Source: an uncultured Bacteroidales bacterium
Lineage (GTDB): Bacteria; Bacteroidota; Bacteroidia; Bacteroidales; F082
DNA: 64,000 nt
Assembly (NCBI GenBank): GCA_946185535.1
Contig: CAMHJX010000006.1
Location: forward strand, 1 to 64,000
Direction of reading: 5' to 3'
Shown piece by piece: positions 1 through 64,000 of the stretch. A program made the translations under genes and the position numbers. How positions within the stretch are numbered: position 1 is the stretch's first letter; the number at the start of each line of letters is the position of its first letter. The notes under the pieces were generated by a model. The model made no database searches. It was given only the letters and a program-made list of their open reading frames with translations, and had not been told where the DNA came from.

Positions 1-1843
1 TGGGGCCGATGAAGCCACGGAACTCGTCGGGGGAGATTTCGCCCAAGCCTTTGAAGCGGGTGATCTCGGCCTGCTTGCCGCATTTCTCCTTGGCAGTGAT
101 GCGTTCCTCGTCGGTGTAACAGTAGTAGGTCTCCTTCTTGTTGCGCACGCGGAACAAGGGCGTCTGCAAGATGTAGACATGGCCGTTGCGCACAAGATCG
201 GGGTAAAACTGGAGGAAGAAAGTGAGCATCAGCAGGCGGATGTGCATGCCATCCACATCGGCATCGGTGGCGATGACAATGTTGTTGTAGCGCAGGTTCT
301 CAATGTCCTCATCGATGTTCAAGGCGGCTTGCAGCAGGTTGAACTCCTCGTTCTCGTAACACACTTTCTTGGTCATCCCCAAACAGTTGAGCGGCTTACC
401 GCGCAGGCTGAACACGGCCTGGGTCTGCACATCGCGGCTCTTGGTGATGCTTCCGGAAGCGGAGTCACCCTCGGTGATGAAGATGGTGCTTTCGAGGCGC
501 TTCTCATGATTAGTGTTGAGGTGGATGCGGCAGTCACGGAGCTTGCGGTTGTTCAGGCTAACCTTCTTGGCACTCTCGCGGGCAGCTTTCTTGATACCGG
601 CAATCTCCTTGCGTTCCTTTTCGTTAGCTTGGATCTTCGCCTGCAACACGCTGACCGTTTCAGGGTTCTTGTGCAGGTAGTTGTCCAAGTGACGCTTCAG
701 GATGTCGAAGACGTATGTTTTAAGGAAGGGACTGTCGTTTGTGCCGTCTGGATTGTTAGGCGCAAGGTGGGTGGAGCCGAGTTTGGTCTTGGTTTGTGCC
801 TCAAACACAGGTTCTTGAATGCGGACACACAAAGCGCAAATCAGGCCTTGGCGGATGTCGGCAGGCTCGTATTCCTTTTGATAGAACTCGCGCACCACGC
901 GGGCATAGCCTTCGCGGAAAGCGGACTGGTGTGTGCCGCCTTCAGTGGTGTGTTGGCCATTGACAAACGAATAGAAATAGTCGCTCGACTGACCATTGAC
1001 ATGCGTAAAAGCTGCCTCAAAGTCGCCGTCCTTGATATGGATGATGGGGTAGAGGCCTTCGCCTTCCATGTTGTTCTGCAACAGGTCAAGGAGGCCGTTT
1101 TTGGAATAATAGCGTTTGTCGTTGTATATCAAACTCAAGCCACGGTTGAGGTAGGCGTAGTTCCACACGCGCTTTTCGATGTATTCATCCACATAGTGAA
1201 AGTTACCAAAAAGAGCAGAATCCGGGATGAACTCGGTCAAAGTTCCAGTATCTAAGGTCCCTGAGCCTGTCGAAGGGCCGACAGTAGGGTTAGGTCCCTG
1301 AGCCTGTCGAAGGGCCGCATCTACTGGAATAATCCCCGAATCATTAATCAACTTTCCCTGTGCGAACTCCACTATCCTTGTCTTGCCCTCGCGGACCGAC
1401 TGCACCTTGAAATAGGATGAAAGCGCGTTGACGGCCTTGGTACCGACGCCGTTCAAGCCGACTGACTTTTGGAACACCTTGCTGTCATATTTAGCACCCG
1501 TATTCAGTTGCGAGACGGCCTCCTTCAGCTTACCCAACGGGATGCCACGGCCATAGTCGCGGATGCTGACTTTCTTTTCTGCTTTGTCAACCCTAACTTC
1601 TATCTTCTTACCAAAGCCCGAAGTGAACTCATCGATGGAGTTGTCAATCACTTCTTTGATCAGCACATAGATACCGTCATCTTGCGAGGCACCATCGCCG
1701 AGCTTGCCGATATACATACCCGGACGGCGACGAATGTGTTCCATGTCCTCAAGATGGACGATGCTGTCGTCGTTATAGTTTTCTGTCGTAGGAATAGGGT
1801 CGCTATCTTGCGTGAAGATGTCGTCTTCGTTGATTTCGCTCAT
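1..1843 (-). CDS. parE: DNA topoisomerase IV subunit B (ParE/GyrB type), partial at window edge
   Basis: ATPase subunit of a type IIA topoisomerase, which unlinks or relaxes chromosomal DNA by ATP-driven strand passage together with the A subunit. The reading frame opens at the ATG at 1843 and runs off the left edge. The translation shows the GHKL ATPase start ([11 protein letters not shown], then EVIDNSIDE), the transducer region, and the TOPRIM motif EGDSASGS near residue 460 followed by [12 protein letters not shown]. ParE rather than GyrB is a judgement from overall resemblance to Bacteroidales topoisomerase IV. A -7 box on the minus strand at 1861-1868 lies about 18 nt upstream of the start. 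Oddity: residues about 176-196 are encoded by two copies of a 25-nt repeat that keep the frame open. Confidence 0.9.
1256..1280. repeat. 25-nt interspersed repeat, copy 1, inside parE
   Basis: A 25-nt unit with core cctgagcctgtcgaagg, identical to the copy at 1293-1317. In the parE frame it is read as LRQAQGP or GPSTGSGT depending on phase; here it gives the GPSTGSGT side. This core is familiar as a dispersed short repeat in many bacterial genomes. It can fold weakly (CCCT pairing with AGGG). Confidence 0.85.
1293..1317. repeat. 25-nt interspersed repeat, copy 2, inside parE
   Basis: Identical to 1256-1280 and separated from it by 12 nt. It is read in a different codon phase from copy 1 (LRQAQGP peptide), so the repeat is tolerated in two frames. 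The whole insert leaves the topoisomerase frame intact. Confidence 0.85.
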
Positions 1844-1860
1844 AAAAATGGATTTGGATG

Positions 1861-1868
1861 CAAAGGTA
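1861..1868 (-). promoter_or_regulatory. Bacteroidota -7 box for parE
   Basis: TACCTTTG on the minus strand, matching TAnnTTTG, 18 nt before the parE start. Confidence 0.6.
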
Positions 1869-1893
1869 CGAAAAAAAACGTCAGAAAATACCT

Positions 1894-3165
1894 TTAACGG
1901 TTGTTTTTAACCCATTCCCAATCTTCGCGATTTGGAATTAAATGATACAAATGGCAATTCGTGAGTTTGTGGAAGACAATCCAATGGTAAACAAACAACG
2001 CCGTGTAAGTCAGCGAAGTGGTGATGGCGGCACCTCGGATGCCCAATATAGGGATCAAAACAAAGGCTGAAACAAGTGTAACCGAAAGACCGATGAGTGA
2101 GGCATAAAGGTTATATTTCGGTTGACCCGTGCCAGAAAAATAGTTGGCCAAAATGGTGTGGGCAGAGAAAAACACGATACCAGGTGCCATCAGAAGGATG
2201 ACAGTGCGGATGTCAGCAAACTCACCTGAAAACACCCATTCAAAAAACACCGTCGGGAGCAGACAAATGACAAACAAAGCGGTGAATGTCAGCAAAATGG
2301 CTACTTTCATAAAGCGCAAGGTAAGTTGAGAGGCACGTTCTTCCTTTTCGGTGTTGCTCAACGAGGAGAAGGCCACCAAACCAATGCTTTGTCCTACAAT
2401 ATTGACACCTTCCGTAACTTGTGTACCCGAGGCATACACACCGATGGATTTCTCATCGCAATGGGTGTTCAACAAATAGAGGCTCAAGCGCTTGTTCAGT
2501 GTACTGACCAAGGTTGAAAGTTGCATGAATGCACCATAATGGAGCATTTCCTTCAAACTGTCTTTCAAAGGTTCTCCACCATCGCGTTTCAGCCTTGGGA
2601 AGAGCAGAATCCATCCGATGAGGGTGGCCAAACTATAGCCACAAAGTTGAGAGTAGAGTAGGGCTTTGGCTGTCCTCAGATTCAAAGCGAAAATCAACAC
2701 TGCCATCATGGAGACCTGTGTCAATATTTGTATGAGGAACAGCCAGTTATAGGTTGCCACCTTTTCTTTGCCAAGGAAATGGTTGAGGTTGAATTCATGC
2801 AAGCTGTAGACAAAAGTCATCAACAAAACAAGCCAAGCATAGCCTTCGGGAACGATGGTGTGATAGAAGTTCGGGAAGAAATGTAAGATATTGAACAACA
2901 GTAGGTAAACCAGCATCATGAAGGCAATCCAGCCGTATGAAATCTTCATCAGGGTAGCGATTTTCTTACGTGGCGTGAAATACACCAGTCCACTGCCAGC
3001 GATGAGTTCGATGCCTATTAATAAAAAGGTGATGTCGGTTTGGGCGATGAAGGCCTTGCCCCATTCTGCGGCACCTAGATAACGGGTTCCCATAATTAGG
3101 GTGGCCAATTGTGTTAACACATTGACCGCTCTTGCCGCGCCCGTACCGAGGATTTTCTTGAACAT
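1894..3165 (-). CDS. Polysaccharide flippase (Wzx/MATE-like, oligosaccharide flippase family)
   Basis: Integral membrane protein of 423 residues that probably flips lipid-linked sugar units across the inner membrane during surface polysaccharide synthesis. It shows about 12 hydrophobic segments spaced through the protein and the family's N-terminal pattern ([20 protein letters not shown], then [11 protein letters not shown]). The length suits the polysaccharide biosynthesis/export family. It stands alone: no glycosyltransferases adjoin it, so its substrate cannot be inferred. It has its own promoter (-7 box at 3192-3199, minus strand) back to back with the promoter of the capA-like gene. Confidence 0.82.
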
Positions 3166-3191
3166 TTTTCAGCCGAAATCGAAATAATTGG

Positions 3192-3199
3192 CAAAAATA
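3192..3199 (-). promoter_or_regulatory. -7 box for the flippase gene
   Basis: TATTTTTG on the minus strand, 26 nt upstream of the flippase start; forms a divergent pair with the box at 3213-3220. Confidence 0.6.
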
Positions 3200-3212
3200 C
3201 AAAAATACTCCC

Positions 3213-3220
3213 TATCTTTG
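3213..3220 (+). promoter_or_regulatory. -7 box for the CapA-like operon
   Basis: TATCTTTG on the plus strand, 25 nt before the ATG at 3246. The two divergent -7 boxes are only about 13 nt apart, so the two promoters must overlap or compete. Confidence 0.65.
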
Positions 3221-3245
3221 CAAACTTTCCGAAAGTTGAAGATTA

Positions 3246-4283
3246 ATGAAACGCTTTTCACATTTGTTGAAGGCGACATTTTTGTTTTTGTCGCTTATTC
3301 CCAGTTTGCTTTCTGCGCAGGATACTTTGACCATTGTGGCCGTTGGCGGCGATGTGATGTTGGGAACGATTTTTCCCAAACGGTCAGATTTGGCCGATGA
3401 AGAAACAGCAAAGTATTTCTTCGATGAGGTGAAACCTTATTTTGAAGGCGGCGACATCGTTTTCTGCAATATGGAAGGAGTGCTGGCCGATAGTTTGGTC
3501 AAGGAATGCAAGATGTTTTGCTTCGGCATGCCTTCTAGCTATATCAAGTACTATAAGGATGCTGGATTCAATTTGATTAGTGTGGGCAACAACCACAGCA
3601 ACGACTTCCGTCAATATGGGCGTGACAACACAACTAAAATCCTTAACGACAACCATTTGAACTGGGCAGGCTATCAAACCAAGCCTACCGCAACCTTTGT
3701 CATCAATGGCGTGCGCTATGGCTTTTGCGCTTTCTCACCCAATACGAGCATCGTGCCGCTCCACGACTATGCCAATATGAAGAGTCTGGTGAGCCAACTT
3801 GCCGCCACCTGCGACGTGGTCATCGTTTCGATGCACTGCGGTGGCGAAGGTGTTGCCTATGAACACGTCACGCGCAAAGCGGACTACTATATTGAACAAA
3901 ACCGCGGCAATGCTTACGAGTTTGCCCATCTTGCCATCGATGCTGGCGCTGATGTCGTTCTCGGTCATGGACCGCATGTCACGCGAGGCGTAGAGATTTA
4001 CAACGGTAAATTCATTGCCTACAGCATGGGCAACTTTGCTACCTATAGCCAAATCAAGATTGCCGGCAAGTTGGGGATTGCCCCTATTTTCAGAATCCGT
4101 ATGGATGCCAAAACGGGTGATTTCATTGATGCCCAGGTGATTTCCACCTATCAGGTCAACCCCAACAATGGCCCTTTGATTGACAAGAAAGACCGAGCCT
4201 TGAAAAGCATCAAATCGTTGAGCGCGACCGATTTTTACGACAATCCACCAACCATTTCCGATGATGGTTGGATTACTAAATAA
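3246..4283 (+). CDS. CapA family protein (poly-gamma-glutamate synthesis-like metallophosphatase fold)
   Basis: Exported protein of 345 residues with a signal peptide (about residues 1-24, cleavage near LLSA-QD). It has the CapA hallmarks: AVGGDVMLGT near residue 32, GNNHSNDF near 119 and GHGPHVTRG near 240, which are the expected metal-binding positions of this calcineurin-like fold. CapA proteins are linked to poly-gamma-glutamate capsule, but in Bacteroidota most homologues stand without capB/capC, as here, so the substrate is open. It begins an operon with the PQQ-propeller lipoprotein (6-nt gap) and the esterase (3-nt gap). Confidence 0.85.
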   Translation: MKRFSHLLKATFLFLSLIPSLLSAQDTLTIVAVGGDVMLGTIFPKRSDLADEETAKYFFDEVKPYFEGGDIVFCNMEGVLADSLVKECKMFCFGMPSSYIKYYKDAGFNLISVGNNHSNDFRQYGRDNTTKILNDNHLNWAGYQTKPTATFVINGVRYGFCAFSPNTSIVPLHDYANMKSLVSQLAATCDVVIVSMHCGGEGVAYEHVTRKADYYIEQNRGNAYEFAHLAIDAGADVVLGHGPHVTRGVEIYNGKFIAYSMGNFATYSQIKIAGKLGIAPIFRIRMDAKTGDFIDAQVISTYQVNPNNGPLIDKKDRALKSIKSLSATDFYDNPPTISDDGWITK

Positions 4284-4289
4284 CGAAAA

Positions 4290-5876
4290 ATGAAACAATT
4301 AGCTTTCATATTCCTGTTCAGCATCATTATGGCTACCCCATCCTGTACGATGGAGCAACCTCAAGTCGTGGTGGAAGAGACAGTAGTTGCCGACACAATC
4401 CCAACAGTCGTAATCGACTACGGCTGCCCTGACACCATGTTTGCCTCGGCGGAGAAAGTGATGTTTGTGGTCGACACTTTTGACACAACAGTGCCATGCG
4501 AACTATCTAATTTCAATGACCTTTATGAAGATGCTCCTGGCATCTTCACATTTCGTGGCAGCCCAACAAGAAATCCGAATTTCTGCGGGCATCTTCACGG
4601 CGATTCCATCAATATCAACGTGGATTGGGTCTTCAAGACGGAAATGGACACTTCCAAGACTTCCCACGGCACTTGGTATGGTGGCACGGGATGGACAGGA
4701 CAGCCCGTATTTGTCCAATGGCCTGACAGCCTTTTGGCTCGTTTTGAGCAATTGGACGACACGGTCATCGACCACTTATGTACACAAGAGCTCATCATTG
4801 CATCACTATGCGGCAATGTGTACTTCGTTGATTTCCAAACAGGTAAAGAAAGTCGCAAATGCCTCAACACCAAGAACGTGCTGAAAGGCACGCCTTCACT
4901 CAATCCTTTGTTTAACGGTCATCTTTATGTAGGACACGGAGTGGAGAAACATGCTCCTTTTGGCAATATCGTATTCGACATGTTCACCCATCAGACCATA
5001 CATTCTCATGGAAAAGATCCGAAAGCATGGCGCTCATGGGGTGCCTACGATTCCTCGCCCGTTGTCATCGGAGGTTTCGTGTTCCGTCCAGGCGAGAATG
5101 GCACTCTTTACAAGTATTATATCGGCGACGGGGGTTACACCTTGCAATCCACTTTACGTTACTCATTGACCAAGTCAAAGAGCTCGCCAGGAATCGAGTC
5201 ATCGATGGCGGTCTATAAGAATTACGGCTACCTCTCTGACAATGGCGGGAATATCCTTTGCGTCAACCTCAACACGATGAAGCCCGTCTGGCATTATTGG
5301 AACCATGACGACACCGATGCCACTCCACTTGTAGACATTGAAGACGGCATCCCATACGTGTACACAGGCTGTGAGGTTGACCGTCAAGGCAATACTGGAA
5401 AGAGCTATTTCGTGAAATTGCAAGGACTGACAGGTGAGTTGATCTGGGAAGACACGATTTCATGCCGCAGGCTTCACATGGGCGGCGAAAAGACCTTGGA
5501 TGGTGGCATGTATTGTTCTCCCTTGTTGGGTGGCGGCGATTGTGAAGGTATGATCTTCAGTAACTTCTGCATCAACTCAGCAGATGTTCGCGGCTATTTT
5601 ACGGCATTTGACAAGAGCGACGGTCACATTCTTTATCAGACCAAGACCAAACAATATTGCTGGTCATCGCCAGTGGCATTCTACAATGACAAGAACGAGA
5701 TGTTCATCTTTACCGCCGACACTAGTGGCAATGTTTATGTAATCAAAGGAAAGACAGGAGAAATCGTGGCCTCACAAAGAGTTGGCAGCAATTTTGAATC
5801 GTCGCCCGTCATCATTGACAATAAAATTGTTTTAGGGTCGAGGGGAAATAAAATCTACAAAATATCGTTACAATAG
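4290..5876 (+). CDS. PQQ-like beta-propeller lipoprotein
   Basis: Predicted lipoprotein of 528 residues: hydrophobic start followed by a lipobox cysteine (MATPSC, about residue 19). The body carries repeated blade-like segments with Trp/Gly motifs and short repeats such as SSPVV, CSPLL and SSPVI that are typical of PQQ-type eight-bladed propellers (PQQ_2 class). These domains usually act as protein scaffolds rather than dehydrogenases; no dehydrogenase module is visible. It follows the CapA-like gene by 6 nt and precedes the esterase by 3 nt, so the three exported products are made together and probably act on the cell envelope. Confidence 0.78.
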   Translation: MKQLAFIFLFSIIMATPSCTMEQPQVVVEETVVADTIPTVVIDYGCPDTMFASAEKVMFVVDTFDTTVPCELSNFNDLYEDAPGIFTFRGSPTRNPNFCGHLHGDSININVDWVFKTEMDTSKTSHGTWYGGTGWTGQPVFVQWPDSLLARFEQLDDTVIDHLCTQELIIASLCGNVYFVDFQTGKESRKCLNTKNVLKGTPSLNPLFNGHLYVGHGVEKHAPFGNIVFDMFTHQTIHSHGKDPKAWRSWGAYDSSPVVIGGFVFRPGENGTLYKYYIGDGGYTLQSTLRYSLTKSKSSPGIESSMAVYKNYGYLSDNGGNILCVNLNTMKPVWHYWNHDDTDATPLVDIEDGIPYVYTGCEVDRQGNTGKSYFVKLQGLTGELIWEDTISCRRLHMGGEKTLDGGMYCSPLLGGGDCEGMIFSNFCINSADVRGYFTAFDKSDGHILYQTKTKQYCWSSPVAFYNDKNEMFIFTADTSGNVYVIKGKTGEIVASQRVGSNFESSPVIIDNKIVLGSRGNKIYKISLQ

Positions 5877-5879
5877 TCA

Positions 5880-6848
5880 ATGAAAAAAACACTGATCATA
5901 ATAGGTTTTCTGCTATTCATCCTGCCTTCAAACACCTTCGCGCAATTGATAGCTTGTCGCGACTCCATCAAGCAAGGATATAATTTTTGGCTCTATCTGC
6001 CTGAAAACTATAATGCTCCCGATGTCAAGAAACCCGTGGTGATGTTTTTGCATGGAAAGAGCCTTTGTGGAAATAACCTGAACATGATCCGCAATTATGG
6101 ATGCATCGATGCCCTGACCAAAGGTAGAACCATTGATGCCATTGTAGTGGCACCTCAAACGCAAGGCGCGTGGAAACCGGAGAAAGTGATGGACCTTTTT
6201 GATTGGGTGAAAGGCCATTATGCCGTCGACACAAACCGTTTTTATGTTTTAGGCATGAGCCTTGGCGGTTATGGCACTCTCGACGTAGCAGCTAGCTATC
6301 CTGATAGGATTGCTGCAGCCATGGCCATGTGTGGCGGTGCCTCGGTGAAGGAGCTGTGTGGACTTAACGAGCTTCCCCTATGGATCATCCATGGCACAGC
6401 CGACCAAGCGGTACCAGTGAGGTGCTCCGAAAGGGTCGTCAAATCCATGATTCAATGTGGCGATACCAGCAAGCTCATTTTCGACAAGATGAGGGGCGTC
6501 AACCATTCACAACTGGCACGCATCTTCTACCTTGACCAAACCTACGACTGGCTGTTTTCACATTCATTGGCCGACTCTGCCAGATTGGTCAACAAAGACT
6601 ATAGCATTTCGACCAAAATCATGAAAGATGCTTACTCCAACATGGACAAATCTTTCAAAATCAATGTTATTGACTCAAGATCATCATCTCATCCGTACCA
6701 AGAAAAAGAGTATTACATTGCCAAGAGAGGAGACACTTTGAGCAAAATTGCTGTGGAGCATCAAACTACAGTCACTCTTCTTTGCAAGCTCAACAAAATA
6801 AAAAAGACAGACAAACTTCGCGTAGGAAGAAGAATACGCATACGCTAA
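5880..6848 (+). CDS. Exported alpha/beta-hydrolase (esterase/dienelactone-hydrolase-like) with C-terminal LysM
   Basis: Secreted hydrolase of 322 residues. After a signal peptide (to about residue 21) comes an esterase domain with nucleophile elbow GMSLGGYGT near residue 125, acid HGTADQAVP near 177 and probable base GVNHSQLA near 210. The final 50 residues form a LysM repeat (YIAKRGDTLSKIAVEHQ ... LRVGRRIRIR), which binds peptidoglycan or chitin-like glycans. The combination suggests an esterase tethered to the cell wall, for example removing acetyl or acyl groups from a glycan; that substrate is inference. It ends the CapA-like operon, just before a bidirectional terminator. Confidence 0.8.
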   Translation: MKKTLIIIGFLLFILPSNTFAQLIACRDSIKQGYNFWLYLPENYNAPDVKKPVVMFLHGKSLCGNNLNMIRNYGCIDALTKGRTIDAIVVAPQTQGAWKPEKVMDLFDWVKGHYAVDTNRFYVLGMSLGGYGTLDVAASYPDRIAAAMAMCGGASVKELCGLNELPLWIIHGTADQAVPVRCSERVVKSMIQCGDTSKLIFDKMRGVNHSQLARIFYLDQTYDWLFSHSLADSARLVNKDYSISTKIMKDAYSNMDKSFKINVIDSRSSSHPYQEKEYYIAKRGDTLSKIAVEHQTTVTLLCKLNKIKKTDKLRVGRRIRIR

Positions 6849-6863
6849 GCCCTAGCTTGGAAA

Positions 6864-6904
6864 CAAAAACAGCCTGCCAGAAATTCTGACAGGCTTGTTT
6901 GTTA
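6864..6904. terminator. Bidirectional terminator between converging operons
   Basis: Near-perfect inverted repeat agcctgccaga / tctgacaggct (6871-6895, 3-nt loop) with A-rich left and T-rich right flanks. It lies between the stop of the esterase (6848) and the stop of the permease (6922), which converge. Confidence 0.8.
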
Positions 6905-6921
6905 TTGCTTGACTGGGACAA

Positions 6922-8223
6922 TTAATCCACAGGGATGTCCTTGTTGACATTCTTCGAACCCCAAAGGGCATAGAAGAGCAGGAAGGCAAGACCGATGACG
7001 ATCACCCAGTAACTCTGGAGGTAACCGACACCGCCCAAGCCATCGACGATAGCGTTTTGGAGCAGAGGCAGGATGCCGCCGCCGCAAACCAATGCCATGA
7101 AGATGCCCGAAGCCTTTTCAGTGTATTTGCCCAAACCCTCAACAGCGAGGTTGAAGATGCCACCCCACATCACAGAGGTGCAGAGACCGATGCAGACCAA
7201 GAAGGCAGCGTTGAGCGGAATGTTCACCATACCAAAACCGTGTGCGCCATTGAAAGCGGGGAACTTGACCATGGTGGAAGGACCGAACATGGCCAACAAA
7301 GTGAGAATGATACCGATAGCCGACACTGTAGTAAGCATCGCTTTGGCCGACACTTTGCTGCCAATGATGCCACCAATCAGACGACCAATCAGCATCAGGA
7401 ACCAATAGGTGGCAGCCACTGAACCAGCCACAGCTTCAGCGTTGACGCCGCTTCCCAGCACGTTAAGCTCAGGATTCTGGAGCCATTTGTTCAAGACGTT
7501 CGGAATGCCCACCTCGACACCGACATAGATGAAGATGGCGATGGCACCCAGCACGAAGTGACGGAAGGCCATGGGGCCTTTGCCTTTTTCCACTTGTTTG
7601 ACAGCGTCTTGCTTCTGTTCGTTCTCCGGAATCTTGGTCAGCAGGATGACGATGAAAGCAAAGGCAAAGATGCCCAAGGCAGTGTACATCAGCGGGAAGA
7701 CGTCGCTAATCTTGGCATCAACGATGCTGGGGATGAGCAAGCCAGTGATGATGATGACGGCTGTGCCACACAACGAGTTGAATGAGCCTCCGATCTGGAT
7801 AAGCTGGTTGCCTTTGTTGCCACCACCGCCCAAGCGGTTCAACATCGGGTTGACCACGGTGTTGAGAAGGCACATGCTGAAGCCCGCTACAAAAGCGCCG
7901 AGCAGATAAACAGCAAAGCTGCCAAAAACGCCTGACAAGGTCTGAATGCCGACACCGATGAAGCCCACAATGACGGCGATGAGAGCGGTCTTCTTGTAGC
8001 CTTTCTTTTGGAGCAAGTTGCCAGAAGGAATGCCCATCACGGCGTATGCGATAAAGTTGGCGAACACGCCCAAGGTGCCTTGCCAATTCGGAATTTTAAA
8101 CTGGTTCTTCAGAATGTCGCCCATGGGCGAGGCCAGGTTGGTGACAAATGAAATCATGCCGAACAAGAGGATCATCACGATGATTGGGATGAAGTAGTTC
8201 TGTTTTTTAACGTTTGTTTCCAT
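6922..8223 (-). CDS. Sugar MFS permease (FHS family, glucose/galactose or fucose transporter type)
   Basis: Inner-membrane symporter of 433 residues with about 12 hydrophobic segments. The start (IVMILLFGMISFVTNLASPM) and the internal stretch AGFSMCLLNTVVNPMLNRLG resemble the FHS subfamily that includes the glucose/galactose transporter GluP and fucose permease FucP. It is the last gene of a galactose operon downstream of galM, the nucleotidyltransferase and galK, so galactose or glucose is the likely substrate. A 213-bp gap separates it from galM; it may have a separate internal promoter. Confidence 0.85.
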   Translation of the reverse strand: METNVKKQNYFIPIIVMILLFGMISFVTNLASPMGDILKNQFKIPNWQGTLGVFANFIAYAVMGIPSGNLLQKKGYKKTALIAVIVGFIGVGIQTLSGVFGSFAVYLLGAFVAGFSMCLLNTVVNPMLNRLGGGGNKGNQLIQIGGSFNSLCGTAVIIITGLLIPSIVDAKISDVFPLMYTALGIFAFAFIVILLTKIPENEQKQDAVKQVEKGKGPMAFRHFVLGAIAIFIYVGVEVGIPNVLNKWLQNPELNVLGSGVNAEAVAGSVAATYWFLMLIGRLIGGIIGSKVSAKAMLTTVSAIGIILTLLAMFGPSTMVKFPAFNGAHGFGMVNIPLNAAFLVCIGLCTSVMWGGIFNLAVEGLGKYTEKASGIFMALVCGGGILPLLQNAIVDGLGGVGYLQSYWVIVIGLAFLLFYALWGSKNVNKDIPVD

Positions 8224-8276
8224 AGATATTTGTAATTTAAAGATTTAATATTCAAATATTTAACTACGAATTACAC

Positions 8277-8294
8277 GAAATCGAAGATTCGACG
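8277..8294. repeat. Short intergenic repeat shared with 27399-27416
   Basis: An 18-nt sequence containing the palindrome tcgaa-ga-ttcga is identical at both places, and nearby bases also agree loosely (agtca-tg downstream). It lies in the galM-permease gap. Confidence 0.5.
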
Positions 8295-8436
8295 AAGTCA
8301 ATGACACGAATTGTTCCCGACAGATTTTTTGCAACTTTGTTGCGAATGGGTACGAATTCGTAAAATCTGCAGCTTTAGCTGCTTAATTCAGGAATCGGCA
8401 TTTGTTCAATTTGTTTAATTCGTAGTTCATTTTCAT

Positions 8437-9492
8437 TTAAATAGTTGAGAATTTAAAAATGATCGTTTCGTTGTATTCTTCGCCCGAACGCAGGAAGGTG
8501 CTTGGGAAGTTGGGTTTGTTAGGCGAGTCAGGGAGGGCCTGACATTCCAGAGCAACGCCTGAATAGTCATTGTAGATGTGGCCGTTCTTGCCTTTTGGAC
8601 AACCCGAGAGCCAGTTTCCGGTGTAGACCTGCACACCAGGTTGGGTAGTATAGATCTTCACCATACGGCCTGTGCCTTCGTGCGAAAGTTCGGCAGCAAG
8701 GCAAAGTTTGTCCTTCTCGATGCCGTCGATAACCCAGCAGCTATCGTAACCTTTGCCATTAACAAGGTCAGGATAGGATTCCTTGATGTCACGACCGATA
8801 AGTTTGGCTTGGGTGAAGTCCATAGGCGTGTCGGTCACTTGTCGCATCTCACCGGTGGTAATCAACTCGTTGGTGGCAGGCAAGAAACGCGATGCATTCA
8901 GTCTCAGCTTATGGTCAAGGATGTCGCCGTTGCCTTCGCCTTTCAAGTTGAAATAGGTGTGGTTGGTGAGGTTGACGATGGTGGTGTCCGATGAATAGGC
9001 ACAGAAGCGAATGTTCAGCTCGTTTTCGTCGTTGAGAGTGTAGTACACTTTCGACACTAATTCAGCGGGATAGCCCGCTTCACCGTCGGCGCTGAGGTAG
9101 GTGAACACCACACTGTCGCCGTTGATGCGGCTGGCCCACTTCTGGTTGGCGAAGCCTATGCTGCCGCCATGAAGGTGGTGCTTACCATCGCCGGTATTGA
9201 TTTCAAGCTGGTATTCCTTGTCGTCAATCTTGAATCGGCCATTGGCGATGCGGTTGGCGAAACGGCCAGGCGTCTTGCCCGCGCAGGGTCCATCGCCATA
9301 ATAATCAGTGGCGTTGGGGTAGCCCAGCACGACATCGTCGAAATGGCCGTTGCGGTCGGGCGTGACGATGCTCACTATGCCCGCACCGATGTCGCTCAGC
9401 TGCACCTTCACACCATTGGCGTTGGTCAAAGTATAGAGCTTGATGTCTTTGCCGTCAGGGGTCTTGCCCCAGGTTTTTACTTCAATGTTCAT
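8437..9492 (-). CDS. galM: Aldose 1-epimerase (mutarotase), cytoplasmic
   Basis: Interconverts alpha- and beta-anomers of galactose or glucose so that galactokinase receives its substrate. About 351 residues without a signal peptide. Motifs: GRFANRIANGRF near the N-terminus, NLTNHTYFNLKGEG with the catalytic histidine, and the C-terminal ALECQALPDSPN containing the catalytic glutamate. The ATG at 9492 overlaps the stop of the upstream nucleotidyltransferase gene as ATGA, which favours this start; an in-frame ATG at 9498 would add two residues. Part of the galK operon. A second, lipoprotein GalM lies at 54.7 kb. Confidence 0.93.
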   Translation of the reverse strand: MNIEVKTWGKTPDGKDIKLYTLTNANGVKVQLSDIGAGIVSIVTPDRNGHFDDVVLGYPNATDYYGDGPCAGKTPGRFANRIANGRFKIDDKEYQLEINTGDGKHHLHGGSIGFANQKWASRINGDSVVFTYLSADGEAGYPAELVSKVYYTLNDENELNIRFCAYSSDTTIVNLTNHTYFNLKGEGNGDILDHKLRLNASRFLPATNELITTGEMRQVTDTPMDFTQAKLIGRDIKESYPDLVNGKGYDSCWVIDGIEKDKLCLAAELSHEGTGRMVKIYTTQPGVQVYTGNWLSGCPKGKNGHIYNDYSGVALECQALPDSPNKPNFPSTFLRSGEEYNETIIFKFSTI

Positions 9493-10394
9493 TGCCATAA
9501 GTTGTTAGGATAAACGCCCTTCTCAATCAACTCGCGGATCTTGCGCATCACGTCGGGCTTGTCTTCCTTGTAGGTCACACCGAACCATGAGGCGTTGCTC
9601 GACAGCACCTTCAGCTTGGCCGAACCGTCGTGTATGGCTTGGTTGACCATCAGCGGGATGAAAAACTCGGCCTTGATGTTGGTCTGGGCAGGACCTTTCA
9701 GGAACTCCACGAAGCCCTTTTCGGAATAGGCGAAGAAGTCGGGCGTGAAGCCGAAGAAATTCATCGAGACGAGCGAGTCCATGTCCAAAGGATGGCTTCC
9801 CGTTTCGTCGGTGTAGGCTGCGCCACCGTCCTTGGTGTGACCGATGGCCGTGCGCTCGACGATGGTCTGCAAGTGGCCTTCCGCGTCGGCGGTGCAGATG
9901 CCGCGAGAGACCGTGCCGAAGTCCGACATGGTATTGCGCAGCTTGTAGGCCACCATGCTGTAGGCACCCTTCTTGCCTTCACATTCCATAAGATACTTGG
10001 CCAAAACCTCGTAGGCTTCCTTGCCATAAAAGTCGTCGGCATTGATGGCGGCAAAGGGTTCATTGATAACATCTTTGGCCATCAGAACGGCATGGCAGGT
10101 GCCCCAAGGTTTCACGCGACCTTCGGGAACGCTGAAGCCTTTCGGCAACTTGTCTAGGGATTGGTAGACATATTCAACGGGGATACCGAATTTCTCCGTG
10201 TTGTTGACTTTCTTGAAAGCCTCGGCGAAGTCCTCGCGGATGACGAAGACCACTTTGCCGAAGCCGGCACGTTTGGCGTCGTAGATGGAATAGTCGAGGA
10301 TGGCCTCGTTGTTAGGGCCGACACCGTCCATTTGCTTTAAAGCGCCGTATCTGGAACCCATTCCAGCGGCTAAAACTAATAGGGTTGGTTTCAT
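9489..10394 (-). CDS. Sugar-1-phosphate nucleotidyltransferase
   Basis: Protein of about 301 residues with the nucleotide-binding signature of NTP_transferase enzymes: TLLVLAAGMGSRYGALKQ at the start, then PWGTCHAVLMAKD and the metal-binding NADDF. The longer open frame to 10493 is rejected because the homologous region begins at the ATG at 10394. Such enzymes couple a sugar-1-phosphate to UTP or another NTP. No galT is present in this operon, so this gene sitting between galK and galM may supply UDP-galactose from galactose-1-phosphate; that role is inference. Stop overlaps galM. Confidence 0.85.
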   Translation of the reverse strand: MKPTLLVLAAGMGSRYGALKQMDGVGPNNEAILDYSIYDAKRAGFGKVVFVIREDFAEAFKKVNNTEKFGIPVEYVYQSLDKLPKGFSVPEGRVKPWGTCHAVLMAKDVINEPFAAINADDFYGKEAYEVLAKYLMECEGKKGAYSMVAYKLRNTMSDFGTVSRGICTADAEGHLQTIVERTAIGHTKDGGAAYTDETGSHPLDMDSLVSMNFFGFTPDFFAYSEKGFVEFLKGPAQTNIKAEFFIPLMVNQAIHDGSAKLKVLSSNASWFGVTYKEDKPDVMRKIRELIEKGVYPNNLWQ

Positions 10395-10565
10395 TATGTT
10401 GAATTGTTTGTTGTTGAATCGTTTAATTGTTGGTTTGAGTTTCCCTTCGGGAATGGAGTTTTGTTTAATGGTTACAAGCGGCGGCAAGAACAATTTGCCA
10501 ATCTATAACGGCATTGGCCGCCGCAGTTAACAAAAACCTAAAACCTCCATTCCCCGAGGGGAATC

Positions 10566-11711
10566 TTATAATCTCCTTGCGCCGTCCGAAATCACCACAT
10601 CATAAACCTTCGGTTCGTGGCCGAATTTGGCGGCGAATTTCTCTTTTGCCGTTGCGATAAAGGCATCATAAAGGTCTTCCTTCACCAGGTTGATGGTGCA
10701 GCCGCCGAAGCCGCCGCCCATCACGCGGGAACCGGTTACGCCACATTCCTTGGCGATGTCGTTGAGGAAGTCCAATTCCTCGCAGCTCACTTCATAGAGT
10801 TTGCTCATGCCATAGTGGGTGCCGTACATACGGTTGCCAACGGTCTCATAGTCACCTTTTTCCAAGGCTTCGCAGACATCGAGGACGCGCTGCTTCTCAC
10901 CAATGACATATTCCGCGCGCATGTAATCCTCGGCAGGAATCTCCACATCAATCTCGTTGAGCATGGCCATCGTGGCATCACTCAGATATTTCACCTCTGG
11001 ATGCTTTTTGGCGATGTGTGCACAGGCGTTCTCACACGACTCGCGACGACGGTTGTAGGCCGACGAAGCCAATTCGTGTTTCACCAAAGTGTCCAAAAGC
11101 ACCACCTTATAACCCTTTGGGTTGAAAGGATAGTATTCAAATTCCATCGTGGCGCAGTTGAGGCGCATCAGGTGACCTGCCTTGCCGAAGAGGGAAGCGA
11201 ACTGGTCCATGATACCGCATTTCACGCCGACATAGTTATGCTCCGTGGCCTGACCAATGCGCGCCAACTCGAACTTGTCGATGCCAAGGTTGAGCAACTC
11301 ATTAAGGGCGAAAGCGAAAGTGCTTTCCAAGGCCGCCGACGATGACATGCCTGCACCAATCGGAACATTGCCGTAAAACACGGTGTCAAAGCCTTGCAGC
11401 TTGTAGCCCCGCTTGATGATTTCGCGGCACACGCCAAAGATGTAATTGGCCCAGTGCAAGTGTGGATGGTCTTCCTCGTTCATGCCAAACTCGCGATAGT
11501 CCTCCTTGTCGATGGAGTAGGCGCGGACCTTGTCGGTGCCGTTGAGGCGGATACAGGCGTAGATGCCCGAGTCGATGGCTCCTGGAAAAACGAAGCCGCC
11601 ATTATAGTCAGTGTGTTCGCCGATGAGGTTGATGCGCCCAGGCGAAGTGTAGACAACACCCTCATTACCAAAGCGTTGCTTAAAAAGAGATTTTAATTCT
11701 TCGATAGTCAT
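10566..11711 (-). CDS. galK: Galactokinase
   Basis: GHMP-family kinase of 381 residues that phosphorylates galactose at C1 with ATP, the first committed step of the Leloir pathway. The galactokinase signature PGRINLIGEHTDYNGG is near residue 24, the phosphate loop GAGMSSSAALE near 119, and the C-terminal GSRVMGGGFGGCTI near 330. Length equals that of typical bacterial GalK. First gene of the minus-strand operon with the nucleotidyltransferase, galM and permease; 171 bp separate it from the next gene. The AraC-type regulator gene ends 69 bp upstream in the same direction and may control it. Confidence 0.95.
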   Translation of the reverse strand: MTIEELKSLFKQRFGNEGVVYTSPGRINLIGEHTDYNGGFVFPGAIDSGIYACIRLNGTDKVRAYSIDKEDYREFGMNEEDHPHLHWANYIFGVCREIIKRGYKLQGFDTVFYGNVPIGAGMSSSAALESTFAFALNELLNLGIDKFELARIGQATEHNYVGVKCGIMDQFASLFGKAGHLMRLNCATMEFEYYPFNPKGYKVVLLDTLVKHELASSAYNRRRESCENACAHIAKKHPEVKYLSDATMAMLNEIDVEIPAEDYMRAEYVIGEKQRVLDVCEALEKGDYETVGNRMYGTHYGMSKLYEVSCEELDFLNDIAKECGVTGSRVMGGGFGGCTINLVKEDLYDAFIATAKEKFAAKFGHEPKVYDVVISDGARRL

Positions 11712-11779
11712 AGTGTAAAGTTAAATTTGGGCGCAAATTAGGAAAAAAAACGATTGCGTGACTTAGATTTTTGATTTGG

Positions 11780-12895
11780 TCACGATTTTTTCTCCGTCAG
11801 GTATTGTGATGGTGTTTGCCCATACTTTTTCTTGAACGAGCGCAAGAAGGTGGCATAGGAATTGAAACCCGCCATCATGGCAATGTCTTCCAAAGAGTGC
11901 TGGTTTTCAATGTCTTTGCTCTTCAACATGGCTTTGACCTCCTCCAAACGAAAATCGTTGATGTATTCGTAGAAGGTCATGTGACATTCTTGATTAATAT
12001 GATTGCTGAGGTACTGTCGGTTGGTGCCCAAATGCTGGGCCAACTTCTGCAATGTCAGCGTGTTGTCTTGATAATACTTTTTTTCGCTCATAACCTTGTC
12101 AATGTCGCAGCCAATCAAGGGCTTACTTGCTTTGGATTGAGGCGTGGTAATGGCTGTTTCTTGAGGTTCGTTTTCACTTTCGTCGGCAGGGGAGAAGGTG
12201 AACACCTGCTGATGTATCAGTTTGTGCATGACGTATAAAACAATGCCGATGCAGATGAAACAATAGAGCGTGTCGAAAAGCAGATTGCGCCCGACAGATG
12301 TTTCTGAAAACCAAGACTGTTGCGATACGCTTTCAATAGCCCATAGCAGTTGGAAAGCAAAATAGAGGACAATTAAAATATTACTCCAACGTAAGTCAAA
12401 ATACTCCAAGTCTCCAACGTTGTCCAGTAACATTCGAGTTTGTTTCCTGATGGAAAGAACCAAATACACCAGCAAGGCTACTGAAACCGCTATGGTGTAT
12501 AGTTGCACAACTGCCAAAACCATGGGACTTCGGCTAGTAGCGAACGAGAGTACGGCTATTAAATAGGGTATTACCAAAAGCAGGAGTTGACGCATTCTGT
12601 AACGATTAGGAAACACCAGCGACACTGCAAACATCATGTAGCCGCCCACAATCATGTAGTCATAAAGCAGCAAAAGTGTGTTGAGGAATTCGGAGTAAGA
12701 CTGGTTTCGGCAGGCCAACACCACAAAATTATTGAAAAAACAGAAGCCATGCAAGATCAAGACAACAGCAAATACCCTTTGAAATTGGTAGTTACGGTGT
12801 TTCAAGAGCATGTAAATGCCACATGACGTCAACAAACATTGCGTCACGCCCGAAACGAAACAGAGCAGCAAGATATAGAACAAGTCAGTGTCCAT
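11780..12895 (-). CDS. Membrane-anchored AraC-family transcriptional regulator
   Basis: About 372 residues: seven hydrophobic segments in the first 230 residues, then a linker and a C-terminal AraC double helix-turn-helix (LAQHLGTNRQYLSNHINQE, then SLEDIAMMAGFNSYATFLRS and KKKYGQTPSQYL). Membrane-bound AraC regulators of this form are common in Bacteroidota and are thought to sense a ligand at the membrane. The open frame extends to 12964, but a -7 box at 12901-12908 lies inside that extension, so the ATG at 12895 is the better start. Direct repeats upstream (12954-13022) may be its own operators. Galactose control is a guess from position. Confidence 0.85.
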   Translation of the reverse strand: MDTDLFYILLLCFVSGVTQCLLTSCGIYMLLKHRNYQFQRVFAVVLILHGFCFFNNFVVLACRNQSYSEFLNTLLLLYDYMIVGGYMMFAVSLVFPNRYRMRQLLLLVIPYLIAVLSFATSRSPMVLAVVQLYTIAVSVALLVYLVLSIRKQTRMLLDNVGDLEYFDLRWSNILIVLYFAFQLLWAIESVSQQSWFSETSVGRNLLFDTLYCFICIGIVLYVMHKLIHQQVFTFSPADESENEPQETAITTPQSKASKPLIGCDIDKVMSEKKYYQDNTLTLQKLAQHLGTNRQYLSNHINQECHMTFYEYINDFRLEEVKAMLKSKDIENQHSLEDIAMMAGFNSYATFLRSFKKKYGQTPSQYLTEKKS

Positions 12896-12900
12896 GTTAG

Positions 12901-12908
12901 CAAAGGTA
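12901..12908 (-). promoter_or_regulatory. -7 box for the AraC-type regulator, almost touching the ATG
   Basis: TACCTTTG on the minus strand ends 5 nt before the ATG at 12895. Transcription would start at or next to the start codon, so the message may be leaderless. Confidence 0.55.
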
Positions 12909-12953
12909 CGGTTTTTCTCTCCGCTATTTAACAAATCATGCCATTTACCTGAT

Positions 12954-13022
12954 TTTTTACGCATTGCAAATTAAAATTTTACGCAATGACAAAACAGGGC
13001 TGCGCTTTTTACGCATTGCAAA
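12954..13022. promoter_or_regulatory. Direct-repeat operator candidate upstream of the AraC-type regulator
   Basis: tttttacgcattgcaaa occurs at 12954-12970 and again at 13006-13022, with a partial copy ttttacgcaatg at 12977-12988. AraC-family regulators bind direct repeats, and these lie just upstream of the regulator's own promoter and of the lipoprotein gene on the other side. Confidence 0.5.
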
Positions 13023-13146
13023 CCGTTTTTTGGGCGAATGAAAGGCAGAAGCGGAGAATTATGGTGACATTTGCTCCAATTTAATTTCATACAAATCAAT
13101 CAATCCCGACGAGCCATAATGGGTAATAACCGTGGCACAAACGACA

Positions 13147-13884
13147 ATGAAGAAGAAAAGACTTATGACAATCATGTTTTGCACAGGCTTTTTTGCTGTA
13201 GCGCTTCTTCTCACCTCATGCGGAGGTAGTGGAGGCGAAACCGAAGGAGGAAAAACAGAAGCGAATTTCAAGAAATCGCCCAAGAACGAGTTCCTCGGCG
13301 ACTTGGTGAACATCGCAGGAGAGACTAGAGCCAAAATTGCAGCTAGCAATTCCCAATATGAGGAAGCAAGAGCCAAAAACAACGAAAAGTACGCTGACAA
13401 TTCCGACAAGAGAGAGCAGAACTGGAGAAAACTCTATAATCAAAACGATGAGAAGCAAAAGAAAATCGTGGAAGAGGCTACAGCTGCTATAGAGAAGGAA
13501 ATGACCACTCTCAATGGCAAAGACCTTCCTTATGAATGTGAAGATAACTTGGGAGTCGAGTTCACGGACTGCAAAATTTCTAGCGTGAATAAACCCAGTT
13601 ATGATTATCTTACGCTTACTTTCACATATAAAGTGAAAGCCTCTGATCCTGCCATCCTTAAGAACATCAGCCCATTGACCTATCCAATCAGATCCAGTTT
13701 CGTTGATGCGAACGGGAATGCTTTGTTGGACAACAGTGGCAATGCGATGTCCCAGAATATCAGTTTCAACTACGATATGCTGAAACAACTGAAAAATGGT
13801 GAGACCATAGAAAGGGAAGGCTGGGTAAAGCTTGAACCTGGTATGGCTAATTTCGCGAAGATCAAGTTTGAAAAGAATGAGTGA
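13147..13884 (+). CDS. Lipoprotein of unknown function
   Basis: About 245 residues. A lipoprotein signal ends in LLLTSC (Cys near residue 25), followed by a Gly/Glu-rich stretch and a strongly charged, probably helical region (residues about 60-125, rich in Lys, Glu, Asn and Gln). The C-terminal 120 residues look beta-rich and may form a small globular domain. I do not recognise the family. The open frame begins at 13132, but the ATG at 13147 directly precedes the positively charged signal start (MKKKRL). It is followed after 19 nt by another lipoprotein gene on the same strand. Confidence 0.7.
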   Translation: MKKKRLMTIMFCTGFFAVALLLTSCGGSGGETEGGKTEANFKKSPKNEFLGDLVNIAGETRAKIAASNSQYEEARAKNNEKYADNSDKREQNWRKLYNQNDEKQKKIVEEATAAIEKEMTTLNGKDLPYECEDNLGVEFTDCKISSVNKPSYDYLTLTFTYKVKASDPAILKNISPLTYPIRSSFVDANGNALLDNSGNAMSQNISFNYDMLKQLKNGETIEREGWVKLEPGMANFAKIKFEKNE

Positions 13885-13903
13885 TAACCAAAAGCATAAA
13901 ATT

Positions 13904-14929
13904 ATGAAAAAAGTAAACCTAAACCTGATTCTGGGTGTGTTTTTAGCCTTTGCAGTGTGCATGATGACCTCGTGTAAAAAAGAGAAGGCCGTGGGCAAGA
14001 TCCAGGGCACCGTCACCAATGCCACGACCAACGAACCTATCCAAGGCGTCAGCATCTCACTCAATCCGACGGGTGCTTCCGTAGTTACAAGTAACGATGG
14101 AAGCTATGAGTTCAGCAACCTCGAAGCAGGGCAATACACCTTGCAAGGAGAGAAATCTGGTTTTGAGAAAGTTACGAAGACCGTCACTGTTACGGCAGGC
14201 AACGTCTTGTCGTGCGATATGCAACTCCAATCCATTATCGGCCCCGACGATCCCGATAATCCAGACAATCCAGACAACCCAAACGATGATGTTGTGGTTG
14301 ACAACGGCTTGTTCTGTTACTTCAACTTCGATGGCGACGAAATTGCGGACTGGGGAGGCAACTACACCGCCGTCAACAATGGTGCCGTGGCTTCGACCGA
14401 CACGCCGAGCGGCGAGGGAAAATCGATGCAATTCAGCGGCGAGTCGTTCATCGAAGTGAACGACAACATCGTTCCTGGAGGCAGGCCATTCTCCATCAAC
14501 ATTTGGTTTAAGACTGGAAGAAACAACCAATATCTGATAGGCAGCAATACCTTCTTCTACGACAATCCCAAGTCTGCATTGGGTTTCGATAACCATAGTA
14601 AGATTTATTATGCCTCTGGGCATAACAACAACCTGCTTCATTGGACAACCGCTGGCTCGACAATCGAATATGCCGACAATGGCTGGCATATGCTGACGCT
14701 TACCTACGATGAAGCGGTTGCAATGATTTATATCGATGGAGTCTTGTTCGAGACAAAAGAATCTGTGGATTTGAGGTGGGGAATTGATGTGGAGACCATC
14801 TACTTTGGCGTCGCCACGACAAAGAGTGGCAAGTTGGGGTACTACAATGGTAAGCTCGACAACTTCCGCAGCTACAACCGCCCATTGACAGCTTCTGAAA
14901 TACAAACGCTATACAACGCCAAACAATAA
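13904..14929 (+). CDS. Lipoprotein with carboxypeptidase-regulatory-like and LamG/concanavalin-like domains
   Basis: About 341 residues. Lipobox MMTSC (Cys near residue 24); then a CarboxypepD-reg-like beta sandwich (GKIQGTVTNATTNEPIQGVSI ... SGFEKVTKTVTVTAG), a PDN-repeat linker (about residues 116-127) and a LamG-type jelly roll ending in LDNFRSYNRPLTASEIQTLYN, a typical closing motif of laminin G-like/concanavalin domains. Probably displayed on the cell surface, where such domains bind glycans or proteins. The longer frame beginning at 13832 overlaps the previous gene and is less likely than the ATG at 13904. Confidence 0.8.
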   Translation: MKKVNLNLILGVFLAFAVCMMTSCKKEKAVGKIQGTVTNATTNEPIQGVSISLNPTGASVVTSNDGSYEFSNLEAGQYTLQGEKSGFEKVTKTVTVTAGNVLSCDMQLQSIIGPDDPDNPDNPDNPNDDVVVDNGLFCYFNFDGDEIADWGGNYTAVNNGAVASTDTPSGEGKSMQFSGESFIEVNDNIVPGGRPFSINIWFKTGRNNQYLIGSNTFFYDNPKSALGFDNHSKIYYASGHNNNLLHWTTAGSTIEYADNGWHMLTLTYDEAVAMIYIDGVLFETKESVDLRWGIDVETIYFGVATTKSGKLGYYNGKLDNFRSYNRPLTASEIQTLYNAKQ

Positions 14930-14955
14930 TAGAAATAATTTGTGACATTTTTTTT

Positions 14956-14992
14956 GTGGCCTTGGAGTTTTTTCCGAGGCCGCTTTTTTTTT
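14956..14992 (+). terminator. Intrinsic terminator
   Basis: Stem ggccttgg / ccgaggcc (14958-14965 and 14974-14981) followed by a run of T to 14992, 27 nt after the stop of the LamG-type lipoprotein. Confidence 0.8.
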
Positions 14993-15066
14993 GGCCATTC
15001 CCCAATTGTTTCAATTTGAGCATTATTTAAAAAACCGATGACCCGCATCAACGACGGATAATTTTG

Positions 15067-15074
15067 TATTTTTG
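15067..15074 (+). promoter_or_regulatory. -7 box for the M64 peptidase operon
   Basis: TATTTTTG, 35 nt before the ATG at 15110. Confidence 0.6.
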
Positions 15075-15109
15075 CCCATTCAAACTTTCACAAAATAAAC
15101 CTATTAGAA

Positions 15110-16639
15110 ATGAAAAAGACTATTGTTTTCCTGTTTGCGATGGCGTTTTCGCTGGTTTCGAGGGCGCAAAACATCAATTTCGGGCAGTATTTCCTTGATG
15201 AAGGATCGTTGCGTATGGATGTCTTCCAATGCGGCAATTTCGAAGGCTCGCATTATGTGTTTGAGCGTTTTGTTATCGAACCGTATTTTGATGGCTCAAA
15301 AGTCAATCTAATTGACCCATTTAATTTTGGCACAAATCGTGTGAAAGTGATTGACGCACAAACCAATACCTTGATTTATTCGAGAGGCTATAACACCTTG
15401 TTTCAGGAATGGCAGACCACCGATGAAGCCCGAGTGCTGGAACGTTGCTATGAGGAATCCGTGAGCGTTCCGTTGCCGCGTAATGAGGCGTATGTCATCC
15501 TTGAAGTCAGGAATTTCGATGGCGAGTTTGAAGAAGTCTTCTCAAAGCTTTATGAGCCTGACGAAATCTTCAACACCACGGAGCAGCGCTATGTGTTTCC
15601 GGTCTATGATGTCAGGGTCAACGGCGCGCCCGAAAGCAAGGTGGACATCGTGATTCTGCCTGAAGGCTATACCGCTGAAGAGATGTCTCAGTTTCAACAA
15701 GATTGTCAGAATCTGGCGGATGTATTCGCCCAGGCTGAGCCGTTTGCAAGCCATATCAACGACTTCAATTTCCGTGCGGTGCTGGCACCTTCCGAAGAGA
15801 GCGGTGTCGACATTCCTGCATATCACTTTTGGGTGCGTACCATCCTCAATGCGCATTTCTACACCTTTTACATTGACCGCTATTGCACCACCCGTGATTA
15901 CTTCTCGGTGAAGGACGTGGCCGCCAATGCGCCTTACGACCAGATTTATATCTTGGTGAACAGCAGTAACTATGGTGGCGGCGGATTCTACAACTTCTAT
16001 TCGATGAGCACGGCGGGCAACATGTCGACATCCGATGTCATTGTGCATGAGTTTGGCCATGCTTTTGCAGGCTTGGCCGACGAATACGAGGAGCCTGACA
16101 ATCCGTTGGCCCTGCTATATAATCTGAACATTGAGCCTTGGGAACCCAATATCACCACTTTGGTGGACTTTGACTCGAAGTGGGCTGACCTTGTCGCTCC
16201 CGGCACACCTATTCCTACGCCTAACACCAATCAGTATAACAATACAGTGGGGGCTTTTGAGGGCGGAGGTTATTTGGAGGAAGGCATGTATCGGCCGCAA
16301 CGCAATTGCATGATGCGCAATTATGCGCCTTTCTGTGCCGTGTGCAGCAGGACGATTGAGGCCGTGATCGAGGCGCATTCCGATACTCCGGTGGCGGTGA
16401 GGCCGGAACTGCTGGAGTCTGAATCCGTGCTTCGTGTATGTCCCAATCCGGCTACGGATTTCATCGATGTGTTTGTCAATCAAGCGGATGGTCAAGCTGA
16501 GATCCTCGACATGAACGGAAAGGTCGCGATGACAGTTCAACTCAAAAACGAGGTGAATAGAATCGATATCAGCAACTTGCCCAAGGGTATGTATGTACTT
16601 CGCGCGAATGGTGAGACTCGTAAATTTGTGAAACAATGA
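15110..16639 (+). CDS. Secreted M64-family metallopeptidase with T9SS type A sorting domain
   Basis: Protein of 509 residues with a signal peptide (cleavage near VSRA-QN). The zinc site HEFGHAFAGLADEY near residue 313 is the HExxHxxGLxDEY motif of M64 (IgA peptidase-like) enzymes. The last 70 residues form a type IX secretion sorting domain: VCPNPATDFIDV, then LPKGMYVLRANGETRKFVKQ. It is therefore predicted to be exported by T9SS and anchored or released at the surface. The stop overlaps the start of the fucosidase gene as ATGA, so the two are translationally coupled. Confidence 0.9.
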   Translation: MKKTIVFLFAMAFSLVSRAQNINFGQYFLDEGSLRMDVFQCGNFEGSHYVFERFVIEPYFDGSKVNLIDPFNFGTNRVKVIDAQTNTLIYSRGYNTLFQEWQTTDEARVLERCYEESVSVPLPRNEAYVILEVRNFDGEFEEVFSKLYEPDEIFNTTEQRYVFPVYDVRVNGAPESKVDIVILPEGYTAEEMSQFQQDCQNLADVFAQAEPFASHINDFNFRAVLAPSEESGVDIPAYHFWVRTILNAHFYTFYIDRYCTTRDYFSVKDVAANAPYDQIYILVNSSNYGGGGFYNFYSMSTAGNMSTSDVIVHEFGHAFAGLADEYEEPDNPLALLYNLNIEPWEPNITTLVDFDSKWADLVAPGTPIPTPNTNQYNNTVGAFEGGGYLEEGMYRPQRNCMMRNYAPFCAVCSRTIEAVIEAHSDTPVAVRPELLESESVLRVCPNPATDFIDVFVNQADGQAEILDMNGKVAMTVQLKNEVNRIDISNLPKGMYVLRANGETRKFVKQ

Positions 16640-18087
16640 ATCATAGGCATTTGATAGGGGTGATAATGGGTTGTTTGATGTTGGCTTCTTGTGCTCACAG
16701 TCTCGAGCCAAGTGGCCCCATTCCAAGTCGTCAACAGCTGGAATGGCAACAACTTGAAAACTATGCGTTTATACACTTCGGATTAAACACGTTTAATAAC
16801 ATGGAATGGGGCTTTGGCAACACACCATCCTACACCTTCAATCCCACCCATTTGGACTGCGAACAGTGGGTTTTGACCTTGAAAGCTGCTGGAATGAAAG
16901 GCGTTATCCTAACCGCAAAACACCACGACGGATTCTGCCTCTGGCCGACCGAAACTACGGAGTACTCCATCAAGAATACCTATTATAAGAATGGGACAGG
17001 AGACTTGGTGCGCGAACTTTCAGATGCATGCAAGAAACACGGCTTGAAGTTGGGGTTGTATCTCTCGCCTTGGGACCGCAACCAACCCGAGTATGGCTAC
17101 AAGGGCTATGTGGACATCTATCACAAACAGATTGAGGAACTTGTGAGCAACTATAGTCCCTTGTTTGAGTTTTGGTTTGATGGTGCCAATGGCGGCACTG
17201 GATGGTACGGAGGCGCTGACGAGATGCGCTCCATCGTTGCCGAACAATACTACGACTATGAAAAGGCGAGGGACATCGTTTGGAAATACAGCCCTGAAGC
17301 AAGCATCTTTGGCGGTACTGTCCCGACCTTACGCTGGATCGGCAACGAGGAAGGTAAGGCCGATGCTACACAATGGTGTATGTACAAAGCTGATTTTGAA
17401 TCGCTTAACGACACAAAAGCCTTGCAACAAGGCTATCGTGATGGCGAGGCTTGGCTACCTGCCGAGGTGGATGTCTCCATTCGTCCGGGATGGTTCTACC
17501 ATGAGAGCGAGGACAATCAGGTGAAGACAGTGGAACAACTAATGGATTTGTATTACCAAAGTGTGGGCCACAATACCAATCTCTTGCTCAATTTCCCTGT
17601 GAATCAAGAGGGTAGGATACCAAGCATAGACTCGACCAATGCCGTTCAATGGTACCAGAGGTTGCAAAAGGACTTCGCTAACAACTTGCTGAAAGACTGC
17701 AAGGTGACCGCTAGCGACACCAGAGCTTGGCGTTTCAATGCCAAGCATGTTTTGGATGAAGAGTACACAACATATTGGGCAACGAAAGAAGGAGTAAGAC
17801 AAGCTGAACTCATCTTCGATTTTCCTCAAACTACAGCTTTCAACCGCTTGTTGTTGCAAGAGTATATTCCTTTAGGACAGAATGTTGACGCATTCTATTT
17901 GGACTATTACTTTAATGGCAAATGGCTGCCCATTGAAACCGATGAATCTACAACTACTATCGGATACAAGCGACTTGTTCGTTTTCAGACCGTTAAGGCT
18001 GATAAGTTAAGAATTAGGTTTAAGGTTTTTAAGGGTACTTTGTGCATCAATAAAGTAGGAGCATATTTAGCTGAAGAAACGCTATGA
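16636..18087 (+). CDS. Alpha-L-fucosidase (GH29), lipoprotein
   Basis: Glycoside hydrolase of 483 residues that removes alpha-linked fucose from glycans. Lipoprotein-type start (MLASC, Cys near residue 18). GH29 features: FIHFGLNTFNNMEWG near residue 37, LTAKHHDGFCLWPT near 93, GLYLSPWD near 134 and FEFWFDGANGG near 176 with the nucleophilic Asp. The final 130 residues resemble a discoidin-like carbohydrate-binding module. The start overlaps the M64 stop and its own stop overlaps the next gene, both as ATGA. Likely periplasmic or surface mucin-glycan degradation. Confidence 0.92.
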   Translation: MNHRHLIGVIMGCLMLASCAHSLEPSGPIPSRQQLEWQQLENYAFIHFGLNTFNNMEWGFGNTPSYTFNPTHLDCEQWVLTLKAAGMKGVILTAKHHDGFCLWPTETTEYSIKNTYYKNGTGDLVRELSDACKKHGLKLGLYLSPWDRNQPEYGYKGYVDIYHKQIEELVSNYSPLFEFWFDGANGGTGWYGGADEMRSIVAEQYYDYEKARDIVWKYSPEASIFGGTVPTLRWIGNEEGKADATQWCMYKADFESLNDTKALQQGYRDGEAWLPAEVDVSIRPGWFYHESEDNQVKTVEQLMDLYYQSVGHNTNLLLNFPVNQEGRIPSIDSTNAVQWYQRLQKDFANNLLKDCKVTASDTRAWRFNAKHVLDEEYTTYWATKEGVRQAELIFDFPQTTAFNRLLLQEYIPLGQNVDAFYLDYYFNGKWLPIETDESTTTIGYKRLVRFQTVKADKLRIRFKVFKGTLCINKVGAYLAEETL

Positions 18088-18659
18088 TTGAATACCACCC
18101 ACTAAATCCTTTTTTGCCTGCCAATGCCAAAGTGCTGTTTCTCGGCAGTTTTCCGCCGCCGAAGAAGCGTTGGTGCATGGACTTTTTCTACCCCAACTTT
18201 ATCAACGACCATTGGCGCATTGAAGGCCAAATCTGGTTCGGTGACAAGAACCATTTCGTGGATGCCGAGCGTAAATGCTTCAAAATGAATGAAATCATAG
18301 CATTTCTAAACGAGAAAGGCATAGCGCTGTTTGATACGGCCACAGCGGTCAATCGGCTGAAAGACAACGCCTCTGATGCCTTTTTGGAGGTTGTGGAACA
18401 TACCGATATCGATGCCCTACTGAAACAGATTCCGCAATGTCACGCGATTGCCACGACGGGCGAAAAAGCCACCACAGAAGTCTGTGCCTATTACAATACC
18501 GATTCGGTTCCTTCACCGAACAATCAGATTGTCCTTAGAGAAGGATTAACTCTATATAGATTACCATCATCCTCACGCGCTTATCCTTTGTCATTTGATA
18601 AAAAGGTTGAAGCCTATCGGAGGATGTTCGAGGCCGTGTTTGGAAGTATAAATCTCTAA
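18084..18659 (+). CDS. Uracil-DNA glycosylase superfamily protein
   Basis: Cytoplasmic protein of 191 residues. The start VLFLGSFPPPKKRWCMDFFYPN and the later TGEKATTEV and LPSSSRAY match the arrangement of the Mug/UDG-like superfamily (active-site loop GSFPP and a C-terminal S/H-type loop), which excises uracil or mismatched bases. The exact member of the family is not clear. Its start overlaps the fucosidase stop (ATGA), an odd coupling of a DNA-repair-type enzyme with secreted glycan and protein hydrolases. Followed by a long inverted repeat that ends the operon. Confidence 0.72.
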   Translation: MIEYHPLNPFLPANAKVLFLGSFPPPKKRWCMDFFYPNFINDHWRIEGQIWFGDKNHFVDAERKCFKMNEIIAFLNEKGIALFDTATAVNRLKDNASDAFLEVVEHTDIDALLKQIPQCHAIATTGEKATTEVCAYYNTDSVPSPNNQIVLREGLTLYRLPSSSRAYPLSFDKKVEAYRRMFEAVFGSINL

Positions 18660-18719
18660 CCGAAAGAACCCGAAATAATCCGATTTCATTTCTGTTTTTT
18701 CGGATAGGTTCGGTTAGAG
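18654..18719. terminator. Long inverted repeat terminator
   Basis: Arms ctctaaccgaa (18654-18664) and ttcggttagag (18709-18719) pair perfectly; an inner pair atccga/tcggat extends the hairpin. It overlaps the stop of the glycosylase-like gene and lies between two converging genes. Confidence 0.7.
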
Positions 18720-18724
18720 AAAAA

Positions 18725-19477
18725 TCACCGTGTCATCAAAGCATCAATAGCAGGTAGAATCTCACCAGATTTGCCTTCGAGGTAGATATCCGTGATGTAG
18801 TTCGTATAAGTCGAAGGCTCCATATTGATTTCAATGATGTTGGCGCCATTGCGCTTGGCGATGCCAGGAATCATGTTGGCTGGGCTGACCTGTCCCGAAG
18901 TGCCGATGATGACAAAGGCATCGCAGTTTTCGGCAGCTCTAACCGAGCCATAATAAGCATCCTCGGGGATGCCTTCGCCGAAGAAGATGAAGTCGGGCTT
19001 CATCAGTCCACCGCATTGGGCGCAACGGGGTGGTTCCTCGGTGAGTGTCAGGCTCTTGGCATCGACCTTGTGGCCGCATTTGGTGCAGACAAAGCGCGAC
19101 ATGTTGCCGTGGAACTCATACACCACGCTGTTGCCTGCCACGGTGTGTAGGTCATCGATGTTTTGGGTGATGACGCTGCTCAAGCGACCTTCCTTCTCCC
19201 ATTTGGCCAGGACGAGATGCCCGGGGTTAGGTTTGATGTCCTTGTTGCTGAAAAAGTTATAGAACACCTCGCGGATGATTTTCCACGACTCCTTGGTGTG
19301 GCGGTAGTAGAAGTCGATGTCGAGTGAGTTGGGGTCGTACTGGTTCCAGATGCCGCCCTCACCACGGAAAGGCGGGATGCCGCTCTCTGCGGAAGTGCCT
19401 GCTCCAGTGAAGCCCACGATGTTCTTCGCCTTGGAGAGGATTTCGGCGGCTTGCTTGATTTTTTCTTCGTTATTCAT
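18725..19477 (-). CDS. cobB: NAD-dependent protein deacylase (Sir2 family)
   Basis: Sirtuin of 250 residues that removes acetyl or other acyl groups from lysines using NAD, producing O-acyl-ADP-ribose and nicotinamide. Motifs: GFTGAGTSAESGIPPFRG, TQNIDDLH, the catalytic histidine in YEFHGN, a zinc site with CTKCG and CAQCG, and IIGTSGQVSPA. The open frame extends to 19516, but a -7 box (19514-19521) falls there, so the ATG at 19477 is preferred. It is divergent from the A1S_2505-domain gene with only 94 bp between them; both may deal with ADP-ribose chemistry. Confidence 0.92.
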   Translation of the reverse strand: MNNEEKIKQAAEILSKAKNIVGFTGAGTSAESGIPPFRGEGGIWNQYDPNSLDIDFYYRHTKESWKIIREVFYNFFSNKDIKPNPGHLVLAKWEKEGRLSSVITQNIDDLHTVAGNSVVYEFHGNMSRFVCTKCGHKVDAKSLTLTEEPPRCAQCGGLMKPDFIFFGEGIPEDAYYGSVRAAENCDAFVIIGTSGQVSPANMIPGIAKRNGANIIEINMEPSTYTNYITDIYLEGKSGEILPAIDALMTR

Positions 19478-19513
19478 AACAGTGGTTTTGTGACATAGAA
19501 TTATATTTCGATG

Positions 19514-19521
19514 CAAAGTTA
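19514..19521 (-). promoter_or_regulatory. -7 box for the sirtuin gene
   Basis: TAACTTTG on the minus strand, 36 nt upstream of the ATG at 19477. Confidence 0.6.
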
Positions 19522-19571
19522 TACAAAAAATCTTGCTGGATGAGCTGAAAATTCGTTTATTTGCAAAGTAA

Positions 19572-21047
19572 ATGAAAGAATCAGATCAGAATATGCAAAC
19601 ACCAAACAGTCAAAGAGTCTACAAAGGCATAGAGCGACCGTTTCATACGCCAGATGCCATTTCTTCATTGAAGCCAGATGAAGTGTTCGTTTTTGGCAGC
19701 AACCTTCAAGGGCGTCACGGCGGTGGTGCGGCACGCGTCGCACAGATGAAATTCGGAGCTATATGGGGACAAGGTGTCGGCTTGCAAGGACAAAGCTATG
19801 CCATTCCAACCATGCAAGGTGGTGTCGAAACCATCAAACCCTATGTCGATCAGTTCATCGCCTTTGCCAAGGAACATACGGAGCTGTTTTTCTATGTCAC
19901 ACGCATAGGATGCGGCATTGCTGGCTTCAAAGACCAAGACATCGCTCCTTTGTTCGTTGACGCACTGACCTTAGAGAATGTTTGTTTGCCTGAATCTTTC
20001 ACAAAAATCATCGAGCAGCTGTCGACAAGGAAGTCCGATGAACCTTTTCCTGGGATCACACGCACCACTAGCATTAGATTGTACCAACATGGACAAGCCC
20101 GCACTTTGGCTGATATAGCCATGACGCTTAACAATCAGAACCATTATTCTGATTTGGAAAGCTTTATGCAGGATTTTGACGATGTGATCAAATCGTATAG
20201 GGAAAGGGGGACCGTTAGTTATGAGATATGCAAGATGGTTGAAGGGTTAATAAGGGACAACGAGTCGGCATTGTTTTCAAATTACGGCTATCTCGATTTT
20301 GATAGGTTTATCGAAATGGTGGACAACCTCTCTGCGTCAGATGAAAACAATCCTTTGGAAAGCATATACAGCCGGAGGGAGAAGACCAAATTGTTAAGAC
20401 TTGCGGCTTTGCTCAACGACATTATGCATTACACCACCGCTTCTGATTTAATGAATGATTTGAGTTCAATTGCATACGGTAGGTTTAATTGTGGTGACAA
20501 CCGTTTCATGAACGACCCATTTCGCTATCCGCTTTCCTATTTCAAGCAAGGGCTGGAACTGTTGTGGGATGAGATCCAAGATAACGGTTACATGAGCAAT
20601 GAGCTATTGGAGAAAAAGATGTTCACCGAACACGAAGAAAGCGTTGAAGAGTACGGACTGAAACATGTTATCAGAAACGAGTACAAGCAAGATGGACCAT
20701 GTCATCTGGAAGTGTATTACCCAAAAAGGATAGGTACGGCCCCCGTGTATCTGCTGGATGATAACTATCTGGATCATTGTTCGGGAAGCCCATTGCTTGT
20801 CAAGTCATGTGTTGACGGCAAAGGCCCTTATGCACATCATACTTTGTATGAAATGGAGCTTGTTGAAGGCATTATTAGGCGCGAATGCAGAAATGGCAAA
20901 TATGAATTAAGAGGAGAGTACTACGTGCCGGTTGGTGACGATTCAAAGCCCATCTTCAAACAAGGGCATGGCATCATGGAGTTTGATATCCTTCCCGACA
21001 GAAGTCGTTTTCTGCAAAAAATACGCAAGAACACGGGGAAATGCTAA
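19572..21047 (+). CDS. A1S_2505-family (macro-like) N-terminal domain protein with uncharacterised C-terminal region
   Basis: Protein of 491 residues. The first 150 residues carry the marks of the A1S_2505 phage-type family: VFVFGSNLQGRHGGGAARVA, WGQGVGLQGQSYAIPT and VTRIGCGIAGFKDQDIAPLF. The Gly-rich loops resemble those of macro domains, which bind ADP-ribose; that link is inference. The remaining 330 residues are not recognised; the very end is rich in beta-type sequence (YELRGEYYVPVGDD). Its stop overlaps the next start (TAATG), and two radical SAM genes follow, so the three products probably work together. An alternative start lies at 19593. Confidence 0.72.
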   Translation: MKESDQNMQTPNSQRVYKGIERPFHTPDAISSLKPDEVFVFGSNLQGRHGGGAARVAQMKFGAIWGQGVGLQGQSYAIPTMQGGVETIKPYVDQFIAFAKEHTELFFYVTRIGCGIAGFKDQDIAPLFVDALTLENVCLPESFTKIIEQLSTRKSDEPFPGITRTTSIRLYQHGQARTLADIAMTLNNQNHYSDLESFMQDFDDVIKSYRERGTVSYEICKMVEGLIRDNESALFSNYGYLDFDRFIEMVDNLSASDENNPLESIYSRREKTKLLRLAALLNDIMHYTTASDLMNDLSSIAYGRFNCGDNRFMNDPFRYPLSYFKQGLELLWDEIQDNGYMSNELLEKKMFTEHEESVEEYGLKHVIRNEYKQDGPCHLEVYYPKRIGTAPVYLLDDNYLDHCSGSPLLVKSCVDGKGPYAHHTLYEMELVEGIIRRECRNGKYELRGEYYVPVGDDSKPIFKQGHGIMEFDILPDRSRFLQKIRKNTGKC

Positions 21048-21925
21048 TGGAAGCATTCGGCAAAGAAATACAGATTAAACGTTTCGGTTGTAACTGCTTG
21101 GATGAACCAGGGCAACCCATCGACCCGTCGGTCAACCTATTCGTCAAAGTCACCAAAAGCTGCAATGCCCGTTGCTTGTTTTGTAGCAATGCTGAAACCT
21201 CGATGCCCAGCGCGCCTTTCAATGTGCCCAAATTGCTTGAAATCATAAGGGAGTTGAAAGCCGCAGGAATCAGAGTGAATCGAGTGAACATCACGGGTGG
21301 AGAGCCTTCGGTGGTCTCGACATTGGTGGAAGAAATCCTTCAAAAAATGGAGGATCTGGACTTTTCTGATTTGCACTTGCATCTGAACACAAATGGATTG
21401 CTGCCCCAGTCACAGATGCTTATGCGCCATCCGCGTTGGGACAGCATTTCCATGTCGCTTCATCATTATGACTTATCCAAACTATCTGAATTATATGGAT
21501 GTGAGATCCCAAACAGGGCGTTCGACTTTGAAGGAATAGTCAGGCAACGTCTTAATGCCAGCTGCAACTTGATCAAAGGCTATATCGACTCACCTGAGGA
21601 AGCCTCCAAAATGCTCGATTTCGCTTTGGAGCTTGGACTTCCCAGGATCGGATTTGTCGCCTTGATGAAAGTGAACGCCTTTTGTCAAGACCATTTCGTG
21701 GATTTGGAAGACATCCATCTTGACACCCTCCCACATGTCTATTTCACCAAGTCTATGGATAGGGGTAGCGACTGTAAATGCTCCAACTATCTTTACAACA
21801 AAAACTTGAAGATATTGGAGATCTATATGCGAAACTATGCCAATCCCCGGTATTGTGAATCGTCCTTGGTTTATGATGGTGAGTATTTGCGTCAAGGCTT
21901 TCATCAAAACAACATCATCTATTGA
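21047..21925 (+). CDS. Radical SAM protein (MoaA/SPASM-like core)
   Basis: About 292 residues. The 4Fe-4S/SAM site is KVTKSCNARCLFCSN (CxxxCxxC) near residue 38, followed by NITGGEPSVVS, the SAM-contacting GGEP motif, and HLNTNG. The C-terminal part has a second group of cysteines (DCKCSN, and later CESSLVYDGEYL) that could hold an auxiliary cluster. It cleaves SAM to a 5'-deoxyadenosyl radical; the substrate is unknown. Start: ATG at 21047 overlaps the upstream stop as TAATG; an ATG at 21041 is also possible. The next radical SAM gene starts 3 nt after this stop. Confidence 0.85.
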   Translation: MEAFGKEIQIKRFGCNCLDEPGQPIDPSVNLFVKVTKSCNARCLFCSNAETSMPSAPFNVPKLLEIIRELKAAGIRVNRVNITGGEPSVVSTLVEEILQKMEDLDFSDLHLHLNTNGLLPQSQMLMRHPRWDSISMSLHHYDLSKLSELYGCEIPNRAFDFEGIVRQRLNASCNLIKGYIDSPEEASKMLDFALELGLPRIGFVALMKVNAFCQDHFVDLEDIHLDTLPHVYFTKSMDRGSDCKCSNYLYNKNLKILEIYMRNYANPRYCESSLVYDGEYLRQGFHQNNIIY

Positions 21926-21928
21926 AGT

Positions 21929-23194
21929 ATGACAACAGCTGAACTATACGAGTCAAGGAAGGACGATCCGAGGTTGAACACTTCGTATCCTTTGCATCCG
22001 GAGGATTGGGCAAAGTATCGTGTGGAGGGGCCGCTTCCTTTCAACGATGAAAAAAGGCTCTCGTTTTATATCCATATTCCTTTTTGCAGGCAGCTATGCT
22101 CGTTTTGCGAATACACCAGGATGCTTTGCCCTGATGAATGCTTGCAGGAACGTTATCTTCTGACAGTGGCCAATGACATCGGGCATTTCAAAGAGCAAAA
22201 CCATGGCTTCACGCTTATGGGTTGTGATATAGGAGGCGGAACGCCCACCGCTATGTCGGAAAAGAACTTCTTGTTGCTGATGGAGGTGTATGGAGACGCC
22301 TTGGAGGGGTTGGATCGGTCTGACGAATACGAACCAAGCATAGAGGCCACGTTTGACACCTTGTCCGAAATGAAACTGGCGGGTATGGTGGACGCGGGCT
22401 TCAAAAGATTGTCATTGGGCGTTCAGTCTGCGTGTGATTCCATCGTACAACGTCATTATCGAGCCGGTAATGATGAAAGGCAAATGGGGGAGTGGATTGC
22501 CATGGCGTGGGAAACTGGCATCAAAAAGATCAACCTTGATTTTATGTATGGCCTCCAAGGACAAGACGAGGCTGCTATCCGACAAGACCTTGAATTGATC
22601 AAACGTTTGGCTCCTCAACAGGTCACCTTATATGAATTGCGGACCAATATGCTCGCGGCTCCTATCCCTTTCTCAAAGGAAGAGCTCTATGCCCAATATG
22701 CCCAGTATCATGACGGCTTGGTCAGTTTGGGCTATAAGGGACGGTTTGGCCAAAACACCTTCTCCATGGATGCCGATGATTATGGCGTTTCTTCTTATCT
22801 CCGGGAAAGGATGATCAATGGTGCTTCCTATAAAGGATTTGGTATGTCGGCACAAAGCATGAGCCGTGCAGGAGTGTCATATAATGTGGGGAAGCTGTCG
22901 AAGAATCCGTTGGAAGCCTTGAACGATAGTGGATATCAAGAAGAATACACTTATTTGTTGCCTTCAAAAGAGCTGGCCGCAAAGTACATGGCCATATCCG
23001 CATACAATGGCTCTTTTTCTGTCAATAGACTGTTGGAGCTAGGGATAGACAAGGACTTCTTGGATGAAAGACTTGGCTTCTGCCTCTCACATGGCCATTT
23101 ATCCAAGGGCGAAAACGACAGGATAGTTGTAACCAAAACAGGTTTTGCACATTATGGAGCGGTGTTTTCGCTTTTCTTTGGGGATGGAAACTAG
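21929..23194 (+). CDS. HemN/HemW-like radical SAM protein
   Basis: Protein of 421 residues with the coproporphyrinogen-oxidase-like arrangement: YIHIPFCRQLCSFCEYTRM (CxxxCxxC) near residue 48, DIGGGTPTAMS near 97, and RLSLGVQSACDSIVQRHYRAG near 155, plus a HemN_C-like winged C-terminus. HemN-like proteins outside heme synthesis are often methyltransferases or radical enzymes of other pathways. The close operon with a second radical SAM gene and the A1S_2505-domain gene argues against ordinary heme biosynthesis. Only 2 bp separate its stop from the proX fragment on the other strand. Confidence 0.85.
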   Translation: MTTAELYESRKDDPRLNTSYPLHPEDWAKYRVEGPLPFNDEKRLSFYIHIPFCRQLCSFCEYTRMLCPDECLQERYLLTVANDIGHFKEQNHGFTLMGCDIGGGTPTAMSEKNFLLLMEVYGDALEGLDRSDEYEPSIEATFDTLSEMKLAGMVDAGFKRLSLGVQSACDSIVQRHYRAGNDERQMGEWIAMAWETGIKKINLDFMYGLQGQDEAAIRQDLELIKRLAPQQVTLYELRTNMLAAPIPFSKEELYAQYAQYHDGLVSLGYKGRFGQNTFSMDADDYGVSSYLRERMINGASYKGFGMSAQSMSRAGVSYNVGKLSKNPLEALNDSGYQEEYTYLLPSKELAAKYMAISAYNGSFSVNRLLELGIDKDFLDERLGFCLSHGHLSKGENDRIVVTKTGFAHYGAVFSLFFGDGN

Positions 23195-23196
23195 GG

Positions 23197-23300
23197 TTAA
23201 TCATACAGTTCAATAAACTCATAAGAATTCCCCATCGCCTTCAAAAACTTGATAAAGTCTTCCTGGCTAATGATAATCGTCCCCGTGTTGTCGTTGGGAT
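23197..23300 (-). pseudogene. Fragment: 3' end of a proX-like gene
   Basis: These 104 bases match the last 104 bases of the intact proX gene (26693-26796) in the same orientation, ending in the corresponding stop codon (TAA here, TGA there). The differences are mostly at third codon positions, so this piece comes from a functional, diverged allele and not from decay. Homology stops abruptly at 23300, where the 23-nt repeats begin. Confidence 0.85.
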
Positions 23301-23302
23301 TT

Positions 23303-23364
23303 GCGCCAAATAACCAAACAAAAGTGCGCCAAATAACCAAACAAAAGTGCGCCAAATAACCAAA
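23303..23364. repeat. 23-nt tandem direct repeats (left set)
   Basis: Two full units and one 16-nt partial unit of a repeat beginning gcgccaaataaccaaa, at 23303, 23326 and 23349. They lie upstream of the -7 box of the truncated ATPase copy. An equivalent set precedes the intact ATPase gene. Confidence 0.85.
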
Positions 23365-23537
23365 TAGATGGAAATAATTCTCTTGTTTTAAGTGAAATAA
23401 CTATCTTTGCAGCCTGATACAAAATGAATGTTATATGGCAGAACACAACATCGGTTACAGAGAAAGAATTGCCGATAGGCTTTTAGAAGAAAAGTTGGAC
23501 GCTATGGGAGTCGTTTTGATAGAAGGACCGAAGGCTT
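23308..23537. repeat. 230-bp direct repeat flanking the IS (left copy)
   Basis: Identical to 25261-25490 except for two bases (both in the ATPase codons near GVVLIEG/GAVLIEG). It contains the tandem repeats, the promoter and the first 34 codons of the ATPase gene. It abuts the left inverted repeat of the IS exactly, and the right copy abuts the right inverted repeat, which is the arrangement of a target site duplication. Confidence 0.9.
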
Positions 23538-23542
23538 CCTGA
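23435..23542 (+). pseudogene. Truncated 5' end of the ATPase gene
   Basis: Starts like the intact gene at 25388 (MAEHNIGYRERIADRLL...) and reads 34 codons before entering the IS, whose end provides a stop (TGA at 23540-23542). It retains its promoter (-7 box TATCTTTG at 23402-23409), so a 35-residue peptide could be made. Confidence 0.85.
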
Positions 23543-23640
23543 CTTTGACACACTTTCCAGCTTCAATTTATAACAAGCTAATAATCAATTGTTTTAAGAA
23601 ATGATTTGGTGACACGGGTGACGCAGACCTCAAAAAAGCC

Positions 23641-23648
23641 TATATTTG
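23641..23648 (+). promoter_or_regulatory. -7 box for the transposase
   Basis: TATATTTG lies 4 nt before the ATG at 23653, so the transposase message is probably leaderless or very short-leadered. Confidence 0.5.
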
Positions 23649-23652
23649 GGGC

Positions 23653-25209
23653 ATGTTTGTCCGCAAAAAACGCAACCGCAGTGGCACAACCAGCGTGTCC
23701 GTGGTATTCAAGAACTCGGGGCGTTTCAAGGAGGTTCACCACTTAGGCACGTCCTCGGATCCCGACGAGATACGTCGTATGTATAACGAAGGCCGTGAAT
23801 GGATTGCCAAATACGGAGGGCAGCAACAGATTGACTTTGATGAGAAGTGGCGGCGGGAGCGCTCCGACGCCGAGGCGAATGCACGGGCTATCGCCGGCTT
23901 CCGGTCTGCTCTTTCTCATGTGGAGCGGACCACGCTTGATGCGCCACAAGCCATTCTGGGCCGTGTTTACGACCGCATCGGCTTCAATGCCATCGGGGAC
24001 GAAATACTCCACCACCTTGCCATAGCGCGAGTCTGCCAGCCGATGAGCAAGACGGCTACAGTCGAGTACTTGAGGTCATACTTTGACGAAGACGTCCAGC
24101 TGCACAAGATATACCGTTACATGGACAAGCTTCACAACACGCAACAGGAGAAAATCCAACAAATCAGCGTGGCACACACCATGGATGTCCTTGGAGGCCG
24201 CATAGGCCTTGTCTTCTACGATGTGACGACCCTGTACTTCGAGTCCGCTCCCGATCCGTCGGACGAGTTGCGACAGGACGGGTTCTCGAAGGATGGGAAG
24301 ACCGCCGAGTCGCAGATCGTGCTGGGGTTGCTCGTGAGCGAGGAGGGCTATCCGCTGTCGTACTCCGTCTTCAACGGGAAGCAGTACGAGGGATACACCA
24401 TGATACCCGTCATCGACGACTTTGTCCGGCGTTTTGGCCTGACCGACTTCGTCGTGGTGGCGGACTCCGGCCTGATGAACGAGGCCAACATCGGTCTACT
24501 GGAGTCGGCCGGGTACAAGTACATCCTTGGTGCCCGTATCCGGAGCGAGTCCTTGGAAATCAGGGACTGGATGGTTGGCATCGACTGGACGGACGGACGT
24601 TGCGAGGAGCACGAGAGAAAGGCCGGCCAGCGTCTGATAGTGAGTTATTCCGACGCACGGGCCAAGAAGAACGCCCACAACCGCGAGAAGGGCGTCGAAA
24701 GGCTCAAAAAAGCCTACGCCAAGGGGACGCTGACCAAGGACAAGGTGAACAAGCGGGGCTACAACAAGTTCTTGGACATAAGCAAGGACGTCACCGTCTC
24801 CATCAACTACGAAAAGGTCGAAGAGGACGCCCGTTGGGACGGGCTCAAAGGCTACATCACGAACACCGGCCTGGACGCCAAGGAGGTAATCAAGCAGTAC
24901 CACGGGCTTTGGGTGGTCGAGCGCGCCTTCCGCATAGGGAAGTCGAACCTTGAAATGAGGCCGATGTTCCACTTCACGCCAAAGCGCATCGAGGCGCACA
25001 TCTGCATCTGCTTCGTAGCCTACAAGGTTTACAAGGAACTGGAGAGGACCATCCGGCAACTCGGCATCGGAATGAGCGTGGACAAAGTCCTGTTCTATGC
25101 CAAGACAATCCCCACCTTGCGCTTCAGACTACCCAATGGAGAGACCTACTCCGAACGACTCTACACAATGCCTCAACAAGAACAGATCCGCACCCTATTG
25201 GAGGACTAA
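23653..25209 (+). CDS. Transposase, IS1634 family (DDE type)
   Basis: Protein of 518 residues, complete. The catalytic core shows FYDVTTLYFES near residue 193 (first Asp), VVADSGLMNEANI near 270 (second Asp) and YHGLWVVERAFRIGKSNLEMRP near 417 with the Glu, typical of IS4-like/IS1634 enzymes. The DNA is more GC-rich than the surrounding accessory genes, which fits recent arrival from elsewhere. No frameshift or stop is seen, so the element may be active. Confidence 0.93.
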   Translation: MFVRKKRNRSGTTSVSVVFKNSGRFKEVHHLGTSSDPDEIRRMYNEGREWIAKYGGQQQIDFDEKWRRERSDAEANARAIAGFRSALSHVERTTLDAPQAILGRVYDRIGFNAIGDEILHHLAIARVCQPMSKTATVEYLRSYFDEDVQLHKIYRYMDKLHNTQQEKIQQISVAHTMDVLGGRIGLVFYDVTTLYFESAPDPSDELRQDGFSKDGKTAESQIVLGLLVSEEGYPLSYSVFNGKQYEGYTMIPVIDDFVRRFGLTDFVVVADSGLMNEANIGLLESAGYKYILGARIRSESLEIRDWMVGIDWTDGRCEEHERKAGQRLIVSYSDARAKKNAHNREKGVERLKKAYAKGTLTKDKVNKRGYNKFLDISKDVTVSINYEKVEEDARWDGLKGYITNTGLDAKEVIKQYHGLWVVERAFRIGKSNLEMRPMFHFTPKRIEAHICICFVAYKVYKELERTIRQLGIGMSVDKVLFYAKTIPTLRFRLPNGETYSERLYTMPQQEQIRTLLED

Positions 25210-25210
25210 G

Positions 25211-25238
25211 CCTTCGCGCATACGCGTACGCGCGAAGG
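25211..25238. terminator. GC-rich hairpin at the right end of the IS
   Basis: Inverted repeat ccttcgcgc ... gcgcgaagg with the palindromic centre tacgcgta, directly after the transposase stop. It could end transposase transcription or shield the element from outside transcripts. Confidence 0.6.
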
Positions 25239-25260
25239 GTGACGCATTGTCAAAGTCAGG

Positions 25261-25490
25261 AAATAACCAAACAAAAGTGCGCCAAATAACCAAACAAAAG
25301 TGCGCCAAATAACCAAATAGATGGAAATAATTCTCTTGTTTTAAGTGAAATAACTATCTTTGCAGCCTGATACAAAATGAATGTTATATGGCAGAACACA
25401 ACATCGGTTACAGAGAAAGAATTGCCGATAGGCTTTTAGAAGAAAAGTTGGACGCTATGGGAGCCGTTCTGATAGAAGGACCGAAGGCTT
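25261..25490. repeat. 230-bp direct repeat flanking the IS (right copy)
   Basis: Partner of 23308-23537, with two mismatches. It begins inside the first 23-nt unit and ends after codon 34 of the intact ATPase gene. The repeats at 25261-25317 are the right-hand set of the 23-nt units. Confidence 0.9.
25355..25362 (+). promoter_or_regulatory. -7 box for the ATPase gene
   Basis: TATCTTTG, 25 nt before the ATG at 25388, downstream of the 23-nt direct repeats. Confidence 0.65.
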
Positions 25491-26677
25491 GCGGCAAGAC
25501 AACTACGGCTGAACAGCAGGCAAAAAGCATTCTTTACATGGATGATCCTGAAACAATGACTCAGAACCTGCAATTGGCAGAAACCAATATCAAACGACTG
25601 CTTCATGGCGACACGCCAAGGTTGATTGACGAATGGCAAATTGCCCCGCAGTTGTGGGATGCCGTGCGTTTTGAGGCAGACCATAGACAAGAAGATGGTC
25701 TCTTCATGCTGACTGGGTCTGCAGTTCCTGCCGATAATTCGAAGATTCATCATACGGGAGCAGGGCGTTTTGCTTGGCTTACGATGCGCCCTATGTCGTT
25801 ATGGGAGTCAGGTGAGTCGTCGGGGGATGTCAGCCTCAATGAGATTTTCTCCCACCCCGAAAAGGTAGATGGCACCAATTCTCTCAAGATGGAAGATGTC
25901 GCTTTTGCCATTTGCCGTGGTGGATGGCCTAAATCGTTGAACAAGAAAACCCAGAAAGCGGCACTCCGACAAGCAACAGAGTATTTCGAGGCCATCACTC
26001 GTTCCGACATTTCAAGGGTTGACGGGGTGGCAAGAGACGAACATCGTGCAAAGCGGCTGATGCGCTCTTATGCCCGGCTTCAAGGTGCCATGGCGGGCAT
26101 TCCCACTATTGTTGCAGACATGAAAACAAATGAGCCGGAGGGAATGAGTGACGAAACTGTTGTGTCGTATATAAAGGCTTTGAAGAAAATCTTTGTGATT
26201 GAAGATATGCCTGCTTGGAATCCAAATTTGCGCTCTAAAACAGCGATACGAACTAGTGAAACACGATATTTTGTTGATCCATCCGTTGCCATCGCTGCAT
26301 TGGGTTTAGGACCTAACGATTTGCTGAATGACTTGGAGACAATGGGCCTGTTCTTCGAAACGCTTTGTGTGAGGGATTTGCGTGTGTATGCCGATGCTAA
26401 TGACGGAGAAGTGTTTCATTACCGTGACAAGAATGGTCTCGAATGTGATGCTGTCGTTCATTTGAGGAATGGCAACTATGGCCTGATTGAGATAAAGCTT
26501 GGCGGTGAGACTAAAATTGAAGAAGGAGCTACTAACCTAATAGCTTTGGCTGATATGATTGACACGACGAAGATGAAGAGACCATCATTCAAGATGGTGC
26601 TGACAGCCGTCGGACAATATGCATATATGCGGACAGACGGCGTGATGGTTGTTCCAATTGGATGCTTGAAAGATTAA
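25388..26677 (+). CDS. AAA-type ATP-binding protein with DUF4143 C-terminal domain
   Basis: Protein of 429 residues. The N-terminal AAA_14-type ATPase has Walker A EGPKACGKTT near residue 32 and RLIDEWQIAPQLWDAVRFEAD as the Walker B region, followed by LTGSAVPAD (sensor). The C-terminal DUF4143 domain carries a PD-(D/E)XK-like core: YRDKNGLECDAVVHLRNGNYGLIEIKLG. Such proteins occur in variable numbers across Bacteroidota genomes; their role is unknown. The gene sits between two copies of the proX 3' end, and its first 34 codons are duplicated on the far side of the IS. Confidence 0.88.
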   Translation: MAEHNIGYRERIADRLLEEKLDAMGAVLIEGPKACGKTTTAEQQAKSILYMDDPETMTQNLQLAETNIKRLLHGDTPRLIDEWQIAPQLWDAVRFEADHRQEDGLFMLTGSAVPADNSKIHHTGAGRFAWLTMRPMSLWESGESSGDVSLNEIFSHPEKVDGTNSLKMEDVAFAICRGGWPKSLNKKTQKAALRQATEYFEAITRSDISRVDGVARDEHRAKRLMRSYARLQGAMAGIPTIVADMKTNEPEGMSDETVVSYIKALKKIFVIEDMPAWNPNLRSKTAIRTSETRYFVDPSVAIAALGLGPNDLLNDLETMGLFFETLCVRDLRVYADANDGEVFHYRDKNGLECDAVVHLRNGNYGLIEIKLGGETKIEEGATNLIALADMIDTTKMKRPSFKMVLTAVGQYAYMRTDGVMVVPIGCLKD

Positions 26678-26692
26678 AATCTTTGCCCAGCT

Positions 26693-27217
26693 TCAATCAT
26701 ACAACTCCACAAACTCATAAGAATTCCCCATAGCCTCCAAGAACTTGATAAAGTCCTCCTGGCTAATGATAATCGTCCCTGTGTTGTCATTGGGATGGAA
26801 GCTCAGGCGAGGGGCATTCAAGAGGTTTTTGTCGATGAAGAGGTGCACCTCGTGGTTCTCGTCGTTGATGAGGCCGAAGGGGGAGACGCTGCCGGGCTTC
26901 AGGCCGAGGTATTTCTCCATGCGGGCCTCCGAGGCGAAGGTGAGCTTGCCTTGGTGCAGACGCTGCTCGAGGTCGTGGATGTCCATCTGGTGCATGCACT
27001 CGAAGATGACGAGGTAGTGCTTGTTGCCCTTGTGGTTCCTGAAAAACAGGTTCTTGCAGTGCGTGGCCTCGAACTTGCCCCAGTAGGCCAACGACTCCTC
27101 AATGGAACCCAATGGCGGGTGGAACTTGATGTCGAAGTCGATGCCGAGGCCAAGCAGGGTATCCACTACCTTCTGCTGCCGCTCACTCAAGGGTTGGTTT
27201 ATCTCTGATGGTTTCAT
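26693..27217 (-). CDS. proX: Prolyl-tRNA deacylase / YbaK-type editing protein
   Basis: Stand-alone editing protein of 174 residues that hydrolyses mischarged aminoacyl-tRNA, typically Ala-tRNA(Pro). The YbaK/EbsC fold shows as ATHCKNLFFRNHKGNKHYLV (with the conserved Lys), LGLKPGSVSPFGLIND and LSFHPNDNTGTIIIS. The family's length (about 165-175) agrees. It converges on the ATPase gene with 15 bp between stops. The last 104 bases are repeated at 23197-23300, on the far side of the ATPase/IS region. Confidence 0.88.
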   Translation of the reverse strand: MKPSEINQPLSERQQKVVDTLLGLGIDFDIKFHPPLGSIEESLAYWGKFEATHCKNLFFRNHKGNKHYLVIFECMHQMDIHDLEQRLHQGKLTFASEARMEKYLGLKPGSVSPFGLINDENHEVHLFIDKNLLNAPRLSFHPNDNTGTIIISQEDFIKFLEAMGNSYEFVELYD

Positions 27218-27398
27218 TGTTCTTGTTTTTTATCACAAAACTTGCAAAACCCGACAAAACTTTTTCTCTTGGTTGTGGAAAGCCAGCCAACCGGCGGCTT
27301 TCCGGCGGCGACGCGGTTGCGCAGCCGCCCACGCCAGATGATGGTTTTGTATGTTTTGTCGGTTTTGTGACATATTAGTGTTCGTATTTAACTCCGTT

Positions 27399-27416
27399 GA
27401 AATCGAAGATTCGACG
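27399..27416. repeat. Short intergenic repeat shared with 8277-8294
   Basis: Identical 18 nt with central palindrome tcgaa-ga-ttcga. Confidence 0.5.
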
Positions 27417-27558
27417 TTAGTCAGTGCTTCGCATTTCAAGTGCAAAATTAGAGAAATTAGTAGCAAGGTGACAGAAAATGTGTATTTTTGCAATGAATTA
27501 ATGTGAAACTATTTTATCGTTGATAAGATTCTGCTTTTGGCGTTGATAACTTATTGAG

Positions 27559-27596
27559 TTTTCGGGCTGCCATAATTTCTTATGACAGCCCGAAAA
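27559..27596 (-). terminator. Terminator of the LRR protein gene
   Basis: Arms ttttcgggctg and cagcccgaaaa, extended by cata/tatg, loop of about 6 nt; 24 nt past the stop of the minus-strand LRR gene. Confidence 0.75.
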
Positions 27597-27620
27597 GTTT
27601 TGAATGATTTCAGTTGCTAT

Positions 27621-29459
27621 TTACCGCATAACCACCACACGCTTCGTAATAATACCATTTGTAGTTTCAATACAAATAAGGTAAATGCCTTCTCCTTGTT
27701 GACTGAAATTGTATTCAAATTCATTGCCGATGTTGCTACCTTCATAAATGAGTTGACCTAGAGTATTACTTATGTAGATTTGTCTAATGTCTTCTGCCTC
27801 AATTTTCACAGAGCCAGTGGTAGGATTAGGATAAACCTCTGCGGCGACAACATTATTTTCTTTCAATAATTCATAAGTTTCAAATGAAGCAGATACTGTC
27901 ACAGCATAAGGTGGCATAACAAACCTATAAGAATTTCCAATTGGTGAAATTGGTACAATTTGAGATGGATTATTTGTGTTGTGTGCTGTAATTGAAACCA
28001 ACTGCATTCCTGGATTTGGAATGACAGTGAGCATTACTTCTTGCCCCATAGAGGCTTGGGAAACTGAAGGAGTAACACTGCCACCTGTAATACTAGAATC
28101 AATAGATACAGGCCGAGGTGTGCAGTCTTCGTGGATGTTGTTATATTCGAAAATGTTCCAATTTGAGAAATACGCCATCAGTGAACCACATGGGACAAAC
28201 AAAGTAGCAACAGGGGAAATACTAGAAAAAGCATCTGTCCCCAAAGTTGGCGGGATTGTTCCTAAAGCAATGATAGTATTAAGATTTGAGCAGCCCATAA
28301 ATGCCCCATTCCCGATATTAGACATTGAATTACCAATCATGATGGATGCTAATTCGGTCCCGACAAAAGCATAGTCGCCTATTGAAACAACGGAGTTTCC
28401 AATGGACACAGAGCTTAAATTACTACATCCCTCAAATGCAGAATTGCCAATTGAAACAACTGAATTTGGAATCGATAAATCTGATGATCCTGAAAAAGAA
28501 AGAAAAGTAAATGCATGATGAGGAATACTGTGAACATTATCGCCAATGTTAATTGTATTAATGGAAGTGCAATCGCGAAATGCAAAATCTCCATAGACAT
28601 TAACACACCCCATACTTTGACAGTTTATTGCATTATAATTGATTACTGTAAGACTAGTACAGTAGGCAAAAGCCCATCCACCAATAAACTCGACGGATTC
28701 TGGAATGGTCAGTGTGCCTCCTATATTATTACAACCGCTAAATGCCCCTTCTCCAATAGAAATGATTGAATTAGGGAGGGTCAGATTTGTTAAACAAGTT
28801 GCACCAGAGAATGCATTTGGTTTTATTTCGCTTACTGTTTCTGGAATCACTAAATTGGATAATAATTCTCCATTTAGATATAGATTATGCGCCATGGACA
28901 ACGGATTTGTCTCAAAATCAATGTTGTACCAAGAATCAATATTGGTAATGTTCACGGCTGTCAGTGAAGTACAGGCGTTAAACCCATATGCTGGAATGTG
29001 TTCAACATTTGGGCCAATGTTTAATGTAGCCAAAGAAGAGCAATTATTGAAAGCATAGCCGAATGGATTTCCACTTCCATCGCTTTCACCCATGATAATA
29101 CAATTCGTAGCGTTGAAATAGACAATAGAAAGCTCTGAACAATGAGAAAAAGCATAACGTTTGATAGCAGTAATACTACTTGGAATTGTTACTGATGTAA
29201 TTGCAGAATTTCTAAAAGCAAGACGTTCTATTGATGTAACAGAATATGTTACGCCATCATAAACAACTGTTTCTGGAATAACAATATCATAAAGATATGA
29301 GCCCGTCACCCCAACTGTATTTGTTGCAGTTGATGTGATTTCATAGTATAATCCATCAACTTCAAAAGCATACCCTTTCCCCATCCCAGCCGCACCGAGC
29401 AGCAAGACAAGCAGGGCGGTACGCAACACCCTTTTCATTTGTAAATCTTTTACTTGCAT
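27621..29459 (-). CDS. BspA-like leucine-rich repeat surface protein with T9SS sorting domain
   Basis: About 612 residues. After a signal sequence (VLRTALLVLLLGAAGMGKGYA) come many LRR_5-type repeats of about 23 residues (pattern IPxSVxxIGxxAFxGCxxL), then a bacterial Ig-like or repeat region (GGSVTPSVSQASMGQEVMLTV) and a type IX sorting tail (AEVYPNPTTGSVKIEA ... EGIYLICIETTNGIITKRVVV). Such proteins are surface adhesins. ATG 29459 is chosen; 29438 is an alternative that starts at the signal core, and the frame is open to 29519. AT-rich compared with its neighbours. Confidence 0.87.
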   Translation of the reverse strand: MQVKDLQMKRVLRTALLVLLLGAAGMGKGYAFEVDGLYYEITSTATNTVGVTGSYLYDIVIPETVVYDGVTYSVTSIERLAFRNSAITSVTIPSSITAIKRYAFSHCSELSIVYFNATNCIIMGESDGSGNPFGYAFNNCSSLATLNIGPNVEHIPAYGFNACTSLTAVNITNIDSWYNIDFETNPLSMAHNLYLNGELLSNLVIPETVSEIKPNAFSGATCLTNLTLPNSIISIGEGAFSGCNNIGGTLTIPESVEFIGGWAFAYCTSLTVINYNAINCQSMGCVNVYGDFAFRDCTSINTINIGDNVHSIPHHAFTFLSFSGSSDLSIPNSVVSIGNSAFEGCSNLSSVSIGNSVVSIGDYAFVGTELASIMIGNSMSNIGNGAFMGCSNLNTIIALGTIPPTLGTDAFSSISPVATLFVPCGSLMAYFSNWNIFEYNNIHEDCTPRPVSIDSSITGGSVTPSVSQASMGQEVMLTVIPNPGMQLVSITAHNTNNPSQIVPISPIGNSYRFVMPPYAVTVSASFETYELLKENNVVAAEVYPNPTTGSVKIEAEDIRQIYISNTLGQLIYEGSNIGNEFEYNFSQQGEGIYLICIETTNGIITKRVVVMR

Positions 29460-29881
29460 ATTACTTAATTTAATGTGTTTTCTTTGTCCATTTCCTTTCC
29501 ATGATTGCAATAAAAACATGGACTATTACTTTCAAGTTGGTTCCATTGGCCTTCCACAGCCGCATATTCAACTATCAATAAAGCCCATGTGAAAACACAC
29601 GAACTTTGCTTGATTACTTGAAATATGCTTTTTTGTGGAAGATTAATGGAACTCAAGCATTAAGCAAACGCTCTTGTTTTTAATATGCTGTTTTTCGTTG
29701 TTGCGCTTATTGCGCTTTGTTCATTTCAATTCGGTTTAGTTAGACTTCGGGTTAACGGTGGCAAATTTAGTAAGATTTTGCCTATGTGGTTGTTTCTTTT
29801 GAAATTTTTTTATTCATACAACTCTACAACTCTTAAGAATTCAACAATGGTTTTGAAAGTTTTGTAGGTTTTGTGACATAA
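29460..29881. other. Intergenic region with a possible third proX-end remnant
   Basis: No convincing gene. At 29811-29845 about 30 bases resemble the end of proX (shared blocks tcatacaactc and taagaattc, with an indel), and 29849-29878 repeats the gttttg-type element seen after proX at 27343-27372. The whole patch ends at the uvrA stop. Confidence 0.4.
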
Positions 29882-32689
29882 TTACAACTTACTTTTCAAT
29901 GCTTTTCCCGTATAAGACCCCTTGCACTTCACCAAGTCCTCGGGCGTGCCTGCAAAAACGATCTCGCCGCCCTTGGCACCACTCTCCGGACCAAGGTCGA
30001 TGACCCAGTCCGCCGACTTGATGACTTCCAGGTTGTGCTCGATGATGATGACGCTGTGGCCGTTGTCAATCAAGGCGTTGAACGACTCCAACAGCTTGTT
30101 CACGTCATGGAAATGCAGGCCCGTGGTCGGCTCGTCGAAAATGAAGAGCGTGGGCTTCTCCACTTGCCCCTTGATGAGGAAATAGGCCAACTTCACGCGC
30201 TGCGCCTCGCCGCCCGAGAGCGAACTCGACGACTGCCCGAGCTTCAGATAACCCAAACCGACCTCCTGCAAGGGCTTCAGGCGGTTGACGATGCGCCCGA
30301 CGATGGGAGTCTGTCGCTCCGACGAGTGCTCAAAGAAGTCGATGGCCTCCTCGATGCTCATGTTGAGGATGTCGGAGATGTGCTTGCCGTCGTATTTGAT
30401 CTCCAAGACCTCTTCCTTGAAGCGCGTGCCGTGGCAGGCCTCGCAAGGCAGGTAGACATCAGCCATGAACTGCATCTCGATCTTTTGCACGCCCTCGCCC
30501 TCACATTCCTCGCAGCGACCTCCCGGCACATTGAACGAGAAGAAGGCGGGCTTGATGCCGCGCAGTTTGGCTAGTTTCTGTTCCGAGAAAAGCGTTCGTA
30601 TCTCGTCGTATGCCTTCAGGTAAGTGGCCGGATTGGAGCGCGATGACTTGCCTATGGGGTTCTGGTCGATGAACTCGACGGCCTGGATGAGGCGCAGGTC
30701 GCCTTCCAAGGCACCGTAGCTACCGCATTTCTCGGCGTTTTCGCCCAGCTGCCGTTTCATGGCGGGATAGAGCACATCCTTCACCAAGGTCGACTTGCCC
30801 GAGCCGCTCACGCCCGTGATGACGGTCATCATGTTGAGCGGGAAGCGCACGGTGAGGTTCTTGAGGTTGTTCTGCGTCGCGCCTTTGATGACGATGGCGT
30901 TGGCACTCTTGCGTCGGCGGGTGGGAACGGGGATGCTCATCTTGCCCGTGAGGTATTGCGTGGTGAGGCTCTTCTCGCAATGGACGAGGTCCTTGATCTC
31001 GCCCTCAAATACGACTTCGCCGCCAAAGGCACCCGCCATCGGCCCGATGTCGATGATGTAGTCGGCGGCACGGATGATCTCTTCGTCGTGTTCCACCACG
31101 ATGACGGTGTTGCCGATGTCGCGCAGGCGTTTCAGCACCTTAATCAGTAGCTCGGTGTCGCGGGAATGCAAGCCGATGCTGGGCTCGTCCAGAATATAGG
31201 TGGAGCCGACCAAGCTGCTGCCCAACGAGGTGGCGAGGTTGATGCGCTGCGATTCGCCGCCCGAGAGCGTGTTGGAGAGGCGGTTCAAGGTCAGGTAACC
31301 CAAGCCCACCTCGATGATGAAATCCAGGCGGTTGTTGATCTCCACGAGCAGGCGAGAGGCGATTTTGCTGTCGGTCTCGTCGAGTTTGAGGTGGTCGAAG
31401 AAGGCCTTCAGCTCGTCCAAAGGCATCAGCACGAGGTCGGTGATGCTCTTGCCGCCCACCTTCACATATTGCGCTTGTCGGCGCAGGCGTGTGCCGTGAC
31501 ATTCGGGGCAGGTCGTCTTGCCGCGATAGCGTGACAGCATCACGCGGTATTGTATCTTATACGACTGTGTCTCAACATAGTTGAAGAAGTCCACGATGCC
31601 TTCGAAGTACTGGTTGCCGGTCCAGAGGAGGCTCACCTGTTCGTCGGTGAGTTCGTAGAACGGCTTGAAGATGGGGATGCCCACCTTGTCGGCCACACGG
31701 ATGAGGGCGTCTTTCCACTCGCTCATCTTCTCGCCGCGCCAGCAGGCGATGGCGTTCTCGTAGATCGACAGGCTCTTGTTGGGCACCACCAGGTCGGGAT
31801 CGATGCCGATGACGCTGCCGAAGCCTTGACAGGTGGGGCAGGCGCCGTAGGGATTGTTGAAGGCGAACATATTGGCCGTGGGCGGCTCGAAAGTGATGCC
31901 GTCAGCCTCGAAACGCGAAGAGAAGTCGGCTTCCTTGCGCTCGCCGTCTAAATCACTGATTACCTGGCAGGTCTCTTTGCCCTCGTAGAAGGCGGTCTGC
32001 ACCGAGTCGGAGATGCGTCCGATGGTGTCGTCCATGCTCTCGTTGACCTTGATGCGGTCAATGAGCAGCTTCACCTTCTTCTCGCTGACCTTTTTCTTCT
32101 GGTCGAGGAAATCCTCGATTTTGATGATCTCGCCGTTATATAATATACGGTAGAAGCCCTGCTGCATGAGGATGTTGAGGTGCTCATCAAGGCTACGGCC
32201 TTCGGGCAGGTGAAGCGGCGCGACGATGTAGGCCGTGCTACCCGTCGGCAGGCCGAGGATATGGTTCACCACATCCATCACCTGGTGTTTCTTGACCAGC
32301 TTACCCGAGGCGGGGGAGTAGGTCTTGCCAATGCGGGCGTAGAGGAGTTTCAGGTATTCGTAGATCTCGGTGCTTGTGCCCACGGTGGAGCGTGGGTTGT
32401 GCGAGTTCACCTTCTGTTCGATGGCGATGGCGGGCGAGAGGCCGGTGATGCTCTCCACGTCGGGCTTGTTGAGTCGGCCCATGAACTGCCGCGCGTAGGA
32501 ACTCAAGCTCTCCACATAGCGGCGTTGCCCTTCAGCATAAAGCGTGTCGAACGCCAAGGACGACTTACCCGATCCCGACAGGCCGGTGATGACCACCAGT
32601 TTGTTCTTCGGAATCTGCAAACTTATGCTTTTCAGGTTGTTGACCTTCGCGTTGCGGATGGTGATATAGGAAGTTGTTTGCTCTTTCAA
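29882..32689 (-). CDS. uvrA: Excinuclease ABC subunit A
   Basis: About 935 residues. UvrA is the damage-recognition ATPase of nucleotide excision repair. Two ABC modules are visible: GLSGSGKSSLAFDTLYAEGQRRYVE and GVSGSGKSTLVKDVLYP (Walker A), signatures LSGGESQRINLA and LSGGEAQRVKLA, and zinc fingers of the type CPTCQGFG/CPECHGTR and CEECEGEG/CEACHGTR. No ATG occurs before the conserved YITIRN block. TTG at 32689 gives an N-terminus of normal length; the frame also opens with a TTG at 32713, but that lies in the -7 box. Stands alone. Confidence 0.95.
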   Translation of the reverse strand: MKEQTTSYITIRNAKVNNLKSISLQIPKNKLVVITGLSGSGKSSLAFDTLYAEGQRRYVESLSSYARQFMGRLNKPDVESITGLSPAIAIEQKVNSHNPRSTVGTSTEIYEYLKLLYARIGKTYSPASGKLVKKHQVMDVVNHILGLPTGSTAYIVAPLHLPEGRSLDEHLNILMQQGFYRILYNGEIIKIEDFLDQKKKVSEKKVKLLIDRIKVNESMDDTIGRISDSVQTAFYEGKETCQVISDLDGERKEADFSSRFEADGITFEPPTANMFAFNNPYGACPTCQGFGSVIGIDPDLVVPNKSLSIYENAIACWRGEKMSEWKDALIRVADKVGIPIFKPFYELTDEQVSLLWTGNQYFEGIVDFFNYVETQSYKIQYRVMLSRYRGKTTCPECHGTRLRRQAQYVKVGGKSITDLVLMPLDELKAFFDHLKLDETDSKIASRLLVEINNRLDFIIEVGLGYLTLNRLSNTLSGGESQRINLATSLGSSLVGSTYILDEPSIGLHSRDTELLIKVLKRLRDIGNTVIVVEHDEEIIRAADYIIDIGPMAGAFGGEVVFEGEIKDLVHCEKSLTTQYLTGKMSIPVPTRRRKSANAIVIKGATQNNLKNLTVRFPLNMMTVITGVSGSGKSTLVKDVLYPAMKRQLGENAEKCGSYGALEGDLRLIQAVEFIDQNPIGKSSRSNPATYLKAYDEIRTLFSEQKLAKLRGIKPAFFSFNVPGGRCEECEGEGVQKIEMQFMADVYLPCEACHGTRFKEEVLEIKYDGKHISDILNMSIEEAIDFFEHSSERQTPIVGRIVNRLKPLQEVGLGYLKLGQSSSSLSGGEAQRVKLAYFLIKGQVEKPTLFIFDEPTTGLHFHDVNKLLESFNALIDNGHSVIIIEHNLEVIKSADWVIDLGPESGAKGGEIVFAGTPEDLVKCKGSYTGKALKSKL

Positions 32690-32710
32690 GGTTCGGAAAA
32701 ATTGAATTTG

Positions 32711-32718
32711 CAAAGGTA
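32711..32718 (-). promoter_or_regulatory. -7 box for uvrA
   Basis: TACCTTTG on the minus strand, 21 nt upstream of the proposed TTG start at 32689. Confidence 0.6.
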
Positions 32719-32787
32719 CGGAAAAGCGGGGAAATAGGAGAGGGGGGAAGAAGAAAATAATAAGATTTCAGAACTATCTAGAATTGC

Positions 32788-33819
32788 TTATTTTGCCGCC
32801 ACCCCACACAAGTGGAACAGCACCCTTGCCCCGACATTGCCGTCCCAGTCGCCGCCGTCGGGCGAGGGCGAGACTTCGCAGAGGTCGAAGCCGATGATGT
32901 CTTTGCCAGCCTCGCGGATGCGGTTGAGGAGGTACATCAGCTCCTCGTATTCCAAGCCGCCCGGCACGGGTGTGCCTGTGTTGGGGCAGAGCTTCGGGTC
33001 GAGGGCGTCGATGTCGATGGAGAGGTAGACCTTCTTGGGCAGTGCAGCAATCATCTCATCCACGATGTCCTTCCATTTGGCACCTTCGTAGATGCGGCGA
33101 CGGCAGTCGCGGTCGAAGAACACCTTGATTCTATTGGGTTGGCTCTCCGCCAAGGCTTTCTCTTGATGGCAATAGTCGCGGATGCCGACTTGAACGAGCT
33201 TCTTCACATTGCTGAATTGCAGCGTGTTGTAGAAGATGGAAGCGTGTGAGTATTTGAAGCCCTCGAAAGCTTCGCGCAGGTCGCAGTGGGCATCGGCGTG
33301 AAGGATGCCGTATTCCACACCGAGCTGGTTGAGGTATTGGTGGTAGGCGAGGGGACAACTGTGGTCGCCGCCCAAAAGGCCGACCACTTTGCCTTGTGCC
33401 TTCCAATAGGCGATGCGCTCGCGCAGCCAGGCGTTTTTCTGTTCGGTGGCATCTTCAATCATGTCATACATCATCTCGTAGGTCTCCGGGTCATTGTCGA
33501 TGGTGCCTTCATACAGCGCGTTGATGATGTCCTCGCTGATAGGTGCCATCTTGTCGTGGAGTTCGCGGAGCTCGGTAGGGAATTCGTCCATCCAGATGCC
33601 TTTTTGCCAGAGGTCGGGATAGTCGTGGTGGCAGAGGTCGACTTGCAAGGAAGCCTCCATGATGGTGGCAGGACCGTCGACGGTGCCACGGTTGTAGCTT
33701 GTGGTGAGTTCCCATTCGACGGGTATGATGATGATTTGCGCCTCTTCGGCGGTGCAGGGCAGACCGTAAATACCTGAATCGGCGACGGCTGCGGCGTTAG
33801 GGTCAAAAACGTTTTCCAT
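32788..33819 (-). CDS. Ureohydrolase family protein (agmatinase/arginase/formimidoylglutamase type)
   Basis: Manganese enzyme of 343 residues that hydrolyses a guanidino or formimino compound, releasing urea or formamide. The metal ligands are all present: GGDHSCPLAYHQ, HADAHCDLRE and SIDIDALDPKLCPNTGTPVPGG. The N-terminal 130 residues are more divergent from textbook agmatinases. Which substrate is used (agmatine, arginine or formiminoglutamate) cannot be read from the motifs. It stands alone on the minus strand, with a T/A-rich 5' region (33820-33860). Confidence 0.87.
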   Translation of the reverse strand: MENVFDPNAAAVADSGIYGLPCTAEEAQIIIIPVEWELTTSYNRGTVDGPATIMEASLQVDLCHHDYPDLWQKGIWMDEFPTELRELHDKMAPISEDIINALYEGTIDNDPETYEMMYDMIEDATEQKNAWLRERIAYWKAQGKVVGLLGGDHSCPLAYHQYLNQLGVEYGILHADAHCDLREAFEGFKYSHASIFYNTLQFSNVKKLVQVGIRDYCHQEKALAESQPNRIKVFFDRDCRRRIYEGAKWKDIVDEMIAALPKKVYLSIDIDALDPKLCPNTGTPVPGGLEYEELMYLLNRIREAGKDIIGFDLCEVSPSPDGGDWDGNVGARVLFHLCGVAAK

Positions 33820-33893
33820 ATTTTTTTATTTTTTTATTTTTTTATTTTTTTTTGCAAAAATAAGAAAAATAAAGATGGTATTTCAAAAATTAG

Positions 33894-33901
33894 TATTTTT
33901 G
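33894..33901 (+). promoter_or_regulatory. -7 box for the unknown gene pair
   Basis: TATTTTTG, 22 nt before the ATG at 33924. Confidence 0.6.
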
Positions 33902-33923
33902 CTCCATTAATAACTAAAACAGA

Positions 33924-34775
33924 ATGGCTGATAATATACTGATTCCTTGGTATGCGTTGGAGACTGATCCTGGACGACAAAAGTGTTTCAATCGCCCCAC
34001 CTCAGCGGTGTACATTTGGAAGCCTCAACCCAAGCCTGAGCCAAAGCCAGAGCCTGCTCCAACGCAAAATAGCCAGCTAAAACCAAAGTCCGTGCGGAAG
34101 CAACCTCAAGTGATTTATAGGCCAGCAGATGTGGTGATGATGGAACTGACGGTGAAAACGCGGCATGATCTGGTCAAAGACATTTCTTTCGAGTGGTCGA
34201 AGGCCGACTTTTATCACGACCTTTGCATCTCGTGGTTCAACGAACAGAAAACGAAAGGTCTCACCGAAGTGGTCTATCTTTGTGGCGAAGAAGTAATCGA
34301 GGCGACGGGAAAAGTGCTTGTATGTTGCCTTGTCTGTCGGTACTCCGATGGCCATCTTGAGGGTTTCACTCCTGGTTTGGAAAAGAAAGACAATGAAAAC
34401 GAGCCCGCAATCATGGCAGTTGAAGTTAAGTCTGACTATCAAAAGCCACGATTTGTTGACAATGCCGAGGCATTCAAGAATGCTCTTCAAACCATAGCTG
34501 ACTATGCCCCATACGAGGGATGGAAACAACGATTCCATAGCGGGCTAAGGATCATGCAAGACGAAACGGTGAAGTTTTATGGGCAAAAGGATACTTTCAA
34601 CATTCAACCACCTTATTTCAGGTATCTATATGCAGCCCAAGTCACGCATCTTGGTTTCGGTATGGGGTCTTGGTTCGACTTGCCTATGGTGGGTTCCGAG
34701 AGTTTCAAGGCTGTTACCAAGCTGTTTTCCACCCAACGCCACAATGCCATCATGTATGCAATCAATAACTGTTAG
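33924..34775 (+). CDS. Protein of unknown function with proline/lysine-rich linker
   Basis: Protein of 283 residues that I do not recognise. It has no signal peptide. Residues about 31-50 are a Pro-Lys-Glu-rich linker (KPQPKPEPKPEPAP), separating a short N-terminal segment from a globular domain of about 220 residues with mixed alpha/beta character. The following gene starts 9 nt later and encodes a membrane protein, so the two probably form a pair. The promoter belongs to this gene only; no other neighbours are on the strand nearby. Confidence 0.65.
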   Translation: MADNILIPWYALETDPGRQKCFNRPTSAVYIWKPQPKPEPKPEPAPTQNSQLKPKSVRKQPQVIYRPADVVMMELTVKTRHDLVKDISFEWSKADFYHDLCISWFNEQKTKGLTEVVYLCGEEVIEATGKVLVCCLVCRYSDGHLEGFTPGLEKKDNENEPAIMAVEVKSDYQKPRFVDNAEAFKNALQTIADYAPYEGWKQRFHSGLRIMQDETVKFYGQKDTFNIQPPYFRYLYAAQVTHLGFGMGSWFDLPMVGSESFKAVTKLFSTQRHNAIMYAINNC

Positions 34776-34784
34776 CTATTAGCT

Positions 34785-36194
34785 ATGACCGAATATACAC
34801 TCTATCCCATAAACAACAACAACGTCGATTGGCCGTTATACCATCTGGTGGCGCATTTCATGAAAAACAGCTACCATCTCGACGGTATTACTGTCGGCGA
34901 CGGACAAACTGAGCTTTTCAAACCTTTTGATGACGATGCCGTGCAGGAGAAGCGCTCTTATGAGTATAAACTGGTCTTTCCCAACGAAGAGTTGACAGTG
35001 AGCTACCCAGAAGAAATCCTTGACCAGGAAGTGGTCGTGTTGAAGAGTTACATTCCGATAGAGCATATGGGGATTCCCAACGCTTTCGATCCCGATGACG
35101 ACGGAGTGTGGTATCAGGATATCCCGTTGGAGTATTTTTGCTATTCCGACAATGGTCACGGTCCGACGTTGAAACATGTTCATACGGATATGCCCAGCGC
35201 ATTTCCCAGTTTTGTCTACAATGGCGATTTGTTCGCCAAGGCGGTGGCTTCACTCCTTGATTTTTTGCGTAGGCACAACCTTACGGAATTTTCATGGTAT
35301 GAACGTCTACAGACTGTGCTTCAAATGCTTGAAGGAAATGCCAACGAACTGCACATTCTGCACAACGCTGGCTTCTTCGACCACAATGAGCTATGGAATT
35401 GGCTGGAGGATTATGACATCAATAAACGCGACATTGTGAAGACAAAGGACGGTTATCTCGCCCAACTGAAGCGTTATGCCATGTTTGTCTTGAATCATCT
35501 CAACTGGGAGAAAGGCACTCCTATTGGAGAAAATGACCGTGAGAAACGGGTTGGGGTGTATCAGAGGCTTACCGAAGAGAAAATGGCTGCTATCACTGAC
35601 GAGATGGCACGACGCATGAAATTGCTACAGAACAAGCTCGAAAAGTATAGGACTAACGCCATCGAAAGACGTATTTTTGCATTAACTCCTGGATCGCCCG
35701 CAACACCTGTTGATGTGGGCAAGCGTAACAATAGGACTTTCTTAATAATCATTGGTGCGTTTGCCGCAATGGTGCTCCTTGTTTTCGGCTTGGTCGTTGG
35801 TCTTGGAGGCGAAGCAGCTCGCAATGCGGCCGTTGCCGTTGGCGGCATAGTGGCCATCGTTACAGCAGGTGTCGCCGCGGCAGCTGCACGCAGCTATCAG
35901 CATCGGCATCCGGCAGGGTTTAGATATGTTCTGCTCTTTGTCGGTATCATCCTTCCTTTTCTTTTAGGTTGGATGGGCAACAAACTCATGTATGCGCTGA
36001 AAGATGATGTCTCGCCACAAGCCTTGATGGTTTTTGTACTCCTGTTGATGACCGTTGTCATCGTGGCTTCGGCAATGCTGCGCCTCAAGCAGCCCGATGA
36101 GCGTCATGCGCGGCCTTATACGGTGGCTATCGTTGTTGCCGTAATGGAAATCATAGGCCATTTTGTTGGAGGATTCATACCATTTGTGGAATAG
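34785..36194 (+). CDS. Membrane protein of unknown function
   Basis: Protein of 469 residues in two parts. Residues 1 to about 310 are soluble (acidic, with several Tyr/Trp-rich stretches and a helical segment near EKMAAITDEMARRMKLLQNKLEKY); residues about 320-469 contain about five hydrophobic segments, including LIIIGAFAAMVLLVFGLVVG and VLLFVGIILPFLLGWMGNKL. I do not recognise the family. It follows the preceding unknown gene by 9 nt and is likely its partner at the inner membrane. Confidence 0.65.
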   Translation: MTEYTLYPINNNNVDWPLYHLVAHFMKNSYHLDGITVGDGQTELFKPFDDDAVQEKRSYEYKLVFPNEELTVSYPEEILDQEVVVLKSYIPIEHMGIPNAFDPDDDGVWYQDIPLEYFCYSDNGHGPTLKHVHTDMPSAFPSFVYNGDLFAKAVASLLDFLRRHNLTEFSWYERLQTVLQMLEGNANELHILHNAGFFDHNELWNWLEDYDINKRDIVKTKDGYLAQLKRYAMFVLNHLNWEKGTPIGENDREKRVGVYQRLTEEKMAAITDEMARRMKLLQNKLEKYRTNAIERRIFALTPGSPATPVDVGKRNNRTFLIIIGAFAAMVLLVFGLVVGLGGEAARNAAVAVGGIVAIVTAGVAAAAARSYQHRHPAGFRYVLLFVGIILPFLLGWMGNKLMYALKDDVSPQALMVFVLLLMTVVIVASAMLRLKQPDERHARPYTVAIVVAVMEIIGHFVGGFIPFVE

Positions 36195-36282
36195 AAAGCT
36201 ACAAAAAAACTTGCTGATAAATACATACGCGCAAACCTCAAAAAAAATAAGACAAAAGTTTGTCAAATAGAACAGAAACGCA

Positions 36283-36290
36283 TATCTTTG
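36283..36290 (+). promoter_or_regulatory. -7 box upstream of the paralogue pair
   Basis: TATCTTTG. The next start codon (36454) is about 160 nt downstream, which leaves a long 5' leader containing the conserved element at 36406-36446. Confidence 0.6.
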
Positions 36291-36405
36291 CACCGTGTTG
36301 AAAGGAATGCCCAAATGGGATTTTGGCATACTGACAACCCGAAATCAAGAAAAACAATTATAACTAGGTCTCCTATAATTAGAAGTCCCCTCAAAACAAA
36401 TCATA

Positions 36406-36446
36406 AATACCATAAAACCGACGGGCCGATGGGATATAACTGGCAA
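36406..36446 (+). repeat. Duplicated leader element, copy 1
   Basis: 41 bp matching 37430-37470 with only two mismatches, just before the first paralogue. It contains an ATG (36429) opening a 12-codon frame, MGYNWQYQYEKD, which overlaps the start of the gene and ends at 36467. Confidence 0.8.
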
Positions 36447-36453
36447 TATCAGT

Positions 36454-37323
36454 ATGAAAAGGATTAACATTTTACTAACAATTTCTTTATTCATCGCTTG
36501 TATGTGCTTTGAACAGGCTCTTGTTGCACAGACTCATCACTATAGATATGCCTATTTGATAATGAGCGACGGCAGTACAAAAGAGTCGTTTCCTCCAGCA
36601 TATGCTATTGAATACTCAATTACATATTCATCCAATATCAATGGCTTCTATTTTTCTACACCCAACGGTTCGCCTCTTGACAAAGCTTTTATTTTGAACC
36701 TTAATGGTGCGTTAATGACATTTAATTCTTCAAACAACAACTGCTCGTATGTTGGGACAGTCACGTTAAATCAACCTAGTGGTAAATTTAAAAAATACAC
36801 GGTCAGTGTCCATAAGTCATCCATTTTTAATGGTGTAGTATTAAATGATGAAAATATAAACGAGAGTATATATGTGTCAAATGATGGAAATACATTGGTG
36901 ATTGGATCAAATTTGGTTTATACCAGAATAGCAACTCGCTCGATACCTAATCATGTCAGTGGATCTCAAAGTTCGCAGCCAACAAATAATGGAGGTGGTT
37001 CATATAACTACAACAATTCATACAATAACTCGTATAACTATAACAGCTCAAATCAGAATAACTCGTCGTCATCCACAGGTGACAGACTCGTCGGTAATTT
37101 TCAGGCCTTTGGCATCAGTGACGGAATTACTGGCGGCACGGTTACCCATAGCTCAAGTTTTCCTGTTTACCAGTATTCGAATGGAGGTTATTATGTAAAG
37201 TCTGGGTGGAAAATGAGCACACTTTCTACTAATGGAAAGAGCAGCCATAGTGGGTATTCTGTGAGCCAATACAACTATTTCACTGTCATTGATGGTGTAG
37301 TTTGGTACTTTAGGATTTACTAA
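36454..37323 (+). CDS. Secreted protein of unknown function (paralogue A)
   Basis: Protein of 289 residues with a signal peptide (cleavage near LVAQ). The first 170 residues (YAIEYSITYSSN, FYFSTPNGSPL) are clearly related to the next gene. A low-complexity Asn/Tyr/Ser linker (about residues 180-205) follows. The C-terminal 80 residues, ending WYFRIY, are unlike the paralogue's. The family is not recognised. AT-rich, unlike nearby housekeeping genes. Preceded by a 41-bp leader repeat shared with the paralogue. Confidence 0.72.
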   Translation: MKRINILLTISLFIACMCFEQALVAQTHHYRYAYLIMSDGSTKESFPPAYAIEYSITYSSNINGFYFSTPNGSPLDKAFILNLNGALMTFNSSNNNCSYVGTVTLNQPSGKFKKYTVSVHKSSIFNGVVLNDENINESIYVSNDGNTLVIGSNLVYTRIATRSIPNHVSGSQSSQPTNNGGGSYNYNNSYNNSYNYNSSNQNNSSSSTGDRLVGNFQAFGISDGITGGTVTHSSSFPVYQYSNGGYYVKSGWKMSTLSTNGKSSHSGYSVSQYNYFTVIDGVVWYFRIY

Positions 37324-37429
37324 ATGTAAATGTATAAGTAAACTCAAAATGATTAATCTGTAGATTACTTTGCAAGAACTTGTGTATTTTAATTAAAGAA
37401 AGTAGCTTTCAAACTTAAAACAAAATTAT

Positions 37430-37470
37430 AATACCATAAAACCGACGACCCGATGGGATATAACTGGCAA
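37430..37470 (+). repeat. Duplicated leader element, copy 2
   Basis: Second copy of the 41-bp element (two mismatches). Its ATG (37453) is in frame with the gene and would add eight residues (MGYNWQKN) before the signal peptide. Confidence 0.8.
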
Positions 37471-37476
37471 AAAAAT

Positions 37477-38295
37477 ATGAAAAAACTATGTCTTATTGCA
37501 ATCCTTATGGGATTTGCAACAATGGGCATTAATGCACAAACCGACCATTACTCATACGATTATTCAATCAAGAATGATGGAACACGATACATTGAAAGTA
37601 ATAACTCCACAGTAGCCATTGAGTATTCAATCACCTATTCCAGCAATAACTTTTACTTTTCCACTCCCGATGGGAACCAATTAAACACTTCTTTTTTATT
37701 CACACAAAGGGTTGGCTCTTTAACAGCAACTCGTAGTTCAAATAACATTGCCTCCTTTTGTTATTCCACCACTTTAGATGGTTTTTCAGGATCTTTCAAC
37801 AAGTACATTGCGAAATGTCATATCTGTGCCGTAGATTCTGGAATCATTCTTTCTGATAAAGAGCAAGATGTTGAGATTTATATTTCATCAGACAAAAACA
37901 CAATGGTTCTAATCTATAGCGGCTATAAAGCGCAAATAATATTTAAACGTATTTCAACACGAACTGTAAATGGACATGTTGGACTAAGTAGCTATGGAGG
38001 ATCAAACAACAACTCCTACAACAATTCCTACAACAACTCGTATAATAATATATCGTCTAGAACTTGTTCGCTTTGTAACGGAAGCGGACGGTGTTGTGGT
38101 GCAGGCAATGTCGCATTTTCCAACCAATATTGCGGAGGTACAGGACGTTGCCATCCTTGCAATGGTACAGGGTGGATGACAAATACTGTTACAGGCAATA
38201 AGACGAAATGCACCTATTGCGGAGGATCTGGAGTATGCTCTCATTGCAGAGGAACTGGGTCTTGTGAACGATGTGGTGGATCGGGAAAACACTGA
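37477..38295 (+). CDS. Secreted protein with C-terminal DnaJ-type cysteine-rich repeats (paralogue B)
   Basis: About 272 residues with a signal peptide (cleavage near GINAQ). The N-terminal 170 residues are related to paralogue A (VAIEYSITYSSN, FYFSTPDGNQL). After an Asn/Tyr/Ser linker the last 75 residues hold five CxxCxGxG-like repeats (CSLCNGSG, CHPCNGTG, CTYCGGSG, CSHCRGTG, CERCGGSG), the zinc-binding pattern of DnaJ. In an exported protein these could bind zinc or be thiol-active. The frame also begins at 37453 inside the leader repeat; the ATG at 37477 fits the signal peptide better. Confidence 0.75.
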   Translation: MKKLCLIAILMGFATMGINAQTDHYSYDYSIKNDGTRYIESNNSTVAIEYSITYSSNNFYFSTPDGNQLNTSFLFTQRVGSLTATRSSNNIASFCYSTTLDGFSGSFNKYIAKCHICAVDSGIILSDKEQDVEIYISSDKNTMVLIYSGYKAQIIFKRISTRTVNGHVGLSSYGGSNNNSYNNSYNNSYNNISSRTCSLCNGSGRCCGAGNVAFSNQYCGGTGRCHPCNGTGWMTNTVTGNKTKCTYCGGSGVCSHCRGTGSCERCGGSGKH

Positions 38296-38438
38296 TTTGC
38301 CTTTGAGTGATGTGATTATCCAGCTTGTCGCAAAAGAAGGCGATTACTTATAGGAATGAACAGCGTTGGGAGGAGAGCGAGTTTGCCATGGTCGAAAATT
38401 TGATGGGCAAAATTGGATATAAATTAGGAATATATTTT

Positions 38439-38446
38439 TACTTTTG
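38439..38446 (+). promoter_or_regulatory. -7 box for the MBL hydrolase gene
   Basis: TACTTTTG, 18 nt before the ATG at 38465; it overlaps the TTG at 38444 that opens the longer frame, which speaks against that longer start. Confidence 0.6.
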
Positions 38447-38464
38447 CGCGTTCAAAATGGAATT

Positions 38465-39286
38465 ATGGATCTCTTTTCCTGCCTTTCGCCTTTTGTCTTT
38501 TGCAGCTTTGCCTCGGGCAGCAGCGGCAATTGCTACTATGTGGGCAAGCAGGATGAAGGCCTCCTGGTGGATGCGGGTGTCAATGCCAAGCAAATCGTTA
38601 CGGGATTGGTAAAGAATGACTTGAGTATGAAAAACATCAAGGCCATTCTGATTACGCATGATCATATCGACCACGTGAAAGGCTTGGAGGTTTTGACGAA
38701 AAACACGCCCGTTCCGATCTACGCCCATTCCGATTGTCTTCAAGGTCTCGCCGAAGGCAATGCCACAAAAAAGATTGATTCAGAGCTGTTTCATGAGATT
38801 GAGCCCATGCAGCCGTTTGAGATTTGTGGCATCACGATTGAGGCTTTCCCAGTGATGCATGATGGGCGAGGAGCCGTGGGCTATCATTTTAACTATGAGG
38901 GACATACCTTGACCATTGCCACCGACATCGGGATGCTCGACAAGGTGGTGAAGGAGCAGATTCGTAAGGCCGACAACCTTGTCATTGAGGCCAATTATGA
39001 TGTGGAAATGCTGGAGAAAGGCTCGTATCCTTACATTTTGAAGCAACGCATCGCAGGACCTTTCGGTCATCTGAGCAATGAGGAGTCGGCGCGATTTGTG
39101 GCTGAGGTCTATCATTCGGGCATGAAAAACATCATGCTGTGTCACCTCAGCGAGAACAACAACACTCCCGAGCGAGCCATGCAATGCCTATATCAACAGT
39201 TCCACAAAAAGCATGTCCGTCCCGATGTGAACACCTCCATCTTCCCCCTGCCACGCCACAAAAGCACAGGTTTTGTGTATCTGTAG
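38465..39286 (+). CDS. MBL-fold metallohydrolase (YycJ/WalJ-like)
   Basis: Protein of about 273 residues in the metallo-beta-lactamase fold, resembling YycJ/WalJ, a 5'-exonuclease-type protein found with the WalRK system in Firmicutes and alone in Bacteroidota. Motifs: FCSFASGSSGNCYYVG near the start, LLVDAG, ILITHDHIDHVKGL (HxHxDH zinc site), ATDIGML and MLCHLSENNNTPE. The first ten or so residues (MDLFSCLSPF) are longer than usual. 149 bp upstream without a recognisable gene. Confidence 0.85.
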   Translation: MDLFSCLSPFVFCSFASGSSGNCYYVGKQDEGLLVDAGVNAKQIVTGLVKNDLSMKNIKAILITHDHIDHVKGLEVLTKNTPVPIYAHSDCLQGLAEGNATKKIDSELFHEIEPMQPFEICGITIEAFPVMHDGRGAVGYHFNYEGHTLTIATDIGMLDKVVKEQIRKADNLVIEANYDVEMLEKGSYPYILKQRIAGPFGHLSNEESARFVAEVYHSGMKNIMLCHLSENNNTPERAMQCLYQQFHKKHVRPDVNTSIFPLPRHKSTGFVYL

Positions 39287-39459
39287 ATTCCCCAATTTTC
39301 CACGTTTTTTGAGGCATTCTGTGACTTTCCACATTATTCCACAGTGTGGCACGCTGCAAGTTATGAACATAAACTGTTGATAACCTTTGCGTTCAAGTGT
39401 TTTCGTATTTGTGGCACGCATTGTGCTACATAAACAAGGTGGATTAAAGTCGAATTGAA

Positions 39460-40347
39460 ATGCAACATAGATTGACATTGATTTCTTTGCTATTTGTGGT
39501 CTTGTTGGCCACCTCATGCAATGTGGAACGTTCCGAAAAGTACCAAGCCCTTTTGGCTGAACGTGATTCTTTGTACACCGAAGCTGTGGCTTCGAAAGGT
39601 GGTTTCGACCAAGCGTTGAACACCATCAACGAGATTGAAGCAGCCCTTGAGGCGGTGCGCGCCCAGGAAAACATCATCATGATGGATAACCAAGAGGGCA
39701 ATACCAACAAGGCTGTTACCGAGATTAACGCCATCCAGCAGACTTTGCAGGAGAACCGCCAAAAGATCGAAAAACTTGAGAAGCAGCTGGCCGAGCAGGG
39801 CGCAACTTCAAAGGCCTTGAACCAGACTGTGAATCGCTTGAAGAAACAATTGGAAGAAAAAGATACCTATATCAGTAGTTTGAAGGATGAATTGCAGCAA
39901 AGTCGTGAGCAAATCGCTGAACTGAATGAACAGGTGACCGACTTGAACAACAACATCAGCGAGTTGAGCACCAACTTGGATGAGATGACGGTGCAGAATG
40001 CAGCGCAACAGGCTACTATCGAAAACCAAGATGCTATGCTGAACACAGTGTGGATTTGCATCGCCCCTCAGCAGACGTTGGTTGAGAAGGGTATCCTCAG
40101 CAAGGGCGGTTTGTTCCAGTCGAGCGCCATCTCCAAGCAAGGCTTCGACAAGACACAGTTTGTGGAAGGCAACAAGCGCGAACTGGAGCTCATCCCGCTG
40201 AATACCAAGAAGGCCAAAATCATGACCACCCACCCGGAAAGCAGCTATCAGATCAATGAAGGAGAGGAAGGGGCTCAGACCTTGCAAATCCTCGACAAGG
40301 AAGCTTTCTGGAGTATGTCGAATTATTTGGTAGTATCCATCAAATAA
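39460..40347 (+). CDS. Coiled-coil lipoprotein of unknown function
   Basis: Protein of 295 residues: lipobox LLATSC (Cys near residue 20), then a coiled-coil stretch of about 150 residues (heptad-rich EIEAALEAVRAQE ... LKKQLEEKDTYISSLKDEL ... ISELSTNLDEM), and a C-terminal globular part of about 100 residues (WICIAPQQTLVEKGIL ... FWSMSNYLVVSIK). Similar proteins are common in Bacteroidales but have no assigned role. It likely anchors in the outer membrane and spans the periplasm. An intrinsic terminator follows at 40393. Confidence 0.78.
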   Translation: MQHRLTLISLLFVVLLATSCNVERSEKYQALLAERDSLYTEAVASKGGFDQALNTINEIEAALEAVRAQENIIMMDNQEGNTNKAVTEINAIQQTLQENRQKIEKLEKQLAEQGATSKALNQTVNRLKKQLEEKDTYISSLKDELQQSREQIAELNEQVTDLNNNISELSTNLDEMTVQNAAQQATIENQDAMLNTVWICIAPQQTLVEKGILSKGGLFQSSAISKQGFDKTQFVEGNKRELELIPLNTKKAKIMTTHPESSYQINEGEEGAQTLQILDKEAFWSMSNYLVVSIK

Positions 40348-40392
40348 AAATCCGTTAATACGGAACTGCTCGTTTTCAATTTTTTTAAAAAT

Positions 40393-40424
40393 GCCTCACA
40401 TTTCCCCAATGTGGGGCTTTTTTT
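40393..40424 (+). terminator. Intrinsic terminator
   Basis: Stem cctcacatt / aatgtgggg (40394-40402, 40408-40416) followed by seven T. Confidence 0.85.
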
Positions 40425-40457
40425 GTGTGTAATTTTGTGGAATCTACGGAAAAATGT

Positions 40458-40465
40458 TATCTTTG
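40458..40465 (+). promoter_or_regulatory. -7 box next to the response-regulator ATG
   Basis: TATCTTTG ends 4 nt before the ATG at 40470; a leaderless message is likely. Confidence 0.55.
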
Positions 40466-40469
40466 CGGC

Positions 40470-41807
40470 ATGAAATGTAGAATTCTAGTTGTGGAAGACG
40501 ATGCCTCCTTCGGCCTGATGATTCAAACCTGGCTGAAGAAGAATGGTTATGAGGCCGTGCTTGCGTCGCGATACGAACAGGCCAAGATTGAAATTTCCAA
40601 TGGTGACTTTGGCTTGATTCTCACCGATTTGCGTTTGCCCGACGGTGACGGTATCATCCTGATGACTTGGGTGCGTGAGAAGTTGAAGAGTAAGGTGCCT
40701 ATCATCGTGATGACGGGCTATGCCGAGGTGCAGACCGCCGTTTCGGCCATGAAACTCGGTGCTTTCGACTACCTCAAGAAACCTATCAATCCAAGTGTGT
40801 TGGAGGAGAAAATCGCTGCTGCGCTGACTTCGGGTGTTGATGAGGTTGAGGAAACCTTTGTTCCGGGCACCAAGCAGTGGGTGAGGGGTAACAGTCCCGC
40901 CATGGTGCGGCTCTACAAACATGTGGAATTGGTGGCACCCACCAAGTTCTCCGTGCTGATTCTCGGCGAGAGTGGCACGGGCAAGGAATACATCGCGCGC
41001 ATGATCCACGAAAAAAGTCAGTTCAAGGATGGCCCCTTCATCCCCGTTGACTGTGGAAGTCTGTCGAAAGAGTTGGCACCCAGCGAGTTGTTCGGCCATC
41101 TGAAAGGCTCGTTCACCTCTGCCATTGCCGACAAGAAAGGCGTGTTCGAGCAGGCTAAGGGTGGCACAGTGTTCCTTGATGAGGTAGGCAACCTGCCTTA
41201 CGAGGTGCAGATGCAACTCTTGCGTGCCTTGCAGGAGCAAAAGGTGAGGCCTGTGGGCTCGGCCACCGACATCCAAGTGGATGTGCGCATCATTGCCGCC
41301 ACCAACGAAGACTTGGAGCATGCCATCGAGGAAGGGCGCTTCCGCCAGGATTTGTTCCATCGTATCAACGAGTTCGCCATTGAAGTTCCGCCTTTGCGCG
41401 ACCGCTTGGAGGACTTTGACGAACTGACAGCGTTCTTCATCCGTCAAGCCAATGAAGAGTTGGGCAAGAATGTGAAGGGCATTTCTGACGACGCCTTGCA
41501 GCGGATGAAAGAGCAACGCTGGAACGGCAACCTGCGTGAGTTGCGTAATGTGGTGCGCCGTTGTGTGCTGTTTGCCGAGAGCGAGAATATCGAGCTGGAT
41601 GACCTGCCGGTGTTCAGCGCGCCTAACAAGAAGACCGTCATCGCCTCGGATGAGGACGACTGGGCCTTGCGTCCCGAGCATGAGAAGGAACAAATTGAAG
41701 CCGCCTTACAGAAGGCGAGGGGCAACAAGACCGTGGCGGCCAAGCTGCTGCAAATCGACAGGAAGACCTTGTATAATAAGATGCATCTATACGGAATTGA
41801 ACTATAA
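40470..41807 (+). CDS. Sigma54-type response regulator (NtrC family)
   Basis: Protein of about 445 residues in three domains: receiver (ILVVEDD, phosphoacceptor in LILTDLRLPD, K in LKKPI), AAA+ sigma54-interaction domain (Walker A ILGESGTGKEYIARMIHE, Walker B GGTVFLDEVGNLP, arginine-rich WNGNLRELRNVVRRC) and a Fis-type helix-turn-helix (ALQKARGNKTVAAKLLQIDRKTLYNKM). The sigma54-contact loop reads GSFTSA at residues 213-218 in place of GAFTGA. The longer frame from 40425 spans the promoter and is rejected. No kinase gene adjoins; the hybrid kinase at 50.6 kb is not obviously linked. Confidence 0.93.
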   Translation: MKCRILVVEDDASFGLMIQTWLKKNGYEAVLASRYEQAKIEISNGDFGLILTDLRLPDGDGIILMTWVREKLKSKVPIIVMTGYAEVQTAVSAMKLGAFDYLKKPINPSVLEEKIAAALTSGVDEVEETFVPGTKQWVRGNSPAMVRLYKHVELVAPTKFSVLILGESGTGKEYIARMIHEKSQFKDGPFIPVDCGSLSKELAPSELFGHLKGSFTSAIADKKGVFEQAKGGTVFLDEVGNLPYEVQMQLLRALQEQKVRPVGSATDIQVDVRIIAATNEDLEHAIEEGRFRQDLFHRINEFAIEVPPLRDRLEDFDELTAFFIRQANEELGKNVKGISDDALQRMKEQRWNGNLRELRNVVRRCVLFAESENIELDDLPVFSAPNKKTVIASDEDDWALRPEHEKEQIEAALQKARGNKTVAAKLLQIDRKTLYNKMHLYGIEL

Positions 41808-41825
41808 TCCTGATCAGCTATTGCC

Positions 41826-42587
41826 ATGAAAAAAACAGTATTCTTAATATGTGGCGTGATGGCCCTGTTATTTGGCCTGGAATCCAATGCCCAAAAACCT
41901 TACAATATGGATGAGCTATATGAAATAGGAAAGCTCTCGAAGGGCTCTATCTCCGATTTTGTCTCATGGATGCTGGCAGAGCCGGAGGATGAATTGAATG
42001 GGCCCATGAGCGAGGCGTGGCAACTCTATCGGAAGAACAAGCCGTTGGGCAAGGGCACGACAATCATTTTGGATGAGAAGAACGGCTATTTCAGGTATGA
42101 GATGGACTATGACAAGGAATACGAGGATGAAGAAGGTGAGCCGGTGGAAAGTATTATTGTTGTGGAGATGTGTGTCTGGAATTGTGCCGACGGGAAACAT
42201 AAGCTGTTCGCTGAGAATGTTGGAGGCACCTATCAGGGGAAACCCCATAATGATGGACAATTTGACGGCACCATGTTTTTCCTGTATGACAAGGCGACCC
42301 AAAAGTTGTATGGCTGCAACGAAGCCATTGATAGTGAAGAACTGTCCAGCTTGGCACCTCTACAGTGGAGATACGATGGAGAACGGTATTATGCCACCGA
42401 CCATGTGACGAGCGAATGGAAACAGATGTCCCAAGAGGAATACGACAAATGGATGGAAGACCGCCCTGTGGTGACCCTGTCTTTGCCCCGCAGTGGAAAA
42501 GACATCAAGGCTCATATCTATACCCCGACTGGGAACAAAGAGCGGACCTTTGCTTGGGACGGCTACCGTTTCCACCTTTCAAAGTAG
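41826..42587 (+). CDS. Exported protein of unknown function
   Basis: Protein of 253 residues with a signal peptide (cleavage near ESNAQ). The mature part is acidic (EPEDEL, DKEYEDEEGEPVE) and mixed alpha/beta, with a tail of short aromatic-rich strands (TFAWDGYRFHLSK). I do not recognise the family. It starts 18 nt after the response-regulator stop, so it may be co-transcribed with it. Confidence 0.7.
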   Translation: MKKTVFLICGVMALLFGLESNAQKPYNMDELYEIGKLSKGSISDFVSWMLAEPEDELNGPMSEAWQLYRKNKPLGKGTTIILDEKNGYFRYEMDYDKEYEDEEGEPVESIIVVEMCVWNCADGKHKLFAENVGGTYQGKPHNDGQFDGTMFFLYDKATQKLYGCNEAIDSEELSSLAPLQWRYDGERYYATDHVTSEWKQMSQEEYDKWMEDRPVVTLSLPRSGKDIKAHIYTPTGNKERTFAWDGYRFHLSK

Positions 42588-42635
42588 TTTGCTTTTAGGC
42601 GAGCCTGTCCATCGCATTTAAAACAGAAGTGACAG

Positions 42636-43658
42636 ATGGCACAATGGCAAAAAATACAAATCCAGCGTGATAACGGCATGATGGCTGAGGCGCAAGCTCC
42701 GGTCATCATCTCTGCAAGCCGCAGCACGGACATTCCCGCTTTCTATGCCGACTGGTTCTTCCATCGGCTGAAGGTGGGCTACTCTGCTTGGACCAATCCC
42801 TTCAACGGTGTGAAGAGTTTCGTTTCGTATGAGAAATGCCGCTTCATCGTGTTTTGGTCGAAGAATCCAGAGCCGTTGCTCGAACATTTGGACAAACTGA
42901 AGGAAAGGAACATCGGCTGTTATATCCAATACACGCTGAACGATTACGAGAAAGAAGGCTTGGAAAAGGGCGTTCCACCCTTGGAGGAAAGGATTGACAC
43001 CTTCAAAAGATTGGTAGACCAATTAGGCCAAGGCCGTGTGATTTGGCGCTTTGACCCTCTGATTCTGACCGACCCAATCAGTATGGACGACCTTTTGAGA
43101 AAAGTGGAAAATATTGGCGACCAATTGAAAGGTTATACCGAAAAGATGGTGTTCAGTTATGCCGATATTGCGCTTTACAAGAAGGTGAAGGCCAATCTTG
43201 AAAAGAGCTACATCAATTATTCGGAATGGTTGCCGGAGCAGATGGTGGAGTTCGCCAAACGGTTGGTGGAGTTGAACAAGGTAAAAGATTGGAACTACGC
43301 TTTGGCCACCTGTGGTGAGGCGGCTCATCTCGACGGTGTGGAGCACAACCGTTGCGTGGATGATGACTTGATGATTCGCTTTGCCCAACATGACAAGGCT
43401 TTGATGGATTTTCTCGGCGTGGAGATTTCCGAAGGCGACCTTTTCGACCCCAAACCGACTATCATCAAGCACCGTGACAACCGCGACAAAGGCCAACGGC
43501 AGTTCTGCGGCTGCATGGTGAGCAAGGACATCGGCGAGTACAACACCTGTCCGCATTTGTGCGAGTATTGCTATGCGAATGCGAGCAAGGAAAAAGCGCA
43601 AGAAAACTATAACAAACACGAAATGAATCCTTTGGGAGAAACGATTACGGGGAAATAA
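42636..43658 (+). CDS. DUF1848 family protein (cysteine-rich, radical-SAM-like)
   Basis: Protein of 340 residues of the DUF1848 family. Marks: VIISASRSTDIPAFYADWF, YSAWTNPFNGVKSFVSY and FIVFWSKNPEPLL near the start, VIWRFDPLIL in the middle and a cysteine block near the C-terminus (CGCMVSKDIGEYNTCPHLCE, then YCYAN), which suggests an iron-sulfur cluster. The barrel-like arrangement has been compared with radical SAM enzymes; the substrate is unknown. Its last 115 bases are repeated at 44957-45071, on the far side of the DUF1016 nuclease gene. Confidence 0.88.
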   Translation: MAQWQKIQIQRDNGMMAEAQAPVIISASRSTDIPAFYADWFFHRLKVGYSAWTNPFNGVKSFVSYEKCRFIVFWSKNPEPLLEHLDKLKERNIGCYIQYTLNDYEKEGLEKGVPPLEERIDTFKRLVDQLGQGRVIWRFDPLILTDPISMDDLLRKVENIGDQLKGYTEKMVFSYADIALYKKVKANLEKSYINYSEWLPEQMVEFAKRLVELNKVKDWNYALATCGEAAHLDGVEHNRCVDDDLMIRFAQHDKALMDFLGVEISEGDLFDPKPTIIKHRDNRDKGQRQFCGCMVSKDIGEYNTCPHLCEYCYANASKEKAQENYNKHEMNPLGETITGK

Positions 43659-43660
43659 TC

Positions 43661-43668
43661 TATATTTG
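43661..43668 (+). promoter_or_regulatory. -7 box of the DUF1016 nuclease cassette
   Basis: TATATTTG begins 2 nt after the DUF1848 stop, so the cargo gene brings its own promoter directly at the junction. Confidence 0.6.
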
Positions 43669-43688
43669 CACATCAAAAAACAAGGCGC

Positions 43689-44894
43689 ATGAACCAACCA
43701 GCGACATACAACAAGGCAGTAGAGACCATCAAGACAGCCATTTTGCAAGGACAATACGAAGCAGCCAAAGGCGTGAACCGTATACAATTAGCGGTGTATT
43801 TCGCTATTGGCAAATACATCTCACTCAACACCCGTAAGGGCAAATGGGGTACAGGCGCATTGAAGACAATTAGCCAGCAACTTCGGAAAGAATTGCCTGG
43901 GTTGCGTGGTTTTGCCCCATCAAGCATGAAAAACATGCGACAATTTTATGAGGAATGGGAGATGCTGGATGCCAATTCGCCAATTGCAATTGGCGAATTA
44001 CAACAGACTAATAATCAGACGGATAATAAATCGCCAATTGTGATTGGCGATTTGGAAGGATCTAATTCGTCGGTTACGACCGACGAATTACAAGTAGTTG
44101 ATAACAAGATTGATATTTATCATTCGTTGTACATTCCCGATGCGATTGCCTTCCCTGCAGAAGATTTTTTCAAGGTGCCTTTTACCCATCACTCGCGCAT
44201 TTTGGCTGGTGCTAAAACATTGGAGGCTCGTTACTACTACATTCACCGCACGGCAGAAGAGAATTTATCGGTGGAGGCATTACAATCTCTACTCAAAGAG
44301 AATGCCTACGAGCAAAGAAATACAATGCCGAGCAACTTTACAAACACACTTCCTGATGCGAAACTTGCCCGCAAAGCGGTGATGATGTTCAAGGACGAGT
44401 ATTTGTTGGATTTCATCAATGTGGAGCAGATTGGCGAGCGCGAGTCCATTGATGTGGACGAACGCGAGGTGGAACAGCAGATTGTCCAAAATGTCAAGAA
44501 TTTCATCATGACTTTCGGAAACGACTTTGCTTTCATCGGCAACCAATACTATTTGGAGGTGTATGGTGTGGAGCATTTCCCCGACCTGTTGTTTTTCAAC
44601 CGCGAACTGAACGCCTTGGTGGTAGTGGAACTGAAGACGGGCGACTTCAAGTCATCTTACCTTGGACAATTGATGTCGTATCTTTCCATCTTGGATGCCA
44701 AAGTGAAGAAGTCGCACGAAAACCCGTCCATCGGCATAGTGTTGTGCAAATCGGCCAAGCGTGATTATGTGGAGTTTGTCATCCGTGACTACAACAAGCC
44801 GATGGGCGTAGCAACCTACAAAACCACAGCCGAAATGCCAGAGGAACTGCGGAAAGCCTTGCCGGATATTGAGGAATTGAAGAAATTGCTGTAA
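43689..44894 (+). CDS. DUF1016 / YhcG-type PD-(D/E)XK nuclease family protein
   Basis: Protein of 401 residues. The N-terminal DUF1016 domain (AVYFAIGKYISLNT, KTISQQLRKELPGLRGF, SSMKNMRQFYEEWEML) is a DNA-binding-like region; the C-terminal half is a PD-(D/E)XK nuclease (GNDFAFIGNQYYLEVYG, DLLFFNRELNALVVVELKTG, with the ELK core). The linker (residues 96-135) consists of three nine-residue repeats: NSPIAIGEL, KSPIVIGDL and NSSVTTDEL. Each is encoded by a 26-nt hairpin. YhcG-type genes are scattered and variable in Bacteroidota, often in accessory regions. Here it fills the gap between DUF1848 and a second copy of that gene's 3' end. Confidence 0.9.
   Translation: MNQPATYNKAVETIKTAILQGQYEAAKGVNRIQLAVYFAIGKYISLNTRKGKWGTGALKTISQQLRKELPGLRGFAPSSMKNMRQFYEEWEMLDANSPIAIGELQQTNNQTDNKSPIVIGDLEGSNSSVTTDELQVVDNKIDIYHSLYIPDAIAFPAEDFFKVPFTHHSRILAGAKTLEARYYYIHRTAEENLSVEALQSLLKENAYEQRNTMPSNFTNTLPDAKLARKAVMMFKDEYLLDFINVEQIGERESIDVDEREVEQQIVQNVKNFIMTFGNDFAFIGNQYYLEVYGVEHFPDLLFFNRELNALVVVELKTGDFKSSYLGQLMSYLSILDAKVKKSHENPSIGIVLCKSAKRDYVEFVIRDYNKPMGVATYKTTAEMPEELRKALPDIEELKKLL
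43974..43999 (+). repeat. In-frame 26-nt palindrome 1
   Basis: Perfect palindrome, arms aattcgccaattg / caattggcgaatt. Begins exactly at codon 96 of the DUF1016 nuclease gene. Confidence 0.9.
44028..44053 (+). repeat. In-frame 26-nt palindrome 2
   Basis: Arms aaatcgccaat / attggcgattt, loop tgtg. Begins at codon 114. Relative to palindrome 1, the third stem pair changes T-A to A-T with pairing kept. Confidence 0.9.
44064..44089 (+). repeat. In-frame 26-nt palindrome 3
   Basis: Arms aattcgtcggt / accgacgaatt, loop tacg. Begins at codon 126. Three stem pairs differ from palindrome 1 and all three are compensated. Confidence 0.9.
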
Positions 44895-44907
44895 AAAAGG
44901 AACTACT

Positions 44908-44956
44908 ATGATGATAGAACAAAACACCAACTACGATTACAAGTTGAAATACAAGT
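44908..44956 (+). pseudogene. Possible truncated start of an unknown gene at the cassette junction
   Basis: Begins ATGATGATAGAACAAAAC (MMIEQNTNYDYKLKYK) 14 nt after the nuclease stop and runs into the DUF1848 fragment at 44957 in another frame. It looks like the first codons of a gene cut by the recombination that formed the junction. Evidence is slight. Confidence 0.35.
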
Positions 44957-45071
44957 CAACACCTGCCCGCATCTGTGCGAATATTGTTATGCGAATGCGA
45001 GCAAGGAAAAAGCGCAAGAGAACTATAATAAACACGAAATGAATCCTTTGGGAGAAACGATAACGGGAAAA
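44957..45071 (+). pseudogene. Fragment: 3' end of a DUF1848 gene
   Basis: 115 bases matching 43541-43655 in the same orientation with about eight mismatches, most of them synonymous (for example NTCPHLCEYCYAN is kept). The stop codon of the intact gene is absent: the frame reads on as ITGKNYGITI before stopping. It carries the C-terminal cysteine motif but no start. Confidence 0.9.
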
Positions 45072-45108
45072 AACTATGGAATAACCATATAAACAAACAA
45101 TTATCTCT

Positions 45109-46263
45109 ATGAACAACTCACTACATAAAGAATTAGTTTTAACAAGAGTAACAGAACAAAACTTGACAAGTGGCATTGAAGATGAGTATGGCGTTCTTTA
45201 TAGCGAAGACGGGGAAATATTGCTGAAATGCAAGAGCCGCAAACTCGAAACATACTCGATAAAGTTTGGGACAAAAGTGATTTGTAATAATGCATTTCAT
45301 TCATGCTCTTTATTAAAACAAGTTATCATTCCAGATTCGGTCATTAGTGTTGGGGATTGCGCCTTTGCATTCTGCCATTCCTTACATAGTATTAATCTTC
45401 CAAATTCAGTTATAAGCATAGGAGATTGTGCCTTTGTTGGTTGTCAATCATTACATAAAATTACCATTCCACATGCTGTTACAAGCATAAGATTTAAGTC
45501 TTTTTTGGGCTGCGAATCTTTGCAACAAATTATCATTCCAAATTCGGTCACAAACATTGGTAACGAAACTTTTTGCAGGTGTCGGTCGTTGCGTCAAATT
45601 ATTATTCCAAAGTCTGTGACAAGCATAGGAAATGGAGTCTTTACCGAATGTGTTAATTTGGAAGTCATATGCGACTCAAAACAATTCGTTTTTGTTAATA
45701 GTATGCTAATAGACAAGCAAAAAGGTATTTTGCTATCATACAATGGAAACAAATCAGATATTGTCATCCCTGATTTTGTTACCAACATTGGAGATAAAGC
45801 GTTTGACAAGTGTAAATCGTTGCAACAAATCACCATTCCCAATTCAGTTACAAATATAGGATTTGGAGCTTTTAGTGAATGTTCGTCATTACAACAAATC
45901 AATATTCCAAATACAGTTACAAGTATAGGAAATTGGGCTTTTTATGAATGCAATTCCTTACCGCAAATCATCATTCCAAACTCGGTAACCAGCATAGGGG
46001 ATGCAGCTTTTTCAGGTTGTAAATCCTTGAAACAATTCATAATTCCAGATTCCATTACAAGAATAGGGAATCAGACATTTGAACAGTGTAGATCCATGAG
46101 ACAAATCTTTATTCCTGACTCTGTTACGAGTATTGGAGATTGGGCGTTTAGCGATTGCCCTTCATTACAACAAATCATCATTCCGGAAGGAAGCACAGAA
46201 AAGTTCAAAAAAATGTTTGATGAAGAATTGTGGGATAAACTTTATGAAAGTGAATCTTTGTAA
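45109..46263 (+). CDS. Leucine-rich repeat protein (LRR_5/BspA-like), no signal peptide seen
   Basis: Protein of 384 residues built of about 13 repeats of 23 residues with the pattern IPNSVTSIGxxAFxxCxSLxQI. It lacks an obvious signal peptide, any transmembrane segment and the T9SS tail found in the other LRR protein of this window, so it may be cytoplasmic or truncated. The repeats are also similar in DNA, so copy-number change by slippage or recombination is likely. It lies just past the DUF1848 fragment and is AT-rich. Confidence 0.85.
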   Translation: MNNSLHKELVLTRVTEQNLTSGIEDEYGVLYSEDGEILLKCKSRKLETYSIKFGTKVICNNAFHSCSLLKQVIIPDSVISVGDCAFAFCHSLHSINLPNSVISIGDCAFVGCQSLHKITIPHAVTSIRFKSFLGCESLQQIIIPNSVTNIGNETFCRCRSLRQIIIPKSVTSIGNGVFTECVNLEVICDSKQFVFVNSMLIDKQKGILLSYNGNKSDIVIPDFVTNIGDKAFDKCKSLQQITIPNSVTNIGFGAFSECSSLQQINIPNTVTSIGNWAFYECNSLPQIIIPNSVTSIGDAAFSGCKSLKQFIIPDSITRIGNQTFEQCRSMRQIFIPDSVTSIGDWAFSDCPSLQQIIIPEGSTEKFKKMFDEELWDKLYESESL

Positions 46264-46265
46264 TT

Positions 46266-46310
46266 GAAAGACCATTTCGATACTCTATATGAGTAAACAA
46301 ATGGTCTTTC
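46266..46310 (+). terminator. Hairpin after the LRR gene
   Basis: Arms gaaagaccattt and aaatggtctttc pair over 12 bp; the loop contains a smaller stem (tactc/gagta). No clear T run, so it may end transcription or only stabilise the 3' end. Confidence 0.55.
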
Positions 46311-46368
46311 GTTGTTAAAATGTCGATAATTGCAAAGTCAATAAATGGTCTTTGACAAATTGATTTTG

Positions 46369-46689
46369 TCATTCAAACAAGACATTCCAAAAAGAAACAA
46401 TCTTATTATGATAACCAACAGCAGTAACCTTGCGAACCAAATCACCATCACCTTTGGCAACATTATTATCCCAATGTAGTGGTTGTAGGTTTGACAAATC
46501 GTCAGTTCCACCTTTGGCAATAGGAATGATATGGTCAATCTCCCAACCAAATTCACTATTTCTATCACCATAGGCTTCAAACACAATCCAAGCACCACAT
46601 GCATCTTTTTGTACATGAACTGGGTCTTGATTCATTACGGGAAATGCTTTTTCCCAAACTTTTTGAATAAGTTCATTTGAAAAACACAT
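46369..46689 (-). CDS. HNH endonuclease, small
   Basis: Protein of 106 residues with the HNH core: GWEIDHIIPIAKGGTDDLSN, then NLQPLHWDNN. The catalytic His (DH), structural Asn and final Asn are in place. No zinc-binding CxxC pairs are visible. The small size matches stand-alone HNH proteins found in accessory regions. Its role (restriction, homing or repair) cannot be inferred. Confidence 0.85.
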   Translation of the reverse strand: MCFSNELIQKVWEKAFPVMNQDPVHVQKDACGAWIVFEAYGDRNSEFGWEIDHIIPIAKGGTDDLSNLQPLHWDNNVAKGDGDLVRKVTAVGYHNKIVSFWNVLFE

Positions 46690-47194
46690 AACAAATAGAA
46701 CGAAGGGATAATTGTAAACCCATTCATGCCTTTCCCTCCTTTAAGACAATCAGGGGCATTAATAAAGTAATTTGAGCTTCTTTTTAGAGGATGTATAACA
46801 ACACTTTAATGTCCTCTACTTCCAAAAATCACAGATGCTTTATTTGTTTCAACTATATATGGAGAACCACATTTAATAATAGTTGACAAAATCGAAATGC
46901 GAAAATAGCATTTTTTGAAATAAAACAAATAGAATTTTTAAAAAAGTCACTTCCCCCCGACAATATTTCCAGCGTTTTGCATACTACACTTGTATAGATG
47001 TCTATGATGTACAATATGGGATTGCTGTTCGAATAGATTGGGACAAAAGGGGCGAGTGTTTGTAGTTTGGCTTGTATAATAATATAGTCATTTGCAATTC
47101 TCCGATATAGGTTTGGGGGTTGTTGACAAATAAGTTATCAACACCTCTTGCAAAAATGGATAATAGACAGTAACTTTGCAAGGTCGCAAGACAA
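46690..47194. other. Intergenic region, 505 bp, AT-rich
   Basis: No gene seen on either strand. A short inverted repeat tagagga/tcctcta lies near 46780-46820. The -7 box of the next gene is at 47171-47178. Confidence 0.5.
47171..47178 (+). promoter_or_regulatory. -7 box for the membrane-anchored unknown gene
   Basis: TAACTTTG, 16 nt before the first ATG (47195) and 43 nt before the second (47222). Confidence 0.55.
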
Positions 47195-48412
47195 ATGAGC
47201 ATGTCTTCATCCAGACCATATATGAAACTACAGAAGAAACCCATGAAAGTCATTATCATTTGTCTGGCCATCATAGTTGTGCCTATCATAATAAAAACCA
47301 TCTGGGTCAGCGTCGCCACAAGGCATAACGGTGACTTTGAGAGCGAGAAGGCCGACATCATAGCGCGGCGGGACTTCCTGATAGAGAAGGTAATCACCGA
47401 TCCGCAAAAGGTTATCGATGAAATGCCCGCCATCGTCGGGCCTCAGTTCCAAGGGGAATGGGCATTGTATTCATGCTCGATGCTGTCGGCGGCGTTGGTG
47501 AATACCACGTTGAGATACGATGAGGATAGGGAAGCGAACATTGCCCGTATCGATAGCCTCATCCAGATGGTCATGTCGTCAGAACTACGGGCTTACGACC
47601 GCGAGCGATGGGGCGAAGACCCGCTGAAAACGTTGGATGGCAAAGAAAGCCATGTCTCTTATCTCAGCCATTTGGCTTGGATGATTGGCGGTTACAAACG
47701 CATCGGTGGCGGCAACAAATACGATGAGCTTTATCATCGGCTATGCGAGACCATGAAACGCCGCATCCTTAATAGTCCAAACATGAATCTGCCGACTTAT
47801 CCGGGCGAGTGCGTGTATGTGCCGGATATGCTGGTGGCCATTGTGGCACTTTCGGTTTATTCTCAACAGTATGAAGGCAAGTATTACTCAACCGTTTACC
47901 AATGGCTTGCCGAGGCCAAACAGTATTGGCTTGACAAGGATACTGGGATGCTCGAGCCGTTCTTGCCTGACGATAGAGAAGGGATTTATGAGGAAGCACC
48001 CATCAAAGGCTTTTACTCGGCGTTGAGTTGCTATTACTTGACTTTCATCGATGAGGAGTTTGCCCGTGACCAGTATGAGAGGCTGAAGACGAACTTCTTG
48101 CAGAAGCGATCCCTACCTGGCTTTAAAGAGTACCATGACAGAAGGTGTTGGCTTGGGATGGATATCGATGCAGGTCCCATTGTGTGTAACCTTAGCCCAA
48201 CGGGAACAGCCTTTGCCGTTGGTAGTGTGACCTATTTCGAGGATTGGGCATTAAGGAAAAAGATTCTGAAGACCGGAGAACTTGCGGGAACTACCTGGCG
48301 CAGTGGAGGCAAGAGCCATTATCTGCTTGCAGATGTTGCCTTGGTTGGCGAGGCTATCATGCTGGCCATGAGGACGGCAGTTGGAGTGGGAGTTTACAAC
48401 ACAACGGATTAA
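47195..48412 (+). CDS. Membrane-anchored protein of unknown function, possible alpha/alpha-barrel
   Basis: About 405 residues with one N-terminal membrane segment (VIIICLAIIVVPIIIKTIWV) and a large exported or periplasmic part. The helical pattern with spaced aromatic motifs (SYLSHLAWMIGGYKRIGG, YPGECVYVPDMLVAIVALSVY, IKGFYSALSCYYLTFI) is reminiscent of alpha/alpha-barrel proteins such as the linalool-dehydratase/isomerase-like group, but I cannot confirm a family. The start could be 47222 or 47243. No close operon partner. Confidence 0.65.
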   Translation: MSMSSSRPYMKLQKKPMKVIIICLAIIVVPIIIKTIWVSVATRHNGDFESEKADIIARRDFLIEKVITDPQKVIDEMPAIVGPQFQGEWALYSCSMLSAALVNTTLRYDEDREANIARIDSLIQMVMSSELRAYDRERWGEDPLKTLDGKESHVSYLSHLAWMIGGYKRIGGGNKYDELYHRLCETMKRRILNSPNMNLPTYPGECVYVPDMLVAIVALSVYSQQYEGKYYSTVYQWLAEAKQYWLDKDTGMLEPFLPDDREGIYEEAPIKGFYSALSCYYLTFIDEEFARDQYERLKTNFLQKRSLPGFKEYHDRRCWLGMDIDAGPIVCNLSPTGTAFAVGSVTYFEDWALRKKILKTGELAGTTWRSGGKSHYLLADVALVGEAIMLAMRTAVGVGVYNTTD

Positions 48413-48627
48413 AAACAAAGGAATTTGTTTAGTGGCATTAAACAAAACATCTATTTCACCAGCTAATGCCTTCAATTTATAAGCAATCCGTATCTATTAA
48501 GAGAACAGAAAGATAAAGACTACGAAATAGCCATGAGAGAATCTTGGTTTAATGCGTAGAAAGCGTCTATGGGGTTGTGGTTTTGATTGTAAAAGCGACA
48601 AACTTTTTGCATTTGAATTTTTTCGCG

Positions 48628-48635
48628 TATCTTTG
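48628..48635 (+). promoter_or_regulatory. -7 box for the ATPase/partner operon
   Basis: TATCTTTG, 19 nt before the ATG at 48655. Confidence 0.6.
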
Positions 48636-48654
48636 CCGCTAAATAGAACATCCT

Positions 48655-49809
48655 ATGGAAAAATTCATCATTAAGCACTTTGGCCCAATTAAAGATGTTT
48701 CTCTTGATTTCGGAGATTTGACTATCCTGGTTGGTCCTCAAGCCAGTGGAAAAAGCATTGCTCTTGAAACCCTAAAGCTAGTCATCGACCGCGACCATGT
48801 CATCAATACTTTGGATAGATACAATTACATCATCGGGCACAATACCGAGAACATACTTAATGTCTATTACGGAGAAGGAATGTCTGATATTTGGAAAGGT
48901 GATTCTTTTATTGAATACGATGGTGAAGCTTTCCTCAAAAGAAGCCTGCCTAAAAAAGCAGATGACAAAGACGAGTCGATGTTTTATATCCCCGCACAAC
49001 GCATTTTCAGCATTTCGGATGGCCGACCAAAGAATTTCATGGAATTTGACAGCTCATCGCCTTATATCCTACGTGCTTTCAGCGAGACCTTGCGACTTTT
49101 TATGCAAAACGGTTTAGGAAATGCCAATGTTTTGTTCCCGATGGGAAACCGTTTAAAAGGTTTTCTTCGCCATTCTTTTGATGAGAGCATTTTCCATAAT
49201 GCCAAAATCATGATGGAGGAACGTGCCGGACAGAAAAAAATGGTACTGAATGTGGACAACATGAGCATACCTTTCATGTCGTGGAGCGCAGGACAGAAGG
49301 AATTCATGCCGTTGCTATTGGCGTTTTACTGTCTTTCGGGTCCACCTTCAAAAGTAATTAAAAAGGAAAAATACAAATATGTTGTCATCGAAGAGCCGGA
49401 AATGGGTCTTCATCCCAAGGCGATTATCAGCGTTATCTTACAAATTTTGGAACTGATTCAAGCTGGCGGTTACAAAGTCATTGTATCGACACACTCGCCC
49501 GTGTTCCTTGAGTTTGCATGGGGATTCAATGTTTTGAAAGCCAACACACATCAGTATGACGCTTTATATGAAATGTTCAACATCCCTGAAACATCACCAG
49601 TCCGTGACATGCTTCAAGGTTTGTTTGAAAAGAATATTAGGACATACTATTTCAAACGTGGAAACAGAAACGGTAAAGTTGTGTCACACGACATTTCAAC
49701 GTTAGATGTTGCTGATGCCAACAGTATCATTTCCGAATGGGGCGGCCTGTCGGAGTTCTCAAGCAAAGTTTCAGAAGTCGTCTCGAAATACTCCATCGAC
49801 AATGAATAA
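48655..49809 (+). CDS. ABC-type AAA ATPase (AAA_15/AAA_21-like), defence-type
   Basis: Protein of 384 residues with the RecF/SMC-like ABC ATPase layout: Walker A LVGPQASGKSIALETL near residue 25, signature-like SWSAGQKEFMPLLLAF near 210, Walker B YVVIEEPEMGLHPKA near 242 and an H-loop VIVSTHSPVFLEF near 282. Such ATPases pair with toxin or nuclease partners in several anti-phage systems (OLD, PARIS, Septu-like). No TOPRIM domain is present in this protein. The downstream gene overlaps it by 8 nt, which suggests a functional pair. Own promoter at 48628. Confidence 0.82.
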   Translation: MEKFIIKHFGPIKDVSLDFGDLTILVGPQASGKSIALETLKLVIDRDHVINTLDRYNYIIGHNTENILNVYYGEGMSDIWKGDSFIEYDGEAFLKRSLPKKADDKDESMFYIPAQRIFSISDGRPKNFMEFDSSSPYILRAFSETLRLFMQNGLGNANVLFPMGNRLKGFLRHSFDESIFHNAKIMMEERAGQKKMVLNVDNMSIPFMSWSAGQKEFMPLLLAFYCLSGPPSKVIKKEKYKYVVIEEPEMGLHPKAIISVILQILELIQAGGYKVIVSTHSPVFLEFAWGFNVLKANTHQYDALYEMFNIPETSPVRDMLQGLFEKNIRTYYFKRGNRNGKVVSHDISTLDVADANSIISEWGGLSEFSSKVSEVVSKYSIDNE

Positions 49810-50278
49810 CAATCCAAGTTCGAGCTTATTAAAGGCTGCTGTCGAACACACGGAAGATGTCAAAGGCAACTTCAAAGTTGGTTTGGGTGCCATAAAGAAC
49901 AATGAGCGACAAAAATTCGTAGTTCCTAATTCTCGTTTGATTGGAGGCAGTTTGGATATTGATTCATCAACCAGAGACAAGTATCCCGATAATTTTCGTT
50001 GGGATTATGCTGTAGAATACAAAAACGAAACGTTTTTCATCGAAATTCATCCTGGTTCGACGAGTGAAATCCAAACAGTTATCGCAAAATTGGATTGGCT
50101 AAAACATTGGTTAAAAGAAAAAGCACCTGAAATAGATACACTTAAGCCTAAAGACAAACGGCCTTATCATTGGGTTTTCACGAACAAATTTGCCATCCTT
50201 CCAAATTCAAGATATGCCAAACTGCTTAGTTTACATGGCATAATACCTACCAAACAATGGGATTACAGTAGGTTATAA
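49802..50278 (+). CDS. Small partner protein, possibly nuclease-like
   Basis: Protein of about 158 residues; the ATG at 49802 overlaps the ATPase stop by 8 nt (the open frame starts earlier, at 49706, inside the ATPase gene). No family recognised with certainty. The core FRWDYAVEYKNETFFIEIHPG resembles the Asp ... Glu-x-Lys spacing of PD-(D/E)XK folds, but with His in place of the Lys. It could be an effector activated by the ATPase, or a regulator. The assignment is inference from gene order and this motif. Confidence 0.55.
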   Translation: MNNNPSSSLLKAAVEHTEDVKGNFKVGLGAIKNNERQKFVVPNSRLIGGSLDIDSSTRDKYPDNFRWDYAVEYKNETFFIEIHPGSTSEIQTVIAKLDWLKHWLKEKAPEIDTLKPKDKRPYHWVFTNKFAILPNSRYAKLLSLHGIIPTKQWDYSRL

Positions 50279-50615
50279 ACAGATTCTTGACTATATTTTT
50301 CAATTCACACAACATATTTGAAACTTTCGGAAAACAATTTCCCTAACATTTTGCAAACTCCACTTTGCAAATTCTTCAGTTTTTTGTCGATTGCATTCGA
50401 CAATTCCTAAACATGACAACAACTCCACCGGATTGATTTGCAAGAAATCTTCCGCCTTTAGGCTTTTGCGTTCTTGAAACGCTATTTTACTCAATGGATT
50501 GAGTAAATGTACTCAGTAGATTGAGTAAATTTGCAAAACGAAAAACCACCAATTTTGAAAAGCGTGTGTTTATTAGTTGGAATAGTATAGAAAAGCGTAT
50601 ACATTAACTCGATTT
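50279..50615. other. Intergenic region with paired palindromes
   Basis: No convincing gene, although an open frame without an ATG exists on the minus strand (50300-50494). Two operator-like palindromes and a -7 box are present at 50486-50533 on the plus strand, but no plus-strand gene follows. Confidence 0.5.
50486..50533 (+). promoter_or_regulatory. Two palindromic operator-like sites with a -7 box, no downstream gene
   Basis: tttactcaa-tgga-ttgagtaaa (50486-50507) and tactca-gtaga-ttgagta (50510-50527), offset by 22 nt (about two helix turns). The second overlaps the -7 box TAAATTTG (50526-50533). This is the design of a promoter under an autorepressor, yet only a minus-strand kinase gene follows. 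Confidence 0.5.
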
Positions 50616-53072
50616 TCACCCAATCCCATACTTTTCCGCCAACAAGTCCATCAATTCATCGGTTTGGGCCATGAATTGGGTGGCATCTTCTTTCCAGTTG
50701 GGATAGTCTTCTTCTGTCTCGTCCTTGCCGCGCATGGCGTTCATTCTGGCAAGGAAGGTGGTGTCGCGCTCCAATTGGATGAACATGGGTAACATCTTGT
50801 GGCAAAGTCCTTGCATCTCAACAAAATCCGATTGCTCAATTAAAGTGTTCATCGAAACCAAGTCGTTGGCTGTGGACTGCACGAAAACGGTCAAGATGTC
50901 GGTCATGGCTTCCTTGTCGTTACCCATCATCTCGCTGAAATTGGGGAAGTCGGGGAAGGCGGTCTCTTCTTCGTTTTCACTTAAAGCAACACTTCCAAAC
51001 AGGTTTTCTAATTGCTTCAAATTAAATGGCTTGGGTAGGAATCCGTCGAAACCTTCTTCTTTGGCTTTCTCGTTGGTGTATTCGATGCGCCCTGTCATCA
51101 GGATGACGGGCTTGTAGGCATCGGCTTCCTTGAAGATATGGAGGATGTCATTGCCGGTGAGGGCGCCCATCTCGCGGTCGGTGAGGATATAGTCATAATC
51201 GGCGATTTGGGCTACGGCACCTTCGACATCGCTTTTCGAACGGCAGGGGATGGCTTGATGCCCGAGCCGGTGCAACATGGTGTCGATGACGGAGAGCAAG
51301 GTATTATCATCATCAATTACCAATATATTGAGGCTCTTTTTGTTATCATCTACGATTTCATCCTTTGCTTCAATATTTTCTTCAACGCTACCCACGGGTA
51401 TCCTGACCTCGAAGTGCGAGCCTTTGTCGACTTCAGATTCGATCTGGATCTCGCCGCCGAGGAGGTCGACGAGACCTTTGACCACCGACATGCCATAGCC
51501 GCTGCCTTCGGCGAACTGGTTGTAGGTCTCGATGCGCACGAAGGGCTTGAAGACCTCTTCCAACTTGTCTTGCGGGATGCCCACACCCGTGTCAGTGATG
51601 TCGAAGACAACAAGGTTGCGTCCCATGCGTGCCTTGAAGGTGACGCTACCCTCCAAGGTATATTTGATGCCATTGGAAATCAAGTTGCTGAGTATCTGTT
51701 TGATTTTCAGTCGGTCAGATAGGATGGAGCTGTCTTCTTCGAATGATGGATCGTAGATGAATTGCAGGTTCTTGTGGCGTGCGATGGGCTCAAACATTTC
51801 AGCGGTCTCATCGCAGAGGTCGCGTAAATTGAAGGCTTCGTTGTTGACTTTCAGCTTGCCTTGTTCGAGACTCGAGAACTCCAACAGGTTGGTCAGCAGG
51901 TTGAGGATGTGGTCGGCGGATTGCTGTATCGAGCTGAATTCCTTTTCGTTACCCGTTTTGTCCAAGAGTTCTACATTGCCCATAATGGAGCTCAGTGGGG
52001 TCTTGATGTCGTGGGTGACGGAGAGCAGCAACTTGTGACGGCTTTCCATGATTTCCTCGGTCTTTCGCTTGGCCTCCTCAGCGGCGCGACGGGCACGGTA
52101 ACCTTTATTCACATCGCTGATGATCAGTATGACGAAGATGATGATAAGTGCTAAGGTGACTGCGCCAATGAGGATGGAATAGTGCGTGTTTTCCTGGATA
52201 ATCTCTTCGCTTTTCTCGATTTCCTTGACGGTGGAGTCGAGGATCTCTTTGTTCAGGCGTATTAACAAGGTGGAAATCTGTTCAGAGAGTTCGTTGTCGG
52301 CCTTGACCAGCTCCTGCGTTTTCTTCTCGTATTGCTTGATTTTTTTCCAATATTCGGTCTTGGCCTTGTCGGAGAGCACACGAAGGTTGGCCAGGATGTT
52401 GACCGAATCCTGCCCTTGGTGTTGGATGCGGAGGGTGTCGGTGCGCTCCATGGAGATATGGACTACGCTGTCTTCCTGCTCTTCCGTCGAGTTGAACACA
52501 TCGCCGACACGTTCCCAAAAGCCTTTTTTCTCCACCTTTTTCGGCACATGGATGATGGTGTCTTTCGAAACGGTGGTGATGACGATTTCCTCTTCGGGTT
52601 TCGGAGGGCGGTAGTCGTCGATGGTGCGGTCGAATTCGGCCAAAGGGTTGAAGTCGTGGAACTGTCTCGACAGCTCATTACTGATTCGACCTTTACTTTT
52701 AATAAGATTGATTATCTCATTAACCATCAATTTGTTGTCTTCACTTATCTCAAACAATTGAAGTGAGTCGGTTTGGACCTTGATGGCATCGCGGTAGGCG
52801 TTGAACTCGCGTCTGTATTGAGACTGTTCGGTGAAGGCGTAGAGGTTGGCTGCGTTTTGGGCGGCATGCACGTTTTTGGTGAACTCGTTGACCCAGTTGA
52901 GGGCGTCGTGTTGCGAGTTGATGTTGGAACGTTGGTTCTCGATGCTCTTGCGCAGGTTGAAGATATAATAGAACAAAGCCGCACAAAGGGCAATGACAAA
53001 TAGGTAGGTGATGACCACCTTCCAACTCGTCCGGCTCCCACTCGGGTATTCGTTTCGGCTTTTCTTCGACAT
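50616..53072 (-). CDS. Hybrid sensor histidine kinase with receiver and HPt domains
   Basis: Protein of 818 residues. Two membrane segments (about residues 17-38 and 297-318) enclose a periplasmic sensor with coiled-coil helices. Then HisKA (LLSVTHDIKTPLSSIMGNVELL), HATPase_c (LISNGIKYTLEG, FDITDTGVGIPQDKL, GSGYGMSVVKGLVDLLGG), a receiver domain (VIDDDNT, phosphoacceptor in YILTDREMG, LPKPF) and a C-terminal HPt domain with the phospho-His in GLCHKML. Signal would pass His-Asp-His within the protein to a response regulator that is not encoded nearby. Divergent from the 5'-nucleotidase gene. Confidence 0.93.
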   Translation of the reverse strand: MSKKSRNEYPSGSRTSWKVVITYLFVIALCAALFYYIFNLRKSIENQRSNINSQHDALNWVNEFTKNVHAAQNAANLYAFTEQSQYRREFNAYRDAIKVQTDSLQLFEISEDNKLMVNEIINLIKSKGRISNELSRQFHDFNPLAEFDRTIDDYRPPKPEEEIVITTVSKDTIIHVPKKVEKKGFWERVGDVFNSTEEQEDSVVHISMERTDTLRIQHQGQDSVNILANLRVLSDKAKTEYWKKIKQYEKKTQELVKADNELSEQISTLLIRLNKEILDSTVKEIEKSEEIIQENTHYSILIGAVTLALIIIFVILIISDVNKGYRARRAAEEAKRKTEEIMESRHKLLLSVTHDIKTPLSSIMGNVELLDKTGNEKEFSSIQQSADHILNLLTNLLEFSSLEQGKLKVNNEAFNLRDLCDETAEMFEPIARHKNLQFIYDPSFEEDSSILSDRLKIKQILSNLISNGIKYTLEGSVTFKARMGRNLVVFDITDTGVGIPQDKLEEVFKPFVRIETYNQFAEGSGYGMSVVKGLVDLLGGEIQIESEVDKGSHFEVRIPVGSVEENIEAKDEIVDDNKKSLNILVIDDDNTLLSVIDTMLHRLGHQAIPCRSKSDVEGAVAQIADYDYILTDREMGALTGNDILHIFKEADAYKPVILMTGRIEYTNEKAKEEGFDGFLPKPFNLKQLENLFGSVALSENEEETAFPDFPNFSEMMGNDKEAMTDILTVFVQSTANDLVSMNTLIEQSDFVEMQGLCHKMLPMFIQLERDTTFLARMNAMRGKDETEEDYPNWKEDATQFMAQTDELMDLLAEKYGIG

Positions 53073-53079
53073 GATGGCG

Positions 53080-53087
53080 CAAAGATA
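53080..53087 (-). promoter_or_regulatory. -7 box for the hybrid kinase gene
   Basis: TATCTTTG on the minus strand, 7 nt before the ATG at 53072; part of a divergent promoter pair. Confidence 0.55.
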
Positions 53088-53099
53088 GATCTTTTTTCG

Positions 53100-53107
53100 T
53101 AAATTTG
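53100..53107 (+). promoter_or_regulatory. -7 box for the 5'-nucleotidase-like gene
   Basis: TAAATTTG, 22 nt before the ATG at 53130; 12 nt from the kinase -7 box on the other strand. Confidence 0.55.
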
Positions 53108-53129
53108 CGCTTCGTTAAACTCATGACTT

Positions 53130-54587
53130 ATGAACAAAAAGAAGTTATTGTTAGTGCTCGCTTTGGTGGCTGTGGTGTTGTTCCTGCTGCTTCGCAACAA
53201 TTCCCACGAGGGTACTGATACGAGGGAAAACAAGGAAACACCAGCTGCAACGCAGGATGAAACCGAAATTGCCATCCTCTCGGTCAACGATATGCATGCC
53301 AGCATCGACCAGTTCCCGAAATTCGCTACGATGGTCGACAGCCTGAGGGGCGTCTATCCCGACATGTTGCTTTTCTCGGCGGGCGACAATCGCACGGGCA
53401 ATCCGGTCAACGACCAGTACGATCCCGTCAACTATCCCATGATTGAACTGATGAACCGCATGGGCTTCGACCTTTGCGCCGTCGGCAACCACGAATGGGA
53501 TGGTGACATTGTCAGTCTGCAAAACGACATCGAAAGGGCTGGTTTTCCATTCCTATGCGCCAATGTGTCTATTCCCAAGACGGTCAATCTCGACATCAAG
53601 CCTTTTGTGACCATGGAGCATCAAGGCGTGAAGATGGCTGTGGTCGGCATGATTGAAATCCGCCATGATGGCATTCCTGGGGCGCATCCCGACAAGTTGA
53701 AAGCGGTGAGTTTCAAGCGTCCTGATGTGGTGTTGCCCGATTACAAATACCTTAGAAATGAGAACGATGTGGTGATTTTGCTCTCGCATTGTGGCCTTGA
53801 GGATGACATGGAACTGGCCCAAGCCAATCCCTGGCTCGATGCTATCATCGGCGGACACACTCATACCTTGGTGGAAAACCCCTCTGAGACCAATGGTGTC
53901 TTAATTACACAATCTGGTTCCCATTTGAAATATGCCACCTTAGTGAAGTTGAGAGTGAAAGACCATAAGGTGATTGGTAAAGAGGCTATTGTGTTGGATG
54001 TCAACAAGGTGCGTAAGGAAAAGCCTGAAATCAAGCAGTTGGTGAACGAGTTCAACGATGCGCCTGCCTTGAACGAGCCTATCGCCATCGCAAAGACAAA
54101 GTTTGAGACCCCTGAAGAGCTGGGCTGCTTGATTACAGATGCGCTCCGTGAGGTCAGCGGTGCCGATTTCGCCTTCCAAAACACGGGTGGTGTTCGTGTC
54201 AATTACTTGAAGAAAGGTCCCATTACGGTGAAGGATGTCTACAGCATCGACCCGTTCAACAACGAGGTGGTGGTGTATCAGATGACAGGCGCGCAGGTTA
54301 AGAGATTCATTCTCAACACTTACCGAAAGAACGGAAGCTATCCTTCCTATGTCTCTGGCATGACCTACAGGGTGAGCGATGACGGCAATACGGTGTGGAT
54401 CAATGACGCCAACTTCTCTACACGAAGTCTTTATAGGGTGGCGATGAATAGTTATATGGCTTCGACGGTCAACATCGAAAGCGAAGATGAAGGCCGAAGC
54501 ACGTTCATGACCTCGGAGGAAATGATGATTGAGTTTTTGCGCAAGCATAAAGAAGTTGATTATCAGGGCGTAGTGAGAACGCAATAG
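53130..54587 (+). CDS. 5'-nucleotidase / UshA-type bifunctional metallophosphatase
   Basis: Protein of 485 residues with an N-terminal membrane anchor (LLLVLALVAVVLFLLLR). The calcineurin-like domain has ILSVNDMHASI, FSAGDNRTG, VGNHEWDGD, LLSHCG and IIGGHTHTLVE, the complete set of metal ligands. The C-terminal 5_nucleotid_C domain (LITDALREVSGADFAFQNTGG) binds the nucleotide. It removes phosphate from nucleotides or related diphosphates outside the cytoplasm. Stands just upstream of the second aldose epimerase, but a promoter lies between. Confidence 0.92.
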   Translation: MNKKKLLLVLALVAVVLFLLLRNNSHEGTDTRENKETPAATQDETEIAILSVNDMHASIDQFPKFATMVDSLRGVYPDMLLFSAGDNRTGNPVNDQYDPVNYPMIELMNRMGFDLCAVGNHEWDGDIVSLQNDIERAGFPFLCANVSIPKTVNLDIKPFVTMEHQGVKMAVVGMIEIRHDGIPGAHPDKLKAVSFKRPDVVLPDYKYLRNENDVVILLSHCGLEDDMELAQANPWLDAIIGGHTHTLVENPSETNGVLITQSGSHLKYATLVKLRVKDHKVIGKEAIVLDVNKVRKEKPEIKQLVNEFNDAPALNEPIAIAKTKFETPEELGCLITDALREVSGADFAFQNTGGVRVNYLKKGPITVKDVYSIDPFNNEVVVYQMTGAQVKRFILNTYRKNGSYPSYVSGMTYRVSDDGNTVWINDANFSTRSLYRVAMNSYMASTVNIESEDEGRSTFMTSEEMMIEFLRKHKEVDYQGVVRTQ

Positions 54588-54640
54588 ACTGCTGGGAAAG
54601 TCGAAATAAAAATGTGTTTGCACGAATTAAAGAGTTTTTG

Positions 54641-54648
54641 TACTTTTG
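54641..54648 (+). promoter_or_regulatory. -7 box for the lipoprotein aldose epimerase
   Basis: TACTTTTG, 33 nt before the ATG at 54682. Confidence 0.6.
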
Positions 54649-54681
54649 CAGCCCGATTTTTGAAGATTTGAATCGAAAAAG

Positions 54682-55824
54682 ATGAAAAAAGCGTTATTGG
54701 TTTTTGCAATGGCTTTATTGTTAGTCGGTTGCAACAAAAAGAAAGAAGTCAAGTTGATTCCTGCCGAAAACTTCAACACGGAAGTGGAGGGCAAGAAGGT
54801 GTCGCTCTATACGTTACACAATGGATTTTTGACCATGCAGGTGACCAATTATGGTGGTCGTGTGGTTGCCCTTTGGATGCCGGATAATCGTGATAGTTTT
54901 GAGGATATCGTCTTGGGTTACGACCGTATCGACAAGTATTTGAACAACAGTGGAGAACGCTATCTCGGTGCCGTGGTTGGTCGTTGCGCCAACCGTATTT
55001 CCAACGCCACTTTCACTTTGGATAGCGTTGCCTATCAGCTGCCCACTAACGATGGTGTGAATACGTTGCATGGTGGTCTCATCGGTGCCGACAAGCGCGT
55101 TTGGGATGTGACTGCAGTCAACGACAGCGTCATTACAATGCACACCGTGTTTGCCGATGGCGAAGACGGCTTCCCGGGTAACCTTGACGTGACCATGAGC
55201 TACACGCTGACGCATGACAATCAGTTCCAGATCCGTTATGCCGCCACGACCGACAAACCCACTTTGTGCAACTTCTCGCATCATTCCTTCTTCAACCTGA
55301 AGGGCGAAGGCAATGGTACCATCCTTGACCATGAATTGCAAATCAATTCGCGCTATATGACCACCATCGATGAGCATTTGATTCCCAATGGCAAGTTCTC
55401 TGGCGTGAAGGAGACCCCATTTGACTTCCGCGAGAAACACCGCATAGGCGACAACATCGCTGCCGATGACGAACAGCTCAGAAATGCCAAGGGTTACGAC
55501 CACAACTGGATTGTCGACAAAACCGACATCAAGGCCTACACTTGGAATGCCACGCTGACTGAACCCGAAAGCGGTCGTGAGATGCAGGTGTGGAGCGACC
55601 AGGTTGGTCTGCAGTTCTATAGCGGCAATTTCTTCAATGGTAAGGGCATCGGCAAGAGTGGCAAACCTATGAATTTCCGTGAAGGTCTGGCACTTGAGAC
55701 GCAGTTTTTCCCGGATGCCGTCAATCACGAGACGCTGGCTCCTGTGCCTGTGCTGAGACCTGGCGAGGAATACCATCAGTTGTGTATCTACAAGTTTGCT
55801 GTGTTGCCCAAGGAGAAGAAATAA
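54682..55824 (+). CDS. galM: Aldose 1-epimerase, exported lipoprotein
   Basis: Second mutarotase of this window, 380 residues. It differs from the cytoplasmic one (8.4 kb) by a lipoprotein signal (LLLVGC, Cys near residue 18) and so acts in the periplasm or outer membrane. Motifs: GRCANRISNATF, TLCNFSHHSFFNLKGEGN with the catalytic His, KGYDHNWIVDK, and ALETQFFPDAVNH with the catalytic Glu. It would equilibrate sugars released by surface glycosidases before uptake. Followed by a terminator. Confidence 0.93.
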   Translation: MKKALLVFAMALLLVGCNKKKEVKLIPAENFNTEVEGKKVSLYTLHNGFLTMQVTNYGGRVVALWMPDNRDSFEDIVLGYDRIDKYLNNSGERYLGAVVGRCANRISNATFTLDSVAYQLPTNDGVNTLHGGLIGADKRVWDVTAVNDSVITMHTVFADGEDGFPGNLDVTMSYTLTHDNQFQIRYAATTDKPTLCNFSHHSFFNLKGEGNGTILDHELQINSRYMTTIDEHLIPNGKFSGVKETPFDFREKHRIGDNIAADDEQLRNAKGYDHNWIVDKTDIKAYTWNATLTEPESGREMQVWSDQVGLQFYSGNFFNGKGIGKSGKPMNFREGLALETQFFPDAVNHETLAPVPVLRPGEEYHQLCIYKFAVLPKEKK

Positions 55825-55845
55825 CACCTAATTGATAAAAAGTTG

Positions 55846-55878
55846 AAGCCTCGTGTCTGTGGATGCGAGGCTTTTTTT
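55846..55878 (+). terminator. Intrinsic terminator overlapping the next promoter
   Basis: Stem agcctcg / cgaggct (55847-55853, 55866-55872) followed by T run to 55878, where the next -7 box TATTTTTG (55878-55885) begins. Confidence 0.8.
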
Positions 55879-55885
55879 ATTTTTG
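55878..55885 (+). promoter_or_regulatory. -7 box for the VOC protein/ABC-F operon
   Basis: TATTTTTG, 20 nt before the ATG at 55906, starting in the terminator's T run. Confidence 0.6.
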
Positions 55886-55905
55886 CGGTATCAAAACTAA
55901 GAGCT

Positions 55906-56370
55906 ATGCTAAAATTCAAATGTCCACTGCTGGTGGTTACCGATATGGAGAAAGCCATCACTTTCTATGAAGAGGTGATTGGCGACCGCGTCGCTTTCAA
56001 CTTTGGTGAGAATGTCCAATTTGAAGGCGGTTTCGCACTTCAGGAGATGAAGAAATGGAAGTCAATGATCCATACGAATACAGTCCGTAGGAAGTCGAAC
56101 AACGCTGAACTCTATTTTGAGGAGAAAGACTTCGACAAGTTCCTTGAATACCTGAAGGAGTTTCCCGAGATTCAGTATGTCCATCCTGTTGAGGAAGCAC
56201 CTTGGGGACAGCGCATTGTCCGATTCTATGACCCTGATTTCCATATCATCGAGGTCGGTGAGCCTATGGATGCCGTCATTAAGAGGTTGTTTGAATCGGG
56301 CATGACGGTAGAGCAGGTCTCGGAGAAGTCGCAATATCCTATCGAGTACGTCAAGCGTTTCGCGAAATGA
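55906..56370 (+). CDS. VOC-superfamily (glyoxalase/bleomycin-resistance-like) protein
   Basis: Protein of about 154 residues. The N-terminal domain has the VOC layout: PLLVVTDMEKAITFYEEVIG at the start, and RIVRFYDPDFHIIEVGEPM near the end of the domain, with E/H metal-ligand candidates. The last 35 residues form an extra helix. The exact reaction is unknown; these proteins include lactoylglutathione lyase-like and resistance enzymes. The longer frame from 55843 crosses the terminator and promoter, so ATG 55906 is used. The stop overlaps the ABC-F start (ATGA). Confidence 0.85.
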   Translation: MLKFKCPLLVVTDMEKAITFYEEVIGDRVAFNFGENVQFEGGFALQEMKKWKSMIHTNTVRRKSNNAELYFEEKDFDKFLEYLKEFPEIQYVHPVEEAPWGQRIVRFYDPDFHIIEVGEPMDAVIKRLFESGMTVEQVSEKSQYPIEYVKRFAK

Positions 56371-58127
56371 ACTATCTGTCGGTCAACGCGATATCCAAGT
56401 CGTATGGTATCAAGACGCTGTTTGAGGATGTCACCTTTGGCATTGAAAAGGGCGACAAGACAGCTTTGATTGCCACCAACGGCTCGGGCAAGTCGACAAT
56501 GCTGAAGATTTTGGTGGGGAAGGAGTCGCCCGACTCGGGAACCATCACCTATGCCAACGACATCAAAATCGGTTACTTGGAACAACTGCCTGTGTATCCT
56601 TTGGGGACACGGATTTCCGACCTGTTGGCCGATCTCAACGATGAGCAGCACCTCAAAGCGAGGCAGTATCTGACCCGTTTCGCCATCACCAATTTGGAGC
56701 AGTCGGTTGATGAGCTCTCGGGCGGACAGGTAAAACGTTTGGCTTTGGCCTTGGTGCTACTGCATGAGCCTGATTTCCTGATTCTTGACGAGCCTACCAA
56801 CCACCTTGATGTGGAGATGGTGGAGTGGTTGGAGAAGTTCCTCACCCAGTCAAGTATGACCCTGCTAATGGTCACACACGACCGCTATTTCCTTGACCGT
56901 GTGTGCAATAAGATTTTTGAGCTATACCAAGGCGTGATGTACACCCACAACGGCAACTTCGACTATTACGTGCGGAAGAGCCGCGAGCGTGAGGAGGTGA
57001 AACGTGCCACAGCAGAGCGCAACAGCCAACTGCTGAAATATGAGCTGGAATGGATGCGCAGCACGCCGCAGGCTCGTACAGGCAAGTCGAAGAGTCGCAT
57101 TGATGCGTTCTATGACTTGAAGGAACGCTCGAGATACCAGGAACAAGATGAACGCCTTGAGTTTGGCTTGCAGATGCAGCGTTTGGGTGGCAAGATACTG
57201 GAACTCAGCAATGTGTCGAAGTCGTTCGGTGACTTGACAGTGCTTAAGGATTTCGACTATGTCTTCAAGCGTGGCGAGCGCATCGGCCTGATTGGCAAGA
57301 ATGGAGTGGGGAAGTCCACCTTCCTCAACCTCATCACTGGCGCAATGCAACCTGACAAAGGAAGGGTAAAGACGGGTGAGACAGTCACCTATGGCTACTA
57401 CCGTCAGGAAGGCATACAATTCGATGAGAGCAAGACCGTGATTAGCACCGTGCGCGACATTGCCGAGGTGGTTAACTACGGCAAGGACAAAGTCTATACG
57501 GCCGACCAGCTGTTGGCGCATTTTATGTTCCCCTACAAGATGCACCGTCAACCTGTAGCTTTGCTCAGCGGCGGTGAGAAAAGACGTTTGTATCTATTGA
57601 CCATCTTGGTGCAGAATCCCAACTTCCTCATTCTTGACGAGCCCACCAACGACCTGGATTTGTTGACATTGCAGAAGTTAGAGGACTTTCTGCAAAGCTA
57701 TAAGGGTTGCTTGTTGGTGGTTTCGCACGACCGTTTCTTCATGGACCAAGTCGTTGACCAGCTCTTTGTCTTCCAAGGCGATGGCATGGTGAAAGGCTTC
57801 ATGGGCAACTACAGCCAGTACAAGGACTATCTGGATGCCAAACTACGCGAGGAGCGCAAAGAGAAATCGGCGCAAAAGAAAGAAGAGCCCAAACCCGTGA
57901 AGCAGCGCGAGAAAGTGAAGCGTTCATTTAAGGAGCAGCGTGAATACGAAACACTTGCGCAAGAGATGGAAGTCCTTGAGCAAGAGAAAGCCAACCTCAC
58001 CGAAGCCTTGAACAGCGAAACCGATTACCAGAAACTACATGAGATGGGCAATCGCTTGCAGGAAATCAAGGACCTACTTGATGAAAAGGAGCTGCGGTGG
58101 TTGGAGTTGGATGAGATTGGAGGATAG
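56367..58127 (+). CDS. ABC-F family ATPase (Uup-like)
   Basis: Soluble protein of 586 residues with two ABC modules and no membrane segments. Module 1: ATNGSGKSTMLKIL, LSGGQVKRLALALVLL, FLILDEPTNHLD. Module 2: GKNGVGKSTFLNL, LSGGEKRRLYLLTI, FLILDEPTNDLD. The linker between modules (rich in Arg/Lys/Glu) and a coiled-coil C-terminal tail (EYETLAQEMEVLEQEKANLTEAL) place it with Uup-like ABC-F proteins, which act on ribosomes or DNA junctions. Coupled to the VOC protein gene by ATGA overlap. Confidence 0.93.
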   Translation: MNYLSVNAISKSYGIKTLFEDVTFGIEKGDKTALIATNGSGKSTMLKILVGKESPDSGTITYANDIKIGYLEQLPVYPLGTRISDLLADLNDEQHLKARQYLTRFAITNLEQSVDELSGGQVKRLALALVLLHEPDFLILDEPTNHLDVEMVEWLEKFLTQSSMTLLMVTHDRYFLDRVCNKIFELYQGVMYTHNGNFDYYVRKSREREEVKRATAERNSQLLKYELEWMRSTPQARTGKSKSRIDAFYDLKERSRYQEQDERLEFGLQMQRLGGKILELSNVSKSFGDLTVLKDFDYVFKRGERIGLIGKNGVGKSTFLNLITGAMQPDKGRVKTGETVTYGYYRQEGIQFDESKTVISTVRDIAEVVNYGKDKVYTADQLLAHFMFPYKMHRQPVALLSGGEKRRLYLLTILVQNPNFLILDEPTNDLDLLTLQKLEDFLQSYKGCLLVVSHDRFFMDQVVDQLFVFQGDGMVKGFMGNYSQYKDYLDAKLREERKEKSAQKKEEPKPVKQREKVKRSFKEQREYETLAQEMEVLEQEKANLTEALNSETDYQKLHEMGNRLQEIKDLLDEKELRWLELDEIGG

Positions 58128-58263
58128 TTTAAAACACTTACTTACAGCAATATATCCGACAGCAAACGACAACAAACGACTGCTGTCGACTACAAACGTT
58201 TGTTCACTGGCTTTGTCTTGAAGGATGTTGTTTCTTTGCGGTATCATTTAAAAAGGAATAGAT

Positions 58264-59226
58264 ATGGCAAAGAAAACGACAAAAGACAACGTACAAAAAC
58301 TGGTCGCAAATTGCGACCAGTTCGAAAAGGATGTCGCAAAATGCGATAAGCTTGAGAACACGGAATCAGTTATCACCCAAACCGAAATTGAAAAGCTTAT
58401 CATCACGATAAGAGGAGAGCAGGTCATTATTGATCAAGATGTTGCAAAGTTATATTGTGTAACAACTAAACGTTTAAATCAGCAGGCTAATCGTAATTCA
58501 GATAGGTTTCCAAGCAGTTTTCGTTTTGTTTTGACAGTAGAAGAACGGAATGAGGTAGTTGCAAATTGCAACCACCTTGCTTCACTGAAGTATCGACCTA
58601 CTCTGCCATATGCTTTCACCGAACAGGGAATAGGCCAATTGTCAACTGTTTTACATAGCAAGAAAGCCATTGAAACAAGCATCAAGATTATGAATGCCTT
58701 TGTTGCCATGCGACGGTTTATGATTCAGAATGCTGCCGTTTTGATGCGTATAGCCCATCTGGAAAGGCATCAAATCGAAACAGATGAAAAAATTGATTTG
58801 ATTCTTGACAAGATAGAAGAACATTCTCCAAAGTTGCTTCCTGAACAGGTTTTTGCGACTGGCTGTGTCTGGGACGCATGGACTTATATCTCCGACCTCG
58901 TTCGGAGCGCCCGTAAAAGGATTGTCTTGATTGACAACTATGTTGACGATCGGGTGCTCTCTATGTTCACAAAGAGAGCCGAAGGCGTTACAGCTACCAT
59001 CCACACGCGCTATAACGAACAATTCCTCACCGACCTGAAGAAACACAACGTCCAATATCCCGAAATTGAGTTTATCCAACTGTCGCACCGAAACCACGAC
59101 CGTTTTCTTATCATTGATGACAAGGTCTATCTGTTAGGTGCCAGCTTGAAGGACATGGGGGCGGGGCTTTGCGCGGTTACTGAAATGAGCATTGCGCCTG
59201 AGGTGATTTTGGGGATGGTGGGGTGA
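58264..59226 (+). CDS. ORF6N-domain protein with PLD-like C-terminal domain
   Basis: Protein of 320 residues. Residues about 40-155 form an ORF6N domain (phage-type DNA-binding): IRGEQVIIDQDVAKLYCVTTKRLNQQANRN, then PYAFTEQGIGQLSTVL. The C-terminal 140 residues resemble a phospholipase-D-like fold (RIVLIDNYVDDRVLSMF, and HDRFLIIDDKVYLLGASLKD). The protein contains three copies of a peptide with pattern V-A-N/K-C-D/N, each encoded by a palindrome (see repeats). Such genes often occur as single, moving accessory genes in Bacteroidota. It lies at the left edge of the McrBC island. Confidence 0.85.
   Translation: MAKKTTKDNVQKLVANCDQFEKDVAKCDKLENTESVITQTEIEKLIITIRGEQVIIDQDVAKLYCVTTKRLNQQANRNSDRFPSSFRFVLTVEERNEVVANCNHLASLKYRPTLPYAFTEQGIGQLSTVLHSKKAIETSIKIMNAFVAMRRFMIQNAAVLMRIAHLERHQIETDEKIDLILDKIEEHSPKLLPEQVFATGCVWDAWTYISDLVRSARKRIVLIDNYVDDRVLSMFTKRAEGVTATIHTRYNEQFLTDLKKHNVQYPEIEFIQLSHRNHDRFLIIDDKVYLLGASLKDMGAGLCAVTEMSIAPEVILGMVG
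58298..58322 (+). repeat. In-frame palindrome in the ORF6N gene, copy 1
   Basis: Perfect 25-nt inverted repeat, arms aactggtcgcaa / ttgcgaccagtt with a single central A; encodes LVANCDQ. Confidence 0.85.
58332..58348 (+). repeat. In-frame palindrome in the ORF6N gene, copy 2
   Basis: Shorter, one G-T pair: tgtcgca-aaa-tgcgata; encodes DVAKCDK, ten codons after copy 1. Confidence 0.6.
58554..58576 (+). repeat. In-frame palindrome in the ORF6N gene, copy 3
   Basis: gtagttgcaa-a-ttgcaaccac, one mismatch; encodes VVANCNH in the same codon phase as copies 1 and 2. Confidence 0.7.
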
Positions 59227-59290
59227 AAACAGATAATCAATCGAATTATTTTGTAATTTTGAAGCCTCATCTTATAACAGAATTAAACAA

Positions 59291-61429
59291 ATGAAAGACA
59301 TGATGAAAAACGAAGAGAAAAGCAGGTTTATATGGATACCGTTTTATACAGAATTGGCTGAAAAATTACTTGGATATAAGAATAATAGAGCCAGTCTAAT
59401 TGATTTTATTTTCTCAAAAGATGGGCTGCAAGACTATTCAAAATATCTTCATTTGCAAGATAAAACGAAAAAAATTGATGATATTGATCCATTTTCATTT
59501 TTTGGCATATTTAATCATGGCATAATGAAAAATGAGAATAGAATTACTATACTGCAGAAGATTAAAAACAAGTTTCAAATACGTGCTGTTGTTCCATCTG
59601 TCTTTTATGGAGTACCTGTTTTGAATTATGCAAGATCATTCTACTATCATTGGTCTTCACTCAAAGATAGTTGCAATGTTTTGTGGGATGCATTTGAAGC
59701 TATGATGAAAGGGAATTTGAATCCATGGTTCGATTATTGTCCCATTGCTAAACGAAAAGCAGAATGCACGATGCCATTGTTTTGGTGCAAAGCCAATGAT
59801 TATATTGCTTTAGATAGCAACAACGTTATTTACTTAAAGAGCAAAGGTGTTGATATAAATGTTACTGATGTTGATACATATTTGGTTTTGCTACAAGCTA
59901 TAAAAAACAGAATGGTATCTGGAAAAATAATAGAAAAAACATTTGCAGAAATCTCATATAACGCATGGAAGAATACAAGTGAAAACTCTGATAACTCACT
60001 AATTGAACAGAATATGATGCTCGGAATTGTTGAACAATACACACACATTCTCCAACTCAAGAAAAACATCATCCTTCAAGGTGCTCCTGGCACAGGAAAA
60101 ACCTATAACACGGCTACTTTGGCATTGAGCATTTGTGGAGAAACAATACCCGAAAAGCATGAGGATGTCATGAAACGCTATGGTGAACTTCAAAAAGAAG
60201 GACGTATCGGTTTCTGCACTTTCCATCAATCAATGGATTATGAGGATTTTGTTGAGGGAATAAAGCCAAAGACGGTAAACGAACAGATTTCATACGAAAT
60301 CGAACCTGGCATTTTTAAGACAATGTGTGAAAATGCTAAAAGCATCATTACAGAAAAGAAGTCCGAAAAAATCGATTTCTCAAAAACCAAAGTGTTCAAA
60401 ATGTCATTGGGCGAGAAAGGTAAAAATGATGCTGAAATCTTCGATTATTGCCTTGAAAACAATGTAGTTGGATTGGGTTGGGGTGGAGACAAAGATTTCA
60501 GCCAATGCAAAACGAGAGAAGATTTCAAAGCCCTTGACGACACTTGGGGTGCCTTTGCGATGGAAGTTTTCAAGCAATGGATGCAAATTGGAGACATTAT
60601 CCTTATATCAGATGGAACAAAATCGGTCAAAGCCATTGCTCGAATTGCTGGGGATTATGAATTTCGCAAAGATGCGCCTATCGACATGTGTCAATTCAGG
60701 AAAGTTGAGTGGCTGTATACAGGCGACTTAATTCCTATTTCGAAACTCTATGACAAAAACTTAAGCCAACAAAGCATTTATGCTTTTTATTTCACGCCAA
60801 GATATGGCAAACCAGACTATAACGGAACAATTAAAGTTGACATTATCAATGATATAATTACAGGTAAAGTTGACGATGAAACCCCGCAAAACTACGTTCT
60901 CATCATCGACGAAATCAACCGTGGCAATGTTTCAAAGATTTTTGGCGAATTGATAACACTACTTGAAGCCGATAAGCGCATTGGAGGCGAACACCCAATC
61001 AAGGTAACGCTTCCTTATTCCAAAGAATCGTTTGGCGTTCCTTCCAACCTTTATATCATTGGCACCATGAATACTACCGACCGTAGTGTAGGCAACATCG
61101 ATTATGCCGTGCGACGCAGGTTTGCGTTTGTGACATTGAAAGCAGACAGACAAATTCTAGTCAGCAAGTACGGTGAGGAATCAAAACAAGTGCAACTGTT
61201 TGATGCTATTTTCACTTTCTTGAACGATGACAAAAAGCATCCTGACATGGACATTGATGACCTGATGGTTGGACACAGTTATTTCATGGCTGATGATGAC
61301 GATGAATTGAAGTTGAAATTGGAGTACGAAATCATCCCATTGATTCGGGAATACAGTAAAGATGGTATCGTTAATGTGAAAAATGAGGAATTAGAGAAGG
61401 TTTTATATGATTGGAAAACAGCTATTTAA
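59291..61429 (+). CDS. mcrB: McrB-type AAA+ GTPase/ATPase of a type IV restriction system, with internal reader-like domain
   Basis: Protein of 712 residues. McrB proteins form GTP-driven hexamers that, with McrC, cut DNA containing modified cytosine. The AAA module shows Walker A LQGAPGTGKTYNTATL near residue 263, Walker B VLIIDEINRGNVSKIFGE near 535 and TMNTTDRSVGNIDYAVRRRFAF near 592. An extra domain of about 135 residues (365-500; FKMSLGEKGKND, VVGLGWGGDKDF, IGDIILISDGTKSVKAIARI) lies between Walker A and Walker B and looks like an EVE/YTH-type modified-base pocket. The N-terminal 250 residues are not recognised. Overlaps mcrC by 19 nt if that starts at 61411. Confidence 0.88.
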   Translation: MKDMMKNEEKSRFIWIPFYTELAEKLLGYKNNRASLIDFIFSKDGLQDYSKYLHLQDKTKKIDDIDPFSFFGIFNHGIMKNENRITILQKIKNKFQIRAVVPSVFYGVPVLNYARSFYYHWSSLKDSCNVLWDAFEAMMKGNLNPWFDYCPIAKRKAECTMPLFWCKANDYIALDSNNVIYLKSKGVDINVTDVDTYLVLLQAIKNRMVSGKIIEKTFAEISYNAWKNTSENSDNSLIEQNMMLGIVEQYTHILQLKKNIILQGAPGTGKTYNTATLALSICGETIPEKHEDVMKRYGELQKEGRIGFCTFHQSMDYEDFVEGIKPKTVNEQISYEIEPGIFKTMCENAKSIITEKKSEKIDFSKTKVFKMSLGEKGKNDAEIFDYCLENNVVGLGWGGDKDFSQCKTREDFKALDDTWGAFAMEVFKQWMQIGDIILISDGTKSVKAIARIAGDYEFRKDAPIDMCQFRKVEWLYTGDLIPISKLYDKNLSQQSIYAFYFTPRYGKPDYNGTIKVDIINDIITGKVDDETPQNYVLIIDEINRGNVSKIFGELITLLEADKRIGGEHPIKVTLPYSKESFGVPSNLYIIGTMNTTDRSVGNIDYAVRRRFAFVTLKADRQILVSKYGEESKQVQLFDAIFTFLNDDKKHPDMDIDDLMVGHSYFMADDDDELKLKLEYEIIPLIREYSKDGIVNVKNEELEKVLYDWKTAI

Positions 61430-62751
61430 CAATTAGTATGCCAGAAGTTATACCTTTAATAGAGCATCAATCATTTAATAGTGAGTATATTGAAAAGATT
61501 AAGAATCTGAATCTTGCTTTTCAACAGACCGACTATCTGAAAGAGCCAAAATACCTTGGCATTTGTGATTATTGTGCAAGTTATTACATCGGCGCTTCAT
61601 GGCTTGTCAATAAAAAATTGGCTGTTATTGTTACTCCAAAGATGAAAAACATAGACTTTGTGACTATGTTTTTGTCGGCCTTGGAGGTTGACACCAAGAA
61701 CGAATCGGATTACTTCGCCCAATGCTACGGAATCCAGTTTGAAGAACCTACCATTGAAACTGATGAGCAACTCAACCAACTGACACCGCTTTTGGTTTTG
61801 CATTTCGTTTCCTTACTTGAACGCCTTGTCAAACGAGGACTGAAAAAGGATTACATCATCCTTGAGGAAAATTTGAAAACAAAGGTAAAAGGTAGGCTTT
61901 TGTTCACCAAACATCTCCAAAAAAATGTTTTCCAACAGCGTTCCGACCGAGTGTTTTGCCAATATCAAGAATACACCGACGACATTCCCGAAAACCGACT
62001 TTTGAAAAAGGCATTGCTTTTTGCGGATAGAATCATCAATAATTACGAGAGTTTGAAGGCACAATCCTCTTATTTTGAAATACAATCCAGATTGTCCAAA
62101 TTGAAAAACAGGTTAGATGGTATTTCTGACAAAATCGAACCCTATCAAGTGCAAAAACTGTCGACCAACAAACTCTTCAAGGAATACAAGGATGCTATAC
62201 GGGTTGCCAAAATGCTCTTGCGCCGATACGACTATTCCATTAGCGAAGCAAGCCAAGAACAGCATAGCACTCCTCCATTTTGGATTGACATGTCACGATT
62301 GTATGAAATGTGGGTGTTCAGCCAATTGGAAAAGGCCTATCCAGGGCAGATTCAGTTTCAAGTCAAAGGACATTGCGGCACTGCGGTTGATTTCATCAAA
62401 AAGGATGAGCGCCTTATCATTGATGCCAAGTACAAGCCGCATTACGATTATTCAAATCGGGGCATTATCGATGACATTCGCGAGATAAGCGGTTATGCAA
62501 GGGATTGGAAAATCTTGCAAAAGCTATCGATTACTAAAATCTATTCCGAAGAAATAAAGTGTCTTATCATTTATCCAGAACCTGTCTTATTTCAAAACGA
62601 AGATACTCTTTCAGAGAAAGAACGCCAAGACATTTCCATTGACAGTTGCAAAGATGTAACCACATTCGATGGCAAATTATTAGATCTTTGTTCAGAAATC
62701 AAATGGTTCAGCAATTTCTACAAAATCAGCATTGCGCTTCCGCATGATTAA
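61411..62751 (+). CDS. mcrC: McrC-type nuclease subunit of a type IV restriction system
   Basis: Protein of 446 residues of the McrBC 5-methylcytosine restriction component family, which supplies the PD-(D/E)XK nuclease and stimulates McrB. The nuclease core is FIKKDERLIIDAKYKPHYD near residue 330. Family patterns LLVLHFVSLLERLVKRGLKKDY and TKVKGRLLFTKHLQKN (KGR) lie in the N-terminal half, and PPFWIDMSRLYEMWVFSQL precedes the nuclease. The first ATG gives a 19-nt overlap with mcrB; an ATG at 61438 would leave an 8-nt gap. With mcrB it forms a complete system. Confidence 0.88.
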   Translation: MENSYLTISMPEVIPLIEHQSFNSEYIEKIKNLNLAFQQTDYLKEPKYLGICDYCASYYIGASWLVNKKLAVIVTPKMKNIDFVTMFLSALEVDTKNESDYFAQCYGIQFEEPTIETDEQLNQLTPLLVLHFVSLLERLVKRGLKKDYIILEENLKTKVKGRLLFTKHLQKNVFQQRSDRVFCQYQEYTDDIPENRLLKKALLFADRIINNYESLKAQSSYFEIQSRLSKLKNRLDGISDKIEPYQVQKLSTNKLFKEYKDAIRVAKMLLRRYDYSISEASQEQHSTPPFWIDMSRLYEMWVFSQLEKAYPGQIQFQVKGHCGTAVDFIKKDERLIIDAKYKPHYDYSNRGIIDDIREISGYARDWKILQKLSITKIYSEEIKCLIIYPEPVLFQNEDTLSEKERQDISIDSCKDVTTFDGKLLDLCSEIKWFSNFYKISIALPHD

Positions 62752-62873
62752 TGGGAAATATGTGGTTCATTTATGGTAATTCGTGTTTGCTATTCATTGC
62801 GTCTCGGAAGAACGACGGAATTCCAATAATTGCCGATATATTTCTGGTTTTTCTCTGTTTGCCCAAAAAATTG

Positions 62874-62881
62874 TATTTTTG
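62874..62881 (+). promoter_or_regulatory. -7 box for the HATPase/STAS-like pair
   Basis: TATTTTTG, 27 nt before the ATG at 62909, so the pair is transcribed separately from mcrBC. Confidence 0.6.
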
Positions 62882-62908
62882 CGCTGCAAAAGGGAAATAA
62901 GGTCTTCT

Positions 62909-63562
62909 ATGAATGTGTCATCTCTAATAAAACAGTATTTCGCATCGAATAGCAACGATGTGACTATTGATGTTTTCGATGAGAAAAACATCTACACCGT
63001 GTATCAGCGGGTAATCGAAACGCTGACACATCACATGAATATTGAGACTACACTGCTACAGGCGTTGAGCTATTGTTTCTATGAAATTCTCGACAATGTG
63101 CTAACACACTCGGGAAAGGAACTTGGCTCTGTTATTTCCCATTACGATCCTGAGGGTCACACTTTGAGCCTGCTCGTGGCTGACGACGGACAAGGCATCC
63201 GTACATCTTTGGCTGAAAATGAGAAGTATAGCAAATTGACTGAACCTGAAGCATTGGAGATATGCATCAGAGACTCTGTCACCGACGGCAAGGGAATGGG
63301 CTTTGGCCTTTACACCACTTCATTACTTGCCAAAGATGCAGGACTGCGGTTTGATATTCGATCTGGCAATCACACACTTAGCTGGAAAGAGAGTAAGTAC
63401 TTGGTCACCGAAAGTGACGCTTGGCAAGGAACTATTGTCTACCTCCAGTTGCGGACCGACAAGGAAATCGATCCAGGCAAGGTTGTGGCAAACCGCACCA
63501 ATCCTGCGGAACAATACAATGAACTGTTTTTAAAAGATAACGAATTGGAGGAACTATGGTAA
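62909..63562 (+). CDS. HATPase-domain (anti-sigma/GHKL-type) regulatory ATPase
   Basis: Protein of about 217 residues with a stand-alone GHKL ATPase domain and no HisKA: N-box YCFYEILDNVLTHSG, G1 ADDGQGIR, and G2 GKGMGFGLYTTSLL. Such proteins act like anti-sigma factors or as ATP-dependent switches. The open frame extends to 62783, across the -7 box, so ATG 62909 is chosen. Its last 7 nt overlap the STAS-like gene; together they look like a partner-switching pair. Confidence 0.82.
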   Translation: MNVSSLIKQYFASNSNDVTIDVFDEKNIYTVYQRVIETLTHHMNIETTLLQALSYCFYEILDNVLTHSGKELGSVISHYDPEGHTLSLLVADDGQGIRTSLAENEKYSKLTEPEALEICIRDSVTDGKGMGFGLYTTSLLAKDAGLRFDIRSGNHTLSWKESKYLVTESDAWQGTIVYLQLRTDKEIDPGKVVANRTNPAEQYNELFLKDNELEELW

Positions 63563-63846
63563 CATTCAGTTTTAGAGACTATGGAGAGAATTTAGGTACG
63601 CGACAGTTAGGATGTCAAGTGCGAGAGCGACTTATGCCTTTGCTTGAAGGGGAGGAACGTGTGGTGCTCGACTTCACGGGTGTGGACGTTGTAAGCAACT
63701 CATTCGCCGATGAGTGTATAGCCAAATTGTTGCTAACCATGTCGTTAGATGAATTGAAGTCTCGTACTACTTTCAGGGGACTCAATCCGTTGGCATACGA
63801 GAGTGTACTTGCTGCCCTTAGACGCCGTCATCTCTCATTGGCTTAA
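63556..63846 (+). CDS. STAS-like domain protein (DUF4325)
   Basis: Protein of 96 residues of the DUF4325 STAS-like group: RERLMPLLEGEERVVLDFTGVDVVSNSFADECIAKLL is the characteristic run of strand, loop and helix, with the Ser-Asn-Ser-Phe loop where STAS anti-anti-sigma factors carry their phosphorylated serine. It overlaps the HATPase gene by 7 nt, consistent with kinase and target. The pair lies after McrBC and may regulate or add to the defence island; this is inference. Confidence 0.85.
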   Translation: MVTFSFRDYGENLGTRQLGCQVRERLMPLLEGEERVVLDFTGVDVVSNSFADECIAKLLLTMSLDELKSRTTFRGLNPLAYESVLAALRRRHLSLA

Positions 63847-63867
63847 AAACCAAGACTAGACATTCCC

Positions 63868-64000
63868 TCAAATCATCTTCTCAATATTCCACGAAAAAGC
63901 CCTCAGCCCCAAATCCGGGGTCTTGAGGTCTTTTTCGTGCAGCTGGTTGAGGATGCCGTCCACCTTGTCGTCATCGACGATGCTGATGATGGCATTGTTC
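63868..64000 (-). CDS. PII-like (GlnB-type or related) protein, C-terminal part
   Basis: Only the last 43 codons are in the window, ending with TGA at 63868-63870. The sequence NNAIISIVDDDKVDGILNQLHEKD, then LRAFSWNIEKMI, resembles the end of small PII-like trimeric regulators of Bacteroidota. The start lies beyond the right edge, so the assignment is tentative. It converges on the STAS-like gene with 21 bp between stops. Confidence 0.5.
   Translation of the reverse strand, partial: NNAIISIVDDDKVDGILNQLHEKDLKTPDLGLRAFSWNIEKMI

Follow-up and report, generated by a model that had tools for sequence, protein, structure and literature searches.

The stretch of DNA analyzed here (the window) comprises 64,000 nucleotides from an uncultured Bacteroidales bacterium and carries on its forward strand a gene for a DUF1016/YhcG-family nuclease, which contains three short palindromes. 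The features of this gene, with their positions in the window, are as follows.

43689..44894, + strand: DUF1016/YhcG-family nuclease gene, 401 aa (open reading frame; Pfam; PADLOC PDC-S02, a candidate defence family)
43917..43955, + strand: codons of helix 77-89 of the N-domain, within GFAPSSMKNMRQFYEEW; putative DNA-recognition helix (AlphaFold model; covariation of residues 78 and 82)
43920..43922, + strand: codon of residue 78 (Ser in this gene), the residue that covaries with base 7 of the half-site (C, C, T across the three sites)
43932..43934, + strand: codon of residue 82, Asn here; tracks half-site base 9
43974..43999, + strand: palindrome 1, AATTCGCCAATTGCAATTGGCGAATT, encoding NSPIAIGEL (hairpin scan; perfect, 26/26)
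44028..44053, + strand: palindrome 2, AAATCGCCAATTGTGATTGGCGATTT, encoding KSPIVIGDL (hairpin scan; 11 bp with a 4-nt loop)
44064..44089, + strand: palindrome 3, AATTCGTCGGTTACGACCGACGAATT, encoding NSSVTTDEL (hairpin scan; a different arm, with T at base 7)
44385..44864, + strand: YhcG_C PD-(D/E)XK nuclease domain, aa 233-392, with D299, E314 and K316 (Pfam, alignment)

The gene product belongs to DUF1016/YhcG (PF17761 and PF06250), with both domains scoring above the curated Pfam cut-offs (DUF1016_N, 7e-24, 84.9 bits against 32.8; YhcG_C, 9e-46, 156 bits against 32.5) and with the PD-(D/E)XK residues in place; among 68 aligned sequences D299 and E314 were invariant and K316 nearly so. It matched the PADLOC profile PDC-S02 at 1.1e-116, and is by this profile a candidate for phage defence; the PADLOC library holds both known and candidate systems. 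The nuclease domain of the family has been predicted to be Holliday-junction-resolvase-like (PMC1189080). Foldseek related it weakly to the EndoMS/NucS fold (E 1.7e-3, with no match below 0.001), and a sequence search of the PDB with the family profile gave no match up to E 1. The AlphaFold model of the window's protein was weak (mean pLDDT 66), and Foldseek recognized no structural match for its N-domain. Residues 97-138 were disordered in this model (pLDDT <50), and it is in this stretch, between two matched parts of DUF1016_N, that the palindromes are encoded; we agree in this with a prior reading made from the letters alone (the sequence-only reading), which had placed them in a linker tolerant of extra residues.

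All three palindromes were present as that reading had described them, starting at codons 96, 114 and 126, and the four stem differences in total among their arms (aattcgccaat, aaatcgccaat and aattcgtcggt, in order) were each accompanied by a matching change on the opposite arm. Palindrome 3, with 11 bp and a loop of 4, becomes a stem of 12 bp when taken as 44063-44090. When the whole 64-kb window was scanned for hairpins with arms of at least 10 nt and loops of at most 8, five were returned, three of them inside the DUF1016 gene and the other two at 50486 and 58298; in five simulations of the window under a first-order Markov model the counts were 0, 0, 1, 0 and 1. In the genome from which the window comes, a draft that is 93% complete and in 86 contigs, the main site pattern (up to three mismatches) was found only twice, as palindromes 1 and 2. 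Four DUF1016 genes were found in this genome, and these carry four different palindromes. In E. coli the K-12 hairpin was present in 3376 of 5426 genomes, at 3377 places. These counts speak for a site of the gene itself over a general target.

Palindromes at this place proved to be a recurrent property of the family. A scan of 84,980 species genomes yielded at least 317 confirmed relatives, and among the best 80 of these, whose hosts were rumen Bacteroidales, Prevotella, Bacteroides, Treponema and Clostridia, 64 contained a perfect hairpin with an arm of at least 10 nt. The hairpins were confined almost entirely to one region (86 of 87 started at residues 80-129), as against 3.05 hairpins in synonymous shuffles of the same genes, and their density was 0.957 per kb in the genes versus 0.067 in flanking DNA, which itself includes a few neighbouring DUF1016 genes. 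In the clostridial genes both the palindrome and its frame were different (IWNLQVPN). The pooled set consisted of 194 DUF1016 open reading frames, of which 192 spanned the site (two were left out) and fell into 98 clusters at 70% identity; it was drawn from fetched loci, mostly of Bacteroidales, and is not a random sample. A quasi-palindrome of score 9 or more was present at the site in 170 of these 192 genes, compared with 16.2 for synonymous shuffles and 3 for an equal downstream window. Perfect hairpins (arm of at least 10) between 115 aa before and 5 aa after the motif His were found in 134 genes and 63 clusters, with 186 hairpins in the site versus 2 elsewhere in the 192 genes, where synonymous shuffles led us to expect 3.8. 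Among 46 open reading frames fetched later, 42 had a hairpin score of at least 8.

The same held for ten distant genes with named hosts, taken from E. coli K-12 and nine plasmid or phage records (two E. coli, Rhodococcus, Pseudomonas, Moraxella, Hymenobacter, Hydrogenophaga, Leptolyngbya, Abditibacteriota and Wolbachia phage WO), all ten of which had a palindrome or quasi-palindrome just ahead of a PWGH/FTHH-type motif (in the E. coli genes, at the corresponding position). Five of the ten did not singly exceed the best of their own 20 synonymous shuffles, and the case therefore rests on the pooled counts. In all, 13 of 39 plasmid and phage records were used (these nine and four more), picked for taxonomic spread. 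Arms of the literal form AATTC...GAATT were seen in the window's genus only: as a strict pattern they occurred in 32 of 173 genomes of the family, each belonging to one and the same genus, and in one of 395 sampled genomes of the phylum, the window's own. Within the genus the arms of relatives differed, with matching changes on both sides, and among the matches listed, at 30 loci, 31 of the 34 that were well paired (at least 9 of 10 pairs) lay in DUF1016 genes or in a shortened allele of them; the exceptions outside DUF1016 were L038, L055 and L057. The palindrome as such is thus not confined to the window's genus and recurs across the family, a breadth that the sequence-only reading had missed, as it had the link to the helix described below.

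Since position i of the 26-nt palindrome pairs with position 27-i, third codon positions pair with third positions in phase 0, and silent changes can be followed on both arms. Five of 139 hairpins were set aside as chance before pairs were counted. Among 102 distinct phase-0 hairpins, pair 9-18 was Watson-Crick in 100 when permutation within the same amino-acid pair gave a mean of 73.0 and a maximum of 83, and pair 6-21 was Watson-Crick in 98 (mean 84.2, maximum 94), while the loop pair 12-15 showed no covariation (64 versus 60.8 permuted); the hairpins and genes in these counts and in the score counts above are related, so that the permutation odds overstate the result. The 36 Ser/Thr cases of pair 9-18 were made up of 13 C-G, 11 G-C and 10 A-T pairs with 2 mismatches. 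Pairing was therefore kept while the protein varied, with covariation of silent third positions, which bears out the earlier proposal of selection on the nucleic acid rather than on the peptide; the relatives neither encoded the same peptides with unpaired codons nor lacked the palindromes and the covariation. Palindromes driven by the peptide were rejected on the synonymous shuffles together with the silent covariation. An element inserting in one codon phase, which the sequence-only reading had also entertained, did not fit: the 139 26-mers in the 80 homologs comprised 121 in phase 0, 17 in phase 2 and 1 in phase 1, and one gene (L156) carried the same palindrome twice, in two of its reading frames.

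The arms were then compared with the protein that they help to encode. The commonest half-site is approximately AATTnGnCA, and the stricter TTnGnC, which 3% of random 13-mers contain, was present in 109 of 261 arms (41 of 98 clusters). The register of half-sites was set by a regular expression, which made 125 of the 192 genes readable and left out genes without a TTnnnCn half-site. When half-sites were listed beside the helix motif GFSxxNLxxM of the N-domain an apparent code was first seen, and mutual information was computed over 343 alignment columns in 61 clusters (<70% identity). For base 7, residue 78 ranked first of all columns (z 11.4), followed by residue 102 (6.5), which is encoded by the hairpin itself; for base 9, residue 82 ranked first (z 7.8), the next column reaching 4.0. 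Both residues were again first in 34 clusters of less than 55% identity (z 10.1 and 5.2), and when residues 55-95 were set against base 7, residue 78 gave z 10.7 and no other tested residue more than 2.6. Arg or Lys at residue 78 occurred with G at base 7 in 20 of 22 clusters (p 3e-10). Residue 81 responded to bases 5 and 6 (z 7.8 and 7.0), although base 5 tracked residue 87 more than residue 81 (9.9 versus 7.8); bases 5 and 11 associated with many columns, and we therefore attribute their association to family history.

Coincident changes were counted on a tree of 124 genes built from the nuclease domain only. Of 17 gains or losses of R/K78, 13 shared both branch and direction with those of G7 (1.8 expected), the best other columns reaching 9 (residue 102) and 6; likewise, 14 of 19 changes of K/R82 coincided with C/G at base 9 (2.16 expected) and all 4 changes of N78 with A7 (0.11 expected). 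The result for Arg-81 and T5 was weak (4 of 16 changes, 1.1 expected, 1 opposite). The helix and the site recombine as a block, and this alone raises the number of coincident changes on a tree of the nuclease domain. Counted over all half-sites, R/K78 was found with G7 in 102 of 113 and N78 with A7 in 12 of 14, with weaker preferences of T78 for T7 (105 of 161) and S78 for C7 (34 of 58), and 12 of 45 genes with G7 had no R/K78. Base 7 also differed between copies within one gene (C, C and T in the window; C and G in E. coli K-12), so specificity is not strict. By eye, the four DUF1016 genes of the window genome had the residue 78/base 7 combinations S/C (in two of three sites), R/G, T/T and T/T.

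A small test on new genes, fixed beforehand, gave 7 fits in 9 usable genes (p 0.17), or 6 in 8 without one plasmid gene. Its input was 40 new regions together with 4 plasmid records added outside the original plan, and of the resulting 51 open reading frames (46, and a further 5 from E. coli) 27 were at least 70% identical to genes already used, 3 had no hairpin, 12 were unreadable and 9 were used. Post hoc, in 24 new readable genes, some of them as much as 94% identical to genes already used, R/K78 was accompanied by G7 in 11 of 11 and the other residues by a base other than G7 in 10 of 13 (p 1.5e-4); with a looser register these counts were 18 of 18 and 14 of 17.

Arg reading G and Asn reading A are both classical contacts, and roughly one turn of helix separates residue 78 from residue 82. 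The palindromes are, very probably, double-stranded DNA sites bound by the protein of the gene that contains them. The DUF1016 protein would act as a dimer and use the helix GFSxxNLxxM to read the two inverted half-sites, with base 7 recognized by residue 78, base 9 by residue 82 and bases 5 or 6 possibly by residue 81. Because about 200 bp of a single gene contain both helix and site, the two would be inherited, swapped and horizontally transferred together and would tend to stay matched. The bound site would then act as an intragenic operator, through which the protein could limit its own expression by roadblock or repression, and this role is favoured as a form of self-limitation of a potentially harmful nuclease; that autoregulation is the main role is, in our judgment, an evenly balanced proposition. 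We infer binding, dimerization and autoregulation by comparison, from the recurrent position, the silent covariation of the DNA, the covariation of protein and base, and the absence of the main site elsewhere in the draft genome. The predicted code would be strong for residue 78 (R/K with G, N with A), and T with T, S with C and, at residue 82, K/R with C, E/D with G and N/Y with A would be tendencies. Within 200 nt upstream, the gene's own heptamer was hardly enriched (6 occurrences versus 2 downstream, in 118 genes), and these counts make no case for a second operator at the promoter. Target sites in phages were sought with two exact patterns in viral contigs, which gave 0 and 1 matches, the single match being in the contig of the gene itself, and a search with six peptide patterns found no viral homologs of E. 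coli YhcG.

It is somewhat more likely than not that DUF1016/YhcG proteins represent a class of DNA-reading proteins whose own cognate target is encoded beside the codons of the helix that reads it. Specificity and target would thereby make up a single unit that can be inherited and swapped as a whole, nearly universal in the family and with a readable amino-acid-to-base code. ORF6N proteins may form a second such class. If this is true, the DNA targets of very many uncharacterized nucleases could be read directly from sequence, and the family would supply a natural library of matched helix-site pairs from which a protein-DNA code might be learned. It would also be a case of coding sequence conserved so that its own product can recognize the DNA, the encoded peptide being what gives way. 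The putative binding would be directly testable, in E. coli K-12 yhcG among others.

The main functional alternative is a different role for the same site, although we consider it doubtful: the nuclease might cut or nick this site wherever it meets it in sister copies of the gene or in incoming ones, leading to gene conversion and spread of the cassette in a homing-like or exclusion process. This proposal has its core, self-binding, in common with the operator reading. It would suit a PD-(D/E)XK nuclease with a weak EndoMS/NucS match and a resolvase-like prediction, and it draws support from the alleles of E. coli. The K-12 and IR53017 alleles are about 87-100% identical except at nt ~221-400, the region of the helix and hairpins, and the unit that differs between these two alleles is a cassette of helix and sites, a difference that equally favours self-binding as such. 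Other E. coli alleles were broken at or between hairpins: the joint lies at hairpin 2 in DL21 and at a hairpin in Oki, and O111 is missing about 80 bp after hairpin 1; the DL21-type hairpin-'transposase' sequence was at least 80% covered in 714 of the 5426 E. coli genomes. The shortened allele, found at six loci (L067-L072), had kept its first codons, three palindromes and its last codons. Against cleavage, the site in the nuclease's own gene would also be cut, and no protection was seen. Palindromes are moreover fragile on their own, so that breaks there need no dedicated nuclease. Precise boundaries of a mobile unit were not found in similar gene pairs either; homology often ended near the open reading frame, at differing places. 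As to domain shuffling at the hairpin, the identities of the N- and C-domains correlated at 0.92 and 15 of 132 close pairs were mosaic-like, and we therefore claim no general, family-wide hotspot.

Returning to the self-binding explanation, it places the constraint on double-stranded DNA, and it is very unlikely that the stems act instead in the transcript, by ribosome pausing, RNase processing or translational autoregulation. An 11-bp stem with a free 4-nt loop would make a good RNA hairpin, and the loop pair does not covary. Wobble pairs, however, which RNA would tolerate, were almost absent at doubly silent positions, where 555 third-third cells contained 2 G-T, 3 A-C and 5 other mismatches, and a pause element would not be expected to associate at bases 7 and 9 with residues of a helix. 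In all 3188 arm cells there were 12 G-T, 50 A-C and 27 other mismatches. As G-T was not commoner than A-C, the constraint looks to be at the level of DNA rather than of an mRNA hairpin. The sequence-only reading had allowed for either RNA or DNA structure, and while its nucleic-acid constraint stands, the RNA version is not supported: the tolerated G-U pairs that would mark an RNA hairpin were not found in excess, and this class was rejected on mismatch types. The excess of A-C over G-T is an observation that we count against the self-binding explanation.

Equally improbable as a cause is covariation that arises by mutation and with no selection on structure, through quasi-palindrome template switching by which the arms are repaired while the linker tolerates change. 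That such switching homogenizes the arms of inverted repeats is known (PMC8604942, PMC8794818), and apparent examples were found here. At L067 a 46-bp perfect palindrome replaces the 26-bp core of five sister copies, its left flank having been exchanged for the complement of the right flank, and at L136 a palindrome of 38 bp corresponds to one of 28 bp in L132 and L133. Such a process probably helps to keep the arms perfect, but it leaves unexplained both the restriction to one place in one family (only 3 of 192 downstream windows reach score 9) and the association with residues 78 and 82; it probably contributes without being the cause.

Mobile palindromic elements that insert in frame, like the RPEs of Rickettsia, are a scarcely credible origin. 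In their favour, palindrome copy number varies, one copy lies inside an otherwise different gene, of 631 aa, in G025 (L193/L075; not found in the 14 other homologs fetched), and one 42-bp intergenic palindrome lies in G014. Against them, nearly all well-paired genus matches among those listed were in DUF1016 genes or the shortened allele, which also tells against the general inserting element of the sequence-only reading, the window genome's main site pattern is only inside its own gene, and the arm sequence follows the helix of the host gene. Rickettsia palindromic elements are scattered, in many copies, over unrelated genes. They share with the DUF1016 palindromes a position in frame within protein-coding genes, whereas the latter occupy one place in one gene family and have gene-specific arms. 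Nor do the palindromes resemble REP/BIME (RAYT) elements, which are extragenic and of high copy number: they are intragenic, and the main site pattern is at two places in one gene.

The putative self-binding site that we favour can be compared with the intragenic operators, such as lac O2 in lacZ and the internal operator of galE, and roadblocking by a bound protein is a known mechanism. Here, as there, a repressor-type palindromic site lies within coding DNA, and in DUF1016 it was found to be constrained as DNA. In contrast to lac O2 and galE, the putative site is inside the DNA-binding protein's own gene, which is a nuclease gene, recurs at one position across phyla, and changes its bases with the reading helix. 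I-TevI is a homing endonuclease that autorepresses, and in common with it the DUF1016 protein may be a nuclease that regulates its own gene through a site there. Homing endonucleases have their target in the interrupted or a neighbouring gene and their operator at the promoter, whereas the DUF1016 palindromes are uninterrupted inside the nuclease open reading frame and move with the helix. With respect to the family itself (DUF1016/YhcG/COG4804/PDC-S02), to which the window gene belongs by Pfam and PADLOC profiles, the accessible portions of the open-licence literature that we found, PMC1189080 and PMC4316617 included, contained no mention of palindromes in these genes and gave no function for them. 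DUF1016/YhcG genes were located on chromosomes, plasmids and phages, and in three annotated plasmids type I restriction genes contain or adjoin them.

Palindromes were also observed outside the DUF1016/YhcG nuclease genes, as listed below.

Window 58264-59226: ORF6N-domain gene, with the in-frame palindrome AACTGGTCGCAAATTGCGACCAGTT at 58298.
L193/L075 2553-2578: single in-frame DUF1016-type palindrome in a 631-aa gene of a different kind, in the related genome G025.
L076 2496-2537: perfect 42-bp palindrome with a DUF1016-type core, between longer ORFs, in the related genome G014.

The ORF6N-type ORFs, 13 of which were picked out by motif from 30 loci, possibly represent a second gene family whose coding DNA carries a candidate target site of its own product, as proposed for the DUF1016 genes. 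A perfect arm of at least 9 was found in 4 of the 13, giving six hairpins (a count which includes one near-identical pair and one hairpin of plain A+T) versus 0.5 following synonymous codon shuffling. In the relative L359, the core GGTCGCAAATTGCGACC was common to two palindromes, where it was read in two different frames. The palindrome of the G025 631-aa gene was not seen in the 14 other homologs fetched, two of which carried a different palindrome nearby, with a 9-bp arm.

With respect to altered DUF1016 alleles, six genomes of the genus (L067-L072) carried a short form consisting of the first codons, three palindromes and the last codons, without the putative DNA-reading helix or the nuclease; this allele might titrate the protein, or might be a relic. 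In E. coli, yhcG alleles (DL21, L290 2229-3030; L294) were broken off at a hairpin, after which came a short ORF with the annotation 'transposase'. This combined sequence had matches in 722 of 5426 genomes, with at least 80% of its length covered in 714.

Type I restriction-modification genes contained or adjoined DUF1016 genes in L081, L253, L339 and L340, as indicated by annotation or, for L081, by translations judged by eye. The DUF1016 gene of the window (43689-44894, forward strand) is flanked by a repeat of approximately 115 bp (93% identity), with one copy in the terminal part of the DUF1848 gene that lies upstream (43541-43655) and the other downstream (44957-45071). The downstream copy is preceded by a truncated gene start, MMIEQNTNYDYKLKYK, which is the beginning of the gene located after DUF1016 in the relative L073.
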